Virus record (IMG/VR): IMGVR_UViG_3300047562_002538
Location: 1-42,061 of that record
Length of the DNA stretch: 42,061 nt
Origin: a virus
Direction: 5' to 3' (one strand)
Shown here piece by piece: positions 1-42,061 of the stretch. Numbering within the stretch: position 1 is the stretch's first letter; every line of letters starts with the position of its first letter. A program made the position numbers and the translations under genes. The notes under the pieces are model-generated. The model saw nothing but the letters and a program-made list of their open reading frames with translations. It did no database searches and had not been told where the DNA came from.

Positions 1-2
1 GT

Positions 3-896
3 GCTCCAGTCTATAACTGTACAGTATCAAACGGCGGCACTGACATCGCTGTTCCTAGAAGCCAGTGGAATGGCGTCAAACTCGACGGCACATCAAGCAG
101 TGGTATCGTAGCAGACCCAACCAAGATACAGTTGATCAACATCGAATATGAATGGTATGGTGCGGGACAAGTCAAGTTTGGTTGGGTGATTGACGGTTCC
201 ACTCACATAATACATACTCATAAAAATGCCAACAGACATGACCGACCCTGGGCACAGACTCCCTTCCTTCCCATCAGGATGGAAATTGAAGCACTGACCA
301 CGGTGGCGGGTGGTCCATACACCATGCTACAAGGATCCAATAGTGTTATATCAGAAGGCACGGTGGGCAAACTTGGTATCGCCCAAAACATCAGTGCTCC
401 TTTCTACGGCACACGAATGGCAAGTGCTTTGACCACCGCAGGGACCAAGGACAATTGGTATCCCATTTTGAGCATTAGACTAAAGTCCACAGCACTGAAC
501 GGAATCGTGTTACCACAGATGTTCCAAGTCGCTACCATTGACAACACCAACGTGTTTTACAAACTGGTGCGTAATGCTACAATACCAGCAGCAGTCACGG
601 CAGGTGCAGATGGTCCGCAACCTTGGCTGGACCATCCAGACCCGAACGGATTCACACAGTATCAGACCTATATCAACCCAGCCAACATCACTGAAGCCAA
701 TCACGGCAGTGTGCTTGATAGTGGGTTCGTTATCGCAGGTGGTGGAGGCACAGGCGTCCAGTTAGAGGCAAAAACAGCATACCAAATCGGTAGGACCAAC
801 CTGGGGACAGTCAGTGATACATTCACCATCCTATGTGCTTCAAACGGCACGGGTAAAGACGCACTGGCATCATTCACTTGGATCGAACAACGCTAG
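3..896 (+). CDS. Tail fibre / virion adhesin protein, 5'-truncated
   Basis: The frame is open from the first bases of the window, so the gene starts upstream and only the last 297 codons are seen. A TTG at 132 is not needed as a start. The protein contains the stretch IEYEWYGAGQVKFGWVIDG followed by H, N, R-rich residues and LPIRMEIEAL. I recognise this as a domain frequent in virion appendage proteins of marine tailed phages, where the same core (L/I-xx-W-x-G-x-G-x-V-x-x-G) recurs. The C-terminal part is Gly/Thr-rich beta-type sequence without signal or membrane segments. Role inferred: part of a tail fibre or baseplate adhesin. The next gene follows after 18 bases. Confidence 0.6.
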   Translation, partial: APVYNCTVSNGGTDIAVPRSQWNGVKLDGTSSSGIVADPTKIQLINIEYEWYGAGQVKFGWVIDGSTHIIHTHKNANRHDRPWAQTPFLPIRMEIEALTTVAGGPYTMLQGSNSVISEGTVGKLGIAQNISAPFYGTRMASALTTAGTKDNWYPILSIRLKSTALNGIVLPQMFQVATIDNTNVFYKLVRNATIPAAVTAGADGPQPWLDHPDPNGFTQYQTYINPANITEANHGSVLDSGFVIAGGGGTGVQLEAKTAYQIGRTNLGTVSDTFTILCASNGTGKDALASFTWIEQR

Positions 897-914
897 GGTT
901 TATGAGGTGAGATA

Positions 915-1337
915 ATGTATAGAAAGTATATCAACATAGTAGAAGCGGCCAACAAGGGCTGTCCCATCGCAACCTACGACATTGATGTCAACCTAAAGAA
1001 TCGCCAGAAGGCCATAGACGAATATCACTATGGTCCTGCCAATCCAGATGAGCCAGAATCATATTGGAAGGACGCTGCCAAGCGTTGGGACATCGCAGAG
1101 AAGACTGCGAAAACAATGAAGTGCGAAAACTGTGCGGCGTTTGATGTTTCAGACAAGATGTGGGCATGTATCGAGGATGGTATCAAAGGTGATGAGAAAG
1201 ATGCTGATGCTATGGCTACCATACACAAAGCAGACTTAGGCTACTGCAACTTCCTACATTTCAAATGTGCAGGCACACGTAGTTGTTCTGCTTGGGTCAG
1301 TGGCGGTGCCATTGATGATAAAGATAGAACTGAATAA
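915..1337 (+). CDS. Cysteine-rich small protein with iron-sulfur-like cysteine spacing
   Basis: 140 residues; start supported by the ribosome site GAGGTGA ten bases upstream. The second half carries six cysteines: C70-x2-C73, C85, C111, C117 and C123, with aromatic residues between them. The CxxC...C...C order resembles small high-potential iron-sulfur proteins and related phage proteins of unknown role; C16 is an extra cysteine near the N terminus. No signal peptide, so it would be cytoplasmic or in the virion. It lies between a fibre gene and another cysteine-rich gene (1682). Metal or Fe-S binding is inferred from spacing only. Confidence 0.6.
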   Translation: MYRKYINIVEAANKGCPIATYDIDVNLKNRQKAIDEYHYGPANPDEPESYWKDAAKRWDIAEKTAKTMKCENCAAFDVSDKMWACIEDGIKGDEKDADAMATIHKADLGYCNFLHFKCAGTRSCSAWVSGGAIDDKDRTE

Positions 1338-1347
1338 GGAGATAAAA

Positions 1348-1662
1348 ATGCTTTCAATGCTAGATCAATATGATGGTAATCCTAATTATAGAAAATTTTT
1401 AGTAAACCTACCTAATTTAAATTTGAGTAACGAAGTTAACGAAAACGGAAGTTTAACTGACAATGTTATATCAAAGATACTAAGGACAGTAGGTAGTAAT
1501 TTACATCAAGCTATGGTTTTAGAAAACGCAGTGGAACTAAAATTTGTTTTACATAAATCAGAAATCACTGTTGAAAATCTACAAAAAATGGTTCAAAGTA
1601 TAGGAAGTTCTGTAGGAACAGATTCTTATGATCTAACAGGTTTAACCGTAACAGAATTATAG
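1348..1662 (+). CDS. Hypothetical protein, 104 aa
   Basis: The start at 1348 is chosen over an upstream start at 1267 because AAGGAGA lies just before it and the upstream extension overlaps the previous gene by 71 bases. The product is soluble and rich in Asn, Leu, Val and Ser (NLPNLNLSNEVNENG), with no cysteine, signal or membrane segment. The DNA is clearly more AT-rich than the genes on either side, which may point to recent acquisition. I do not recognise a family. Confidence 0.55.
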   Translation: MLSMLDQYDGNPNYRKFLVNLPNLNLSNEVNENGSLTDNVISKILRTVGSNLHQAMVLENAVELKFVLHKSEITVENLQKMVQSIGSSVGTDSYDLTGLTVTEL

Positions 1663-1681
1663 AATTTTAGAGGAGCGACAG

Positions 1682-1837
1682 ATGGAAAACTATATTGACG
1701 ACATCGAAGCATATCAGAGATTAGTACCACAGTGCAAGTGCTGGCATCCTAAGCACTGCGGACATAGCTGTATGGAATCTGGTTGCGATTGCACAGAATG
1801 CCAATGTCCGATCTGTTTATCAGAAGCAGAGAAATAA
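1682..1837 (+). CDS. 51-aa cysteine-rich metal-binding-type peptide
   Basis: Small gene with a strong ribosome site (GAGGAG, 7 bases upstream). Nine cysteines lie within residues 18-45 (18, 20, 26, 30, 35, 37, 40, 42, 45), as C-x-C, C-x-C and C-x2-C pairs mixed with three histidines. This dense Cys/His arrangement looks like a metallothionein-like or zinc-cluster peptide, but I cannot assign a family. The stop is one base from the next start (1839), so translation is probably coupled. It follows the cysteine-rich gene at 915 with one gene between. Confidence 0.6.
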   Translation: MENYIDDIEAYQRLVPQCKCWHPKHCGHSCMESGCDCTECQCPICLSEAEK

Positions 1838-1838
1838 T

Positions 1839-2459
1839 ATGTTCCGTAGGCGGAATGTAACACTGATTAATGAGCCAGTGTGTCGAAATTCTGTCGATTC
1901 TCTAGTCGCAGATGATTTCCGTTACTACGACAAAGATGGATTCGAACTCAATAAAGCCGAACAAAAATTTTATTCAGCTAACGGTTTGCCTGTCATAGAC
2001 TGCCTCAATCACTTATGCTGGCAGGAACCTTGGTTTGAGATGGAACAGGATGCAGACGATCTAATACTGGATCACTGCATGTTCTTATGCCGTGCTAGCT
2101 ACGACGACGATGCTTTAACACAATTAAAAGAGTTTAAAAAAACCGTGCCTACTGCTGATTTGCTGATACGCACGAGACAGAAGTGGGGATTCGATTTCAA
2201 TCTCGATGCAGTCGCAGAAGACGGCACGGTCTACGAAGTACTACACATAGAGTATGACAACTACGACTTTATAACCTTCCGAGAGCAGATGCTGATATTT
2301 GATGTCAAAGTGCGCCACACTGACTGGCATGACTGTGCCCGGCAGGTATGGGCTAAACGTGATGAGTGGCAGCACCTAAGTGGATTTGCACAGAATGATT
2401 GGAAGAGTTGGTTCCTATTGGGTTGGCGTAAAGCTGAATACACAGAGAAGAGCATATAA
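1839..2459 (+). CDS. Hypothetical protein, 206 aa
   Basis: Acidic soluble protein, rich in Asp, Trp and aromatic residues, beginning one base after the stop of the 51-aa cysteine-rich gene. Visible features are a cluster of histidine and cysteine (LNHLCWQEPWFEM near residues 57-70) and a C-terminal tryptophan-rich segment (DWKSWFLLGW). No signal peptide, no membrane segment and no nucleotide-binding motif. I believe similar proteins of unknown function occur in marine T4-like phages but cannot name the family. The T4-type late promoter for the next gene overlaps its end. Confidence 0.6.
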   Translation: MFRRRNVTLINEPVCRNSVDSLVADDFRYYDKDGFELNKAEQKFYSANGLPVIDCLNHLCWQEPWFEMEQDADDLILDHCMFLCRASYDDDALTQLKEFKKTVPTADLLIRTRQKWGFDFNLDAVAEDGTVYEVLHIEYDNYDFITFREQMLIFDVKVRHTDWHDCARQVWAKRDEWQHLSGFAQNDWKSWFLLGWRKAEYTEKSI

Positions 2460-2462
2460 ATA
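2455..2462 (+). promoter_or_regulatory. T4-type late promoter core TATAAATA
   Basis: Perfect TATAAATA, 27 bases before the start of the nuclease gene at 2489 and overlapping the stop region of the previous gene. In T4-like phages this octamer is the -10 element recognised by the late sigma factor gp55. The leader behind it contains ATACTTTATAAAGGAG, similar to the leaders of dnaK and hsp20 in this window. Confidence 0.6.
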
Positions 2463-2488
2463 ACAGCATACTTTATAAAGGAGCGGTA

Positions 2489-2929
2489 ATGAAATACCTA
2501 TTATCAATCATACTAGCGGCTGTGATGATCACCCCCGCACTAGCAGCTAAACAAAAAGAAGGTGTCGTTTACGATGCCAAACTAACAAGACTAATTGACG
2601 GAGACACGGTAGCTTTCCGTGCTGACTTTCTGCCACCACCTCTCAAGCCTGAACTGTCCATTAGAGTATTCGGAGTGGACACTCCAGAAAAAGGACACAG
2701 AGCACAGTGCGACAAAGAACGAGCTGCTGGTGATGCAGCCTCGGCCTTCACTAAGAATGCCATTAAGAATTCAACTAAACACCAAATCGTCCTCTATGGA
2801 TGGGACAAGTACGGTGGTCGTGTTTTGGGAGATATCCTTCTAGACGGCCAGAGTTTAAGAGCAATGTTGATCGCCAACGGTTTCGCCCGTGAGTATTACG
2901 GAGAGAAAAAAGAAAGTTGGTGCGACTAA
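2489..2929 (+). CDS. Exported staphylococcal nuclease (thermonuclease) homologue
   Basis: 146 residues with an N-terminal signal peptide (1-19, cleavage after ALA). The SNase fold is clear: LIDGDT at 35-40, then R59-V-F-G-V-D64-T-P-E67, which supplies a catalytic Arg, a calcium-ligand Asp and the general-base Glu, and KYGGRVLGD with the second catalytic Arg. Two cysteines could form a disulfide in the periplasm. The family cuts DNA and RNA with Ca2+. Role inferred: degrading nucleic acid in the periplasm or outside the cell, for nucleotide salvage or against competing DNA. Start supported by AAGGAG at 8 bases and a perfect late promoter at 2455. Confidence 0.85.
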   Translation: MKYLLSIILAAVMITPALAAKQKEGVVYDAKLTRLIDGDTVAFRADFLPPPLKPELSIRVFGVDTPEKGHRAQCDKERAAGDAASAFTKNAIKNSTKHQIVLYGWDKYGGRVLGDILLDGQSLRAMLIANGFAREYYGEKKESWCD

Positions 2930-3047
2930 AGAACTCACCTTAGGACCGTTTAGTTACGGTGAGTGGGCGGCTGCTGCCCCAGGAATGATAGTAGGAGTCG
3001 TGCCCGAGGGCATTCCAGGAAGTGAGCAAATTTCTTTAGAATTTTAA
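2889..3047 (+). CDS. Possible 52-aa protein overlapping the nuclease gene
   Basis: Open frame from a GTG inside the 3' end of the nuclease gene (overlap 41 bases, +1 frame) to TAA at 3045. After residue 14 it reads like real protein (LTLGPFSYGEWAAAAPGM, then VVPEGIPG). The ribosome site is weak (AACGG), so the start is uncertain and the frame could be a decayed or frameshifted extension. Without it the 180 bases after the nuclease would be empty, which is unusual here. No family recognised. Confidence 0.3.
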   Translation: MSITERKKKVGATKELTLGPFSYGEWAAAAPGMIVGVVPEGIPGSEQISLEF

Positions 3048-3111
3048 TATTTGTAATAATGCTGTAACATTTGCGTGTTTAAATATTTTTATGATTGCAG
3101 ATAGGATTATC

Positions 3112-3207
3112 ATGCTCTTGTTGTGGGCAGTTATTTTAGAATCAATTATTATTATTTCTTTAAGCATTGGTGGATTTTTTTACAGTGCTATCTCTACTTG
3201 GATTTGA
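3112..3207 (+). CDS. 31-aa single-pass membrane peptide
   Basis: ATG at 3112 with ATAGGA six bases upstream; an in-frame ATG at 3091 would give 38 residues. The peptide is almost all hydrophobic (LLLWAVILES, then IIIISLSIGGFF), a single transmembrane helix. Its stop is two bases from an ATG at 3210 that is in frame with the phosphate-symporter gene, so the two could be coupled. Too short for family recognition; one of three membrane peptides of about 30 residues in this window (also 7141 and 26007). Confidence 0.4.
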   Translation: MLLLWAVILESIIIISLSIGGFFYSAISTWI

Positions 3208-3242
3208 TAATGAAAGATAAACTTGTTAAAAAGGTAAAGAAA

Positions 3243-3680
3243 ATGGAACTCAATAATCCCCTAATCACCACTCTCATTGGACTGGTGATTTTTTATATCG
3301 GTTTAAAGATGTTTAGTGGTGGTATGAAATCGATGGGTAATATTGATCATTTACAATGGTTTATATCAAGTCCGATGTATATGTTCTTTGGTGGTATTAT
3401 TATGACACTACTTTGGCAAAGTTCTAGTTTGAGCACAACAGCAATCATAGCATTAGTTGCCAGTGGTGCAGTTCCTTTACCGGCAGCGATTGCGGCAGTG
3501 TTAGGAGCGAACATAGGCACGACCGGTACAATTTGGATTGCTGGATTGTTAGTTGCAGATGGTATGCCACAAGGTGACACTTTACGAATAGCATTAGTTC
3601 ACACTGGCGCTAATCTTTTAATGGCAGTAACTCTACTACCTTTTGTGCATCATATTGCTAGATTTTTAGCAAAATTCTAA
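3243..3680 (+). CDS. Half-size Na+/phosphate cotransporter (NptA/PF02690-like)
   Basis: 145 residues with about four hydrophobic segments. The signature of the Na+/Pi cotransporter II family is present: WQSSSLSTTAIIALVASG (Q59-S60-S61-S62) and GANIGTT at 88-94. The usual bacterial protein has two such repeats; here only one exists, so it must dimerise or pair with a host protein. Start 3243 is preferred because AAAAAGG lies upstream; starting at 3210 would add a lysine-rich N terminus. Inferred role: uptake of phosphate into the infected cell by Na+ symport. A perfect late promoter for the next gene follows at 3698. Confidence 0.7.
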   Translation: MELNNPLITTLIGLVIFYIGLKMFSGGMKSMGNIDHLQWFISSPMYMFFGGIIMTLLWQSSSLSTTAIIALVASGAVPLPAAIAAVLGANIGTTGTIWIAGLLVADGMPQGDTLRIALVHTGANLLMAVTLLPFVHHIARFLAKF

Positions 3681-3697
3681 TTTTCTATCAGCTTTCC

Positions 3698-3705
3698 TAT
3701 AAATA
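3698..3705 (+). promoter_or_regulatory. T4-type late promoter core TATAAATA
   Basis: Perfect octamer 21 bases before the ATG at 3726. The sequence ATAGGAGGGTGAGCT follows, giving a strong ribosome site right after the expected RNA start. Confidence 0.6.
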
Positions 3706-3725
3706 TTTTTATAGGAGGGTGAGCT

Positions 3726-3884
3726 ATGAAACAGAAGCGATTAGTCCGCGAACTGTATCAGGCTTGCCGCGACCACGACGATAAAAAGATTAGAGAGCTC
3801 CGTGAAGAAGAGTTCCGCAAGATTTTCAAGCGTAAGGCCGAAGGCAAGCCTTTTAACACACGCTGGACACTGATAAAACTTTAA
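3726..3884 (+). CDS. Small basic/acidic helical protein, 52 aa
   Basis: Very strong ribosome site (TAGGAGGGTGA) behind a perfect late promoter, so well expressed. The peptide is charged and helical ([20 protein letters not shown]) and ends with [13 protein letters not shown] recall short conserved proteins of this type in T4-like marine phages, function unknown. It converges on the HAD gene, the two stop codons overlapping by four bases. Confidence 0.6.
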
Positions 3885-4465
3885 CCTACGATACGCTCGT
3901 AGATCTCTTTCCAGTTTCTAACACGAGGGATCTCCGAGTGTTCGTAGTCCATATTGTGCCCGTGTTCCATCAACAATGGACGGAGTCCTACATCCAATCC
4001 TGCTCGGCAGTTATCGATCTTGTCCTCGATCCACCAACAGCCCGTATCACGATAATGCTCTAGCACACTGTCTTTGTCAGCGCCAGTGTCTAGGTAAACG
4101 AACTTTTCAAACGCTGTCTTGCCAAACAGTTTCTGCAGGTTCATAGTACGAAGTTTCTGTGCGTTTTCATTTTTGCTCAGTGATGTGATGCAGTGGAACA
4201 CATAGCCGTGTTCTTCGTGCAGTCGTTTTACATAGTACATACTATCACGCAGAGCAGGTAGAAATCCCACTGATGCTGATTCATTAAAGATCTTGATCAG
4301 CTTTTTGCCCTGTTCTGGGTCGATGCCGTAGCGTTTGCCAATATTATAAATGAACTGGCCACCTTCTTGTTTTTGGAAGCCGTGTTCCTGCATCCAAATA
4401 TCGAAAGCATATTCCCAGTCCAAAATAACGCCATCTGCGTCTGTTAAAATTACTTTATCTTTCAT
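3881..4465 (-). CDS. HAD-superfamily phosphatase (5'-nucleotidase-like)
   Basis: 194 residues from the ATG at 4465; a longer frame to 4531 runs through the promoter and is not used. The N terminus [14 protein letters not shown] carries the HAD nucleophile motif D9-x-D11-G. Later CITSLSKNE fits motif II and [13 protein letters not shown] fits motif IV with its acidic pair. It resembles phage and bacterial 5'(3')-deoxyribonucleotidases. Inferred role: dephosphorylating nucleotides or another small metabolite. It has its own consensus sigma-70 promoter and points against the surrounding genes, suggesting early expression. Confidence 0.75.
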
Positions 4466-4471
4466 ACTATA

Positions 4472-4500
4472 ATTATATACGCATATTATCTTTTTGTCAA
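4472..4500 (-). promoter_or_regulatory. Consensus sigma-70 promoter for the HAD gene
   Basis: On the minus strand TTGACA (4500-4495) and TATAAT (4477-4472) with exactly 17 bases between them, the ideal host-type promoter. It lies 7 bases before the ATG at 4465, leaving almost no leader. Confidence 0.75.
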
Positions 4501-4515
4501 CCTGTGCTGTACTGC

Positions 4516-4523
4516 CATAAATA
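4516..4523 (+). promoter_or_regulatory. T4-type late promoter, one mismatch (CATAAATA)
   Basis: CATAAATA 27 bases before the isocitrate lyase start; differs from TATAAATA only at the first base. The HAD promoter reads the other way from the same intergenic stretch, so a host-type and a phage-late-type promoter sit back to back. Confidence 0.5.
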
Positions 4524-4549
4524 ACTGACACAAATTAGGAGGATCCAAA

Positions 4550-5848
4550 ATGGAACCAACACACTCACAGACAGCAGATAGACAATGGAGAGCCTATCAA
4601 CTACAAAACGATTGGGCTACTAAAGATAGATGGAAAGGGATTACTAGACCCTATACAGCAGATGAAGTAGTGAGCCTACAAGGTTCGCGAGTTTATCCAG
4701 ATCAGTTTGCTGTCGACCAAGCTAACAAATTATGGACCTTGCTCCATAAAGAAGACTATGTAAACACCTTAGGTGCTCTCACAGGAATGCAGGCACTACA
4801 GCAGGTCAAAGCAGGACTCAAAGCAATATACCTATCAGGATGGCAGGTAGCAGGTGATGCTAACTTAGCCGGAGAGATGTATCCAGATCAATCGTTGTAT
4901 CCAGCAGACTCTGTACCAGCAGTGGTAAAGAAGATCAACAACACATTCCGCAGAGCAGATCAGATACAGTGGATGGAAGGACACGGCGATCGTGATTTCT
5001 TCGCACCCATCGTTGCTGATGCTGAAGCAGGGTTCGGTGGTGTGCTAAATGCTTTCGAACTGATGAAGGCCATGATCGCCGCAGGTGCCGCAGGGGTTCA
5101 CTTTGAAGATCAATTAGCGTCTGCCAAGAAGTGCGGACATATGGGAGGGAAAGTCCTTGTACCAACCAGAGAAGCAGTCAATAAACTTGTTGCCGCTCGT
5201 CTCGCTAGTGATGTTATGGGCGTGCCTACTCTTGTTATTGCACGAACTGATGCCGAAGCCGGTGACCTTATCACTAGCGACGTTGATGACAATGACAAGC
5301 CTTTTCTTACTGGCGAAAGAACTGTTGAAGGATTCTACAGAACCCGCAACGGAATCGACCAAGCAGTCAGCAGAGCAGTCGCCTACGCACCCTACGCAGA
5401 CCTCGTGTGGTGCGAAACAGGACGGCCTGACCTCGAGTTCGCCAAAGAGTTCGCAGAGCGAGTCCACAAGCACTTTCCAAATAAAATGCTAGCCTATAAC
5501 TGTTCACCTAGCTTCAATTGGAAGAAGAACCTAGACGACGCTACTATTGCCAAGTTCCAGCGTGAACTCGGTGCTATGGGCTACAAGTTCCAGTTCATTA
5601 CCTTGGCAGGTTTCCATAACTTAAACAACGGTATGTTTGAACTGGCACACGGTTATGCCCGCAACGGTATGACAGCATTTGTTGAAATGCAGGAGCGTGA
5701 GTTCGCTAATGCTGCCCTAGGATTTGAAGCAGTCAAGCATCAGCGTGAAGTCGGTACTGGCTACTTCGATCGTGTAACAACCACTATCGAAGCAGATGCA
5801 TCAACACAAGCACTGAAGGGATCAACCGAAGAGGAGCAGTTCCATTGA
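4550..5848 (+). CDS. aceA: Isocitrate lyase
   Basis: 432 residues, the normal length of bacterial AceA (434 in E. coli). The family signature KKCGH is at 193-197 with catalytic C195 in the same place as in E. coli; [24 protein letters not shown] and a final GSTEEEQFH are all present, so the enzyme looks complete. It splits isocitrate to succinate and glyoxylate, the first glyoxylate-shunt step. No malate synthase is in the window, so glyoxylate would go to host enzymes. It leads a block with an oxygenase, an aldolase and a desaturase, has a strong ribosome site (AGGAGG) and a near-perfect late promoter. Unusual cargo for a phage. Confidence 0.95.
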
Positions 5849-6513
5849 TATACATTCCAGTAACTATTTTTGATAATTTTTTAAATGACCCAGATAGTGT
5901 TAGGAATTTTGCTTTAGAAACAGAATATCATCGTAGTCCTGGTCATTATCCAGGACTACGCTCTGATAGATTAGACGTCATAGCTCCCGAACTCGAACGT
6001 GATTTTAGCAAGAAAGTTATTGAAACAGTATTTGATACCCACGAAGCTGACTATTCATGGAAGATTGAAAGCTCTTTTCAATCTATACCTGAAAAGTTTA
6101 AAGAAGGATGGGTTCACGACGATACCAGTCCAGATGGATGGAACATTGCTGGAATATTGTATTTAAACCCTTCCGCCCCAATGAATAGCGGGACATCGAT
6201 TTATAAAACGATACCCGGATTCGATTATAGATACGTCGATATCAAAAGATACAGTAATATCAAACATAAGTTCTTTAGAGGCGAATATGTGTCTGATTAT
6301 GACCAAGAAAGGAATTATTTCAATTCTCTTTTCCGGAGAACTGTTGCTGTAGAAAATATCTATAATAGACTTTTAGTATACAGCGCATCTGAACTACACA
6401 AAGCCGATTTTTTCTTTGGAAATAACATAGCAGATTCCAGATTGACTCTGATGTTTTACATGAATGTATCGAAACTAGAAAAAGGACCAACTGATGTTAG
6501 AAACGATCTGTGA
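5845..6513 (+). CDS. 2OG-Fe(II) oxygenase-like protein (DUF6445 type)
   Basis: 222 residues starting at TTG, which overlaps the isocitrate lyase stop as TTGA; GAGGAG sits 8 bases upstream and supports this start. H-x-D-like iron ligands are seen in [10 protein letters not shown] (near residue 90), followed by [10 protein letters not shown] and GTSIYK; the distal His and the 2OG-binding Arg fit [11 protein letters not shown] and [10 protein letters not shown] near the C terminus. This order is that of DUF6445-type oxygenases found in phages and bacteria. Substrate unknown. Reaction: oxidation coupled to 2-oxoglutarate becoming succinate and CO2. More AT-rich than aceA. Confidence 0.7.
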
Positions 6514-7144
6514 TATTTTAGTAGAAGCCTACAAGCGTAATTGGATTACCAGCAGAGACGGCAACGTCTCTATCCGTCATCACGACAGAGATCACTTTTA
6601 TGTAACACCATCAGGAGTCCGCAAGCAGACTCTACAACCAGATCAGTTTAAAAAAATAAAGATAGTGCATGGATTTTTTGGCCAACCTCCTCGCCAAGTC
6701 TACGATTGGACGGAAATGCCTTACAGCGATATTTCTGTAGGATTAAAACCCACAGGCGAAATGCCTTTGCACTTCGGACTACAGCGAGAAATAGGTACAC
6801 ATGAGGTTCGTGTAGTCACACATATCCATCCTACCTACATTGTCGCTGCCATGCATGCCGGCATCGAACTTTCGGAATTAGTCAAGGACTTTCCTGAACT
6901 AAGCCGTTATACTCGTGTAGCGCCTAATGTAGGAGATGTGCCTCCGATCAGTCAAGAACTAGGCGATCAGTGCCATGATAAACTAGGGTTAAATCCTAAA
7001 ACAGGAGAACTTAAATATGATATCGTGGGTATCAAAGGACACGGTGTAGTCGCTATAGACGAAACCCCCTGGAGATCCTTCGAACATATAGAGCGTTTAG
7101 AACACATCTGTAAAATCGTTCTGGCCTCTGGGAACTTTCATTGA
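6494..7144 (+). CDS. Class II aldolase / epimerase family protein
   Basis: 216 residues, overlapping the oxygenase gene by 20 bases, with AAAGGA before the ATG. Class II aldolase (AraD/FucA/MtnB) motifs: RDGNVSIR at about 21-28, YVTPSGV, MPLHFGL, THIHP with the metal-binding H-x-H, and IKGHGVVAI followed by FEHIERLEH with another His. Members are Zn2+-dependent and cleave or epimerise sugar phosphates, or dehydrate methylthioribulose-1-phosphate. Which one cannot be told from sequence. It sits in the metabolic block headed by isocitrate lyase. Confidence 0.85.
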   Translation: MLETICDILVEAYKRNWITSRDGNVSIRHHDRDHFYVTPSGVRKQTLQPDQFKKIKIVHGFFGQPPRQVYDWTEMPYSDISVGLKPTGEMPLHFGLQREIGTHEVRVVTHIHPTYIVAAMHAGIELSELVKDFPELSRYTRVAPNVGDVPPISQELGDQCHDKLGLNPKTGELKYDIVGIKGHGVVAIDETPWRSFEHIERLEHICKIVLASGNFH

Positions 7145-7224
7145 TAGAAATATTTCTTCTTTATGTTCTTCCTGCGATTGGCATCAGCATCCATGTTTGG
7201 GCGCTGTGGGAGATTTTTAAATGA
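7141..7224 (+). CDS. Possible 27-aa single-pass membrane peptide
   Basis: TTG start at 7141 overlaps the aldolase stop (TTGA) and its own TGA overlaps the desaturase ATG (ATGA), so all three frames are joined by stop-start overlaps. GGGAA lies about ten bases upstream. The peptide is one hydrophobic helix (FLLYVLPAIGISIHVWALW). The same TTGA coupling is used at 5845 and 10362, which argues for a real gene, but the length gives little power. Confidence 0.45.
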   Translation: MIEIFLLYVLPAIGISIHVWALWEIFK

Positions 7225-7925
7225 CAGCAATTATCTATACCCTGGTGATGGTACAAATCACCATAGCGTGTGTTACTCTCTACTTACATAGATCGCAAGC
7301 ACACAGAGCAGTACAATTCCATCCTGCGGTTGCACACTTTATGCGCTTCTGGTTATGGCTTACAACAGGTATGGTCACCAAAGAATGGGTGGCTATACAT
7401 CGCAAGCATCATCAGGCTGCTGACACAGAAGAAGACCCACATTCACCTAAACAACACGGTATCTGGCGTGTGCTGTTCGGCGGTGCTTTTCTGTATCACC
7501 GAGCCAGCAAAAACAAAAAACTCGTCTACGATCTAGGACACGGTACACCCGAAGACTGGATCGAAGAAAACTTATACACCCCGCACAGTCGCCTAGGGAT
7601 TCTTTTAATGTTGATCATAGATCTTGTTCTTTTTGGCCCTGTGGGATTCGTGGTCTGGGGTGTCCAAATGCTTTGGATTCCCTTATGGGCTGCGGGAATA
7701 ATCAACGGTCTTGCCCATTGGTGGGGATATCGCAACTATGATGTCAAAGATACTAGCCGTAACTTATGGCCTATAGCTTTCTGGATCGGTGGAGAAGAAT
7801 TACACAACAATCACCACGGCGATGGAACATCGGCTAAGTTTAGCAAGAAATGGTGGGAGTTTGATATTGGATGGCAGTATATAAAAATACTGTGTTTCTT
7901 TAGATTAGCCAAAGTTAGATCATAA
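7221..7925 (+). CDS. Membrane fatty-acid (acyl-CoA/acyl-lipid) desaturase
   Basis: 234 residues with hydrophobic segments and the three histidine boxes of delta-9-type desaturases: HRSQAHR (23-29), HRKHH (60-64) and HNNHH (195-199), which bind the di-iron centre. It introduces a double bond into membrane acyl chains using O2 and electrons from ferredoxin or cytochrome b5-like donors. It is shorter than typical homologues (about 280-300) but keeps all boxes. Desaturases occur as auxiliary genes in some marine phages. Last gene of the metabolic block; a sigma-70 promoter for the methyltransferase follows at once. Confidence 0.9.
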   Translation: MTAIIYTLVMVQITIACVTLYLHRSQAHRAVQFHPAVAHFMRFWLWLTTGMVTKEWVAIHRKHHQAADTEEDPHSPKQHGIWRVLFGGAFLYHRASKNKKLVYDLGHGTPEDWIEENLYTPHSRLGILLMLIIDLVLFGPVGFVVWGVQMLWIPLWAAGIINGLAHWWGYRNYDVKDTSRNLWPIAFWIGGEELHNNHHGDGTSAKFSKKWWEFDIGWQYIKILCFFRLAKVRS

Positions 7926-7935
7926 ATTTTTGACA

Positions 7936-7964
7936 TTGACAAATATACTTTAAATTAGTATAAT
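7936..7964 (+). promoter_or_regulatory. Perfect consensus sigma-70 promoter
   Basis: TTGACA (7936-7941), 17 bases, TATAAT (7959-7964): both hexamers match the consensus with ideal spacing. It lies 27 bases before the methyltransferase ATG and implies early transcription by unmodified host polymerase. Confidence 0.8.
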
Positions 7965-7991
7965 ACAACATCAATTGAAAACTTCGTTTTT

Positions 7992-9563
7992 ATGCTAGAA
8001 GAAAAAAACATTCAATCTAAAAAATACCAGTTAGGGCAATTCTTCACACCCACTGATCTCGTAGAGGAAATCTTAGATCAATTATCAGTTGATGCTGATG
8101 TAATCATAGAACCTAGTTTTGGAGGGTGCGGTTTTATCGAACCTATGATAAATCGTTATCCTAATTCAAAAATAGTAGGTATAGAATTAGATACCGAATG
8201 GTTTGATAAAGGTGTAGAAAGATTTCCAAATTTAAATTTGTTTAATAAAAATTTTTACGACGTCGATAATGAGTTAGTTTTTGAGCAAAAGAAAGTTACT
8301 TTTATCGGAAACGTTCCATTTCGAAGTCCTGCATATAGTCTCACCACACATAAAAAATATGTAAAATCATTAGCCCATCGGTACGGAGTTACCGGAATCA
8401 GAGAAGAAGCTGTTTTCTTCATTATTAAAACTGCTGATATCATGATCCAAAATGATTACAAAGGCGGTATTCATTATATTATTCCTAAAAGCCTTATCAC
8501 AAATAACAGTAAATTTTTTACACAATTTAAAAAGTTTTTAAAAAAATACTTTAAGATCGTTAAAGTTTTTGATGTCGCTCCGAGTAAATTTGAAAATGTA
8601 GCACAAGGTCTTATTGTTTTGTCGATGGAGATAGGAGGCGACGAAACAAATTATGATGTGGATCACAATGGCAACTTTGAACCCGTTGATTCTGTACTTC
8701 AGATGGAAGATCCAGACATCCCCTTCCAACGCATTTTTAAAAGAACATATTTAGGAAGTGTCCCTGCCGAAAGTTTTCTGTTGAGTGTCGCAGGTGAGAC
8801 AAAAAAAGAATTTAAGAAAAGACTTGAAAAAATCTTTTCAACACCGACTACGAGTTTATCGTTAAAAAACGATCTTCAACACAACAAAAAATATCATCTA
8901 AAAGTTTTATCTAATTCGGATACAAATAAAGTCAATGACAAACTGCAACAGATAGCTGACTACATAAACGAAGTAAAGTCAAAAGTCGATGTGAAGATAT
9001 TTTCAGATATAAAAAATTATCAAATCATCCAGCACAGAAAAGATACTAGGTTTTATTTTAGACACAAAGATATTAAAAAATGCAGCTTTGTTTACGAATT
9101 GAACCCGAATCCAGAACCTAGTTTTTATTTTACATCAAACCCATCAGACGGTAGTACTGACTATTTTGGGTATTGCGATTATGATATTACTCGTACTAGC
9201 AGTCCAGGATGTTGCAGAACAGTGCCGCTAAGTAACATCGAAGATAATTTACAAGACGATTTTAAAAAATATTGGAAAGATAATCTAGGAGAGGAAATTC
9301 CTTTAGAACTTGTGTTCAGTTATATCAAATACGTATCAGAAACTAAATGGTATAAAGAACAAAAAAAGATTAGACGGAGATTTTATTTCTGTATTCCAAA
9401 AATATTTTTAAAAGACTGGCTAACAGAAATTGATGTAGACAAGGAAACAAAAATGATTTTAAATTACAAGAATAAATCAAAAGAAAGTTCTACTGATATC
9501 GTTAGCCGAGATAGCACAGAAAATATTCAAGATAAGTTCTCTGACTTGTTTAGTTTTGAATAA
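7992..9563 (+). CDS. SAM-dependent DNA adenine methyltransferase-like protein
   Basis: 523 residues. N-terminal QFFTP (16-20) and the SAM-binding loop EPSFGGCGF (40-48) are those of N6-adenine methyltransferases of restriction-modification systems. The catalytic motif IV, normally NPPY/F, is GNVPF at 106-110, closer to the NxPY form of rRNA adenine dimethylases. About 300 residues after the catalytic domain (from about 215) probably recognise the target. No endonuclease is seen beside it, so protection of phage DNA is likely. The gene is distinctly AT- and Lys-rich and is bounded by its own promoter and terminator, which suggests transfer. Confidence 0.75.
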   Translation: MLEEKNIQSKKYQLGQFFTPTDLVEEILDQLSVDADVIIEPSFGGCGFIEPMINRYPNSKIVGIELDTEWFDKGVERFPNLNLFNKNFYDVDNELVFEQKKVTFIGNVPFRSPAYSLTTHKKYVKSLAHRYGVTGIREEAVFFIIKTADIMIQNDYKGGIHYIIPKSLITNNSKFFTQFKKFLKKYFKIVKVFDVAPSKFENVAQGLIVLSMEIGGDETNYDVDHNGNFEPVDSVLQMEDPDIPFQRIFKRTYLGSVPAESFLLSVAGETKKEFKKRLEKIFSTPTTSLSLKNDLQHNKKYHLKVLSNSDTNKVNDKLQQIADYINEVKSKVDVKIFSDIKNYQIIQHRKDTRFYFRHKDIKKCSFVYELNPNPEPSFYFTSNPSDGSTDYFGYCDYDITRTSSPGCCRTVPLSNIEDNLQDDFKKYWKDNLGEEIPLELVFSYIKYVSETKWYKEQKKIRRRFYFCIPKIFLKDWLTEIDVDKETKMILNYKNKSKESSTDIVSRDSTENIQDKFSDLFSFE

Positions 9564-9565
9564 GA

Positions 9566-9590
9566 GAAAGGGCCATAAAGGCCCTTTCTT
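9566..9590 (+). terminator. Hairpin terminator between convergent genes
   Basis: GAAAGGGCC, loop ATAAA, GGCCCTTTC: a nine-pair perfect stem three bases after the methyltransferase stop, followed by TT. It may also end the minus-strand transcript arriving from 9638. Confidence 0.7.
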
Positions 9591-9637
9591 ATTATAAACA
9601 TAGTATCGGTGCTATGCACCTTCCTAGTATAAGATTT

Positions 9638-9913
9638 TTACTTCTTAGCTGCTTGATTTACAAAAGCGTACATCTTTTCAGCAGTTTCTAATACTTTGTC
9701 CAGCCCTGGAAACTCGGGCATAGTAACAGTATTGACGATCTGACCAGTCTTCTCATCACGCTGAGCAGACATTTCCCAACCTTGCCACTTGTAAGTGTAT
9801 TCGGCTTGGACGATGTCTTTGGCCATATCTAAGATCTCTGTACGGATCTCGTAACCGTTCTTGTTAAATTTAACTTCTGGTGTTTTCATTTCTGGTAATT
9901 TAAAGTCTGACAT
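9638..9913 (-). CDS. Conserved-type phage hypothetical protein, 91 aa
   Basis: Preceded by AAGGAG on the minus strand. Sequence begins MSDFKLPEMKTPEVKF, then NKNGYEIRTEIL and MAKDIVQAEYTYKWQGWEM. The central amphipathic helix and PEFPGLDKVLETAEKMYAF resemble small conserved proteins of marine T4-like phages. No signal or membrane segment. Last gene of the minus-strand run that starts at 10757. Function unknown. Confidence 0.6.
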   Translation of the reverse strand: MSDFKLPEMKTPEVKFNKNGYEIRTEILDMAKDIVQAEYTYKWQGWEMSAQRDEKTGQIVNTVTMPEFPGLDKVLETAEKMYAFVNQAAKK

Positions 9914-9938
9914 AATAATCTCCTTGTGTGTGTATGTC

Positions 9939-10181
9939 TTATTCGGCTTCTTTTTCTACTTTGTAGGGAGCCTGTGAAGCCTGCTCCTTCTGTGGACTAA
10001 GATTGTCCAAAGAATACTTAGCAAGATCGATAGCATTACGTACTAGCATCTTGGCAAAATCTGTCTGGGTATTTATATAGCGTTCTGCGACACGCCGCAA
10101 TTCTGGATCTTGGACGATCCTATTGAACACAGACTTTTTAGTAGTCTGTACGGTATCGATGAAAAATTCTGGTGTAAACAT
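9939..10181 (-). CDS. Small helical hypothetical protein, 80 aa
   Basis: Start supported by AGGAG upstream on the minus strand. Predicted mostly helical (RRVAERYINTQTDFAKML, then NAIDLAKYSLDNL) with a Gln/Glu/Lys-rich tail. It shares its position, strand and size class with the 91-residue gene 25 bases downstream, and the two may act together. The helical pattern and alanine-rich core recall phasin-like proteins, but this is only a resemblance. Confidence 0.55.
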   Translation of the reverse strand: MFTPEFFIDTVQTTKKSVFNRIVQDPELRRVAERYINTQTDFAKMLVRNAIDLAKYSLDNLSPQKEQASQAPYKVEKEAE

Positions 10182-10233
10182 TTTTAATACTCCTGTGTGT
10201 GTCTAGTTTATTATATATCTCTTTTACGAGATA

Positions 10234-10362
10234 TCAAGGTAAAAATTCACCGTTTTGTTCCCAGTTGAGGTAATACCACCGCCAACCGGGCCCATAACGC
10301 ATTTTATAGTAAGTTTCTACGTTCTTACCTATCCAATAATTGAATAGATCTATATGAATCAA
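10234..10362 (-). CDS. 42-aa aromatic-rich peptide, TTG start
   Basis: TTG start overlaps the stop of the preceding small gene (TTGA) and has GAGGT six bases upstream. The peptide is full of Tyr and Trp (YYKMRYGPGWRWYYLNW) and ends NGEFLP. Out-of-frame chance ORFs rarely show such composition, so I take it as real. Function unknown. Part of the minus-strand small-gene run. Confidence 0.5.
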   Translation of the reverse strand: MIHIDLFNYWIGKNVETYYKMRYGPGWRWYYLNWEQNGEFLP

Positions 10363-10496
10363 GGATGGACCTCTGTGTCCTTTTCGAACAATCTACGAGC
10401 TTCCTCGTACTTACCAGCTCTTACTAACTCGTTAGCCGCTCTAGCTCTGCCTACGGATTCAAAAAAATCTAATACGGATTTCCAAAATGATTTCAT
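10359..10496 (-). CDS. 45-aa small helical protein (RARAANELVRAGKYEEA type)
   Basis: ATG overlaps the stop of the preceding gene as ATGA. The peptide starts with an aromatic amphipathic helix (MKSFWKSVLDFFESV) and continues RARAANELVRAGKYEEAR, then a short acidic tail. Its pattern is like that of the next gene upstream (10493-10606): short aromatic helix, then an Ala/Arg-rich helix, so the two look like diverged copies. Similar very small proteins occur in bacteria and marine phages; function unknown. Confidence 0.6.
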   Translation of the reverse strand: MKSFWKSVLDFFESVGRARAANELVRAGKYEEARRLFEKDTEVHP

Positions 10497-10606
10497 TCTA
10501 TTCTGCTCCATGCACTGTTTTTCATTGCTTCTTTGGCACGGGCCATCTGTGCCTGTTCAAAATAGTCTAATGCTCTTTTAAAAAACTCTTTTATCTTACC
10601 TAACAT
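10493..10606 (-). CDS. 37-aa small helical protein, paralogue-like
   Basis: Excellent ribosome site (GAGGAG, 8 bases upstream). MLGKIKEFFKRALDYFEQ then AQMARAKEAMKNSAW: same architecture as the 45-aa gene at 10359. Overlaps the gene upstream by 11 bases and the gene downstream by 4, a strongly coupled arrangement. Function unknown. Confidence 0.55.
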   Translation of the reverse strand: MLGKIKEFFKRALDYFEQAQMARAKEAMKNSAWSRIE

Positions 10607-10757
10607 TATATTCTCCTCGTGAAAGTTTTAGGTCGAACTCCCTGGTAAGGCGTTCTACATCATAGATACTTTTTGGGTAACCTGATATGATATATCGCTC
10701 CATCATAGAGCCATATGAGAACTGGTCAAGCCAGCGTTGAAATAACTTCTTAAACAT
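10596..10757 (-). CDS. 53-aa protein resembling DUF3563-type small proteins
   Basis: First gene of the minus-strand small-gene run, with AGGAGA before the ATG and a perfect TATAAATA 23 bases before the start. The middle reads MMERYIISGYPKSIYDVERL, which resembles the short bacterial DUF3563 core (Y-L-x-x-A-x-D-x-x-D-L-E-R-R). That similarity is weak and from memory. Soluble, basic N terminus. Confidence 0.5.
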   Translation of the reverse strand: MFKKLFQRWLDQFSYGSMMERYIISGYPKSIYDVERLTREFDLKLSRGEYNVR

Positions 10758-10779
10758 CTGTGTATCTCCTGTGTATCAG

Positions 10780-10787
10780 TATTTATA
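10780..10787 (-). promoter_or_regulatory. T4-type late promoter core TATAAATA inside a palindrome
   Basis: Minus-strand TATAAATA before the small-gene run. It lies within TCAGTATTTATACTGA (10776-10791), an inverted repeat with 7-base arms. A second inverted repeat, ATGTGCG-AC-CGCACAT, is at 10795-10810. Two dyads beside a promoter may be operators, or hairpins in the divergent transcript. Confidence 0.5.
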
Positions 10788-10841
10788 CTGAGAGATGTGC
10801 GACCGCACATTTTGCTATAATTTTTTTAATAATAGGAAAAG

Positions 10842-10849
10842 GTTAAATA
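10842..10849 (+). promoter_or_regulatory. Late-promoter-like GTTAAATA
   Basis: GTTAAATA, two mismatches from TATAAATA, 21 bases before the ATG at 10871. It is the plus-strand side of the divergent region between the small-gene run and the late structural genes. Confidence 0.35.
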
Positions 10850-10870
10850 TACAATAAGGATTTTTATGTA

Positions 10871-11152
10871 ATGAAATTACGAACTAGATCTATATTACAA
10901 GAACTGAACGAAATGGCCGCTGTCCGTGACAAAGACAGCATCGTGGAAAGCAGAGCTACAAATATTATAAATTCTGCTATAAATCTAATCGAAAGCCTAA
11001 AGAACTATTATACTCCAGAGCAGGCTGATGAACTAGAAAGAAGATTCATCAACGCTATTAAAGGACAAGATCCCGCTAAATTTACTAGGGGTGTTCGTAA
11101 GATTACAGAAAGTAGAAAACAGAAACCAAGTTTTGACAAAGATGACGAATAA
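10871..11152 (+). CDS. Hypothetical helical protein, 93 aa (possible head protein)
   Basis: Helical and charged throughout (IINSAINLIESLKNYY, then QADELERRFINAIKGQDPAKF). The N terminus contains SILQELNEM, so L-N-E at 13-15 would fit the L/I-x-E cleavage rule of T4-type prohead protease. First gene of a plus-strand late block, overlapping the nucleotidyltransferase gene by 11 bases. Similar proteins exist in marine T4-like phages as I recall. Role unknown, perhaps internal head or scaffold. Confidence 0.55.
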   Translation: MKLRTRSILQELNEMAAVRDKDSIVESRATNIINSAINLIESLKNYYTPEQADELERRFINAIKGQDPAKFTRGVRKITESRKQKPSFDKDDE

Positions 11153-11924
11153 TTTATTTGAAGGCGGAAACGTATTTAAAGGGCCTGATAAAGAACCTTT
11201 GACACGCAGAATCAACAGAGACGAAATACCTTCTACTATCGCCTATCTAGAAAAGGAAACGGGCATAGATTTCTCTATGGACAAAGACGAAGAAGGTGTT
11301 CCTATTAAATGGTTAGGAACTACTGGTCGCAAAGCCGATAGCGGAGATTTAGATCTCAGTGTTGATGCACGTGAAATCGATAAGAAAGAATTAGCTGCAA
11401 AACTAGTCGCAGCATTTGGCAAAGATTCAGTAAAACTCAGCGGAGATTCAGTACACCTAAAAACTCCTATCAACGGAGATCCGAATAACGGATTCGCACA
11501 GACAGATTTCATGTTTAGCGACGACCCTGCTTGGCAACAATTTTCAGTAAGAGGCGGATTGCCCGATAGTCCATACAAGGGTGAGCATAGACATATTTTG
11601 CTATCTAGCATAGCCCGTGCTCGCGGATTCAAATACAGTTATAAGAACGGATTGGTAGATCCAGAAACAGATACGACTATCACCAAAGATCCTAATAAGA
11701 TGGCTAAAGATCTGTTAGGACAGACAGCTACAGTGAATGATATCAAGTCTGTGGAAAGCATTTTAAATTACATCAAGAAGCTGCCTAACTACGAAGAATT
11801 AGTCGCAGCAGCCCGTGAAACTCTAGGCAAGCAAGGTGTAGAGCTACCAGAGAACAAAACCATAGAATCTTTCCAGCCCGGTAGCATAGGCTGGATGAGA
11901 CAGATGATAGAGATCTGTAAATGA
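11142..11924 (+). CDS. Nucleotidyltransferase-fold protein
   Basis: 260 residues from ATG 11142; an upstream start at 11091 would overlap the previous gene further and lacks support. The polymerase-beta-type signature is seen as G59-T-T-G...D66-S-G-D69-L-D71-L, with an Asp pair for metal binding, and the later TDFMFSDD may give the third acidic residue. GEHRHILLSSIARARG follows. Such proteins occur in T4-like marine phages, where the substrate is unknown. The ATGA overlap with a ligase-like gene suggests the two work as a pair on nucleic acid ends. Confidence 0.65.
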   Translation: MTNNLFEGGNVFKGPDKEPLTRRINRDEIPSTIAYLEKETGIDFSMDKDEEGVPIKWLGTTGRKADSGDLDLSVDAREIDKKELAAKLVAAFGKDSVKLSGDSVHLKTPINGDPNNGFAQTDFMFSDDPAWQQFSVRGGLPDSPYKGEHRHILLSSIARARGFKYSYKNGLVDPETDTTITKDPNKMAKDLLGQTATVNDIKSVESILNYIKKLPNYEELVAAARETLGKQGVELPENKTIESFQPGSIGWMRQMIEICK

Positions 11925-13036
11925 GATTCTGGGAATTTTTAACAGAGGCCGAAGCACCTGCTCCTAAGAAAGTAGGTCGCGAGTTTAATCACTTAGAAGA
12001 TCTAGTATTCACAGAACCTAACGGTGCGCAACGTGCAGTCAAAGTACTGAAAGATCTCAGCAGCCCTGAAAAGAAGATATCTATCAAGTGGGACGGTAAT
12101 CCTACTGTCTACTGGGGTCGTGACGAAGATGGTACCTTCCGCATGGTGGGTAAGAACAATTGGGGCAGAGAAGAAGGTAAAAGTTCTAGCCCAGAAGAAT
12201 TACAGCAGTTCATCATGAGCCGAGGTAAAGGCGAAGATTGGCGTGAAAAATTCGCCGGAGATATGGCTGCTATGTGGCCTGTGTTCGAAAAGGCCACGCC
12301 CAAGGATTTCCGTGGATATGTCTTCGGAGATATCTTATTCCATCCAGGTAAACCTTACCAAGGTGCTGACGGACGAATGAGTTTTACTCCCAATCAAACC
12401 ACATATTCAGTTAAAGGTACGAGTGAAGTAGGACGCAGGATAGCCAAAGCCAAAGTAGCTGTGGCAGCACACAAAGTATTTGAATACTTCGGAGATAAGT
12501 CAGGACAAGACTTCGATCAACCAGAAATATTCTCAGCGAATCCAGAATTAGTAGTGTTTGGTCAGACCTACGTTGCTACCCGACCAGCGGTCAATGCCGA
12601 CAACATAGGAGCTATTGAAAAATTAGCCAATCAATTCGGAGCTAAAATTGATAAACTTCTAGCACCAGTCGCCGGACTCAGCGATCTACAGACTATAATC
12701 TATACCTTTGTAAACAATCAGTCTAAGGCCAAGGCTTTAGATAAGATCGATACAGAAAGTTTCTTCCAGTGGTTACAAGGCAGCAAGGTTTCAGCCGGTA
12801 AGCAGGCTAAGATCTCAGAACTAAACACAGCTAATCCCGGAGTCATGAACGGAATGTTCACTCTAGTAAGAGAAATTATGAAGGCCAAAGACGAAGTGAT
12901 CCGTGAGTTAGATGCTGCTGAAGGCGATATTACAGCACATACTGGTGGTAAGCCTGGAGGAGAAGGATATATGAGCACCGACGATGCTGTCAAGCTAGTT
13001 CCCAGGGATCGTTGGACTCCATATCGCGCAGATTAG
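11921..13036 (+). CDS. DUF6267-type phage protein with ligase-like motifs and capsid-targeting-like N terminus
   Basis: 371 residues. MRFWEFLTE at the N terminus resembles the T4 capsid-targeting sequence and offers an L-T-E cleavage site before AEAPAP. Residues near 52-56 read IKWDGNP, like motif I (K-x-D-G) of covalent nucleotidyltransferases such as DNA/RNA ligases; GYVFGDILFH near 137 may be motif III, and GEGYM...VKLVPRDRW at the end could match motifs IV and V, although the spacing is unusual. Predicted as an end-modifying enzyme carried in the head; this is inference. Coupled to the nucleotidyltransferase by ATGA. Confidence 0.5.
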   Translation: MRFWEFLTEAEAPAPKKVGREFNHLEDLVFTEPNGAQRAVKVLKDLSSPEKKISIKWDGNPTVYWGRDEDGTFRMVGKNNWGREEGKSSSPEELQQFIMSRGKGEDWREKFAGDMAAMWPVFEKATPKDFRGYVFGDILFHPGKPYQGADGRMSFTPNQTTYSVKGTSEVGRRIAKAKVAVAAHKVFEYFGDKSGQDFDQPEIFSANPELVVFGQTYVATRPAVNADNIGAIEKLANQFGAKIDKLLAPVAGLSDLQTIIYTFVNNQSKAKALDKIDTESFFQWLQGSKVSAGKQAKISELNTANPGVMNGMFTLVREIMKAKDEVIRELDAAEGDITAHTGGKPGGEGYMSTDDAVKLVPRDRWTPYRAD

Positions 13037-13063
13037 CGCCTAAACTCCTGGTTTTTTCCAAAA

Positions 13064-13071
13064 TCGATAAA
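13064..13071 (+). promoter_or_regulatory. Late-promoter-like GATAAATA
   Basis: GATAAATA, one mismatch from the T4 late octamer, 57 bases before the ATG at 13128. The long leader that results contains the hairpin at 13086. Confidence 0.5.
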
Positions 13072-13085
13072 TAAAAATACAAGCC

Positions 13086-13102
13086 ACCCACGGAGCGTGG
13101 GT
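13086..13102 (+). promoter_or_regulatory. 5' leader hairpin
   Basis: ACCCACG, loop GAG, CGTGGGT: a perfect seven-pair GC-rich stem near the 5' end of the expected transcript for 13128, well upstream of the ribosome site AAAGGAG. Such hairpins often protect abundant phage messages from decay. Confidence 0.55.
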
Positions 13103-13127
13103 ATTGATTAGATAAAGGAGAAAAATC

Positions 13128-13544
13128 ATGGCAGATCTAAGTTCAGTCGCACAAACAGTTTCTAATGCTGGCGCAACAGTCGCAACACTAGACGACAACT
13201 ATCTCAAGCACGTTATCAACCAAGCTGACGTTGGTCGTGAGCTTATCGTTAAGATTTCCGCAGACGCTGGAATGACAGACAACGAGCTAAACGCAGCAAT
13301 CAAGTACATCACAACCAGCCACGGTTCGTCAGGTTCCGGTGACAGCGCATTCGTTGTAGCCGCAGTTGGTACAGCTACTGGTGCTGCTTTCTCAGCAGGT
13401 GTAACACAGGTTGTGTTCCTACGTTGCCAAGGTACAGGCGACCTAACAGTTGCTTCTGTTAAATCAGCTGCTGAAGCTGCTGACAGTGGTACAAGCACAA
13501 CTTTCACAGTTAGCATCGAAGCTATCTTCACACCAGCTAACTAA
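13128..13544 (+). CDS. Probable abundant structural protein, 138 aa
   Basis: Isolated single-gene unit: late promoter, leader hairpin, strong ribosome site (AAAGGAG) and a strong terminator at 13571. The protein is rich in Ala, Thr, Ser, Val and Gly with little charge (VGTATGAAFSAGVTQVVFL), typical of a beta-rich decoration, tube or fibre subunit. No signal peptide. The transcription layout implies high expression. Family not recognised. Confidence 0.6.
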   Translation: MADLSSVAQTVSNAGATVATLDDNYLKHVINQADVGRELIVKISADAGMTDNELNAAIKYITTSHGSSGSGDSAFVVAAVGTATGAAFSAGVTQVVFLRCQGTGDLTVASVKSAAEAADSGTSTTFTVSIEAIFTPAN

Positions 13545-13570
13545 TTAGTTTTCCTAGGGATGGGAATTGG

Positions 13571-13599
13571 GGGCGGAATTTATTTTCCGCCCTTTTTTT
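13571..13599 (+). terminator. Strong intrinsic terminator
   Basis: GGGCGGAA, six-base loop, TTCCGCCC and then seven T. Ends the 13128 transcript. Confidence 0.85.
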
Positions 13600-13622
13600 A
13601 TCTCTTTAAATAACAGCATATT

Positions 13623-14015
13623 ATGCCTCGTTATAGAATTACAACTTTGATCGATATCACTAGATCTAATCCAAATAGATCAGAGACTGAGACATTGAAA
13701 TTAAATCAACAAGCAAATTTTAATAGTTTGATACAGGCTATCGGACTTCGTGCGAATGTTGAATGGAACAATGATCCACAATCAGTAAACGGACGACTGC
13801 CTGCTCCTCTCATCGGAAAGTCGAGATATTGGACATGGGAATTTGATGTAGAAAGAGACGAAGTATTTGAACGAGATGGAGATCCCGTGGCGTTGTTAGT
13901 TGATGACCTGAACGGAGTTCCGATTATCTCGGGATTAGAAGAAACTGTAGAAATCAAACCTGCGGCCTTCCAGACCAAAGGCGAAAATATTAATACCTCA
14001 GTAGAAATAATCTAG
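13623..14015 (+). CDS. Conserved-type phage hypothetical protein, 130 aa
   Basis: TTTAAATA (two mismatches from the late octamer) lies 11 bases before the ATG. Sequence features: RYRITTLIDITRSNPNRSET, QQANFNSLIQAIGLRANVEW, YWTWEFDVERDEVF and a C-terminal PAAFQTKGENINTS. I recall similar proteins in T4-like phages of cyanobacteria and SAR11, without function. Soluble; likely virion-associated by context. Confidence 0.65.
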   Translation: MPRYRITTLIDITRSNPNRSETETLKLNQQANFNSLIQAIGLRANVEWNNDPQSVNGRLPAPLIGKSRYWTWEFDVERDEVFERDGDPVALLVDDLNGVPIISGLEETVEIKPAAFQTKGENINTSVEII

Positions 14016-14055
14016 CTGTTTAAATTCTCATCTATCAGCAGTAAATATTATCACT

Positions 14056-14340
14056 ATGAAGATACATTGGAAAACAGTTATGTTCGTAGCCATAGTGGGC
14101 ATGCTGATAGGACTGGCAGTGTCTGTATATGGCATAGGACAAAATGATATAAAGGCAACTTGGATAGGCTTGGTAATGATAGTAGCTGTGTGCGTTAGTT
14201 GGTGGTTTTGGGTGATGTTCATCATCCGCACCATGATCGACTGTACTGAACGGACACAGCGTGGGTTAGGTGAGATCAAGTACGATCTGCGTGAAGTTAG
14301 GCACATGGTCAGAGACCTTGATTCTAACGCACAGAGATAA
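14056..14340 (+). CDS. Small membrane protein with two transmembrane helices, 94 aa
   Basis: Two hydrophobic helices (about residues 7-27 and 35-57), then a charged C-terminal helix (RTQRGLGEIKYDLREVRHMV) that could form a coiled coil. The next gene (14439) has the opposite order, coiled coil and then membrane helix, so the two may form a complex. A holin or accessory lysis role is possible but not shown. Start at ATG 14056 without a strong ribosome site. Confidence 0.55.
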   Translation: MKIHWKTVMFVAIVGMLIGLAVSVYGIGQNDIKATWIGLVMIVAVCVSWWFWVMFIIRTMIDCTERTQRGLGEIKYDLREVRHMVRDLDSNAQR

Positions 14341-14364
14341 ATACACTTAACGAAAACTTATTCG

Positions 14365-14439
14365 TTTAGGCTACATTTAGGCAAACACATTAGGCACATG
14401 CTCGGAGCGAGCCTTGACTTAATTACGGAGACGCCTAAA
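14365..14439 (+). promoter_or_regulatory. Leader with three TTAGGC copies complementary to the start region
   Basis: TTTAGGC occurs at 14365-14371 and 14376-14382, and TTAGGC at 14390-14395. The sequence just before and including the first base of the next ATG, GCCTAAA (14433-14439), is the exact complement of TTTAGGC. GCTCG-GAG-CGAGC at 14400-14412 forms a hairpin between them. The upstream copies could pair with the start region and block initiation. Confidence 0.45.
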
Positions 14440-14672
14440 TGGCAGAGCAAACAACAAGTTTAGAAAGAACCAGCCTTGAAGCACACGTAGACCTGTGTGC
14501 TTTGCGTTATCAGCAGTTGGATTTAAGGTTGACAAACCTCGAAAAGAAGGTGGATGACATCCACGAAGACATTGTCGCAGGGCAGAAAAGTCTTACCAAG
14601 GTCATCGTAGGCACAGCAGGCACAGTAATAGCTGGTGTGCTGTCAGTGGTAGTTGCAGTCTTAATGACTTAG
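14439..14672 (+). CDS. Coiled-coil plus C-terminal membrane helix protein (XhlA-like)
   Basis: 77 residues. Residues about 20-50 form a heptad-type coiled coil (LDLRLTNLEKKVDDIHEDI), followed by one C-terminal transmembrane helix (VIVGTAGTVIAGVLSVVVAV). This is the layout of XhlA-type haemolysin/holin accessory proteins. Ribosome site GGAG is 7 bases before the ATG, separated by the GCCTAA element. Likely membrane-anchored with the coil in the cytoplasm. A lysis role is possible. Confidence 0.55.
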   Translation: MAEQTTSLERTSLEAHVDLCALRYQQLDLRLTNLEKKVDDIHEDIVAGQKSLTKVIVGTAGTVIAGVLSVVVAVLMT

Positions 14673-14695
14673 GACGACAAAGATCCACATTAAAT

Positions 14696-14717
14696 AAGGA
14701 CCATAGGTCCTTTTTTT
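14696..14717 (+). terminator. Intrinsic terminator abutting the next start codon
   Basis: AAGGACC, loop ATA, GGTCCTT and then a T tract ending at 14717, directly before the ATG at 14718. ATTAAATA at 14690-14697 overlaps its left arm, so an RNA started from that element would lack the left arm and not form the hairpin. Confidence 0.75.
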
Positions 14718-15143
14718 ATGACTGAAATTAGTAAAAGATTAGAACAGATAGTTCGAAAAGAATTATCAAAAACTATTATTCCCGTAAAAACAGAGGAAGG
14801 AATCTTAGTAGGTAATGTATTGATCAAGAGTAGAGATAATCTAAAATATCTCTATAAGAACGGTGATCTGATATACGGAGGGATCTTTTTAAATCAATCA
14901 GCTATCGCTTTAGCTAACATATTAGCAAGAATTAGTTACGATCCTCGAGCAGAACAAATATATCTTGCTGATAAAGATTACGCTAAACATTTTATTGACA
15001 GCCAACTGATGAGAACTAATTACGAAAAGAGCAAGAAAAATAGAGATTTCGATCGGGCAGATATGCTATGGGCTAGATACGAACAAGCTAGAGATAGAGC
15101 ACAATCTGCTAAATCGAGAGTAGAATCTTTGTCTAAACTTTAA
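14718..15143 (+). CDS. Hypothetical phage protein with long helical C terminus, 141 aa
   Basis: ATG directly follows a terminator T tract; AGGT in the right arm is the only ribosome-site candidate. The N-terminal half has short beta-type sequence (KTEEGILVGNVLIKSRDNLKY); the C-terminal half is a charged helix (NRDFDRADMLWARYEQARDR). No signal or membrane segment. I recall proteins of this kind in marine T4-like phages; function unknown. Confidence 0.6.
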   Translation: MTEISKRLEQIVRKELSKTIIPVKTEEGILVGNVLIKSRDNLKYLYKNGDLIYGGIFLNQSAIALANILARISYDPRAEQIYLADKDYAKHFIDSQLMRTNYEKSKKNRDFDRADMLWARYEQARDRAQSAKSRVESLSKL

Positions 15144-15176
15144 TAAATATACAATAATATCTGGAAGCCAGGAACT

Positions 15177-17102
15177 ATGAAAACACAAGACTTTTTTAAA
15201 ACCACAAGTAAACAGATCAACGAAAATATCGAAAAGACTTTTGGTAAAAAATTGAATCTAGAAACGTTTAGTCTAGATCAATTACAGGATGCTCGCAATA
15301 AACTTCGCACACAGGTGAGCCAAGTCCGCGGTCAGAGTGGATTCAACGAGAACCTGGAAAATGATGCTTTTCACCAGGCACAGTGGATGTTGGATGCTAT
15401 CAACGCTGAAATCGCAGAGCGTGATGAACATATCATCGAATCTGATGTAGAAGAAGGCGAGGAAGAGGATGTTCCGCCAGAAGTTGAAGCAGCGATTGAA
15501 AAGTTCCTTGCAACAAATCCTAAAAATGGCGACGATCTACAGGCATTTCATCACAAGGCTATCAGCGATAAAAACAAAGATCTCGATGACTACCTAACCT
15601 TTTTGTATGATTATGTAGCAGACCAGACTGGCGCAGGAGGAACTGAAGAATTAGGTGTCTATGATGAAATGCTAGACATGTTACATCAGATGATGGCCGA
15701 TAAAGGTTGGAGCGAAGGTGTAGAAGAAAATGCGATGAAAGATGTAGACCACGATCTACGAATGATAGCTAATGACGGTGACGAAGACGAGTTGATCAGC
15801 GCCTTACAAGGCGACATGGGTTCGGGTGTAGCAGATGTCCTCAATGACATGATGAGCGAGCTACAGGATGAGCTGGCTGCTAAAGGTATGAACGATGTCA
15901 TCAACGACAACGACAAGATGATTGAGATGCTGTGGGACAAGCTAGTAGATGAATACGGCGGCGACGGCTGGGACGGTGACGACGATATAGACAGCAGCGA
16001 TGCAGATGCCGACGCACTGAAGTCAGCAGGTTTTGGTTCGGACGAAGATTATGAAAGCATCCAAAACGAAAAAGCACCAGGCTATGTTAGCAGAGGAGTC
16101 GGTAGTGTAGCAGGTGCTGTAGGTGGTGTTGGAGGAGCATTGCTTGGATCGATGTTTTGGGGATTACTAGGACCAATAGGTATCGGTGCAGGTGCTGTAG
16201 GCGGAACGGTAGGAGGATATAAAGTTGGATCCGAAACCGCAGATGCCGTGTGGGATAAGGTCACTGAACTCTTAGGCAGCGATAAAAAAGCTACGGAGTT
16301 TGGTGTTGCTCATGCCAAAGCAGCCAAAGCAGGAGAGACTAGTTTCGAGTTTGGTGGTAAAGAGTATGATGTAACTCTCAAACCACAGGAAGTTGGTAAA
16401 GCTGTTGCAGATCTAAAGTCTGTTAAAGAAGCCTATGCCATGGAAGTATCACCTCCAGGTTTCAAAGGCACAGTCAAAGCTATGAAGAAGCACAAGGATA
16501 TCGACAATCCTTACGCTCTAGCATGGCACATGAAGAAAAAAGGTTACAAGAGCCATAAGAAAGCAGATGGCTCGGATAAGAACGAATCAGTCACACAAGG
16601 AGAAGACATGACTACATTACGTGAAGGTGAAGTGCAACAGGCCAGTGCAATCGTCACCGCAAAGACGATGGTTGATAGAGTTGGCCGTTGGATTGAAGAG
16701 CTTTCCGGCATGGAGAATGAGACACTGCTCCAGCTAGGCGATTCAATCCGTGACGAGATGGGACAAGAGCAGGCCAAAGCATTCATCGAAGCCTGTGCTC
16801 CTGCAATCCAGCAAGCTCTAGAAACACTGAAAGGCACCAGAGACACGCTATCTAATGGTGTAAGAAGTTTGGCCACTGGCGAGCAACCAGCAGATATGCT
16901 AGGTGCAGAACCAGCAGAAGGCGGAGAGGCTGACATGGCAGCTCCTGCTCCAGAAGCCGGTGCTGAGATGCCTGCAGAAGAGCCTATGGGAGACGAGTTT
17001 GCTGCTGCTGAACCAGCTGCTGGCGGCGCAGAAGCTCCTGGACGTGAGCAACGTGAAAGTATCCAGTTCCAAAGCCGTCTATTAAAAGTTCTAGCAGGAT
17101 GA
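15177..17102 (+). CDS. Large virion protein with acidic, glycine-zipper and Ala/Pro-rich regions
   Basis: 641 residues. N terminus MKTQDFFKTTSKQINEN offers an I-N-E site for prohead protease. A very acidic region (about 90-300) with repeated DDDI/DED runs is followed by a glycine-zipper hydrophobic segment at about 305-350 (AGAVGGVGGALLGSMFWG) able to enter a membrane. At about 423-460 comes the motif SPPGFKGTVKAMKKHKDIDN and ALAWHMKKKGY, found in several phage structural proteins. The tail is Ala/Glu/Pro-rich. Possible core, internal or membrane-penetrating virion protein. Overlaps the next gene by four bases. Confidence 0.6.
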   Translation: MKTQDFFKTTSKQINENIEKTFGKKLNLETFSLDQLQDARNKLRTQVSQVRGQSGFNENLENDAFHQAQWMLDAINAEIAERDEHIIESDVEEGEEEDVPPEVEAAIEKFLATNPKNGDDLQAFHHKAISDKNKDLDDYLTFLYDYVADQTGAGGTEELGVYDEMLDMLHQMMADKGWSEGVEENAMKDVDHDLRMIANDGDEDELISALQGDMGSGVADVLNDMMSELQDELAAKGMNDVINDNDKMIEMLWDKLVDEYGGDGWDGDDDIDSSDADADALKSAGFGSDEDYESIQNEKAPGYVSRGVGSVAGAVGGVGGALLGSMFWGLLGPIGIGAGAVGGTVGGYKVGSETADAVWDKVTELLGSDKKATEFGVAHAKAAKAGETSFEFGGKEYDVTLKPQEVGKAVADLKSVKEAYAMEVSPPGFKGTVKAMKKHKDIDNPYALAWHMKKKGYKSHKKADGSDKNESVTQGEDMTTLREGEVQQASAIVTAKTMVDRVGRWIEELSGMENETLLQLGDSIRDEMGQEQAKAFIEACAPAIQQALETLKGTRDTLSNGVRSLATGEQPADMLGAEPAEGGEADMAAPAPEAGAEMPAEEPMGDEFAAAEPAAGGAEAPGREQRESIQFQSRLLKVLAG

Positions 17103-17374
17103 AATTCGATCAACTTTTTTCAGAAGACGAGTTCGTGAGGATTCGTGAACTAGCACCTGCTCCCCAGCCTTCTGTAGTAGGAGCAGGAACTGCTCCTACA
17201 ATGGCACCTCAGCCTGGCCAGGCTGCTGTCAGCGTTGATCCTCAGGCAGCTGCCAAAGCACAGGCCATGGCTGTCAAACAGATGCAGGATCAGAAAAAGG
17301 CCATACAAGATCAGATCAAAGCTAAAGAACAAGAGCTTATGGATCTTAGAAAAAAGCTAGCGGAGTTAGGATGA
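17099..17374 (+). CDS. Small Ala/Pro/Gln-rich protein with C-terminal coiled coil, 91 aa
   Basis: Starts MKFDQLFSEDEFVRIREL, giving an I-R-E site before LAPAPQP, which fits a cleaved head-targeting N terminus. A Pro/Ala/Gly linker (20-50) leads to a coiled coil (KAIQDQIKAKEQELMDLRK). Overlaps both neighbours by four bases (ATGA), so it is translated together with the large protein upstream. Probably a minor head or core component. Confidence 0.55.
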   Translation: MKFDQLFSEDEFVRIRELAPAPQPSVVGAGTAPTMAPQPGQAAVSVDPQAAAKAQAMAVKQMQDQKKAIQDQIKAKEQELMDLRKKLAELG

Positions 17375-17742
17375 GATTTTTTGAATTCGCAGGCGATGAT
17401 AATCTAGAAAAGTTTATTATCGTGCTTAAAAATTTTATTGGAAGAGCTTCTTCTAAGAAAACTCCTGCTAAGTTGAATTGGAACGGGTTGAATCAGATTT
17501 CTAAATCAGCAGGAATAGAATTGACTGCTGATTATGAAACATTCAAAAGCATGTATGATTCCAGTCCTCCTTTACAGGCCCTAGTAAAGAATTTCAACGA
17601 CAGTGGAATAGAACTCAATGTGCCCGGAGCACCCGACGAACAGCCAAAAGGCGACGGAACAGCTCAACCCGGAGACAGCCAAGCCGCTGTTGATCAAATG
17701 GCTGCATCAGCCGCACCACAGCAATTAGCTGCCCAGGCTTGA
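17371..17742 (+). CDS. Hypothetical virion-type protein with MRFFEF N terminus, 123 aa
   Basis: N terminus MRFFEFAGDDN is related to the MRFWEF/MRSFEF tags elsewhere in the window but lacks a clear L/I-x-E cleavage site. The middle (SAGIELTADYETFKSMYDS, then LQALVKNFNDSGIEL) is helical; the tail is Ala/Gln/Gly-rich and disordered. I recall homologues in marine T4-like phages. Function unknown. Ends the late block before an early-type promoter. Confidence 0.55.
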   Translation: MRFFEFAGDDNLEKFIIVLKNFIGRASSKKTPAKLNWNGLNQISKSAGIELTADYETFKSMYDSSPPLQALVKNFNDSGIELNVPGAPDEQPKGDGTAQPGDSQAAVDQMAASAAPQQLAAQA

Positions 17743-17775
17743 CTTTCTAAATTTCGTCCTGTAATATATACAGGA
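17739..17775 (+). promoter_or_regulatory. Sigma-70-type promoter with overlapping SOS-box-like palindrome
   Basis: TTGACT (17739-17744), 17 bases, TAATAT (17762-17767). The palindrome TCCTGTA-ATATA-TACAGGA at 17757-17775 covers the -10 element and runs up to the ATG. Its core CTGT-N7-ACAG is one base shorter than the LexA box CTGT-N8-ACAG. The expected RNA start is at or next to the ATG, so the message may be leaderless. Confidence 0.5.
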
Positions 17776-18470
17776 TGCAAACACAATACACACCTCCCCC
17801 ATTTGTTGAAAAATTTCAATATAAAGCCTGCACACAGGTCAATGATCCTGTTACTCGCAAGCGTGTCTATCTAACGCCCGACGGAGAAAGTCTCCCCTCA
17901 GTGACGACTATTCTCAGCGCCACTAAAGATATGACAGCACTGAACGAATGGAAGAAACGTGTAGGGGAAGAAAAAGCCCGTCAGATAACCACTGAAGCGG
18001 CAGGTGTCGGTACAGCTATGCACAGCAATCTCGAGCGTTTTATCTGCGGTATGCAGAGACAGCCGGGTAATAACCCTGTGCATGTGCAGGCCAATAAGAT
18101 GGCAGATATCATTATCGAATGTGGACTCTCCGACGTCAATGAAGTTTGGGCAATGGAACAGAGTTTGTATTTTCCAGGACTGTATTCAGGTACGACAGAT
18201 TTAGTAGCAGTTTATAAAGGAAATCCGTCAGTCTGCGACTACAAGCAGACTAATAAGCCTAAGAAAGAAGAATGGGTAGAGGATTATAAAATCCAATTAG
18301 TAGCTTATATATTAGCACATAATGAAGTCTACGGTACGGACATCCGTGAAGGACATGTGTTTATGTGTTCACGAGATCTACAGTATCAACAATTTGACCT
18401 ATGGCCCGACGATTTTAACAAATATCAAGATCTTTGGTTAGGAAAGGTAGAGGAATACTACAAGCTGTGA
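17775..18470 (+). CDS. PD-(D/E)XK exonuclease (RecB/Cas4-like)
   Basis: 231 residues. Nuclease core: G-x-x-A-M-H with conserved His near 82, GTTDLVAV with D142, VCDYKQ with D155-Y-K157, and IQLVAYIL as the QhxxY motif. This order is typical of RecB-family exonucleases encoded by T4-like marine phages. Predicted to degrade or process DNA ends in recombination, replication or host DNA breakdown. It has its own sigma-70-type promoter with an operator-like dyad, unlike the flanking late genes. Confidence 0.8.
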   Translation: MQTQYTPPPFVEKFQYKACTQVNDPVTRKRVYLTPDGESLPSVTTILSATKDMTALNEWKKRVGEEKARQITTEAAGVGTAMHSNLERFICGMQRQPGNNPVHVQANKMADIIIECGLSDVNEVWAMEQSLYFPGLYSGTTDLVAVYKGNPSVCDYKQTNKPKKEEWVEDYKIQLVAYILAHNEVYGTDIREGHVFMCSRDLQYQQFDLWPDDFNKYQDLWLGKVEEYYKL

Positions 18471-18471
18471 A

Positions 18472-18479
18472 GATAAATA
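18472..18479 (+). promoter_or_regulatory. Late-promoter-like GATAAATA
   Basis: GATAAATA 22 bases before the tailspike ATG at 18501, one mismatch from TATAAATA. A short inverted repeat around CCCT/AGGGG follows. Confidence 0.45.
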
Positions 18480-18500
18480 CCCTATACAAGGGGATGATCG

Positions 18501-20087
18501 ATGGCCGTAGTACAGATAAGCCGTATTCAAGTCCGCAGAGGACGTAAAAATGATGGTATTGGTGTACCACAACTAAGCTCAGGCGAACTAGCATGGGCAG
18601 TAGATAGCCAAGAACTATTTGTTGGCAACGGATCTGTGGCAGAAGGTGCCCCTTATGTGGGCAATACCAAGATACTAACAGAACACGATAATCTGTTAGA
18701 CCTAGCGACCAGTTATCAGTTTTCTAGCAATGACACTAGTATTGTAAATTCCGTTCCTCGATCATTACAGACGAAATTAGACGAGTATGTCAGCGTTCTA
18801 GATTTCGGTGCAGTCCCCGATGGAGCTACAGATAACGTTGAAGCTTTCGAACGTGCGTTTGCTGATCTGTTTCAAAACGCAGATAATAAATTTAAGAAAA
18901 AATTATTTGTACCAAACGGGATATATCTGTTTGCCAGCAACCTAAGAATTCCTAGTACCGCTATCATCGAAGGTGAGAATCAAAATCAAACCGTTTTGAA
19001 TATCAGTTCAAATAATATTTTGTTTGTCACCGAAGCTGGATTAGAGATCGGAGATTTCACTTCCGTAAATAGGCCAACGAATATCAAAATGTCAAATATG
19101 ACTGTGAATCGATCTACAGGTCGTTTAGTTCTATCGGGCATAAAAAACAGCAGTTTCGATAATTTAAAATTTTTAGGTTCGTACCAATTAGGCGACTCAG
19201 TAGTTGACTTAGAATCTAGATCGTCTGCAGTTTATTGGGAAAATACATTAGAAGGTATCAAAGTCGACGGAATAGTTTTTGATAAATGTTTCTTCCAACA
19301 TCTACCTCTGGCAGTGAGATCTGATCAATCTATCACTGCCGAAACTAATGTAAGTTTTAGAAATTGTGAATTTGAAATCTGTGAAACTGGAATTTATGTA
19401 GACGGAACGCTAGAACAAACTAATAAATGGAATATTTTCGATTCGTCTTTCACTAACATACACAGCGAGGCTATCAAAGCAACTGCCGGAAGAAAATTTT
19501 TAATCAGCAGAAATAAATTTACTAATTGTGGAAATGGAACTTCGTCGGCATCTTCTCCCGAAACAGCTATTATTTCATTCGGAGAATATTTCGGTAATAT
19601 TGTTTCAGATTGTAAATTTGACAGACACCTGGCAGCGGCTGTAGTGGCCAGTAACGCTGTAGATGCTATTCCAGAAGTCCTAAACGCTAATGCAGTTTCT
19701 CTAATAGATAAAAATTACACAGAAATATTTCTCAGTGACAGTTTTAGACCCTTGGCGGTTTTTTCATCTCTAAGTAGATACATTATCATCGAATATACAT
19801 TGAATTTGGGTGTACATTCTAGGACTGGAACGATAAAAATCGCTATCACATCAGATAAAGATTCAGTGTCGATCACTGACGAATATTTTTACACAGCCGA
19901 ATCACCCACAGCACCAGGAGGAGCCCTAATGACCAATTTTGAATTTAGCGTAGACCTTAGAAATAACACAGGATGGGACGACTCCACACTTGGAGACAAT
20001 CCCGAGACTCTGGTACTGTATTATATGAATCCGTTACAAGACGGACAGACAGGAACCATTTCGTACTCCGTATCCTACGGTGTTTGA
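18501..20087 (+). CDS. Tailspike/tail fibre with pectate-lyase-like beta-helix
   Basis: 528 residues. The N terminus VQISRIQVRRGRKNDGIG, PQLSSGELAWAVDSQELFVG and GAPYVGNTKILTE is the attachment domain common to fibres of marine T4-like phages. From about residue 95, VLDFGAVPDGATDNVEAFER is the entry motif of the pectate-lyase-like superfamily (PF12708), followed by the Asn-rich rungs of a right-handed beta-helix and a C-terminal beta domain. Likely binds or cleaves a surface polysaccharide of the host. Its stop overlaps the next gene by 8 bases. Confidence 0.85.
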   Translation: MAVVQISRIQVRRGRKNDGIGVPQLSSGELAWAVDSQELFVGNGSVAEGAPYVGNTKILTEHDNLLDLATSYQFSSNDTSIVNSVPRSLQTKLDEYVSVLDFGAVPDGATDNVEAFERAFADLFQNADNKFKKKLFVPNGIYLFASNLRIPSTAIIEGENQNQTVLNISSNNILFVTEAGLEIGDFTSVNRPTNIKMSNMTVNRSTGRLVLSGIKNSSFDNLKFLGSYQLGDSVVDLESRSSAVYWENTLEGIKVDGIVFDKCFFQHLPLAVRSDQSITAETNVSFRNCEFEICETGIYVDGTLEQTNKWNIFDSSFTNIHSEAIKATAGRKFLISRNKFTNCGNGTSSASSPETAIISFGEYFGNIVSDCKFDRHLAAAVVASNAVDAIPEVLNANAVSLIDKNYTEIFLSDSFRPLAVFSSLSRYIIIEYTLNLGVHSRTGTIKIAITSDKDSVSITDEYFYTAESPTAPGGALMTNFEFSVDLRNNTGWDDSTLGDNPETLVLYYMNPLQDGQTGTISYSVSYGV

Positions 20088-20493
20088 CACTAAAGGAACT
20101 GACAGACTAACTGAATGGCGAAAAATACGAGACCAACTTAAAGATAGCATAGATCCATATCAATCTGTCCTAGAAGTTTGGAAGCGAGCTCCGTTAGTCA
20201 ATCGATATCTTGATCCAGCTGATTCGAGATCTTGGCCCGATCCTTGGCATTTAATTTTAGATGATCGCTACGATGATCTTGCTCTAGCACTGGGAATATC
20301 ATATACTTTAGGATTATCAGAGCGGTTTATGTCCAGTCAAATTGAGATACATATGTCTATATCAGAAGAAGAAGAAAATTTTTTTGTTATTACTGATAGT
20401 GTAGTGATCGATGTAGGTTATAGGGTCGTTAGACCTGGTAATTTCGTTTTACCCCAAGCCAAGAGAATTTGGACGTACCAGAGTAAACTATAA
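20080..20493 (+). CDS. Conserved-type phage protein, 137 aa
   Basis: GTG start inside the tailspike stop region. Sequence SIDPYQSVLEVWKRAPLVNR, then RSWPDPWHLILDDRYDDLAL and GISYTLGLSERF matches my memory of a protein that follows fibre genes in many cyanophages and SAR11 phages. Soluble. Probably virion assembly or fibre-associated; function not known. Confidence 0.65.
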   Translation: MFDTKGTDRLTEWRKIRDQLKDSIDPYQSVLEVWKRAPLVNRYLDPADSRSWPDPWHLILDDRYDDLALALGISYTLGLSERFMSSQIEIHMSISEEEENFFVITDSVVIDVGYRVVRPGNFVLPQAKRIWTYQSKL

Positions 20494-20496
20494 ATA
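20489..20496 (+). promoter_or_regulatory. T4-type late promoter core TATAAATA
   Basis: Perfect octamer overlapping the stop of the previous gene, 23 bases before nrdA. GCAAGAGG provides the ribosome site. Confidence 0.6.
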
Positions 20497-20518
20497 TCAT
20501 TCCGAGCAAGAGGTTTAG

Positions 20519-22849
20519 ATGACAATCACAGTAATAAAAAGAAGCGGAGAAAGAGAGCCGCTGGCAGTTGAAAAATGGCAGGCGCAGGTCGCCAAAGTCT
20601 GCAAAGGTATCGCTGACGTTAGTCAGTCAATGATAGAGATCAAAGCACAATTACATTTTTTCGATGGTATTACCACCACTGAAATCGACGGAATCACACT
20701 AAGAGCCATCGTTGATTTGATCGATGTAGAATCAAATCCAGATGTAGGCCACACTAACTATCAATTCGTAGCAGGAAAACAGCGTCTTAGTATGCTGAGA
20801 AAAGATGTATATGGATCGTACGAGCCTCCTCGACTTTACGAAATTGTAAAAAGAAATGTTGAAGTTGGGCTCTATACACCAGAACTGCTCGAATGGTATT
20901 CAGAAGATGATTGGAATAGGATGGATGAGATCATCGATCACGAAAAAGATGAGCAGTATTCTTATGCGGCTATCGAACAGCTGATCGAAAAATATCTAGT
21001 TCGTAATCGCGCCACAAAAGAAATCTATGAAACTCCACAAGTTCGTTACATCGTTGCCGCCGCCACAGTATTTCATAAAGAAGAACCTAACTCAGCTCGT
21101 ATGCGTTACATCAAGGAATATTATAATGCAGCTAGTGATGGTCTTTTTACTCTTGCCACTCCTGTTCTTGCCGGTCTGGGCACCCCAACTAAACAGTTTA
21201 GTTCATGCGTCCTTATTCGTAGTGACGATGATCTTGATAGTATTTTCGCTTCCGGAGAAATGATGGCCAAGTATGCCAGCAAACGTGCTGGCATTGGTTT
21301 GGAAATTGGTCGTCTCCGTCCACTAGGTAGTCCCATCAGAGGTGGGGAGATCATGCACACAGGAATGATCCCATTCCTGAAGAAATGGTTTGGAGACCTA
21401 CGCTCGTGTTCACAAGGCGGTATCCGTAATGCTAGTGCTACGGTTTTCTATCCTATATGGCATCATCAGTTTGATGACCTTATCGTTCTTAAAAACAACC
21501 AAGGCACAGAAGAGACCAGAGTTCGACACATGGATTATGGTGTCGTTCTATCTGCATTCTTCTGGCGTCGCTTTAAGAACAAGGAGAACATTACGTTCTT
21601 CGACCCTAATGAAGTACCTGACCTTTATGAAGCCTTCTATAAGGATACTGCCTTATTCGAAGAACTATATGTAAAGTACGAGCGCAGTACAAAACTTCGC
21701 AAGAAAACAATGTCAGCTGAAGAAGTTTTCAAGTCTGGCATACTCAAGGAGCGTACAGATACAGGTCGTATCTATTTGGTGTTTATTGACAATGTTATGA
21801 ATCAAGGACCATTCGATCCCGAGTATCATACCATCTATCAAAGTAACTTGTGCTGTGAGATCCTATTACCAACCCGTCCATTTAAGAGATTAGACGACGA
21901 GGAGGGACGCATAGCGTTATGTACACTGGGATCTATCAATTGGGGATCGTTCCGTAATCCAGAGGATATGCGTAGAGCTTGTCGAATCTTACAGCGTAGC
22001 CTGTGTAATATCCTAGATTATCAAGACTTCTTAAGCATCCAAAGTAAATTGTCTAACGACGAAATACAACCTTTGGGGATCGGTGTAACTAATCTAGCCT
22101 ATTGGCATGCCAAGCGCGGTCTACAGTACGGAGAAAAGGATGCGCTAGCAGAAGTAAAATCGTGGATGGAGCATCAGGCATACTATCTCACAGAGGCCAC
22201 AGTAGAATTAGCCAAAGAAAGAGGTCCTTGTAAAGACTCTGACAAAACATGGTACGGCCGTGGAGTATTCCCGTGGGAACGTCGTGCCAATGGAGTAAAT
22301 GAACTTGCAGACTTTTCTCCAGAATTAGACTGGGAATCATTGAGGAACGAAATGAAAACACACGGAGTAAGAAATGCTACATTGATGGCTATCGCTCCTG
22401 TAGAATCTAGTTCTGTGGTTATCAATTCAACTAACGGAATAGAAATGCCGATGAGTTTGATTTCCACAAAAGAATCCAAAGCCGGATCATTCACACAGGT
22501 AGCTCCAGATTATCAGAAACTAAAAAACAAATATCAATTGATGTGGGAACAAAAAGACTGTGTAGGATATATCAAAACCGCAGCGGTCTTGGCTGCTTAT
22601 GTAGATCAGAGTATCTCAACAAATACTTTCTACAATCCAGCGCATTTTCCAGACCGTAAAGTGCCTACGACACTGATAGCAAGGAATCTGATGCAGGCAC
22701 ATCTATGGGGCCTCAAGACTTTTTACTACAGTCTAATCAATAAGGCAGGCGTCAAAGCAGAAGACCTAACACCCGAAGTGCATTATAATGGATTTCATAA
22801 CGAAAGAGAACTAATTGAAGAAGAGGATTGCGAGGCCTGTAAACTATGA
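20519..22849 (+). CDS. nrdA: Ribonucleoside-diphosphate reductase class Ia, alpha subunit
   Basis: 776 residues, full length (E. coli 761). An N-terminal ATP cone (VIKRSGEREPLAVEKWQ) suggests allosteric control is kept. Active-site cysteines are in KQFSSCVLIRSDDD, the SNLCCEILLPT thiyl-radical site and ALCTLGSINWG; the C terminus EDCEACKL has the thioredoxin/glutaredoxin-reducible cysteine pair. Converts NDPs to dNDPs for phage replication. ATGA overlap with nrdB; a glutaredoxin gene follows in the same cluster. Confidence 0.97.
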   Translation: MTITVIKRSGEREPLAVEKWQAQVAKVCKGIADVSQSMIEIKAQLHFFDGITTTEIDGITLRAIVDLIDVESNPDVGHTNYQFVAGKQRLSMLRKDVYGSYEPPRLYEIVKRNVEVGLYTPELLEWYSEDDWNRMDEIIDHEKDEQYSYAAIEQLIEKYLVRNRATKEIYETPQVRYIVAAATVFHKEEPNSARMRYIKEYYNAASDGLFTLATPVLAGLGTPTKQFSSCVLIRSDDDLDSIFASGEMMAKYASKRAGIGLEIGRLRPLGSPIRGGEIMHTGMIPFLKKWFGDLRSCSQGGIRNASATVFYPIWHHQFDDLIVLKNNQGTEETRVRHMDYGVVLSAFFWRRFKNKENITFFDPNEVPDLYEAFYKDTALFEELYVKYERSTKLRKKTMSAEEVFKSGILKERTDTGRIYLVFIDNVMNQGPFDPEYHTIYQSNLCCEILLPTRPFKRLDDEEGRIALCTLGSINWGSFRNPEDMRRACRILQRSLCNILDYQDFLSIQSKLSNDEIQPLGIGVTNLAYWHAKRGLQYGEKDALAEVKSWMEHQAYYLTEATVELAKERGPCKDSDKTWYGRGVFPWERRANGVNELADFSPELDWESLRNEMKTHGVRNATLMAIAPVESSSVVINSTNGIEMPMSLISTKESKAGSFTQVAPDYQKLKNKYQLMWEQKDCVGYIKTAAVLAAYVDQSISTNTFYNPAHFPDRKVPTTLIARNLMQAHLWGLKTFYYSLINKAGVKAEDLTPEVHYNGFHNERELIEEEDCEACKL

Positions 22850-23946
22850 GTAAAGCACAGTACGATTTAAAAACTAAAACAGATTATCTATCAAGAAAGA
22901 TGTTCTTAGACCCAGAAGGTCCAGTAACTATCCAGCGATTTGAAGAAGTCAAGTATAACAAACTACAGAAGATCGAGCAGACAGCTCGTGGATTCTTTTG
23001 GCAACCGGAAGAAGTCAGTCTCTCAAAAGATGCCAACGATTTCAAAGATGCATCAGACGCTGTCAAGCATATCTTTACCAGTAATCTATTGAGACAGACT
23101 GCCTTAGATAGCCTACAAGGTCGTGGGCCCGCACAGGTATTCACTCCTGTGGTCAGCCTTCCTGAGTTGGAAGCACTAATGTATAATTGGAGTTTCTTTG
23201 AGACAAACATTCATAGCCGCAGCTATAGCCACATTATCCGTAACATTTATAATGTTCCTAAAGAAGTTTTTAATACTATTCACGATACTAAAGAAATTGT
23301 GGATATGGCTTCAAGTGTGGGGAAATATTACGACCGCTTACACGTTATCAACTGCCGTAAAGAGATGGGTGAAGAAATTTCGGAAGAAGAACACGTAAAA
23401 GCTATCTGGTTAGCTCTCAATGCTAGTTATGCCCTTGAAGCGTTCCGCTTCATGGTGTCGTTCGCTACAAGTCTAGCCATGGTAGAGAACAAGATCTTTA
23501 TCGGTAACGGTAATATCATCAGTCTAATCCTACAAGACGAAGTATTGCACAAAGAATGGACAGCTTGGATCATCAATCAAGTGGTCAAAGAAGATTCGAG
23601 ATTCGCAAAAGCCAAAGAACAATGCGAGCAAGAAGTATATCAAATGTATATGGATGTGATCGAAGAAGAAAAGGCCTGGGCAGATTATCTTTTCAAGAAA
23701 GGTCCAGTGATCGGTCTCAATGCCAGTATCTTAAAAGATTTCGTAGATTACACAGCACTGACCGCATTGAAAGATATCGGTATCAAATATCAGCAGCCAG
23801 CACCAAAAACTACACCAATTCCATGGTTTAACAAGCATTCAGATACCAGCAAGAAGCAGACCGCCTTGCAGGAAAACGAAAGCACAAACTATGTGATTGG
23901 CGTGATGGGTGAAAATTTAGACTACGACGAACTACCGACTATATAA
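22846..23946 (+). CDS. nrdB: Ribonucleoside-diphosphate reductase class Ia, beta subunit
   Basis: 366 residues (E. coli 375). Di-iron ligands and radical Tyr are all present: TALDSLQGRGP (Asp), then ETNIHSRSYSHIIRN with Glu, His and the radical Tyr in the usual spacing, and LQDEVLHKEW with the later Glu and His. So it is the Tyr-radical, oxygen-dependent type. The C terminus (LDYDELPTI) would dock on NrdA. Coupled to nrdA by ATGA. Confidence 0.96.
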   Translation: MSKAQYDLKTKTDYLSRKMFLDPEGPVTIQRFEEVKYNKLQKIEQTARGFFWQPEEVSLSKDANDFKDASDAVKHIFTSNLLRQTALDSLQGRGPAQVFTPVVSLPELEALMYNWSFFETNIHSRSYSHIIRNIYNVPKEVFNTIHDTKEIVDMASSVGKYYDRLHVINCRKEMGEEISEEEHVKAIWLALNASYALEAFRFMVSFATSLAMVENKIFIGNGNIISLILQDEVLHKEWTAWIINQVVKEDSRFAKAKEQCEQEVYQMYMDVIEEEKAWADYLFKKGPVIGLNASILKDFVDYTALTALKDIGIKYQQPAPKTTPIPWFNKHSDTSKKQTALQENESTNYVIGVMGENLDYDELPTI

Positions 23947-23950
23947 TATC

Positions 23951-24118
23951 ATGTACAAAGCACAATTCAAAGCCCGTTCTCCTTACGAATCTTGGACTAC
24001 TATAGGAACCTATGGAACCGATGCTCCGGCTATTTCTGCCGCTCTGGCCAAAAAGAAAAAGGGAGCATTGTTAGTAAGAGTAGTAGATAAGAACGGCGCA
24101 GTGATATATTCAAACTAA
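23951..24118 (+). CDS. Small basic protein, 55 aa
   Basis: Starts four bases after the nrdB stop. Reads MYKAQFKARSPYESWTTIGT then GTDAPAISAALAKKKKG and LLVRVVDKNGAVIYSN: short beta-alpha-beta character with a lysine run. I recall similar proteins of 50-60 residues near nrd genes in marine T4-like phages. Function unknown. Confidence 0.6.
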   Translation: MYKAQFKARSPYESWTTIGTYGTDAPAISAALAKKKKGALLVRVVDKNGAVIYSN

Positions 24119-24130
24119 GAAAGGATAAAG

Positions 24131-24367
24131 ATGAAAGCTATTGTTTGGAGCAAATATAATTGCACTTTCTGCGATCAAGCCAAGGCCCTATTGACAGCCA
24201 ACGGAATTCAATTTGAAGAGCGTAAGATCGGAGACGGATATTCCAAAGAAGAATTGTTAGAAGCAGTACCGACAGCAAGATCTGTTCCACAGATCTTCAT
24301 CGATGATCAATACATTGGTGGTTACACAGAGTTAGAAAAACATCTTAGGACAGAAAATGCTATTTGA
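24131..24367 (+). CDS. Glutaredoxin
   Basis: 78 residues with the thioredoxin fold hallmarks: C11-T-F-C14 active site, the cis-Pro in RSVPQIFID and the GGYTEL motif near the C terminus. Ribosome site AAAGGAT. Placed after nrdA/nrdB, it is most likely the electron donor for the reductase, like T4 NrdC. Overlaps the next gene by 11 bases. Confidence 0.92.
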   Translation: MKAIVWSKYNCTFCDQAKALLTANGIQFEERKIGDGYSKEELLEAVPTARSVPQIFIDDQYIGGYTELEKHLRTENAI

Positions 24368-24647
24368 AAAATCTAGATCACAAGGTGATGTGATCACAGT
24401 AAAGCTGACATCAGGTGAAGAGATCATTGCAAGGTTCGAAGAAGAAACGGCGGCAGGTATCAAAGTAACTAAGCCCATGGTGTTGAGTATGACTCAGCAA
24501 GGTGTAGGCATGATGCCATACCTGTTTACCGTAAATCCAAATACCGATATCACATTCAACTATTCGTCTATCGCAGTTTCAGCTACCACAGACGAAGATT
24601 TTGGTAAACAATACATGCAAGCCACTACAGGTATCAAACTAGCCTAA
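24357..24647 (+). CDS. Sm/LSm-like small protein, 96 aa
   Basis: The first 50 residues, GDVITVKLTSGEEIIARFEE then GIKVTKPMVL, follow the Sm1-type pattern (strand, L-x-S/N-G, strand) seen in Hfq and LSm folds. The rest (MMPYLFTVNPNTDITFNYSS) is unlike Hfq, with no obvious U-binding residues. Found in T4-like marine phages as I recall. RNA binding is only suggested by fold resemblance. Confidence 0.5.
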   Translation: MLFEKSRSQGDVITVKLTSGEEIIARFEEETAAGIKVTKPMVLSMTQQGVGMMPYLFTVNPNTDITFNYSSIAVSATTDEDFGKQYMQATTGIKLA

Positions 24648-24657
24648 AGGAATCACT

Positions 24658-24966
24658 ATGCCTGCTGTAGCGAGAAAATCAGGAACAGACTCAGTATCGA
24701 TCAATCATCCTACTTGCCAGGGAGGAACTGCTACGGCCGCGGGATCGGGTGATGTGTTTGTAAACAATATCGGAGTAGTACGCAAAGGAGATTCAGTAGA
24801 ATCTCACACTTTTGCACCACCAGCATGTCCTAGTCATGCGCCTGGTCTAGTATCATTTTCGGATAATGTTTTTGCTAATTCTTTGAATTTAGGAAGGTTA
24901 GGAGATTCCTACGGCTGCGGAGCTACTATCAGTTCAGGTAGTTCTAATGTATTCGCGAATAGTTAA
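24658..24966 (+). CDS. PAAR-domain spike-tip protein
   Basis: 102 residues with the repeated Gly/Val/Asn pattern of PAAR proteins (GSGDVFVNNIGVVRKGD, then SDNVFANSLNLGRLGD). Metal ligands fit SHTFAPPACPSH and YGCG: two His and two Cys for one metal ion. In T4 the counterpart is gp5.4, which sharpens the tail spike. Good evidence for a contractile-tailed phage. Followed directly by the ATG of the next gene. Confidence 0.85.
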   Translation: MPAVARKSGTDSVSINHPTCQGGTATAAGSGDVFVNNIGVVRKGDSVESHTFAPPACPSHAPGLVSFSDNVFANSLNLGRLGDSYGCGATISSGSSNVFANS

Positions 24967-25374
24967 ATGAAAAAAGCAGTATTCTTCGTTTTAGGTTGGC
25001 TATGTCTTATCATGGCTTATATCGGAATCGTGACTCCGGGCATACCTTTCAGTATTTTTCTAGTAGGTGCTGCCTACTGCTTTGCTCGTAGCTCTAAGAA
25101 AATGGAAGACTGGATATATAGCCACAAGACGTTTGGCCCTTTCTTAGTGAATTGGGAAAAACGTAGAGTATTTCCGCAGAAAGCCAAATACGCCATGATA
25201 GCGGTGATGTCAACGAGTTTAATCATTATGTATTTTACTGTGCCTATCAAAGGTGTAATCTATAGTGGAATCATGATGTTATTAGTGGCTGTCTGGACTT
25301 GGAGATATCCTAGCTCAGTGGAAGAATGGCAGCGCAGAAAAGACAACAACGAGAGGATCGGATGGATAAAGTAG
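24967..25374 (+). CDS. YbaN/DUF454-family inner membrane protein
   Basis: 135 residues, three to four hydrophobic helices. The family pattern is clear: GWLCLIMAYIGIVTPGIP, FLVGAAYCFARSSKKMEDWI, then H-x-x-F-G-P and a later VWTWRYPSSVEEW. DUF454 proteins are inner membrane proteins of unknown function widespread in proteobacteria; a phage copy is unusual. The start directly abuts the PAAR stop. Possibly acts on the host envelope. Confidence 0.8.
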   Translation: MKKAVFFVLGWLCLIMAYIGIVTPGIPFSIFLVGAAYCFARSSKKMEDWIYSHKTFGPFLVNWEKRRVFPQKAKYAMIAVMSTSLIIMYFTVPIKGVIYSGIMMLLVAVWTWRYPSSVEEWQRRKDNNERIGWIK

Positions 25375-25613
25375 ATTTAGATTTGTTAGTAGATATCGCA
25401 CAGGAAGTAGAAGGACAGGATTCTATCCCTTGGGATAAACTAGCAGTGGGCAAAGAGCAGGCCTACAAAATGGTAGGTACGAGTATTCTAGAAATGTTTG
25501 ACAAACCAGAATATACATTTGACGACAAGGTGGTTCTTCTATCTACTATCACTAAACTAACTGTGGAAAATATGCTGCTCAATATCAAAGTGCTATCAAT
25601 GGAACAAAAATGA
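25362..25613 (+). CDS. Hypothetical protein, 83 aa
   Basis: Start 25362 chosen (GAGAGGA upstream); the longer frame to 25326 lies inside the YbaN gene. Acidic helical protein (VDLDLLVDIAQEVEGQDSI, then KMVGTSILEMFDKPEY and KVVLLSTITKLTVENMLLN). Overlaps both neighbours. I recall similar small proteins in marine T4-like phages; no function. Confidence 0.6.
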   Translation: MDKVDLDLLVDIAQEVEGQDSIPWDKLAVGKEQAYKMVGTSILEMFDKPEYTFDDKVVLLSTITKLTVENMLLNIKVLSMEQK

Positions 25614-25912
25614 AATGTGAACAAGGCGATCTAGCCAAAATCATAATGAGTGTTCGTCCAACCAATATCGGCAAGACTGTATTAGTGGCAGAATACATTG
25701 GACACTTCCAGGCTGGAGAAAACTTCGCTTTCCGCGGGATCAATTGTACAGCACTAATCCCTGATCACTATTGGTGGATCGAATCGGAGTTTGGTTTGAA
25801 AAATCAATTAGGAGAAACTCCTAGAGCTTACATACCCGATACTTGGTTAGAACCAATCCGTCCAGAAAAATCCGTAGAAAAAGAAAAAACAAAACTTGAC
25901 ATCTTTGCCTAA
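25610..25912 (+). CDS. Hypothetical beta-rich protein, 100 aa
   Basis: ATGA overlap with the previous gene. MKCEQGDLAKIIMS, NIGKTVLVAEYIG, then ALIPDHYWWIESEFG and YIPDTWLEPIRP: an SH3-like small barrel by appearance, with two conserved-looking Trp. Such proteins are common in phages with unknown role. The Lys/Glu tail ends just before the tmRNA region. Confidence 0.6.
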   Translation: MKCEQGDLAKIIMSVRPTNIGKTVLVAEYIGHFQAGENFAFRGINCTALIPDHYWWIESEFGLKNQLGETPRAYIPDTWLEPIRPEKSVEKEKTKLDIFA

Positions 25913-26006
25913 AGGTTGTTAAATATAAGCTATTGCTGTATGAAGCAGACCTAAAATGCTTCGGACGCGGGTTCGATTCCCGCCAGCTCCACCAAAAGGT
26001 CATTTT

Positions 26007-26102
26007 ATGCACAGAAGAGAAAGTAGATTACACAGTCTTTATATACTAGGGACAACAATATTCATAGTATTGATTATCGAGTTTCTAGCAGTAACTTTTT
26101 GA
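26007..26102 (+). CDS. 31-aa membrane peptide encoded in the tmRNA intervening segment
   Basis: Between the two tmRNA pieces an ATG with AAAAGG eight bases upstream opens a frame that ends at TGA, one base before the 5' end of the coding piece. The peptide has a basic N terminus (MHRRESRLHSL) and a hydrophobic helix (YILGTTIFIVLIIEFLAVTF), oriented as an N-in single-pass membrane peptide. The ORF fills nearly the whole 109-base segment. It could be chance, but composition and ribosome site are both good. Confidence 0.45.
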   Translation: MHRRESRLHSLYILGTTIFIVLIIEFLAVTF

Positions 26103-26269
26103 AGGGGCTGACCTGGGTTCGACGGGGTAGTGAGTAGGCGAGTGGACAGCAGGGTAGGCGATGACCCTAAATCAAGCAAAACTTATAAACGCCAACGATT
26201 CGCGTTTTGCATTAGCAGCCTAAGAAACTAGCTATGCCGGGGTAGACATACCTTGTAACCCAAAATGTC

Positions 26270-26295
26270 AAAAGTGGCCTTCGGGCCACTTTTTC
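26270..26295 (+). terminator. Intrinsic terminator after tmRNA
   Basis: AAAAGTGGCC, loop TTCG, GGCCACTTTT, then T and C. The UUCG loop gives a very stable hairpin. Confidence 0.85.
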
Positions 26296-26325
26296 TTGAC
26301 TATCGATGATGTTTTGTTATATACT
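26296..26325 (+). promoter_or_regulatory. Sigma-70-type promoter upstream of ahpC
   Basis: TTGACT (26296-26301), 18 bases, TATACT (26320-26325). It begins at the last base of the terminator and would give a long leader (about 140 bases) containing the dyad at 26352. Confidence 0.5.
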
Positions 26326-26351
26326 TGTCCAGTACAATAAGTGTACGCATA

Positions 26352-26388
26352 ATATTTTTTACCTATGAAGTTCATAGGAAAATAATAT
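26352..26388 (+). promoter_or_regulatory. OxyR-type operator candidate upstream of ahpC
   Basis: Four tetramers with exact seven-base spacing: ATAT (26352), CTAT (26363), ATAG (26374), ATAT (26385). The OxyR consensus is ATAG-N7-CTAT-N7-ATAG-N7-CTAT, so 14 of 16 positions match. The centre is a perfect 17-base palindrome, CCTATGAA-G-TTCATAGG. It is centred 64 bases before the RNA start expected from the promoter at 26399, the position OxyR uses to activate. Confidence 0.5.
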
Positions 26389-26398
26389 AAAAAATCTA

Positions 26399-26427
26399 TT
26401 GAAAACCGTTGATCTATAGTGTAAATA
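26399..26427 (+). promoter_or_regulatory. Weak sigma-70-type promoter next to the OxyR-like site
   Basis: TTGAAA (26399-26404), 17 bases, TAAATA (26422-26427). A weak -10 is what an activated promoter would have. An inverted repeat ATAGT-N6-ACTAT (26416-26431) overlaps the -10. Confidence 0.45.
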
Positions 26428-26473
26428 CTATTACAATATATTTTCGTTTTTCAACACACACAAGGAGAAAAGT

Positions 26474-27007
26474 ATGAAAACCGTAGGTGATAAACTAGAA
26501 GCTTTTGCCGTAACAGGCGTAAACCCAGGTAAAGATGATTTCTTTACTATCGATGAAAAATCTTTCGCTGGCAAGTGGAAGGTCATCGCTTTCTATCCAA
26601 AAGACTTTACTTTCGTATGCCCAACAGAAATCGTTGCCTACGACAAGATGTATCAGGACTTTGCTGATCGCGATGCTGTATTGCTGACTGGTAGCACAGA
26701 CAACGAGTTCTGTAAACTAGCTTGGCAAGCCAGCCACGAAGATCTCAAGAAGATCAAGCACATCCAGTTCGCTGACACTGCTCGTGACGAGCGCAGCCTA
26801 AGTGCTCAGCTGGGCGTGTTCTATGCTCCAGCAGGTGCTGCTCTCCGTGCCACTTTCATCGTTGATCCAGACAACGTCATCCAGCACGTTACTGTCAACA
26901 ACTTGAACGTTGGTCGTTCACCAGAAGAAACTCTGCGTATTCTTGACGCATTGCAAACTGGCGAACTCTGCGCTTGCAACCGTACTATCGGCGGCGAGAC
27001 ACTCTAA
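26474..27007 (+). CDS. ahpC: Peroxiredoxin AhpC (AhpD-dependent type)
   Basis: 177 residues. Peroxidatic C49 is in FTFVCPTE. The C terminus GELCACNRTIGGETL has C166 and C168, the C-x-C resolving pair known from AhpC proteins reduced by AhpD (as in Mycobacterium) and not by AhpF. Reduces H2O2, organic peroxides and peroxynitrite. Strong ribosome site (AAGGAG). Followed by a CxxC micropeptide and ahpD in one operon, behind an OxyR-like operator. Peroxiredoxins are seldom seen in phages. Confidence 0.95.
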   Translation: MKTVGDKLEAFAVTGVNPGKDDFFTIDEKSFAGKWKVIAFYPKDFTFVCPTEIVAYDKMYQDFADRDAVLLTGSTDNEFCKLAWQASHEDLKKIKHIQFADTARDERSLSAQLGVFYAPAGAALRATFIVDPDNVIQHVTVNNLNVGRSPEETLRILDALQTGELCACNRTIGGETL

Positions 27008-27018
27008 GGAGACGGGCA

Positions 27019-27093
27019 ATGACTTATCGTGAACAGTTTGAATACTTGAAGCAGTACCATTGCCCCACTTGTAAAACAGGAGAGAAACAATGA
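27019..27093 (+). CDS. 24-aa CxxC micropeptide between ahpC and ahpD
   Basis: Start with AAGGAG 8 bases upstream; its stop overlaps the ahpD start as ATGA, so it looks translated. The peptide is hydrophilic and ends in HCPTCKTGEKQ. H-C-P-T-C resembles a redox CxxC or half a zinc knuckle. No known component of this operon is so small. Could be a leader peptide coupling ahpD translation or a metal/redox helper. Confidence 0.55.
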   Translation: MTYREQFEYLKQYHCPTCKTGEKQ

Positions 27094-27605
27094 CTGCTTG
27101 GGTAGATCAACTCAAAGAAACTATTCCTGACTATGCCAAAGACACTAAGCTCAACATCGATGCTGTGGTCAAGCGTAGCACATTGGATCCAGTAGAAGCG
27201 GAAGCCTGCGCTCTAGCAGCCTTCTTTGCCACAGGTAATACCAAACTGTGGACCTGGGTACAACCTCAGCTAGCCGATCAAAAGGAAGCTGAAGCTGCGA
27301 TCACTGCCGCATCTTTGATGGCTATGAACAATGTTTGGTATCCCTATGTTGAGATGGCAGATGATGCCAGCCTAACAGGCCTGCCGGCACAATTGAGGAT
27401 GAACGCAATCGCCACCCACGGTGGCACAACTAAAGCTCGTTTCGAAGCCTATAGTTTGGCTGCTTCAATCGTAGGCAAATGTCATTTCTGTGTGAAAGCA
27501 CACTATGAAACGCTGAAGAAAGAAGGCTACACTGTAGAGCAACTGCGAGATATTGGTAGGATCGCAGCCGTAATGGCAGCTGTCAGTAAAGTGATGGCAA
27601 ATTGA
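27090..27605 (+). CDS. ahpD: AhpD alkylhydroperoxidase
   Basis: 171 residues, close to the 177 of M. tuberculosis AhpD. Catalytic set is complete: E119, C131-H-F-C134 and H138, matching E118, C130, C133 and H137 of that enzyme. AhpD relays electrons from lipoamide (dihydrolipoyl succinyltransferase/lipoamide dehydrogenase) to AhpC, so host 2-oxo-acid dehydrogenase parts would power the system. Ends at a strong terminator. Confidence 0.93.
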   Translation: MTAWVDQLKETIPDYAKDTKLNIDAVVKRSTLDPVEAEACALAAFFATGNTKLWTWVQPQLADQKEAEAAITAASLMAMNNVWYPYVEMADDASLTGLPAQLRMNAIATHGGTTKARFEAYSLAASIVGKCHFCVKAHYETLKKEGYTVEQLRDIGRIAAVMAAVSKVMAN

Positions 27606-27609
27606 TCCA

Positions 27610-27636
27610 AAGCCCGTCATAGACGGGCTTTTTTTT
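27610..27636 (+). terminator. Intrinsic terminator of the ahp operon
   Basis: AAGCCCGTC, loop ATA, GACGGGCTT and a run of T. Nine-pair stem. Confidence 0.88.
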
Positions 27637-27668
27637 ATCTTTAACATCGGTTAAATACTTTGTTAAAG

Positions 27669-27971
27669 ATGAAAATAATACCCTGGAGCGAGTGGATTGA
27701 CGGATACATACCCTATTACGAGGGCGAGCGCCATCGTGAGAGATTCCTGGACGATCCTCCAGCTTCAGTGCTGATAGTATATATTTTAGATAGAGCGACA
27801 AGACACGTTCCAGGCCAACCTTGGGAAACCTGGGACGATCTCAATCGTAGGTTACAGCATTGCGGTTACCGCTGTTCACCAATGTTCTTAGAGCGTGATA
27901 CCAAACAAGAATGGTATTGGGCATTTTGGAACGATCACGATGCTCTATTGTGTATGCTCAAACTGGGTTGA
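27669..27971 (+). CDS. Hypothetical aromatic-rich protein, 100 aa
   Basis: ATG 27669 preferred over a TTG nine bases upstream. GTTAAATA (late-promoter-like) lies about 12-19 bases upstream. Tryptophan-rich protein (WSEWIDGYIPYYEGERHRER, then QEWYWAFWNDHDALL). No signal or membrane segment. Family not recognised. Confidence 0.55.
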   Translation: MKIIPWSEWIDGYIPYYEGERHRERFLDDPPASVLIVYILDRATRHVPGQPWETWDDLNRRLQHCGYRCSPMFLERDTKQEWYWAFWNDHDALLCMLKLG

Positions 27972-27996
27972 CAATTACTGTACAACAAGTTATACT
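27968..27996 (+). promoter_or_regulatory. Sigma-70-type promoter
   Basis: TTGACA (27968-27973), 17 bases, TATACT (27991-27996); overlaps the previous stop and lies 29 bases before the ATG at 28026. Confidence 0.7.
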
Positions 27997-28025
27997 AAAC
28001 GCTCAGTAACAACATAGGAGATCCT

Positions 28026-28409
28026 ATGACGATGCACTTAGAAGGACCTTGGCTTACTACCACAGGTAAACGCAAGGGTAAACAAAAGTTCCGTAATTCC
28101 GATGAAGCTCGAAAGGCACGCGAATTGGAAGAATCTTGGAAAGCTCTTCAGAAAAAGTGGGGCATTGAAGCAGAAGAAAAGAAGCGTAAACGTGCTATGA
28201 CTGCAGAAACGTATTCTCCTTCGCCTGTATTTAAAAGAGAAACCGAAAAAATCAACAGTCTGCCATTTACAGGCGGTCCTTGTGTTCTACCGCCGCAGAA
28301 AGTATATACAGGAACTAAGATCAAAGGCATCGGTACGATGCATAAAAGCAATGCTGTACCTATCTTTTCGGACGAAGAGGCACAAGATATTGCCAAAATG
28401 CGTCGATAA
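28026..28409 (+). CDS. Conserved-type phage hypothetical protein, 127 aa
   Basis: Ribosome site TAGGAGAT and a good sigma-70-type promoter. Basic N-terminal half (LTTTGKRKGKQKFRN), then a Pro-rich stretch and a conserved-looking end YTGTKIKGIGTMHKSNAVP, FSDEEAQDIAKMRR. I recognise this C terminus from many T4-like marine phages, where the protein is hypothetical. Expressed early by promoter type. Confidence 0.7.
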   Translation: MTMHLEGPWLTTTGKRKGKQKFRNSDEARKARELEESWKALQKKWGIEAEEKKRKRAMTAETYSPSPVFKRETEKINSLPFTGGPCVLPPQKVYTGTKIKGIGTMHKSNAVPIFSDEEAQDIAKMRR

Positions 28410-28420
28410 TCGTGCATTTT

Positions 28421-28663
28421 TTGCAGTCTGATAGTAAAATGCGATATATACTAAACGTTTCGGAAGAAACTAAGATAGTAGATTCAATTGGAGCGAATTA
28501 TAGTTTTATAAGATTGGATTTGCGAGTCTTGGCCACTGAGGAACCCGTGAGATTCGGGCATGCCATTGCTCGCCAAAGATGATATTTTATCATCCGAGGA
28601 GCCGATTAGACACGGGTTTATCCACCCTATGTTTGATTCTATCCTCTTATTTTAGGAGATAGT
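28421..28663 (+). ncRNA. Structured non-coding region / candidate regulatory RNA leader
   Basis: No convincing gene in 254 bases. TTGCAG (28421) and TATATA (28445), 18 apart, could be a promoter. Then nested pairing: GCGAG (28522-28526) with CTCGC (28569-28573), GGC (28531-28533) with GCC (28562-28564), CCCG (28544-28547) with CGGG (28555-28558). A separate hairpin GATGATA-TTT-TATCATC is at 28578-28594. AACCCGTG (28542-28549) is also an exact complement of CACGGGTT (28611-28618), an alternative or pseudoknot pairing. CTATC near 28638 can pair with GATAG at the ribosome site of the next gene. A 47-codon frame (28439-28582) exists but has no ribosome site. Confidence 0.4.
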
Positions 28664-29236
28664 ATGTCTTTATATTTGAAATCAATTTGGTTATTAGCTG
28701 GCTTTATGATATTTTTAGCATCTAGCCAGGCAATGTACTACCATATGTATTTTAAAGAATCAACAGCCTCTACTGATTACGAATCTGTCACAGTATCTCA
28801 GCTCAAAAAAGATCTTGAATGTCTCGCACTCAATATCTATAGAGAAGGAGGCTACGAGCCTGTAGAAGGACGAATCGCGATAGCACAGGTTACTATGAAT
28901 AGAGTAGCATCTTCAGATTTTCCAAACGACGTTTGTGGAGTTGTTTATCAAAAAAACAAGGTAGTTTCTAAAGTAGTCTGCCAGTTCTCTTGGTACTGCG
29001 ACAGCCGACATCGTAATCGTCCGATCAATCCCAAGGCATATGAAGAAGCCTACGAAGTAGCTAAAAAGGTTTATCTGGAAGGATTCCGACTTGACAGTCT
29101 TAAAGATGCACTGTATTATCATGCAGATTATGTCAACCCTAGATGGAAATTAGAAAGGATAAACAAAATTGGAACCCACATCTTCTACAGGCCCAAAGGT
29201 GCAGATCATCCAAAATTGGCTGGAAGCGATATCTAA
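28664..29236 (+). CDS. SleB/CwlJ-type cell wall hydrolase (probable endolysin)
   Basis: 190 residues. A hydrophobic N-terminal segment (about 8-25) may be a signal-anchor. The Hydrolase_2 domain (PF07486) is clear: LECLALNIYREGGYEP with catalytic E61, GRIAIAQVTMNRVASSDFP, VCGVVYQ, CQFSWYCD and ALYYHADYVNPRW. Such enzymes cut peptidoglycan as lytic transglycosylase or amidase. Likely phage endolysin, secreted or anchored. Ribosome site TAGGAG may be masked by a leader hairpin. A holin-like gene follows. Confidence 0.88.
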   Translation: MSLYLKSIWLLAGFMIFLASSQAMYYHMYFKESTASTDYESVTVSQLKKDLECLALNIYREGGYEPVEGRIAIAQVTMNRVASSDFPNDVCGVVYQKNKVVSKVVCQFSWYCDSRHRNRPINPKAYEEAYEVAKKVYLEGFRLDSLKDALYYHADYVNPRWKLERINKIGTHIFYRPKGADHPKLAGSDI

Positions 29237-29252
29237 ATTGGATGTGTACAAT

Positions 29253-29546
29253 ATGACTGAACATATAAAGAAATTCTTCGGAGAGGGACTGAACAAGTTC
29301 TCCGCGGAAACCTTAGGATGGTTAGCTATCCTTTTTATCCACGGTGCTACCATTCCGGCGCTGATGGCATTGATGGCAGGTATCACAGACAATCCGCCAC
29401 CTGTAGACATCGTTCTCATGGTTTGGACAGGTTTATTGTTATTATTCGCTAAAGCCGCCGTCCAAAAAGACATGCTCAGTATCTTTACTATCGGAATTGG
29501 TTTCGTAGTACAGGCTGTAATGATGATTTTGATTTTCTTTAAGTAA
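29253..29546 (+). CDS. Small membrane protein with three helices (holin candidate)
   Basis: 97 residues from ATG 29253; a longer frame from 29169 overlaps the hydrolase gene and is not used. Charged N terminus (MTEHIKKFFGEGLNKF), then about three transmembrane helices (20-42, 50-70, 75-96) with a short PPP loop. Size, topology and position right after the cell wall hydrolase fit a class I holin. No family recognised, so the role is inferred from context. Confidence 0.6.
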   Translation: MTEHIKKFFGEGLNKFSAETLGWLAILFIHGATIPALMALMAGITDNPPPVDIVLMVWTGLLLLFAKAAVQKDMLSIFTIGIGFVVQAVMMILIFFK

Positions 29547-29554
29547 TTTGGAAT

Positions 29555-29583
29555 TGACAAAGATCACTCCTGGCTGTATTATT
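29555..29583 (+). promoter_or_regulatory. Sigma-70-type promoter
   Basis: TTGACA (29555-29560), 17 bases, TATTAT (29578-29583), 33 bases before the lipoprotein gene at 29616. Confidence 0.7.
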
Positions 29584-29615
29584 ATTACTGTCATATCACT
29601 CACAGAGAGGCATAA

Positions 29616-30215
29616 ATGAAAAAGGCACTTTTAGTATTACCGATCGTAGTAGCTCTGCAGGCTTGTTCTTCTATGAGTACATTGCAGACAGAAAATGTAG
29701 AAAAGAAACAGGTACCTACTTGGTATTTGGAGCATGCTGATACAGGATCCCAATCTAAGGCATGGTACAAGCCTTGGGATCGCGAAGGCATGTTTTATGC
29801 TGTAGCAGAAGATGTAAGCCCTAGCATGGAGATGGCGTTGAAAAAAGCCACTCTCAAAGCCAAGGCCAAGATCGCAGACCGTGTCAACGGTGAAATGAAC
29901 AACCGCACCACCATTAAATATGACGAATCAGGTTCGCCCGAAGCTCCGGTGGCTACTGCACAAGCTCAAGATGTGGTTGTCAATTTAATTTCTGAATCGA
30001 TTCTACGTACCTACGGCATTGAAAAGAAAATGGTTACTTATAATCCAGAACTCAGAAATTATCGTGCATTTGTCTTGATGAAAATTTCTAAGACTGACGT
30101 AGATACGCTGGCCGCTAAGTTTGATCAAGACAAACAAATCAAGATGCAGGGTCGTGTAGCAGGAAAAACGCTCGACGAAACTGCTAAAGAAGTTCTAGAT
30201 CAAACGAGCCAATAA
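29616..30215 (+). CDS. Lipoprotein (LPP20-like)
   Basis: 199 residues with a lipoprotein signal: MKKALLVLPIVVALQAC, lipobox L-Q-A-C17. After it come PTWYLEHAD, MFYAVAEDVSPSMEMALKKA and alternating Ala/Lys helices, like the LPP20 lipoprotein family, which also has P-x-W and Y-A-V-G/A-E. Predicted to sit in the outer membrane. Has its own sigma-70-type promoter and a ribosome site GAGAGG. A phage surface lipoprotein could block superinfection. Confidence 0.75.
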   Translation: MKKALLVLPIVVALQACSSMSTLQTENVEKKQVPTWYLEHADTGSQSKAWYKPWDREGMFYAVAEDVSPSMEMALKKATLKAKAKIADRVNGEMNNRTTIKYDESGSPEAPVATAQAQDVVVNLISESILRTYGIEKKMVTYNPELRNYRAFVLMKISKTDVDTLAAKFDQDKQIKMQGRVAGKTLDETAKEVLDQTSQ

Positions 30216-30553
30216 TGAATAAGCTATTACTTTTAGTGGCCGCGGCGATCGCGGTCACTGGGTGTAGTTCTGCTCCTAAGGTCAAAGCCAAAAGCGAGCA
30301 GTATTGCGATCTTAAAACACAGACTGTCAGCATCCGAAAAGACGGAAAAGTCGTAGATGAAAGATCCGTAGAAGTTATGGAATGTAACGATAACAGGATT
30401 CAACGTCTTTTTCAAGTACAGAGCGGTATGGCACCCAATTGCGGTGAATTTACTTATTGGATGATGATCGGAGGAAAGAATGTTCAACGCAAAGGTGTTA
30501 GCTGTCAACGGCCTGATGGTAATTGGGAAGTTGTTAATACTTCTGAATTTTAA
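30215..30553 (+). CDS. Lipoprotein with 17-kDa-antigen-like C terminus, 112 aa
   Basis: Lipobox V-T-G-C17 after a Leu/Ala-rich signal. Ends CGEFTYWMMIGGKNVQRKG then CQRPDGNWEVV, which matches the C-terminal core of 17-kDa surface antigen-type proteins (C-x-E/R...IGGK...C-R-Q-P-D-G-x-W) but without their glycine-zipper membrane part. Start overlaps the previous stop by one base. Five cysteines; two are within the core. Confidence 0.7.
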   Translation: MNKLLLLVAAAIAVTGCSSAPKVKAKSEQYCDLKTQTVSIRKDGKVVDERSVEVMECNDNRIQRLFQVQSGMAPNCGEFTYWMMIGGKNVQRKGVSCQRPDGNWEVVNTSEF

Positions 30554-30914
30554 TCAGGCTGTGGCTAATGATTTTCGAGACCCAAAGTTCTATGAATATA
30601 GAACTGGTGGCTTTGTAAATCGATTAGTAGAAATGAGTTTCGGATGGTTTAAAGGTCTTGATGACGAGCAGAAAGAGCACTATCATCAAAGTATTACACA
30701 CGCACTGATGATGGCTGAAAACGGACAGAGAGTGTCTTGGATCAGTAAAGATGCCAGCGGATATTCTGTTCCGGTATATACTTGGCCTACGGGATCCGGT
30801 TATTGCAGAAGGTTACATATACAGGCTATCGCTCACGGTACTGAAAAAACTATGAGTGCAACGGCCTGTTATGATAACTCACAAGATAATTGGCGATGGG
30901 TGTCGAGTAAATAA
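30480..30914 (+). CDS. Exported 17-kDa-antigen-like protein, 144 aa
   Basis: ATG 30480 has GGAGG seven bases upstream and lies within the previous gene (overlap 74 bases). Hydrophobic segment about 8-24, with possible cleavage after AVA. The C-terminal part, SGYCRRLHIQAIAHGTEKTM then ACYDNSQDNWRWV, is again like the 17-kDa antigen core, so it appears paralogous to the preceding lipoprotein. Probably periplasmic or outer-membrane associated. Confidence 0.6.
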   Translation: MFNAKVLAVNGLMVIGKLLILLNFNQAVANDFRDPKFYEYRTGGFVNRLVEMSFGWFKGLDDEQKEHYHQSITHALMMAENGQRVSWISKDASGYSVPVYTWPTGSGYCRRLHIQAIAHGTEKTMSATACYDNSQDNWRWVSSK

Positions 30915-30920
30915 ACAAGT

Positions 30921-32357
30921 ATGCCTTTAGCATTTTTAACACTTATAACAGGTTTGGCTATCTCAGCAGTAGCCATTTATTATTCTGTAATAGGATTAGC
31001 CGCGATTTTCTCAGCCGCGGTTATCCCTATTATAGTGATGGGTTCTATCCTAGAAGTTTCTAAATTGGTTTCTGCTTGGTGGCTAAAGGCCAATTGGTAT
31101 AGAGCACCATTCCTGTTGAAATCTTACATGTTAGTTGCAGTAGTAGTCTTGATGTTGATAACCAGCATGGGAATATTTGGATTCCTATCTAAAGCACATA
31201 CTGATCAAGCTATTACATCAGGAGATGTGTCTGCACAAGTTTATCTTATTGACGAACAGATCAAAGTAGAAAGAGAAAACATCGCTAATGCTCAGAGTCT
31301 CATCAAACAGCTAGACGATGCTGTTGTTGGAATCAATGCTTCTGGAATCGATAGAGAAATCAGATTACGTGACGGTACCACTAGAACTCAAAGTGCCGCA
31401 GAACGAGCCTTATCGGTAAGACGCAGTCAGGCCAAGGATCGCGCTAATCTTACCAAACAGATAGAAGAAGCACAACAAAAGATCCTAACCTTACAACAAA
31501 AGAAAGCACCTATCGCCGCAGAGATGCGTAAGGTAGAGGCTGAAGTTGGTCCTATCAAATATATCGCCAAATTGATCTACGGCGACAATCCTGATAACAA
31601 CATTTTAGAAAAAGCAGTTACCTGGGTGATCATAACAATAGTGTTTGTTTTTGATCCTTTAGCTGTTTTATTATTGCTAGCCAGCCAGATGAGTTTCCAA
31701 TGGGCACGAGAAGAGAAGGAGCGAAACGATGAGTTGGTTCAAGAGGAAACCACACAAGAAAAACCCAGAGAAGAAATATCCTCAGCACCCGAGTCTGTTG
31801 TCGGAACAACTGACGAAGGAGATCGAGGAGAACCGCCAGAAATTGAGAGATTACCGGATCCAGACGAAGGTAATAAAAAAATAGCAGAAATAGAACCTGA
31901 GTTCGTAGATCCCGAAGTTCCAGAAGAACCAAAATTTAACGAAAAAGATCCATTGGCGGAATGGAACGAGATGATCGCCGAAGCTGAAAAAGCCGCCGAA
32001 GAAGAAGCTCAAAAAGAGGAACAAGATATTTTAGATGCTGCACACGGTGCAGAAAAAGCCGCAATGAGTCGATGGAAGTCCGAAAACCCAAATAGTTCTT
32101 TAAAAATACAAAGACGTCTTCTAGAAAGAGGCAAGATCGATAAACTTCCGTGGGACGATTATCTTAAAGCCAAAGCTGATGAAGATCTAGATGCTTTAGA
32201 AGCTGCTAAGTGGGCTCAAGAACAATTAGAAAAAAAGAACGAAATAACATATATAGAAAAAGATGGTGTAGAACAGATTAAAAAAGTAGGTTATAAACAA
32301 AACGAGGAGCAATCAGAAAACACACTTTGGCAGCGAGTCAAAGATAATAAAAAATGA
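30921..32357 (+). CDS. Membrane protein with coiled coil and acidic C-terminal region
   Basis: 478 residues. N-terminal transmembrane helices at about 3-45 and 67-90, a long coiled coil (105-215, with IDEQIKVERENIANAQSLIKQ), one or two helices around 235-262, then a very acidic Glu/Pro-rich cytoplasmic region (270-370) and a helical C terminus containing AAMSRWKSENPNSSLKIQRR. Similar coil-containing membrane proteins are frequent in marine T4-like phages. The acidic part overlies a second gene in another frame (31729-31884), so it may be a secondary extension or fusion. Overlaps the next gene by ATGA. Confidence 0.65.
   Translation: MPLAFLTLITGLAISAVAIYYSVIGLAAIFSAAVIPIIVMGSILEVSKLVSAWWLKANWYRAPFLLKSYMLVAVVVLMLITSMGIFGFLSKAHTDQAITSGDVSAQVYLIDEQIKVERENIANAQSLIKQLDDAVVGINASGIDREIRLRDGTTRTQSAAERALSVRRSQAKDRANLTKQIEEAQQKILTLQQKKAPIAAEMRKVEAEVGPIKYIAKLIYGDNPDNNILEKAVTWVIITIVFVFDPLAVLLLLASQMSFQWAREEKERNDELVQEETTQEKPREEISSAPESVVGTTDEGDRGEPPEIERLPDPDEGNKKIAEIEPEFVDPEVPEEPKFNEKDPLAEWNEMIAEAEKAAEEEAQKEEQDILDAAHGAEKAAMSRWKSENPNSSLKIQRRLLERGKIDKLPWDDYLKAKADEDLDALEAAKWAQEQLEKKNEITYIEKDGVEQIKKVGYKQNEEQSENTLWQRVKDNKK
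31729..31884 (+). CDS. Overprinted 51-aa basic protein inside the membrane-protein gene
   Basis: Frame +1 within 30921-32357. ATG with AAGGAG seven bases upstream. The peptide is basic and proline-rich at the start (MSWFKRKPHKKNPEKKYPQH) and then helical (LLSEQLTKEIEENRQKLR). It closely recalls very short FKRKPHxKxPPKxxPH-type proteins of marine T4-like phages, which always have their own frame. In the overlapping frame the same bases encode the acidic linker of the longer protein. Confidence 0.6.
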   Translation: MSWFKRKPHKKNPEKKYPQHPSLLSEQLTKEIEENRQKLRDYRIQTKVIKK

Positions 32358-32749
32358 TAGATAAAATAACTATCGTTACTCCTCCGGATGATGTGTATTC
32401 TACAGGATTTCGTATTCTAACGGTAGATCTTACAACCGATCAGTTGAACGAAGTTTCTACAGCTATAAAAAATTTAGATTCAGAATGTAATATCATCGTC
32501 TATGTTTGGAAATCTGGATCTGAAATAACGTGGTTATTAGACAAAGTATATAAATCTAACGCAATAATCTTTAACGCAGAGTCTTCGGATCAGACACTGA
32601 TAGGATTTTTGGCGGCACAACATAAATCGTCTTATTTTGGAGAGCTGAGAACAATAAAAGAAGTAAATAAGTCTGTTATTTTCGATCACGAGCAGTGCGA
32701 AGATTTTTTTAATCACTATTTAGGACTATATGGACAAATTTCAAAATAA
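32354..32749 (+). CDS. Conserved-type phage hypothetical protein, 131 aa
   Basis: ATGA overlap with the membrane-protein gene. Alternating beta/alpha sequence: ITIVTPPDDVYSTGFRILTV, LDSECNIIVYVWKSG, KSNAIIFNAESSDQTLIGFL and KSVIFDHEQCEDFFNHY, like a Rossmann-type small domain. I recall it from marine T4-like phages, function unknown. Overlaps rpsU by 20 bases. Confidence 0.65.
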   Translation: MIDKITIVTPPDDVYSTGFRILTVDLTTDQLNEVSTAIKNLDSECNIIVYVWKSGSEITWLLDKVYKSNAIIFNAESSDQTLIGFLAAQHKSSYFGELRTIKEVNKSVIFDHEQCEDFFNHYLGLYGQISK

Positions 32750-32969
32750 ACTTACCGGAAGTACAGTTTTCGTAAAAGACGGAGAACCTTTTGAAAAAGC
32801 TCTCCGCCGTTTCAAAAGAAAGATCGACGATGCTGGTGTTTTAGAAACCCTAAGAAAAAAAGAGTTTTTCGAAAAGCCTACTACGACACGTAAAAGAAAA
32901 GCAGGTGCTGCTAAGGCTCGTTGGCAGAAAAAACTACGAGATCAACAATTACCTAAAAGAATGTATTGA
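32730..32969 (+). CDS. rpsU: Ribosomal protein bS21 homologue
   Basis: 79 residues; bacterial bS21 is about 70. Core VKDGEPFEKALRRFKRKIDD, AGVLETLRKKEFFEKP and TTRKRKAGAAKARWQKK are diagnostic. bS21 joins the 30S subunit near the anti-Shine-Dalgarno end and helps initiation; phage copies are known from SAR11 phages and jumbo phages and may bias ribosomes to phage messages. Here it has a 10-residue N-terminal extension. Overlaps the upstream gene. Confidence 0.93.
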   Translation: MDKFQNKLTGSTVFVKDGEPFEKALRRFKRKIDDAGVLETLRKKEFFEKPTTTRKRKAGAAKARWQKKLRDQQLPKRMY

Positions 32970-32994
32970 CCTATATATCTGTTGATGCTACAAT
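32966..32994 (+). promoter_or_regulatory. Sigma-70-type promoter
   Basis: TTGACC (32966-32971), 17 bases, TACAAT (32989-32994). It lies six bases before the ATG at 33001, so the transcript would be leaderless or nearly so. Confidence 0.6.
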
Positions 32995-33000
32995 AGTATC

Positions 33001-33582
33001 ATGAAAACAGATATTATGATCGACCTTGAAACTTTAGATGTCCTTCCGACCGCATCAGTTTTAACGATTGGTGCGGTTCGTTTTGATCCCTTCGGCGATG
33101 ATGTCAACGATCCAGACTGTGACAAGTTCTATGTCAAAGTTGATTTGGACAGTTGCGATCGCTATGGTTGTACAGTTAGCCAAGATACCGTCGAGTGGTG
33201 GGCTAAGCAGAGCCAGGAAGCACAGGACGAGGCATTCAATCCCGAAGGCCGTATTCCAATCGAGTCAGCTATGGATCAGCTTTACAAGTTCTGTTGGGGA
33301 GGCAAGCGTGTATGGTCACACGGTGCAGGCTTCGACGTTATCATCCTAGAACATCTTTTCCGCAAAGTAGGCAAAGCCATTCCGTGGAGTTTCTGGGAAG
33401 TTCGCGACACTCGCACACTGTTCGATTTGGGTATCGATCCCAAACGTCCTCCCGTACTCAAGCATCACGCTCTAGAAGATGCGTGGAATCAGGCAGTAGG
33501 CGTCCAGAATGTTTTCAAGACGTTGCGTAGTAGTACTAAGTACGACGGTGGATTGATCCAACCTTTTGCTAATCAGAGATAA
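33001..33582 (+). CDS. DEDD 3'-5' exonuclease (DexA-like)
   Basis: 193 residues. Exo I motif MIDLETLD (D8, E10), [15 protein letters not shown] as in T4 DexA (STIEWWKNQSPEAR), Exo II in [12 protein letters not shown], and Exo [16 protein letters not shown] with the His-x4-Asp of the DEDDh class. Similar also to Rv2179c-type exoribonucleases, so DNA or RNA could be the substrate. Likely nucleotide recycling or RNA processing. Own sigma-70-type promoter. Confidence 0.82.
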
Positions 33583-33583
33583 T

Positions 33584-34603
33584 ATGAGAATAGAAGAAGA
33601 TATTAAATTAGATTTTAAAGATGTTCTTATCCGTCCTAAGCGTAGTACCTTATCAAGTCGAAAAGACGTAGATCTCAATCGAACATATCAATTCAAACAT
33701 AGTGGAGCAGAATGGACGGGGGTTCCTATCATAGCATCTAACATGGATGGAGTCGGCACATTTGCGATGGCAGAAGCATTAGATCAATTTGATATGCTGA
33801 CCTGCCTTACCAAAGATTTGACTACTTCTTCTGTAGGTGATTTATGTAATAAGATCGGCGGAGATAATTTTGCTGTCAGCACCGGCATCTCAGATAAAGA
33901 TACTAGTAATCTCGTAGGCGTGTTGAGAATGTTCCCGCAGATACATTTTATCTGTATCGATGTAGCTAATGGTTACAGCGATAGGTTTGGAGAATACGTC
34001 TCTACTATCCGCAGAACTTTTCCAGATCATACTATTATTGCAGGTAATGTCGTTACTGCTGACATGACGCAGGAACTGATATTGAGAGGAGCAGACATTG
34101 TCAAAGTTGGAATCGGACCGGGATCGGTATGTACGACTCGGATACAAACTGGGGTTGGTTACCCGCAACTTTCTGCGATCATTGAGTGCGCTGATGCGGC
34201 ACATGGCCTCAGTGCCCATATTATTGCTGATGGCGGTTGCACTTGCCCAGGCGATGTGGCTAAGGCATTTGGCGCAGGCGCAGACTTTGTTATGTTGGGC
34301 GGGATGCTAGCCGGACACGATGAAGGCGGTGGCGAAGTCAAAGACGGTAAAGTAACATTCTACGGAATGAGTTCGGATACCGCCATGGATAAACATCACG
34401 GTGGCGTAGCAGAATACCGTAGTTCTGAAGGACGAACTGTAGAAATCAAATACAAGGGTGCTGTGAAAAACACAGTGCTAGATCTGCTAGGAGGTCTGCG
34501 TAGTTCTTGCACCTACGTAGGTGCGCCTACACTTAAACAATTATCAAAATGCACAACATTTATCCGGGTCAATAGACAGATAAATGATGTTTTTCTGAGA
34601 TAA
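33584..34603 (+). CDS. guaC: GMP reductase
   Basis: 339 residues from ATG 33584, against 347 in E. coli, to which it is very similar along the whole length: [55 protein letters not shown] with catalytic C183, [15 protein letters not shown] and [13 protein letters not shown]. The GSVCTTR and K-x-x-G-A-V-K-N-T context separates it from IMP dehydrogenase, and no CBS insert is present. It deaminates GMP to IMP with NADPH, so it shifts guanine nucleotides toward adenine. Rare in phages; complements the nucleotide genes here. Confidence 0.93.
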
Positions 34604-34642
34604 ATAAAAATCGTAAGCTGTACCAAAAGTGGGCAGTTTATA

Positions 34643-34685
34643 GAGCATAGTGCTCAATTAGATCTTACTTTATAAGGAGATATGT
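34643..34685 (+). promoter_or_regulatory. dnaK leader element shared with hsp20
   Basis: Hairpin GAGC-ATAGT-GCTC (34643-34655, with an extra A-T pair closing the loop), six bases, then a 20-base element starting ATCTTACTTTATAAGG and ending AGAT (34662-34681), identical to 36757-36776 before hsp20. The element contains the ribosome site AAGGAG, and its ends ATCT/AGAT can pair, so it may mask the site in a temperature-dependent way. GATAAATA at 34599 is a possible promoter. Confidence 0.55.
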
Positions 34686-36587
34686 ATGTCTAAGATCATC
34701 GGTATTGACCTCGGAACCACCAACTCTTGCGTGGCTATCGTCGAAAACGGAAATCCTAAAGTAATCGAAAATTCAGAAGGTGCTCGTACCACACCTAGTA
34801 TCGTCGCCTATACTCCAGACGAAATTCTCGTTGGTGCTACTGCTAAAAGACAAGCAGTTACTAATCCTAAGAATACTATCTACGCTGCTAAACGTTTGAT
34901 TGGACGTAAGTATTTTGAAAAAGAAGTACAAAAAGATCTTGATCTTATGCCCTACGAAATCGTCGAATCTAAAAACGGTGATGCATGGGTCAAAGCAAAT
35001 GATAAAGAACTAGCACCTCCGCAGATTTCTGCAGAAGTTCTTCGTAAGATGAAAAAGACTGCAGAAGACTATCTCGGCAGCACTGTCACACAGGCTGTGA
35101 TCACTGTGCCTGCTTACTTCAATGACCAACAGCGCCAGGCTACTAAAGATGCAGGACAGATTGCAGGATTAGAAGTATTGCGCATCATCAACGAACCCAC
35201 AGCAGCCGCTCTAGCCTATGGTGTCGATAAAACAGATAAGAAAGATCGTAAAGTTGCTGTCTATGACCTCGGTGGTGGTACATTTGATGTATCTATTATC
35301 GAGATCGCAGATGTCGACGGCGACAAGCAAATTGAAGTCCTTTCTACCAACGGCGATACATTCTTGGGTGGTGAAGATTTTGACCAAAGATTGATGGATC
35401 ACATCGTAGAAGAATTTAAGAAGTCACAGGGTGCAGATCTTTCGAAAGATCCAATCGCTCTACAGCGTATCAAAGCCGCTGCAGAAAGAACTAAGATTGA
35501 GCTTTCGTCTAGCCAGCAGAGTGAAATTAACGAACCCTATATCGCTATGAACAATGGTGCTCCGGTACATTTAACTATGAAAATCACCAGAGCTAAACTA
35601 GAAAGTCTAGTAGAGGATCTCATCGAGCGCAGCCTAGAGCCTTGCCGCATCGCTATGAAAGATGCCGGTATCGGAGCAGGAGATATCGACGAAGTGATCC
35701 TTGTTGGTGGGCAGACACGTATGCCTAAGGTGCAGGAAGCAGTTGAAAAACTATTTGGCAAAGCACCTCGCAAAGATGTCAATCCAGACGAAGCGGTGGC
35801 TGCAGGTGCTGCCATCCAGGGTGCTGTGCTAGGCGGAGACCGCACAGACGTTCTACTGTTAGATGTTACTCCTTTGAGTTTAGGTATCGAAACACTAGGC
35901 GGAGTAATGACCAAACTGATCCAAAAGAACACAACTATTCCTACCAAGGCCAGCCAAACATTCTCCACAGCAGAAGATAACCAGCCAGCAGTAGATATCA
36001 AAGTGTTCCAGGGTGAGCGTGAGCTATGTCAGCACAACAAATTGTTGGGCGAGTTCAAGCTAGACGGTATTGCTCCTGCTCGCAGAGGCATGCCTCAGAT
36101 CGAAGTTACCTTTGACATTGATGCTAACGGTATCATGAATATTTCTGCTAAAGACAAGAGCACAGGCAAAGAAAACAAGATCACCATCAAGAGTGACAGT
36201 GGATTGAGCAAAGAGCAGATCGAACAGATGATCCGCGATGCTGAGATCAATGCCGAGGCAGATAAGAAGGCACGTGAACTAATCGAGACTCGCAACTCTG
36301 CAGAAGCACAGATGCATGTGGTCAAGAAAGATCTAGAGGAATACGGGGACAAGATCAAGCCTGAGGAAAAGGCAGAGATCGAATCTGTGATCACAGCAGT
36401 AGAATCAGCCATGAAGGGCGACGATCCTGCTAAAATCAAAGAAGAACTAGAAAAGGTTACACCTGCTATGAAATCTTTGATGGATGTTCGATTAGCAGAA
36501 GAGCAGGCCAAAGCACAGGGAAACAGTGCTCCGGAAGATGATGTAGTAGAAGCTACATTTACTGAGAAGGAAAACAAAAATGGCTAA
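34686..36587 (+). CDS. dnaK: Chaperone DnaK (Hsp70)
   Basis: 633 residues, full length (E. coli 638). ATPase motifs [27 protein letters not shown] and [14 protein letters not shown]; substrate-binding domain with [18 protein letters not shown] and the linker DVLLLDV; C terminus ends [15 protein letters not shown], like the EEVD-type tail of proteobacterial DnaK. No DnaJ or GrpE in the window, so host partners would be used. Complete Hsp70 genes are uncommon in phages. Shares its leader with hsp20. Confidence 0.97.
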
Positions 36588-36738
36588 TGGTGGAAAAGGT
36601 TCTAGTCCGCGCCCGTACAGCGTTGATCAAAAAACCTTTGACGCTAACTGGGATGCTATTTTTAAAAAGAACAAGTCGGAAGTCGTAGAGATTTCCGACA
36701 ACAAGATTGAGGATTACTCAGAAGAGGATCCTCAATAA
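36580..36738 (+). CDS. Small phage protein, 52 aa ([11 protein letters not shown] type)
   Basis: Overlaps the dnaK stop by eight bases, with GAAGG before the ATG. N-terminal [20 protein letters not shown] is a short motif I recognise in many phages as a conserved hypothetical; the C terminus is acidic. No function known. Lies between dnaK and the hsp20 leader. Confidence 0.65.
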
Positions 36739-36781
36739 GGGCATAGGGCCCATATTATCTTACTTTATAAGGAGATTAAAA
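36739..36781 (+). promoter_or_regulatory. hsp20 leader element shared with dnaK
   Basis: Hairpin GGGC-ATAGG-GCCC (36739-36751) starts one base after the stop of the previous gene, then five bases, then the same 20-base element as before dnaK (36757-36776). Compared with the dnaK hairpin, the second stem pair has changed from A-T to G-C on both sides, a compensatory change that supports a conserved RNA structure. Confidence 0.55.
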
Positions 36782-37219
36782 ATGACGCAACTACAACGTT
36801 TTGATACAGCCGCTCTAAATAGAGCATTAGTCGGATTTGATCGTATTTTCGACGACATGGAGCGTAGATTCGCTAACAGCGTTTCTACTAACTATCCTCC
36901 ATATAACATCGCAAGACTAGAAGAAAATCTCTACGAGATCGAACTAGCTGTAACAGGCTTTGCCAAAGATGAAATCGCTGTCACAGTAGAAGCAGACAAA
37001 CTTGTTATCACAGGACAGAGAAACAAGGAAGAAGATACTGGTGCTGATTTCCTACACAGAGGATTGGCCTTCCGAGATTTCGAGCGTACCTTCACGCTAG
37101 CTGATCATATGAAGATCCGTTCCGCAGAGATCAAGAACGGTGTGCTAACCATTCGCATCGAACGTGAGATCCCTGAGGAAATGAAACCTCGTGTGATTGA
37201 CATCGTAGAAGTTAAGTAA
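36782..37219 (+). CDS. Small heat shock protein (Hsp20/IbpA family)
   Basis: 145 residues from ATG 36782; the longer frame to 36707 runs through the leader. N terminus ALVGFDRIFDDMERRF is IbpA-like, and the alpha-crystallin domain has YPPYNIARLEENLYEIELAV, GFAKDEIAVTVEADKLVITG and GVLTIRIEREIPEE. It holds unfolding proteins for DnaK. Hsp20 is common in T4-like cyanophages. Coupled here with dnaK by genome position and an identical leader. Confidence 0.93.
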   Translation: MTQLQRFDTAALNRALVGFDRIFDDMERRFANSVSTNYPPYNIARLEENLYEIELAVTGFAKDEIAVTVEADKLVITGQRNKEEDTGADFLHRGLAFRDFERTFTLADHMKIRSAEIKNGVLTIRIEREIPEEMKPRVIDIVEVK

Positions 37220-37229
37220 TATAATAATA

Positions 37230-37247
37230 GGGGGAGGTAACTCCCCC
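37230..37247 (+). terminator. GC-rich hairpin, probable terminator
   Basis: GGGGGAG, loop GTAA, CTCCCCC, without a good T tract (GTTAAACTTT follows). Ends the hsp20 message or protects its 3' end. Confidence 0.6.
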
Positions 37248-37269
37248 GTTAAACTTTAGAAAGAATATC

Positions 37270-37569
37270 ATGCCCACAGAAGCCAAAATTGACGAAAAAG
37301 TATCTACTAAGATTTCACCTCCAAGGTTATGGAAAGTTGTGTTTCTAAATGACGATAAAACTCCTATGGAGTTCGTGATCAATCTTCTTAGCAATATCTT
37401 TAAACATTCTGAAACTAAGGCCAAAGATATTACTTTAGAAATACATAATACGGGTAGCGCGATAGCTGGAATCTATGCTTATGAAATCGCCGAACATAAA
37501 AGTGTAGAAGCCACACATCTAGCTCGAGCGAACGGATTTCCTTTGAGAATACAAATCGAAGAGGAATGA
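37270..37569 (+). CDS. clpS: ClpS, ClpAP adaptor
   Basis: 99 residues, typical ClpS length. Core LWKVVFLNDDKTPMEFVINL, FKHSETKAKDITLEIHNTGS and GIYAYEIAEHKSVEATHLAR gives the N-degron-binding pocket (N-D-D and the H of the helix) and the ClpA contact. Delivers N-end-rule substrates to host ClpAP. With the tmRNA, whose tagged products also go to Clp proteases, the phage could redirect proteolysis. ATGA overlap with the next gene. Confidence 0.93.
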   Translation: MPTEAKIDEKVSTKISPPRLWKVVFLNDDKTPMEFVINLLSNIFKHSETKAKDITLEIHNTGSAIAGIYAYEIAEHKSVEATHLARANGFPLRIQIEEE

Positions 37570-37823
37570 CCTTAGATGACATCAAGATAATCTCTTATAA
37601 TCAAACTTCAGCCAAAAGATTTGGGTACTGGGTTCGAGTTAGAGATTACAGACAAGTATCAGGAAGATACGCCAGAAAATCTTTTATCAAATTCTTAGAA
37701 GATAGCCTGGGCCCATTAGGGGAACGCTGGAATTATACCAAATACGAAAATGGTATGTACGAAATCAAATTTAACGACGAGCGAGATCTCTTGATTTTTT
37801 TATTGAAAGCTAAAGGCAGTTAA
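37566..37823 (+). CDS. Hypothetical protein, 85 aa
   Basis: ATGA overlap with clpS. Basic protein: TSAKRFGYWVRVRDYRQVSG, RYARKSFIKFLEDSLGPLG, then YTKYENGMYEIKFNDERDLL. Beta-alpha-beta style, soluble. No family recognised. Confidence 0.55.
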   Translation: MTLDDIKIISYNQTSAKRFGYWVRVRDYRQVSGRYARKSFIKFLEDSLGPLGERWNYTKYENGMYEIKFNDERDLLIFLLKAKGS

Positions 37824-37833
37824 ATAACAGACT

Positions 37834-38358
37834 ATGAGCTTAAAAGAACTTACCAAAGATCTACACGATCAAGCAGAAAATACACCGTTTATGAAGGCAG
37901 TGTTTGCTAAAAATCTACCTTTAGAATTATGGACTGATTGGACATACCAACGCAGTCTATTCTACGGTGCTATCGAGGGTGCTGCAGATGCTGCTGGACT
38001 ATTGGACGACCTGCCTGGAATACGACGATCATTTTATCTATATCTAGACTACAAAGAAATGGCGGGAGATCAGCGTCATCAGTTTAAACCCAGTGTTATG
38101 GAATATCACAAATATATCATCAGTCTTTATCCCGATGCCGATAGATTGATGGCACATCTCTATACTTGGCATATGGGAGATCTATTTGGCGGACAGATGA
38201 TCAAGAAAATCATAGATGCACCGCATCGACACCTAGAGTTCAAAGATTCTAAAACACTGATGACTAATATACGCACCAAGCTCAAAGACGAAATGGCTGA
38301 CGAAGCTAGAGTAGCATTTGAGTGGGCTATCGAAATGTTGAATGAGTACAAAGTATGA
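37834..38358 (+). CDS. Heme oxygenase
   Basis: 174 residues, shorter than the 230-240 of cyanobacterial HO1. Proximal heme ligand H11 in DLHDQAENTPFM and the distal-helix motif MGDLFGGQM at 114-122 (GDLSGGQ in the family). Opens heme to biliverdin IXalpha, CO and Fe2+ with O2 and reduced ferredoxin. Directly followed, with ATGA overlap, by a bilin reductase, so biliverdin is made for a phycobilin. GTTAAATA at 37819 may be the promoter. Confidence 0.9.
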   Translation: MSLKELTKDLHDQAENTPFMKAVFAKNLPLELWTDWTYQRSLFYGAIEGAADAAGLLDDLPGIRRSFYLYLDYKEMAGDQRHQFKPSVMEYHKYIISLYPDADRLMAHLYTWHMGDLFGGQMIKKIIDAPHRHLEFKDSKTLMTNIRTKLKDEMADEARVAFEWAIEMLNEYKV

Positions 38359-39035
38359 GCCAAGTATGGCAAACGCTGATTGAAATACAAGATCTATTCG
38401 TAGATCATTTTACTAAAACAGGACTAGAAATAAATGAGCCTGGTATGGAACGTTTTAACCAACCAGGTTGGGTCAATAGAGTGTGGACTGGAACATTCTA
38501 TCGTAGGGCACACGTAGACGTAGTCGACGCCCGAGAAACCAAAGGACTGTGGATGATGCATTGTTGCGTTTTTCCACACACAAATAATCCTGCTCCTATT
38601 TTCGGGTTTGATGTCATCGCAGGTAAAAACAAGATCACAGGCTGTTTTGTGGATTATAGCCCTACATCAGATCGTAATCATCCGATGTGCGAATGGTTCG
38701 CAGGAGAAGTAGCAAAATTAGATTGGCGCAAAGAGCGTACACTGCCAGACTGGGCACAGCGTATTTTTAGCCCATCGATGGTTGCTGCGGGCAATGTGCA
38801 AGATGAAACAGAACTAGCACAGATACGCGAACTAGCAGAAATGTGCGTATATAATTACACAGAAACTGTGATGGAAACAGCAGGAAAAATCGCTGATAAT
38901 ACTTTTGAGCAAAACTATTACGCACAGAATCAAAAGCAGAATCCACACACACCTAGAGTCATGGTCAGTCTAGGACTTTCCGAAGAAGATGTTAGAGTTT
39001 TTATCCAAGATTGCCTGTTCCCTGAGATACGATAA
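38355..39035 (+). CDS. pcyX: Ferredoxin-dependent bilin reductase (PcyX/PcyA-like)
   Basis: 226 residues. Family hallmark PIFGFDVIAGKNKITGC followed by VDYSP, with the catalytic-type Asp D86 in F-G-x-D; WFAGEVAKLDW and the C-terminal QNPHTPRVMVSLGLSEED complete it. PcyA-related reductases named PcyX, encoded with heme oxygenase in non-cyanophage marine phages, make phycoerythrobilin from biliverdin; PebS of cyanophages does the same with a different sequence. I call this PcyX by context and memory of the family; PcyA is the alternative. Confidence 0.8.
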   Translation: MSQVWQTLIEIQDLFVDHFTKTGLEINEPGMERFNQPGWVNRVWTGTFYRRAHVDVVDARETKGLWMMHCCVFPHTNNPAPIFGFDVIAGKNKITGCFVDYSPTSDRNHPMCEWFAGEVAKLDWRKERTLPDWAQRIFSPSMVAAGNVQDETELAQIRELAEMCVYNYTETVMETAGKIADNTFEQNYYAQNQKQNPHTPRVMVSLGLSEEDVRVFIQDCLFPEIR

Positions 39036-39043
39036 ATACTCTT

Positions 39044-40477
39044 ATGAGATCATTTGAGTTTCTTACCGAGGCAGCGCCTCCCGAATTATCCTACAGAGGT
39101 TTGTTATATCGTCCCGGAAGAGCAGACACTTTCGTAGATCTCATACGATCCGGAGCTCATGAGTTCACCAAGAGAGATGGAACTAAAGTAGTTCTAGACA
39201 AAAAAGAAGCAGATAGAGTAAAACAACTGCTCGATAAAGCCAAACAAGATCAGGACAATAACCTTCCTGTACCTAAGGGCGGAATAGAAATCAAAGTCAA
39301 AGGTAAAGGAACCATAAACACAAATGATCTAGTCAAAGATGATGCTCTGATGGGTAAGAGAGGAGCCACTTTGCAGAAGAAAGAAAAATCTGCTGCAGGT
39401 CTTCAGCCTTCTGATTACTTCGGAATGTCAGCAGTTGATCAAGAAAAACTTCCCACTATTGCTAAGACTGATGTAGATATTCCATCTTTCCTAGAAGCAG
39501 GCGCTATACGAGCAGGAACCCTTTATGAAAAGATCGTAAAAAATCCACAACTAAAAAAATTAGATCCAGCATTAGGCAAAGCTATCAAGCAAACTGCCAC
39601 TGAAATAAATTCCGGAAGGATGGCAACTGTACCTGCCGGACTGAACGAAGCTCAGCTAGGAGCTTTCAGGGACTATGCTACTGAATATCTAGGAATACTA
39701 TCTCTCATCAAAGGCGGTGAAGCTATCAACTTTCCTAAGAGCGAAGCATTTTATCAGCACTTAAATTCTATGGGTTCGAAGGACCTGTCGAATCTTCTAC
39801 TCTATTGGCCATCAAGCAAAGCTAACCCGTTGGCCGATACGTTGGCATTAGTCAACGAAGCAGGAAAGTCTATAGCAATTAGTAGCAAAGCAGGGCAGAC
39901 CGGAAAAGGAGCTGCACCTAGCCTAGATGGTCTAACTATACCAGCGGAACTTAAAACCGGGAAGAAAGCAAAGACATTTAAAGAAGTGATAGATTTCATG
40001 GCAGCAGGACAAGCAGCATCTGGATTTACACAACCGTTCGCTCTAGCAAACGAGATAATTAAAAAGTCTTCCGATTTGATGCCTATAGCTTCTCGAATCG
40101 GATCCTTCAATCTAGAATCTCTACAATCTTCATTTAAGCAAAAAACTATCAGTCCTGAAGTTAAAAAATATCTAAGGCTTATCGATGTTTACGAAAAAAC
40201 TGGGTTAAAATCTAAAGCCTCTCCTCTTCCTAAGTTGAGATATTATGTGGCAGCTGAACTGATAGAAGCAGTAAACAAAAAGAACGCATTACCTAACTTC
40301 AAATCTGCTGTTTTAGAAATATTAGGCTATAATTTCATACAGCTCAACACCAAAATCCAAGGCGGTACTATCGCAACCACTGCGAACTGGCCAGCTAAAG
40401 TCGACGGAAATATTACCTTAGTAAACAAATACGGTGGTTCAGAAACCGGCGCTAAACTATCCTGGAAACTAGACTAG
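39044..40477 (+). CDS. Phage protein with capsid-targeting-like tag, possible nuclease
   Basis: 477 residues. N terminus MRSFEFLTEAAPPEL is like T4 capsid-targeting sequences, with L-T-E as the cleavage site. The body is mostly helical and basic. Residues 265-282, beginning D265 and ending A-I-S-S-K282, resemble the D...x-S-x-K strand pattern of PD-(D/E)XK endonucleases, followed by a Gly-rich stretch; this match is weak. GATAAATA lies just upstream. Predicted as an internal head protein, perhaps an injected enzyme. Confidence 0.5.
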   Translation: MRSFEFLTEAAPPELSYRGLLYRPGRADTFVDLIRSGAHEFTKRDGTKVVLDKKEADRVKQLLDKAKQDQDNNLPVPKGGIEIKVKGKGTINTNDLVKDDALMGKRGATLQKKEKSAAGLQPSDYFGMSAVDQEKLPTIAKTDVDIPSFLEAGAIRAGTLYEKIVKNPQLKKLDPALGKAIKQTATEINSGRMATVPAGLNEAQLGAFRDYATEYLGILSLIKGGEAINFPKSEAFYQHLNSMGSKDLSNLLLYWPSSKANPLADTLALVNEAGKSIAISSKAGQTGKGAAPSLDGLTIPAELKTGKKAKTFKEVIDFMAAGQAASGFTQPFALANEIIKKSSDLMPIASRIGSFNLESLQSSFKQKTISPEVKKYLRLIDVYEKTGLKSKASPLPKLRYYVAAELIEAVNKKNALPNFKSAVLEILGYNFIQLNTKIQGGTIATTANWPAKVDGNITLVNKYGGSETGAKLSWKLD

Positions 40478-40544
40478 TTATATCATAATATAATCTCTTC
40501 ATTTGCCCCCATAAATATTATTACCCAACCCGGGAGCGAATGTA

Positions 40545-41540
40545 ATGAAAACTATAATAAGAACGGCCTTGGCAGGATTTTTTCTGCTCTCTACAGTAGC
40601 CGTCGCACAGACCGTAGAAAACGATGTGGACGGTTACTATGACAGCAGCACTCTGGTAGATACCAACAACAACTCTACCAGCAACAGCACGGTCAACACG
40701 ACCAGCAACAATACCAATACCAACAACAATACGAACACTACTACAGTAGATAGCACTAATACCAATACCAATATCAACACTTCTACCAGCACAAATGTCA
40801 ACACGAACAACAACATAAACTCAGGTGAGCAGACATTCAACAACAACAATGTCAACACCACGACGTCTAATAACACCAACACTAATATCAATACATCGAC
40901 GTCTAATAACACCAACACTAATATCAATACTACAACGTCTAATAACACCAACACTAATATCAATACATCGACGTCTGAAAACACAAACGTTAATACCTCT
41001 ACTTCTACCAACACTAATACAAATAACAACAATAACACCAATACTACCACATCGAACAACACCAATGTCAACAAGAATGAAAATTCTGGCACGATGACCA
41101 ATAACAATAACAACAAGATAGAGCAGACCGTAAAAAGTCCTCCGCCCAGCGCCATAGCACCTGCCATGATGAGTGGCGGTAACAGTGACCTCTGCACCAC
41201 AGGAACATCAGGTTCCGTGCAGACACAGATCATGGGTGTGGCCAGTGGCAGCACGGTGAGAGATCTCAACTGCGAAAGATTGAAGAATGCCAAGGTGTTA
41301 TACGACATGGGCATGAAGGTCGCGGCTGTGGCCACATTGTGCCAAGACCGTAGAGTGTTTGATGCCATGTGGAACGCAGGCACACCTTGTCCTTATGAGG
41401 GCATGATAGGCGCACAGGCCAAAGTAGCATGGGAACAGAATCCAGACAAGATTCCACAACACGAGGAACAACCAGGTGACGAATTCTATAAGAAAGCCAG
41501 TTTTGGCGCTCTTCTTGGCTATCTGCTTTTCATACTCTAA
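40545..41540 (+). CDS. Secreted Asn/Thr-repeat protein
   Basis: 331 residues with a Sec signal (MKTIIRTALAGFFLLSTVAVAQ, cut after AVA). Residues about 40-190 are almost only Asn, Thr and Ser in N-T-N-T-N/I repeats, including three exact-length 12-residue units. Then a globular Cys-containing domain (ERLKNAKVLYDMGMKVAAVA, CQDRRVFDAMW, PCPYEG) and a hydrophobic C terminus. CATAAATA at about 40510 and GGGAG are upstream. Likely extracellular or envelope-associated spacer/adhesin. Its end overlaps the next gene by 65 bases. Confidence 0.65.
   Translation: MKTIIRTALAGFFLLSTVAVAQTVENDVDGYYDSSTLVDTNNNSTSNSTVNTTSNNTNTNNNTNTTTVDSTNTNTNINTSTSTNVNTNNNINSGEQTFNNNNVNTTTSNNTNTNINTSTSNNTNTNINTTTSNNTNTNINTSTSENTNVNTSTSTNTNTNNNNNTNTTTSNNTNVNKNENSGTMTNNNNNKIEQTVKSPPPSAIAPAMMSGGNSDLCTTGTSGSVQTQIMGVASGSTVRDLNCERLKNAKVLYDMGMKVAAVATLCQDRRVFDAMWNAGTPCPYEGMIGAQAKVAWEQNPDKIPQHEEQPGDEFYKKASFGALLGYLLFIL
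40863..40970 (+). repeat. Three tandem 36-bp coding repeats
   Basis: Units at 40863-40898, 40899-40934 and 40935-40970 begin ACGTCTAATAACACC and differ at only a few bases near the end; a diverged fourth unit starts at 40971. Each encodes 12 residues of the Asn/Thr repeat. Near identity implies recent expansion or conversion. Confidence 0.9.
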
Positions 41541-42061
41541 CGCACAACAAGTAGATAGCACAGGTAATCTCATAGACAACAGCCAGTGGACTGGGGTCGG
41601 TGCTTATGCACCTGATCCTAACAACTGCTGCTCTAATCCAGGAGGAAGCCAACCTCTCTACGATACCTCGTCTGATACTATCAAGTTCAGTTATGGACAA
41701 GCTACTGTAGGACAGATCATCGGTATCAACAATGCCCTGGGCAGTTCTGGTCTACAGGTCCATGGATACACGTTCCAGTATGATGCCAAGACTGTTAGCG
41801 AAAATGGATCGGGATCAGATCCCTTGACATCTTCCAGTTACCTAAAGGACGGCAGTGGAAATGTTTTAGCATCCACTACTTACGAGCACGGTGTCCATGA
41901 TTGGCAGACGTTTAGTGTATCAAGGACGCTGACTGATCCCTATAGCATATCAGGTGGCGGAACAATAGGTGTAGAGTTTTCAGGAAAAGATTCTGGTTTC
42001 TGGGCCGGTTTATATGGTCCACAGGTTCGTAATGTTGATGTACGTTTAAACTATTCAGTAG
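41476..42061 (+). CDS. Secreted adhesin-like protein, 3'-truncated by window end
   Basis: GTG start with GAGGA eight bases upstream, in a +1 frame overlapping the end of the Asn/Thr-repeat gene. Signal peptide TNSIRKPVLALFLAICFSYS then NA before QQ. The mature part is beta-rich, Gly/Ser/Thr/Tyr-rich (SQWTGVGAYAPDPNNCCSNP, then GYTFQYDAKTV and GLYGPQVRNVDVRLNYS) with a Cys-Cys pair, and runs off the window. Probably an extracellular fibre or envelope adhesin made together with the upstream protein. Family not named. Confidence 0.6.
   Translation, partial: MTNSIRKPVLALFLAICFSYSNAQQVDSTGNLIDNSQWTGVGAYAPDPNNCCSNPGGSQPLYDTSSDTIKFSYGQATVGQIIGINNALGSSGLQVHGYTFQYDAKTVSENGSGSDPLTSSSYLKDGSGNVLASTTYEHGVHDWQTFSVSRTLTDPYSISGGGTIGVEFSGKDSGFWAGLYGPQVRNVDVRLNYSV

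Follow-up and report, generated by a model that had tools for sequence, protein, structure and literature searches.

Among 133 unique phage tmRNA structures, 53 are of the two-piece form, and one such tmRNA has been described in phage Melnitz (Buchholz et al, 2022; PMC9004378). A tRNA gene and a repeat are recorded in two intervening segments in the tmRNA database paper (PMC11915505). A permuted tmRNA gene on a phage is already published, and the new part of the locus described here is a probable coding unit within the intervening segment (IVS). A search of the open-access literature returned no report of a coding unit inside a tmRNA intervening segment. The locus had originally been predicted, from the letters of the DNA, to encode a phage-borne permuted tmRNA; the phage setting of this prediction is upheld, whereas the form is not new as a kind.

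A complete permuted tmRNA gene

The stretch of DNA analyzed here in full (the window) is IMGVR_UViG_3300047562_002538, 42,061 nt in length, and holds a complete permuted beta-type tmRNA gene at about 25934-26294 on the plus strand. ARAGORN called a permuted tmRNA (tmRNA*) at 25902-26314 with the tag ANDSRFALAA, and two permuted Rfam models matched over their full length and above their cut-offs: beta_tmRNA (RF01850; positions 1-331, 156 bits, E 2.8e-48, cut-off 84) and tmRNA_permuted (RF04321; 139.8 bits, cut-off 47). The identity of the gene is secure, and the original prediction of a two-piece, alanine-type tmRNA with a proteobacterial-type tag, followed by TAA, agrees with it. The linear 42-kb contig, itself a fragment, contains this single tmRNA and no second 3' half that pairs better with the 5' half.

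The 3' acceptor half comes first in the window and the 5' half follows. As had been predicted and as can be read directly in the sequence, the two acceptor strands pair in 7/7 positions including G3-U70, CCA is encoded, and 109 nt separate the halves. G3-U70 is present in 196 of 197 parsed relatives. The P2 helix, which joins the two pieces, covaries in a matched manner in 150 of 156 relatives, with GTTGT/GCAAC in 82, GCTGT/ACAGC in 68, and a mixed version in just 4. At the level of sequence, these comparisons demonstrate the covariation of P2 and the anatomy of the predicted tmRNA, which is listed here together with the other features of the locus:

25896..25924, +, likely sigma-70 promoter, TTGACA-N17-TTAAAT, immediately ahead of the precursor (sequence)
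25935..25994, +, 3' (acceptor) piece, 5' end approximate (sequence, RF01850 alignment, P2 covariation)
25935-25939, +, P2 strand of the 3' piece
25942-25962, +, local hairpin GAAGCA/UGCUUC in the 3' piece
25967-25983, +, T arm (sequence)
25984-25990, +, acceptor strand CAGCTCC of the 3' piece (sequence)
25991-25994, +, ACCA (sequence)
25995..26103, +, IVS of 109 nt, absent from the mature tmRNA (sequence, Rfam)
25993-26000 with 26094-26101, +, closing stem of the IVS, stacked on the acceptor (fold, covariation)
25995..25999, +, Shine-Dalgarno (SD)-like AAAGG within the closing stem, immediately behind CCA and separated from the ATG by 7 nt (sequence)
26007..26102, +, micro-ORF of 31 aa, MHRRESRLHSLYILGTTIFIVLIIEFLAVTF*, with a predicted single membrane segment (sequence, dN/dS, hydropathy)
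26104..26294, +, 5' (mRNA-like) piece including the tag and the 3' hairpin, 3' end approximate (ARAGORN, Rfam, P2)
26104-26110, +, acceptor strand GGGGCTG of the 5' piece (sequence)
26146-26150, +, P2 strand ACAGC of the 5' piece
26191..26223, +, tag frame ANDSRFALAA (26191-26220) and TAA (26221-26223) (ARAGORN)
26270..26294, +, probable intrinsic terminator AAAAGTGGCC-TTCG-GGCCACTTTTT (sequence; terminal hairpin in the RF01850 alignment)

A promoter with an exact -35 box and at most two mismatches overall lies upstream of 30 of 160 relatives, as compared to 1 of 160 shuffled sequences. The TTGACA-N17-TTAAAT element is absent from the list of a stricter scanner because the second position of TTAAAT is not A. 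The terminal hairpin is likewise missing from the list of this scanner, perhaps because its T run pairs with upstream As.

A micro-ORF inside the intervening segment

The 109-nt gap had been taken for a plain loop, a reading that missed the coding features inside it. An ATG at 26007 opens a frame that closes on a UGA (26100-26102) one base ahead of the 5' piece. Its product appears to be a small membrane peptide, as suggested by a hydropathy of 2.61 over 17 residues. The only homologue found for this peptide family is encoded in the related phage locus L092; dN/dS between the two is 0.19, and the differences at codon positions 1/2/3 number 9/6/16, with a Fisher p of about 0.001 on rounded counts. 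Judged from this one homologue, the micro-ORF is likely a real gene. PHROGs yielded no match for the peptide, and 50,697 phage records contained no credible match. Two spacers that a pattern search had proposed as window-like (L333 and L334) both proved false.

Nested units recur in phage relatives

Pattern scans and a protein scan of viral contigs provided at least 216 permuted tmRNA calls, in a sample selected through one phage gene and through similarity in the acceptor piece; it is no census. Among the matches listed, an SD-like motif with an ORF behind it occurs in 31 of 115 non-redundant phage IVSs; about a quarter of the phage relatives analyzed show the nested pattern, as compared to none of the bacterial relatives. 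Nineteen of these units end on a UGA adjoining the 5' piece, five end earlier, and seven, like the L055 spacer ORF that runs into the 5' piece, have no stop before it. A strongly hydrophobic 17-residue stretch is present in 22 of the 31 unit peptides. In bacterial permuted relatives, the IVS measures 5-49 nt and holds no nested unit; four bacterial IVSs satisfy a loose SD-plus-GTG/TTG rule solely by read-through into the tmRNA. The 216-nt spacer of another phage locus, L158, carries two consecutive small membrane-peptide ORFs, MIGYVLFLLFWLVFGVFYF... and MENLAKFLLIVFPILCLLLTTLSVD.

One alternative is that the window carries an ordinary phage permuted tmRNA whose 109-nt segment is no more than a spacer with a processing stem, in which a reading frame happens to be open by chance. 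No SD-plus-ORF unit occurs in 84 of the 115 phage IVSs, and the unit must therefore be dispensable for the tmRNA; the spacers of most phage relatives are non-coding hairpins. A UGA ahead of the 5' piece also occurs in non-coding spacers, so a stop at this place needs no coding explanation. Chance does not, however, account for the frequency of the frames: of the 62 non-redundant phage IVSs with a length of 75 nt or more, 22 contain an ORF that starts with ATG, spans no fewer than 20 codons, and ends at the UGA by the 5' piece (SD not required), whereas dinucleotide shuffles predict 1.7. SD-like motif and ORF also co-occur across IVSs (Fisher p 9e-7).

Comparison of related spacers argues in the same direction. 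In the MND peptide family, L118 compared with L231, L244, L251, L242, and L138 gives dN/dS values of 0.01 to 0.11; the L118/L231 pair (0.01) differs at 13 bases with one amino-acid change. Together with the window pair, the range is 0.01-0.19. Some other pairs are high, such as L258/L293 with 0.66. Differences at the three codon positions sum to 83/40/103 in coding IVS pairs as compared to 47/39/35 in non-coding pairs, which lack the third-position excess; these counts are descriptive because the pairs are not independent. From these comparisons, which demonstrate an excess of ORFs over chance and purifying selection on their sequences, the spacer ORFs, taken as a class, are well supported as real genes. 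For the window by itself, the evidence against a chance ORF is a single pair (p about 0.001), and we consider such an ORF unlikely.

The closing stem overlaps the predicted coding signals

The IVS is predicted to be closed by a stem stacked on the acceptor. Position by position, this stem is paired in 90-112 of the 115 non-redundant phage genes, and at its second position A-U, U-A, and G-C are exchanged among them, which demonstrates covariation of the predicted pairs. The fold of 25984-26110 has a z of -2.74. For L092, the corresponding z is -0.03 over a stretch without part of the 5' acceptor, and the closing stem is present. In coding spacers, SD and last codons occupy the two opposing strands of this stem; in the window, the SD (AAAGG) is weak and buried in the predicted stem. 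Because the SD and the last codons are opposite strands, the arrangement suggests a timing in which the SD would be free solely ahead of 3' strand synthesis, or once the segment is melted or released.

This overlap also invites a reading in which the nested ORF acts as a regulatory leader instead of encoding a functional protein: passage of a ribosome would open or close the stem and time tmRNA maturation, and stop-less versions, once cleaved, would become nonstop messages rescued by the tmRNA in an ArfA-like feedback. The strands of the closing stem are indeed SD and C-terminal codons, and there is no in-frame stop before the 5' piece in 7 of 31 units and in the isolate Melnitz. Yet conservation of the amino-acid sequence, for the most part in the form of a membrane segment, goes beyond what an effect of passage would need, and the ORF in the window ends on a UGA of its own. 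We regard a purely regulatory role as improbable, to about the same degree as a chance ORF.

Phylogeny and hosts

The original prediction had also proposed that the permuted form would speak to host identity. Named isolates with a permuted tmRNA infect gamma- and betaproteobacterial hosts: Xanthomonas, Stenotrophomonas, Pseudomonas, Acinetobacter, Bordetella, and Alcaligenes. Conversely, two Pseudomonas genomes, one Lysobacterales genome, and one Vreelandella genome have the standard tmRNA, with no permuted gene above cut-off. Since the hosts of the isolates vary, and since the Pseudomonas and Lysobacterales genomes tested use the standard form, the permuted form is no host marker and this part of the prediction does not hold.

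A related idea, that the gene was recently captured from a host and marks that host as beta-proteobacterial, draws on the top Rfam model, which is betaproteobacterial, and on the CTTTTGATGGGG closure, which is common to small-genome Burkholderiales relatives. In a rough tree, however, the window falls into a phage-only clade (74 sequences, support 0.986), and the bacterial sequences form two separate clades. Among the matches listed, the closest phage sequence is 86% identical over 147 nt as compared to 79% over 116 nt for the closest bacterial one, and the permuted form also occurs in isolates whose hosts are gammaproteobacterial. Recent capture is accordingly very unlikely, and the least probable of the explanations considered here.

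Long tags in sister phages

The tag of the window is ordinary. Many related phages encode diversified tags of 24-33 aa, which group into families, among them ANADTFDFSAMSFTGNTVSGKSKVALAA and AKASTGEVTVSGKNVKFSARTAKAESFAV. Synonymous change exceeds non-synonymous change in these, with a mean pS of 0.41 as compared to a mean pN of 0.16 in the former. Several of the long tags end other than in LAA. One family with tags of 26-31 aa (L031, L046, L055, L067, L069, L216, L222, L225, L239, L258, L259, L303, and L321) shares a core like (D/E)F..AxSFTGN(T/S)V before an ALAA-type end; in L031 and L258, the long part is followed by a normal ANDS(R/K)FALAA tag. Another family (L109, L175, L227, L247, L274, L286, L302, L306, L311, and L312) has the tags xxVTVSGKxxKFSARTAKxxSLAV or SFAV, which end in AV instead of AA. 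Of the bacterial tags parsed, 29 of 30 have 10 aa, and the exception (L485) appears to be a miscall. None of the motifs of the long tags was found inside longer phage proteins (frames of more than 90 codons in the fetched loci), and the search thus yielded no donor protein.

A scan of viral contigs with the tag pattern gave seven matches, for one of which (L092) ARAGORN called a tmRNA. Nearly all of the 119 matches of a loosened pattern in bacterial genomes were chance coding; ARAGORN found four tmRNAs among them, all of the standard form with the tag ANDTRFALAA.

Genomic surroundings

The linear contig carries phage structural, lysis, and nucleotide-metabolism genes and is of a freshwater-type phage. 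For a gene at 28026-28409, matches were found in Delftia phage PhiW-14, Acidovorax phage ACP17, and two Kyanoviridae phages. Upstream, the tmRNA directly adjoins a phrog_2529 gene, with a DUF454 gene slightly further away; directly downstream lie AhpC and AhpD-like peroxide-defence genes (26474-27605). In 46 to 53 of the fetched loci, a permuted tmRNA has homologues of AhpC, AhpD, and DUF454 no further than 6 kb away.

Elsewhere in the window, genes for DnaK, Hsp20, ClpS, and heme oxygenase are clustered at 34686-38358, a block that recurs in about 30 related loci. ClpS steers ClpAP away from tmRNA-tagged proteins, and its presence beside a phage tmRNA is an intriguing pairing. An isocitrate lyase is encoded at 4550-5848 (Pfam ICL, 352 bits), with a relative solely in L056 among the fetched loci. 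In two related phage loci, ARAGORN called a tRNA-Pyl with anticodon CTA (L029, 2400-2474; L030, 1780-1855), possibly an amber suppressor tRNA.

A model for a probable dual gene

Taken together, we favor as probable the explanation that the window carries a phage permuted tmRNA gene that at the same time encodes a micro-protein. We infer the transcription unit, the processing order, translation, and membrane location as follows. A single transcript, probably initiated at the gene's own sigma-70 promoter, would contain the acceptor piece, the IVS, and the tag piece in this order. According to the established biology of permuted tmRNAs, host enzymes would cleave at G1 and behind the CCA, and both pieces would pair via the acceptor and P2 to form an alanine-charged, tag-adding tmRNA. 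The IVS would act as a mini-mRNA with SD, start, 31 codons, and a UGA that ends a single base ahead of the expected RNase P site, its SD sitting in the stem that joins both acceptor strands. Ribosomes may load on the nascent RNA or after release of the segment, and re-formation of the stem would allow the tmRNA to mature. The likeliest role of the peptide is that of a small membrane-acting infection factor (an inhibitor, a holin-like, or an exclusion peptide) alongside the rescue RNA.

A broader extension is possible but tentative: phage permuted tmRNAs might be dual-output genes in general, in which the excised spacer is a conserved mini-mRNA encoding a membrane peptide, a ribosome-binding site in the maturation stem couples peptide synthesis to ribosome rescue, and stop-less spacers, once released, are themselves tmRNA substrates. 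If the dual-gene explanation is true, the discarded segment of permuted tmRNAs recurrently harbors concealed genes for membrane peptides, which have probably gone unnoticed since the full span of a tmRNA is annotated as RNA. The explanation would also offer a possible reason why phages retain the permuted form even where the host relies on the one-piece form, and would make it directly testable which purpose tmRNA serves in phages. The long conserved tags of the sister phages point the same way, toward reshaping of both outputs of the gene by phages.

Comparison with known systems

Burkholderiales tmRNAs of the RF01850/RF04321 type share with the window the gene order, acceptor, T arm, P2, and a 10-aa tag ending in AA, but their spacers of 5-49 nt lack a nested unit, whereas the window has 109 nt and a unit. 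Closer in this respect is Melnitz, a T4-like marine phage of Methylophilales (PMC9004378), which also encodes a permuted tmRNA. Its spacer (L505, MZ577097, about 46096-46218) likewise contains a GGAG upstream of an in-frame ORF, MFKWLSKTRLVVITRDYFRERNRKADAKIPKYLSGTRSVYD..., which lies within the annotated SsrA and is itself unannotated in the record; homologues of this ORF were found in the four Melnitz genomes and nowhere beyond. The Melnitz tmRNA differs from that of the window in being alpha-type (RF01849) and adjoining a glutamine riboswitch, and its spacer ORF enters the 5' piece without a stop, whereas the window ORF has a UGA.

The stop-less IVS ORFs find a possible parallel in the nonstop-message regulation of arfA, in that both would involve a small ORF whose message depends on tmRNA (PMC10107115); the window ORF differs in having a stop codon. 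A second gene within an IVS, as proposed for the window, is known from GCA-2688965 sp002688965, where a tRNA-Ala gene inside the segment was termed a unique feature (PMC11915505). That gene is an RNA gene in one sequence, whereas the phage units are recurrent and protein-coding.
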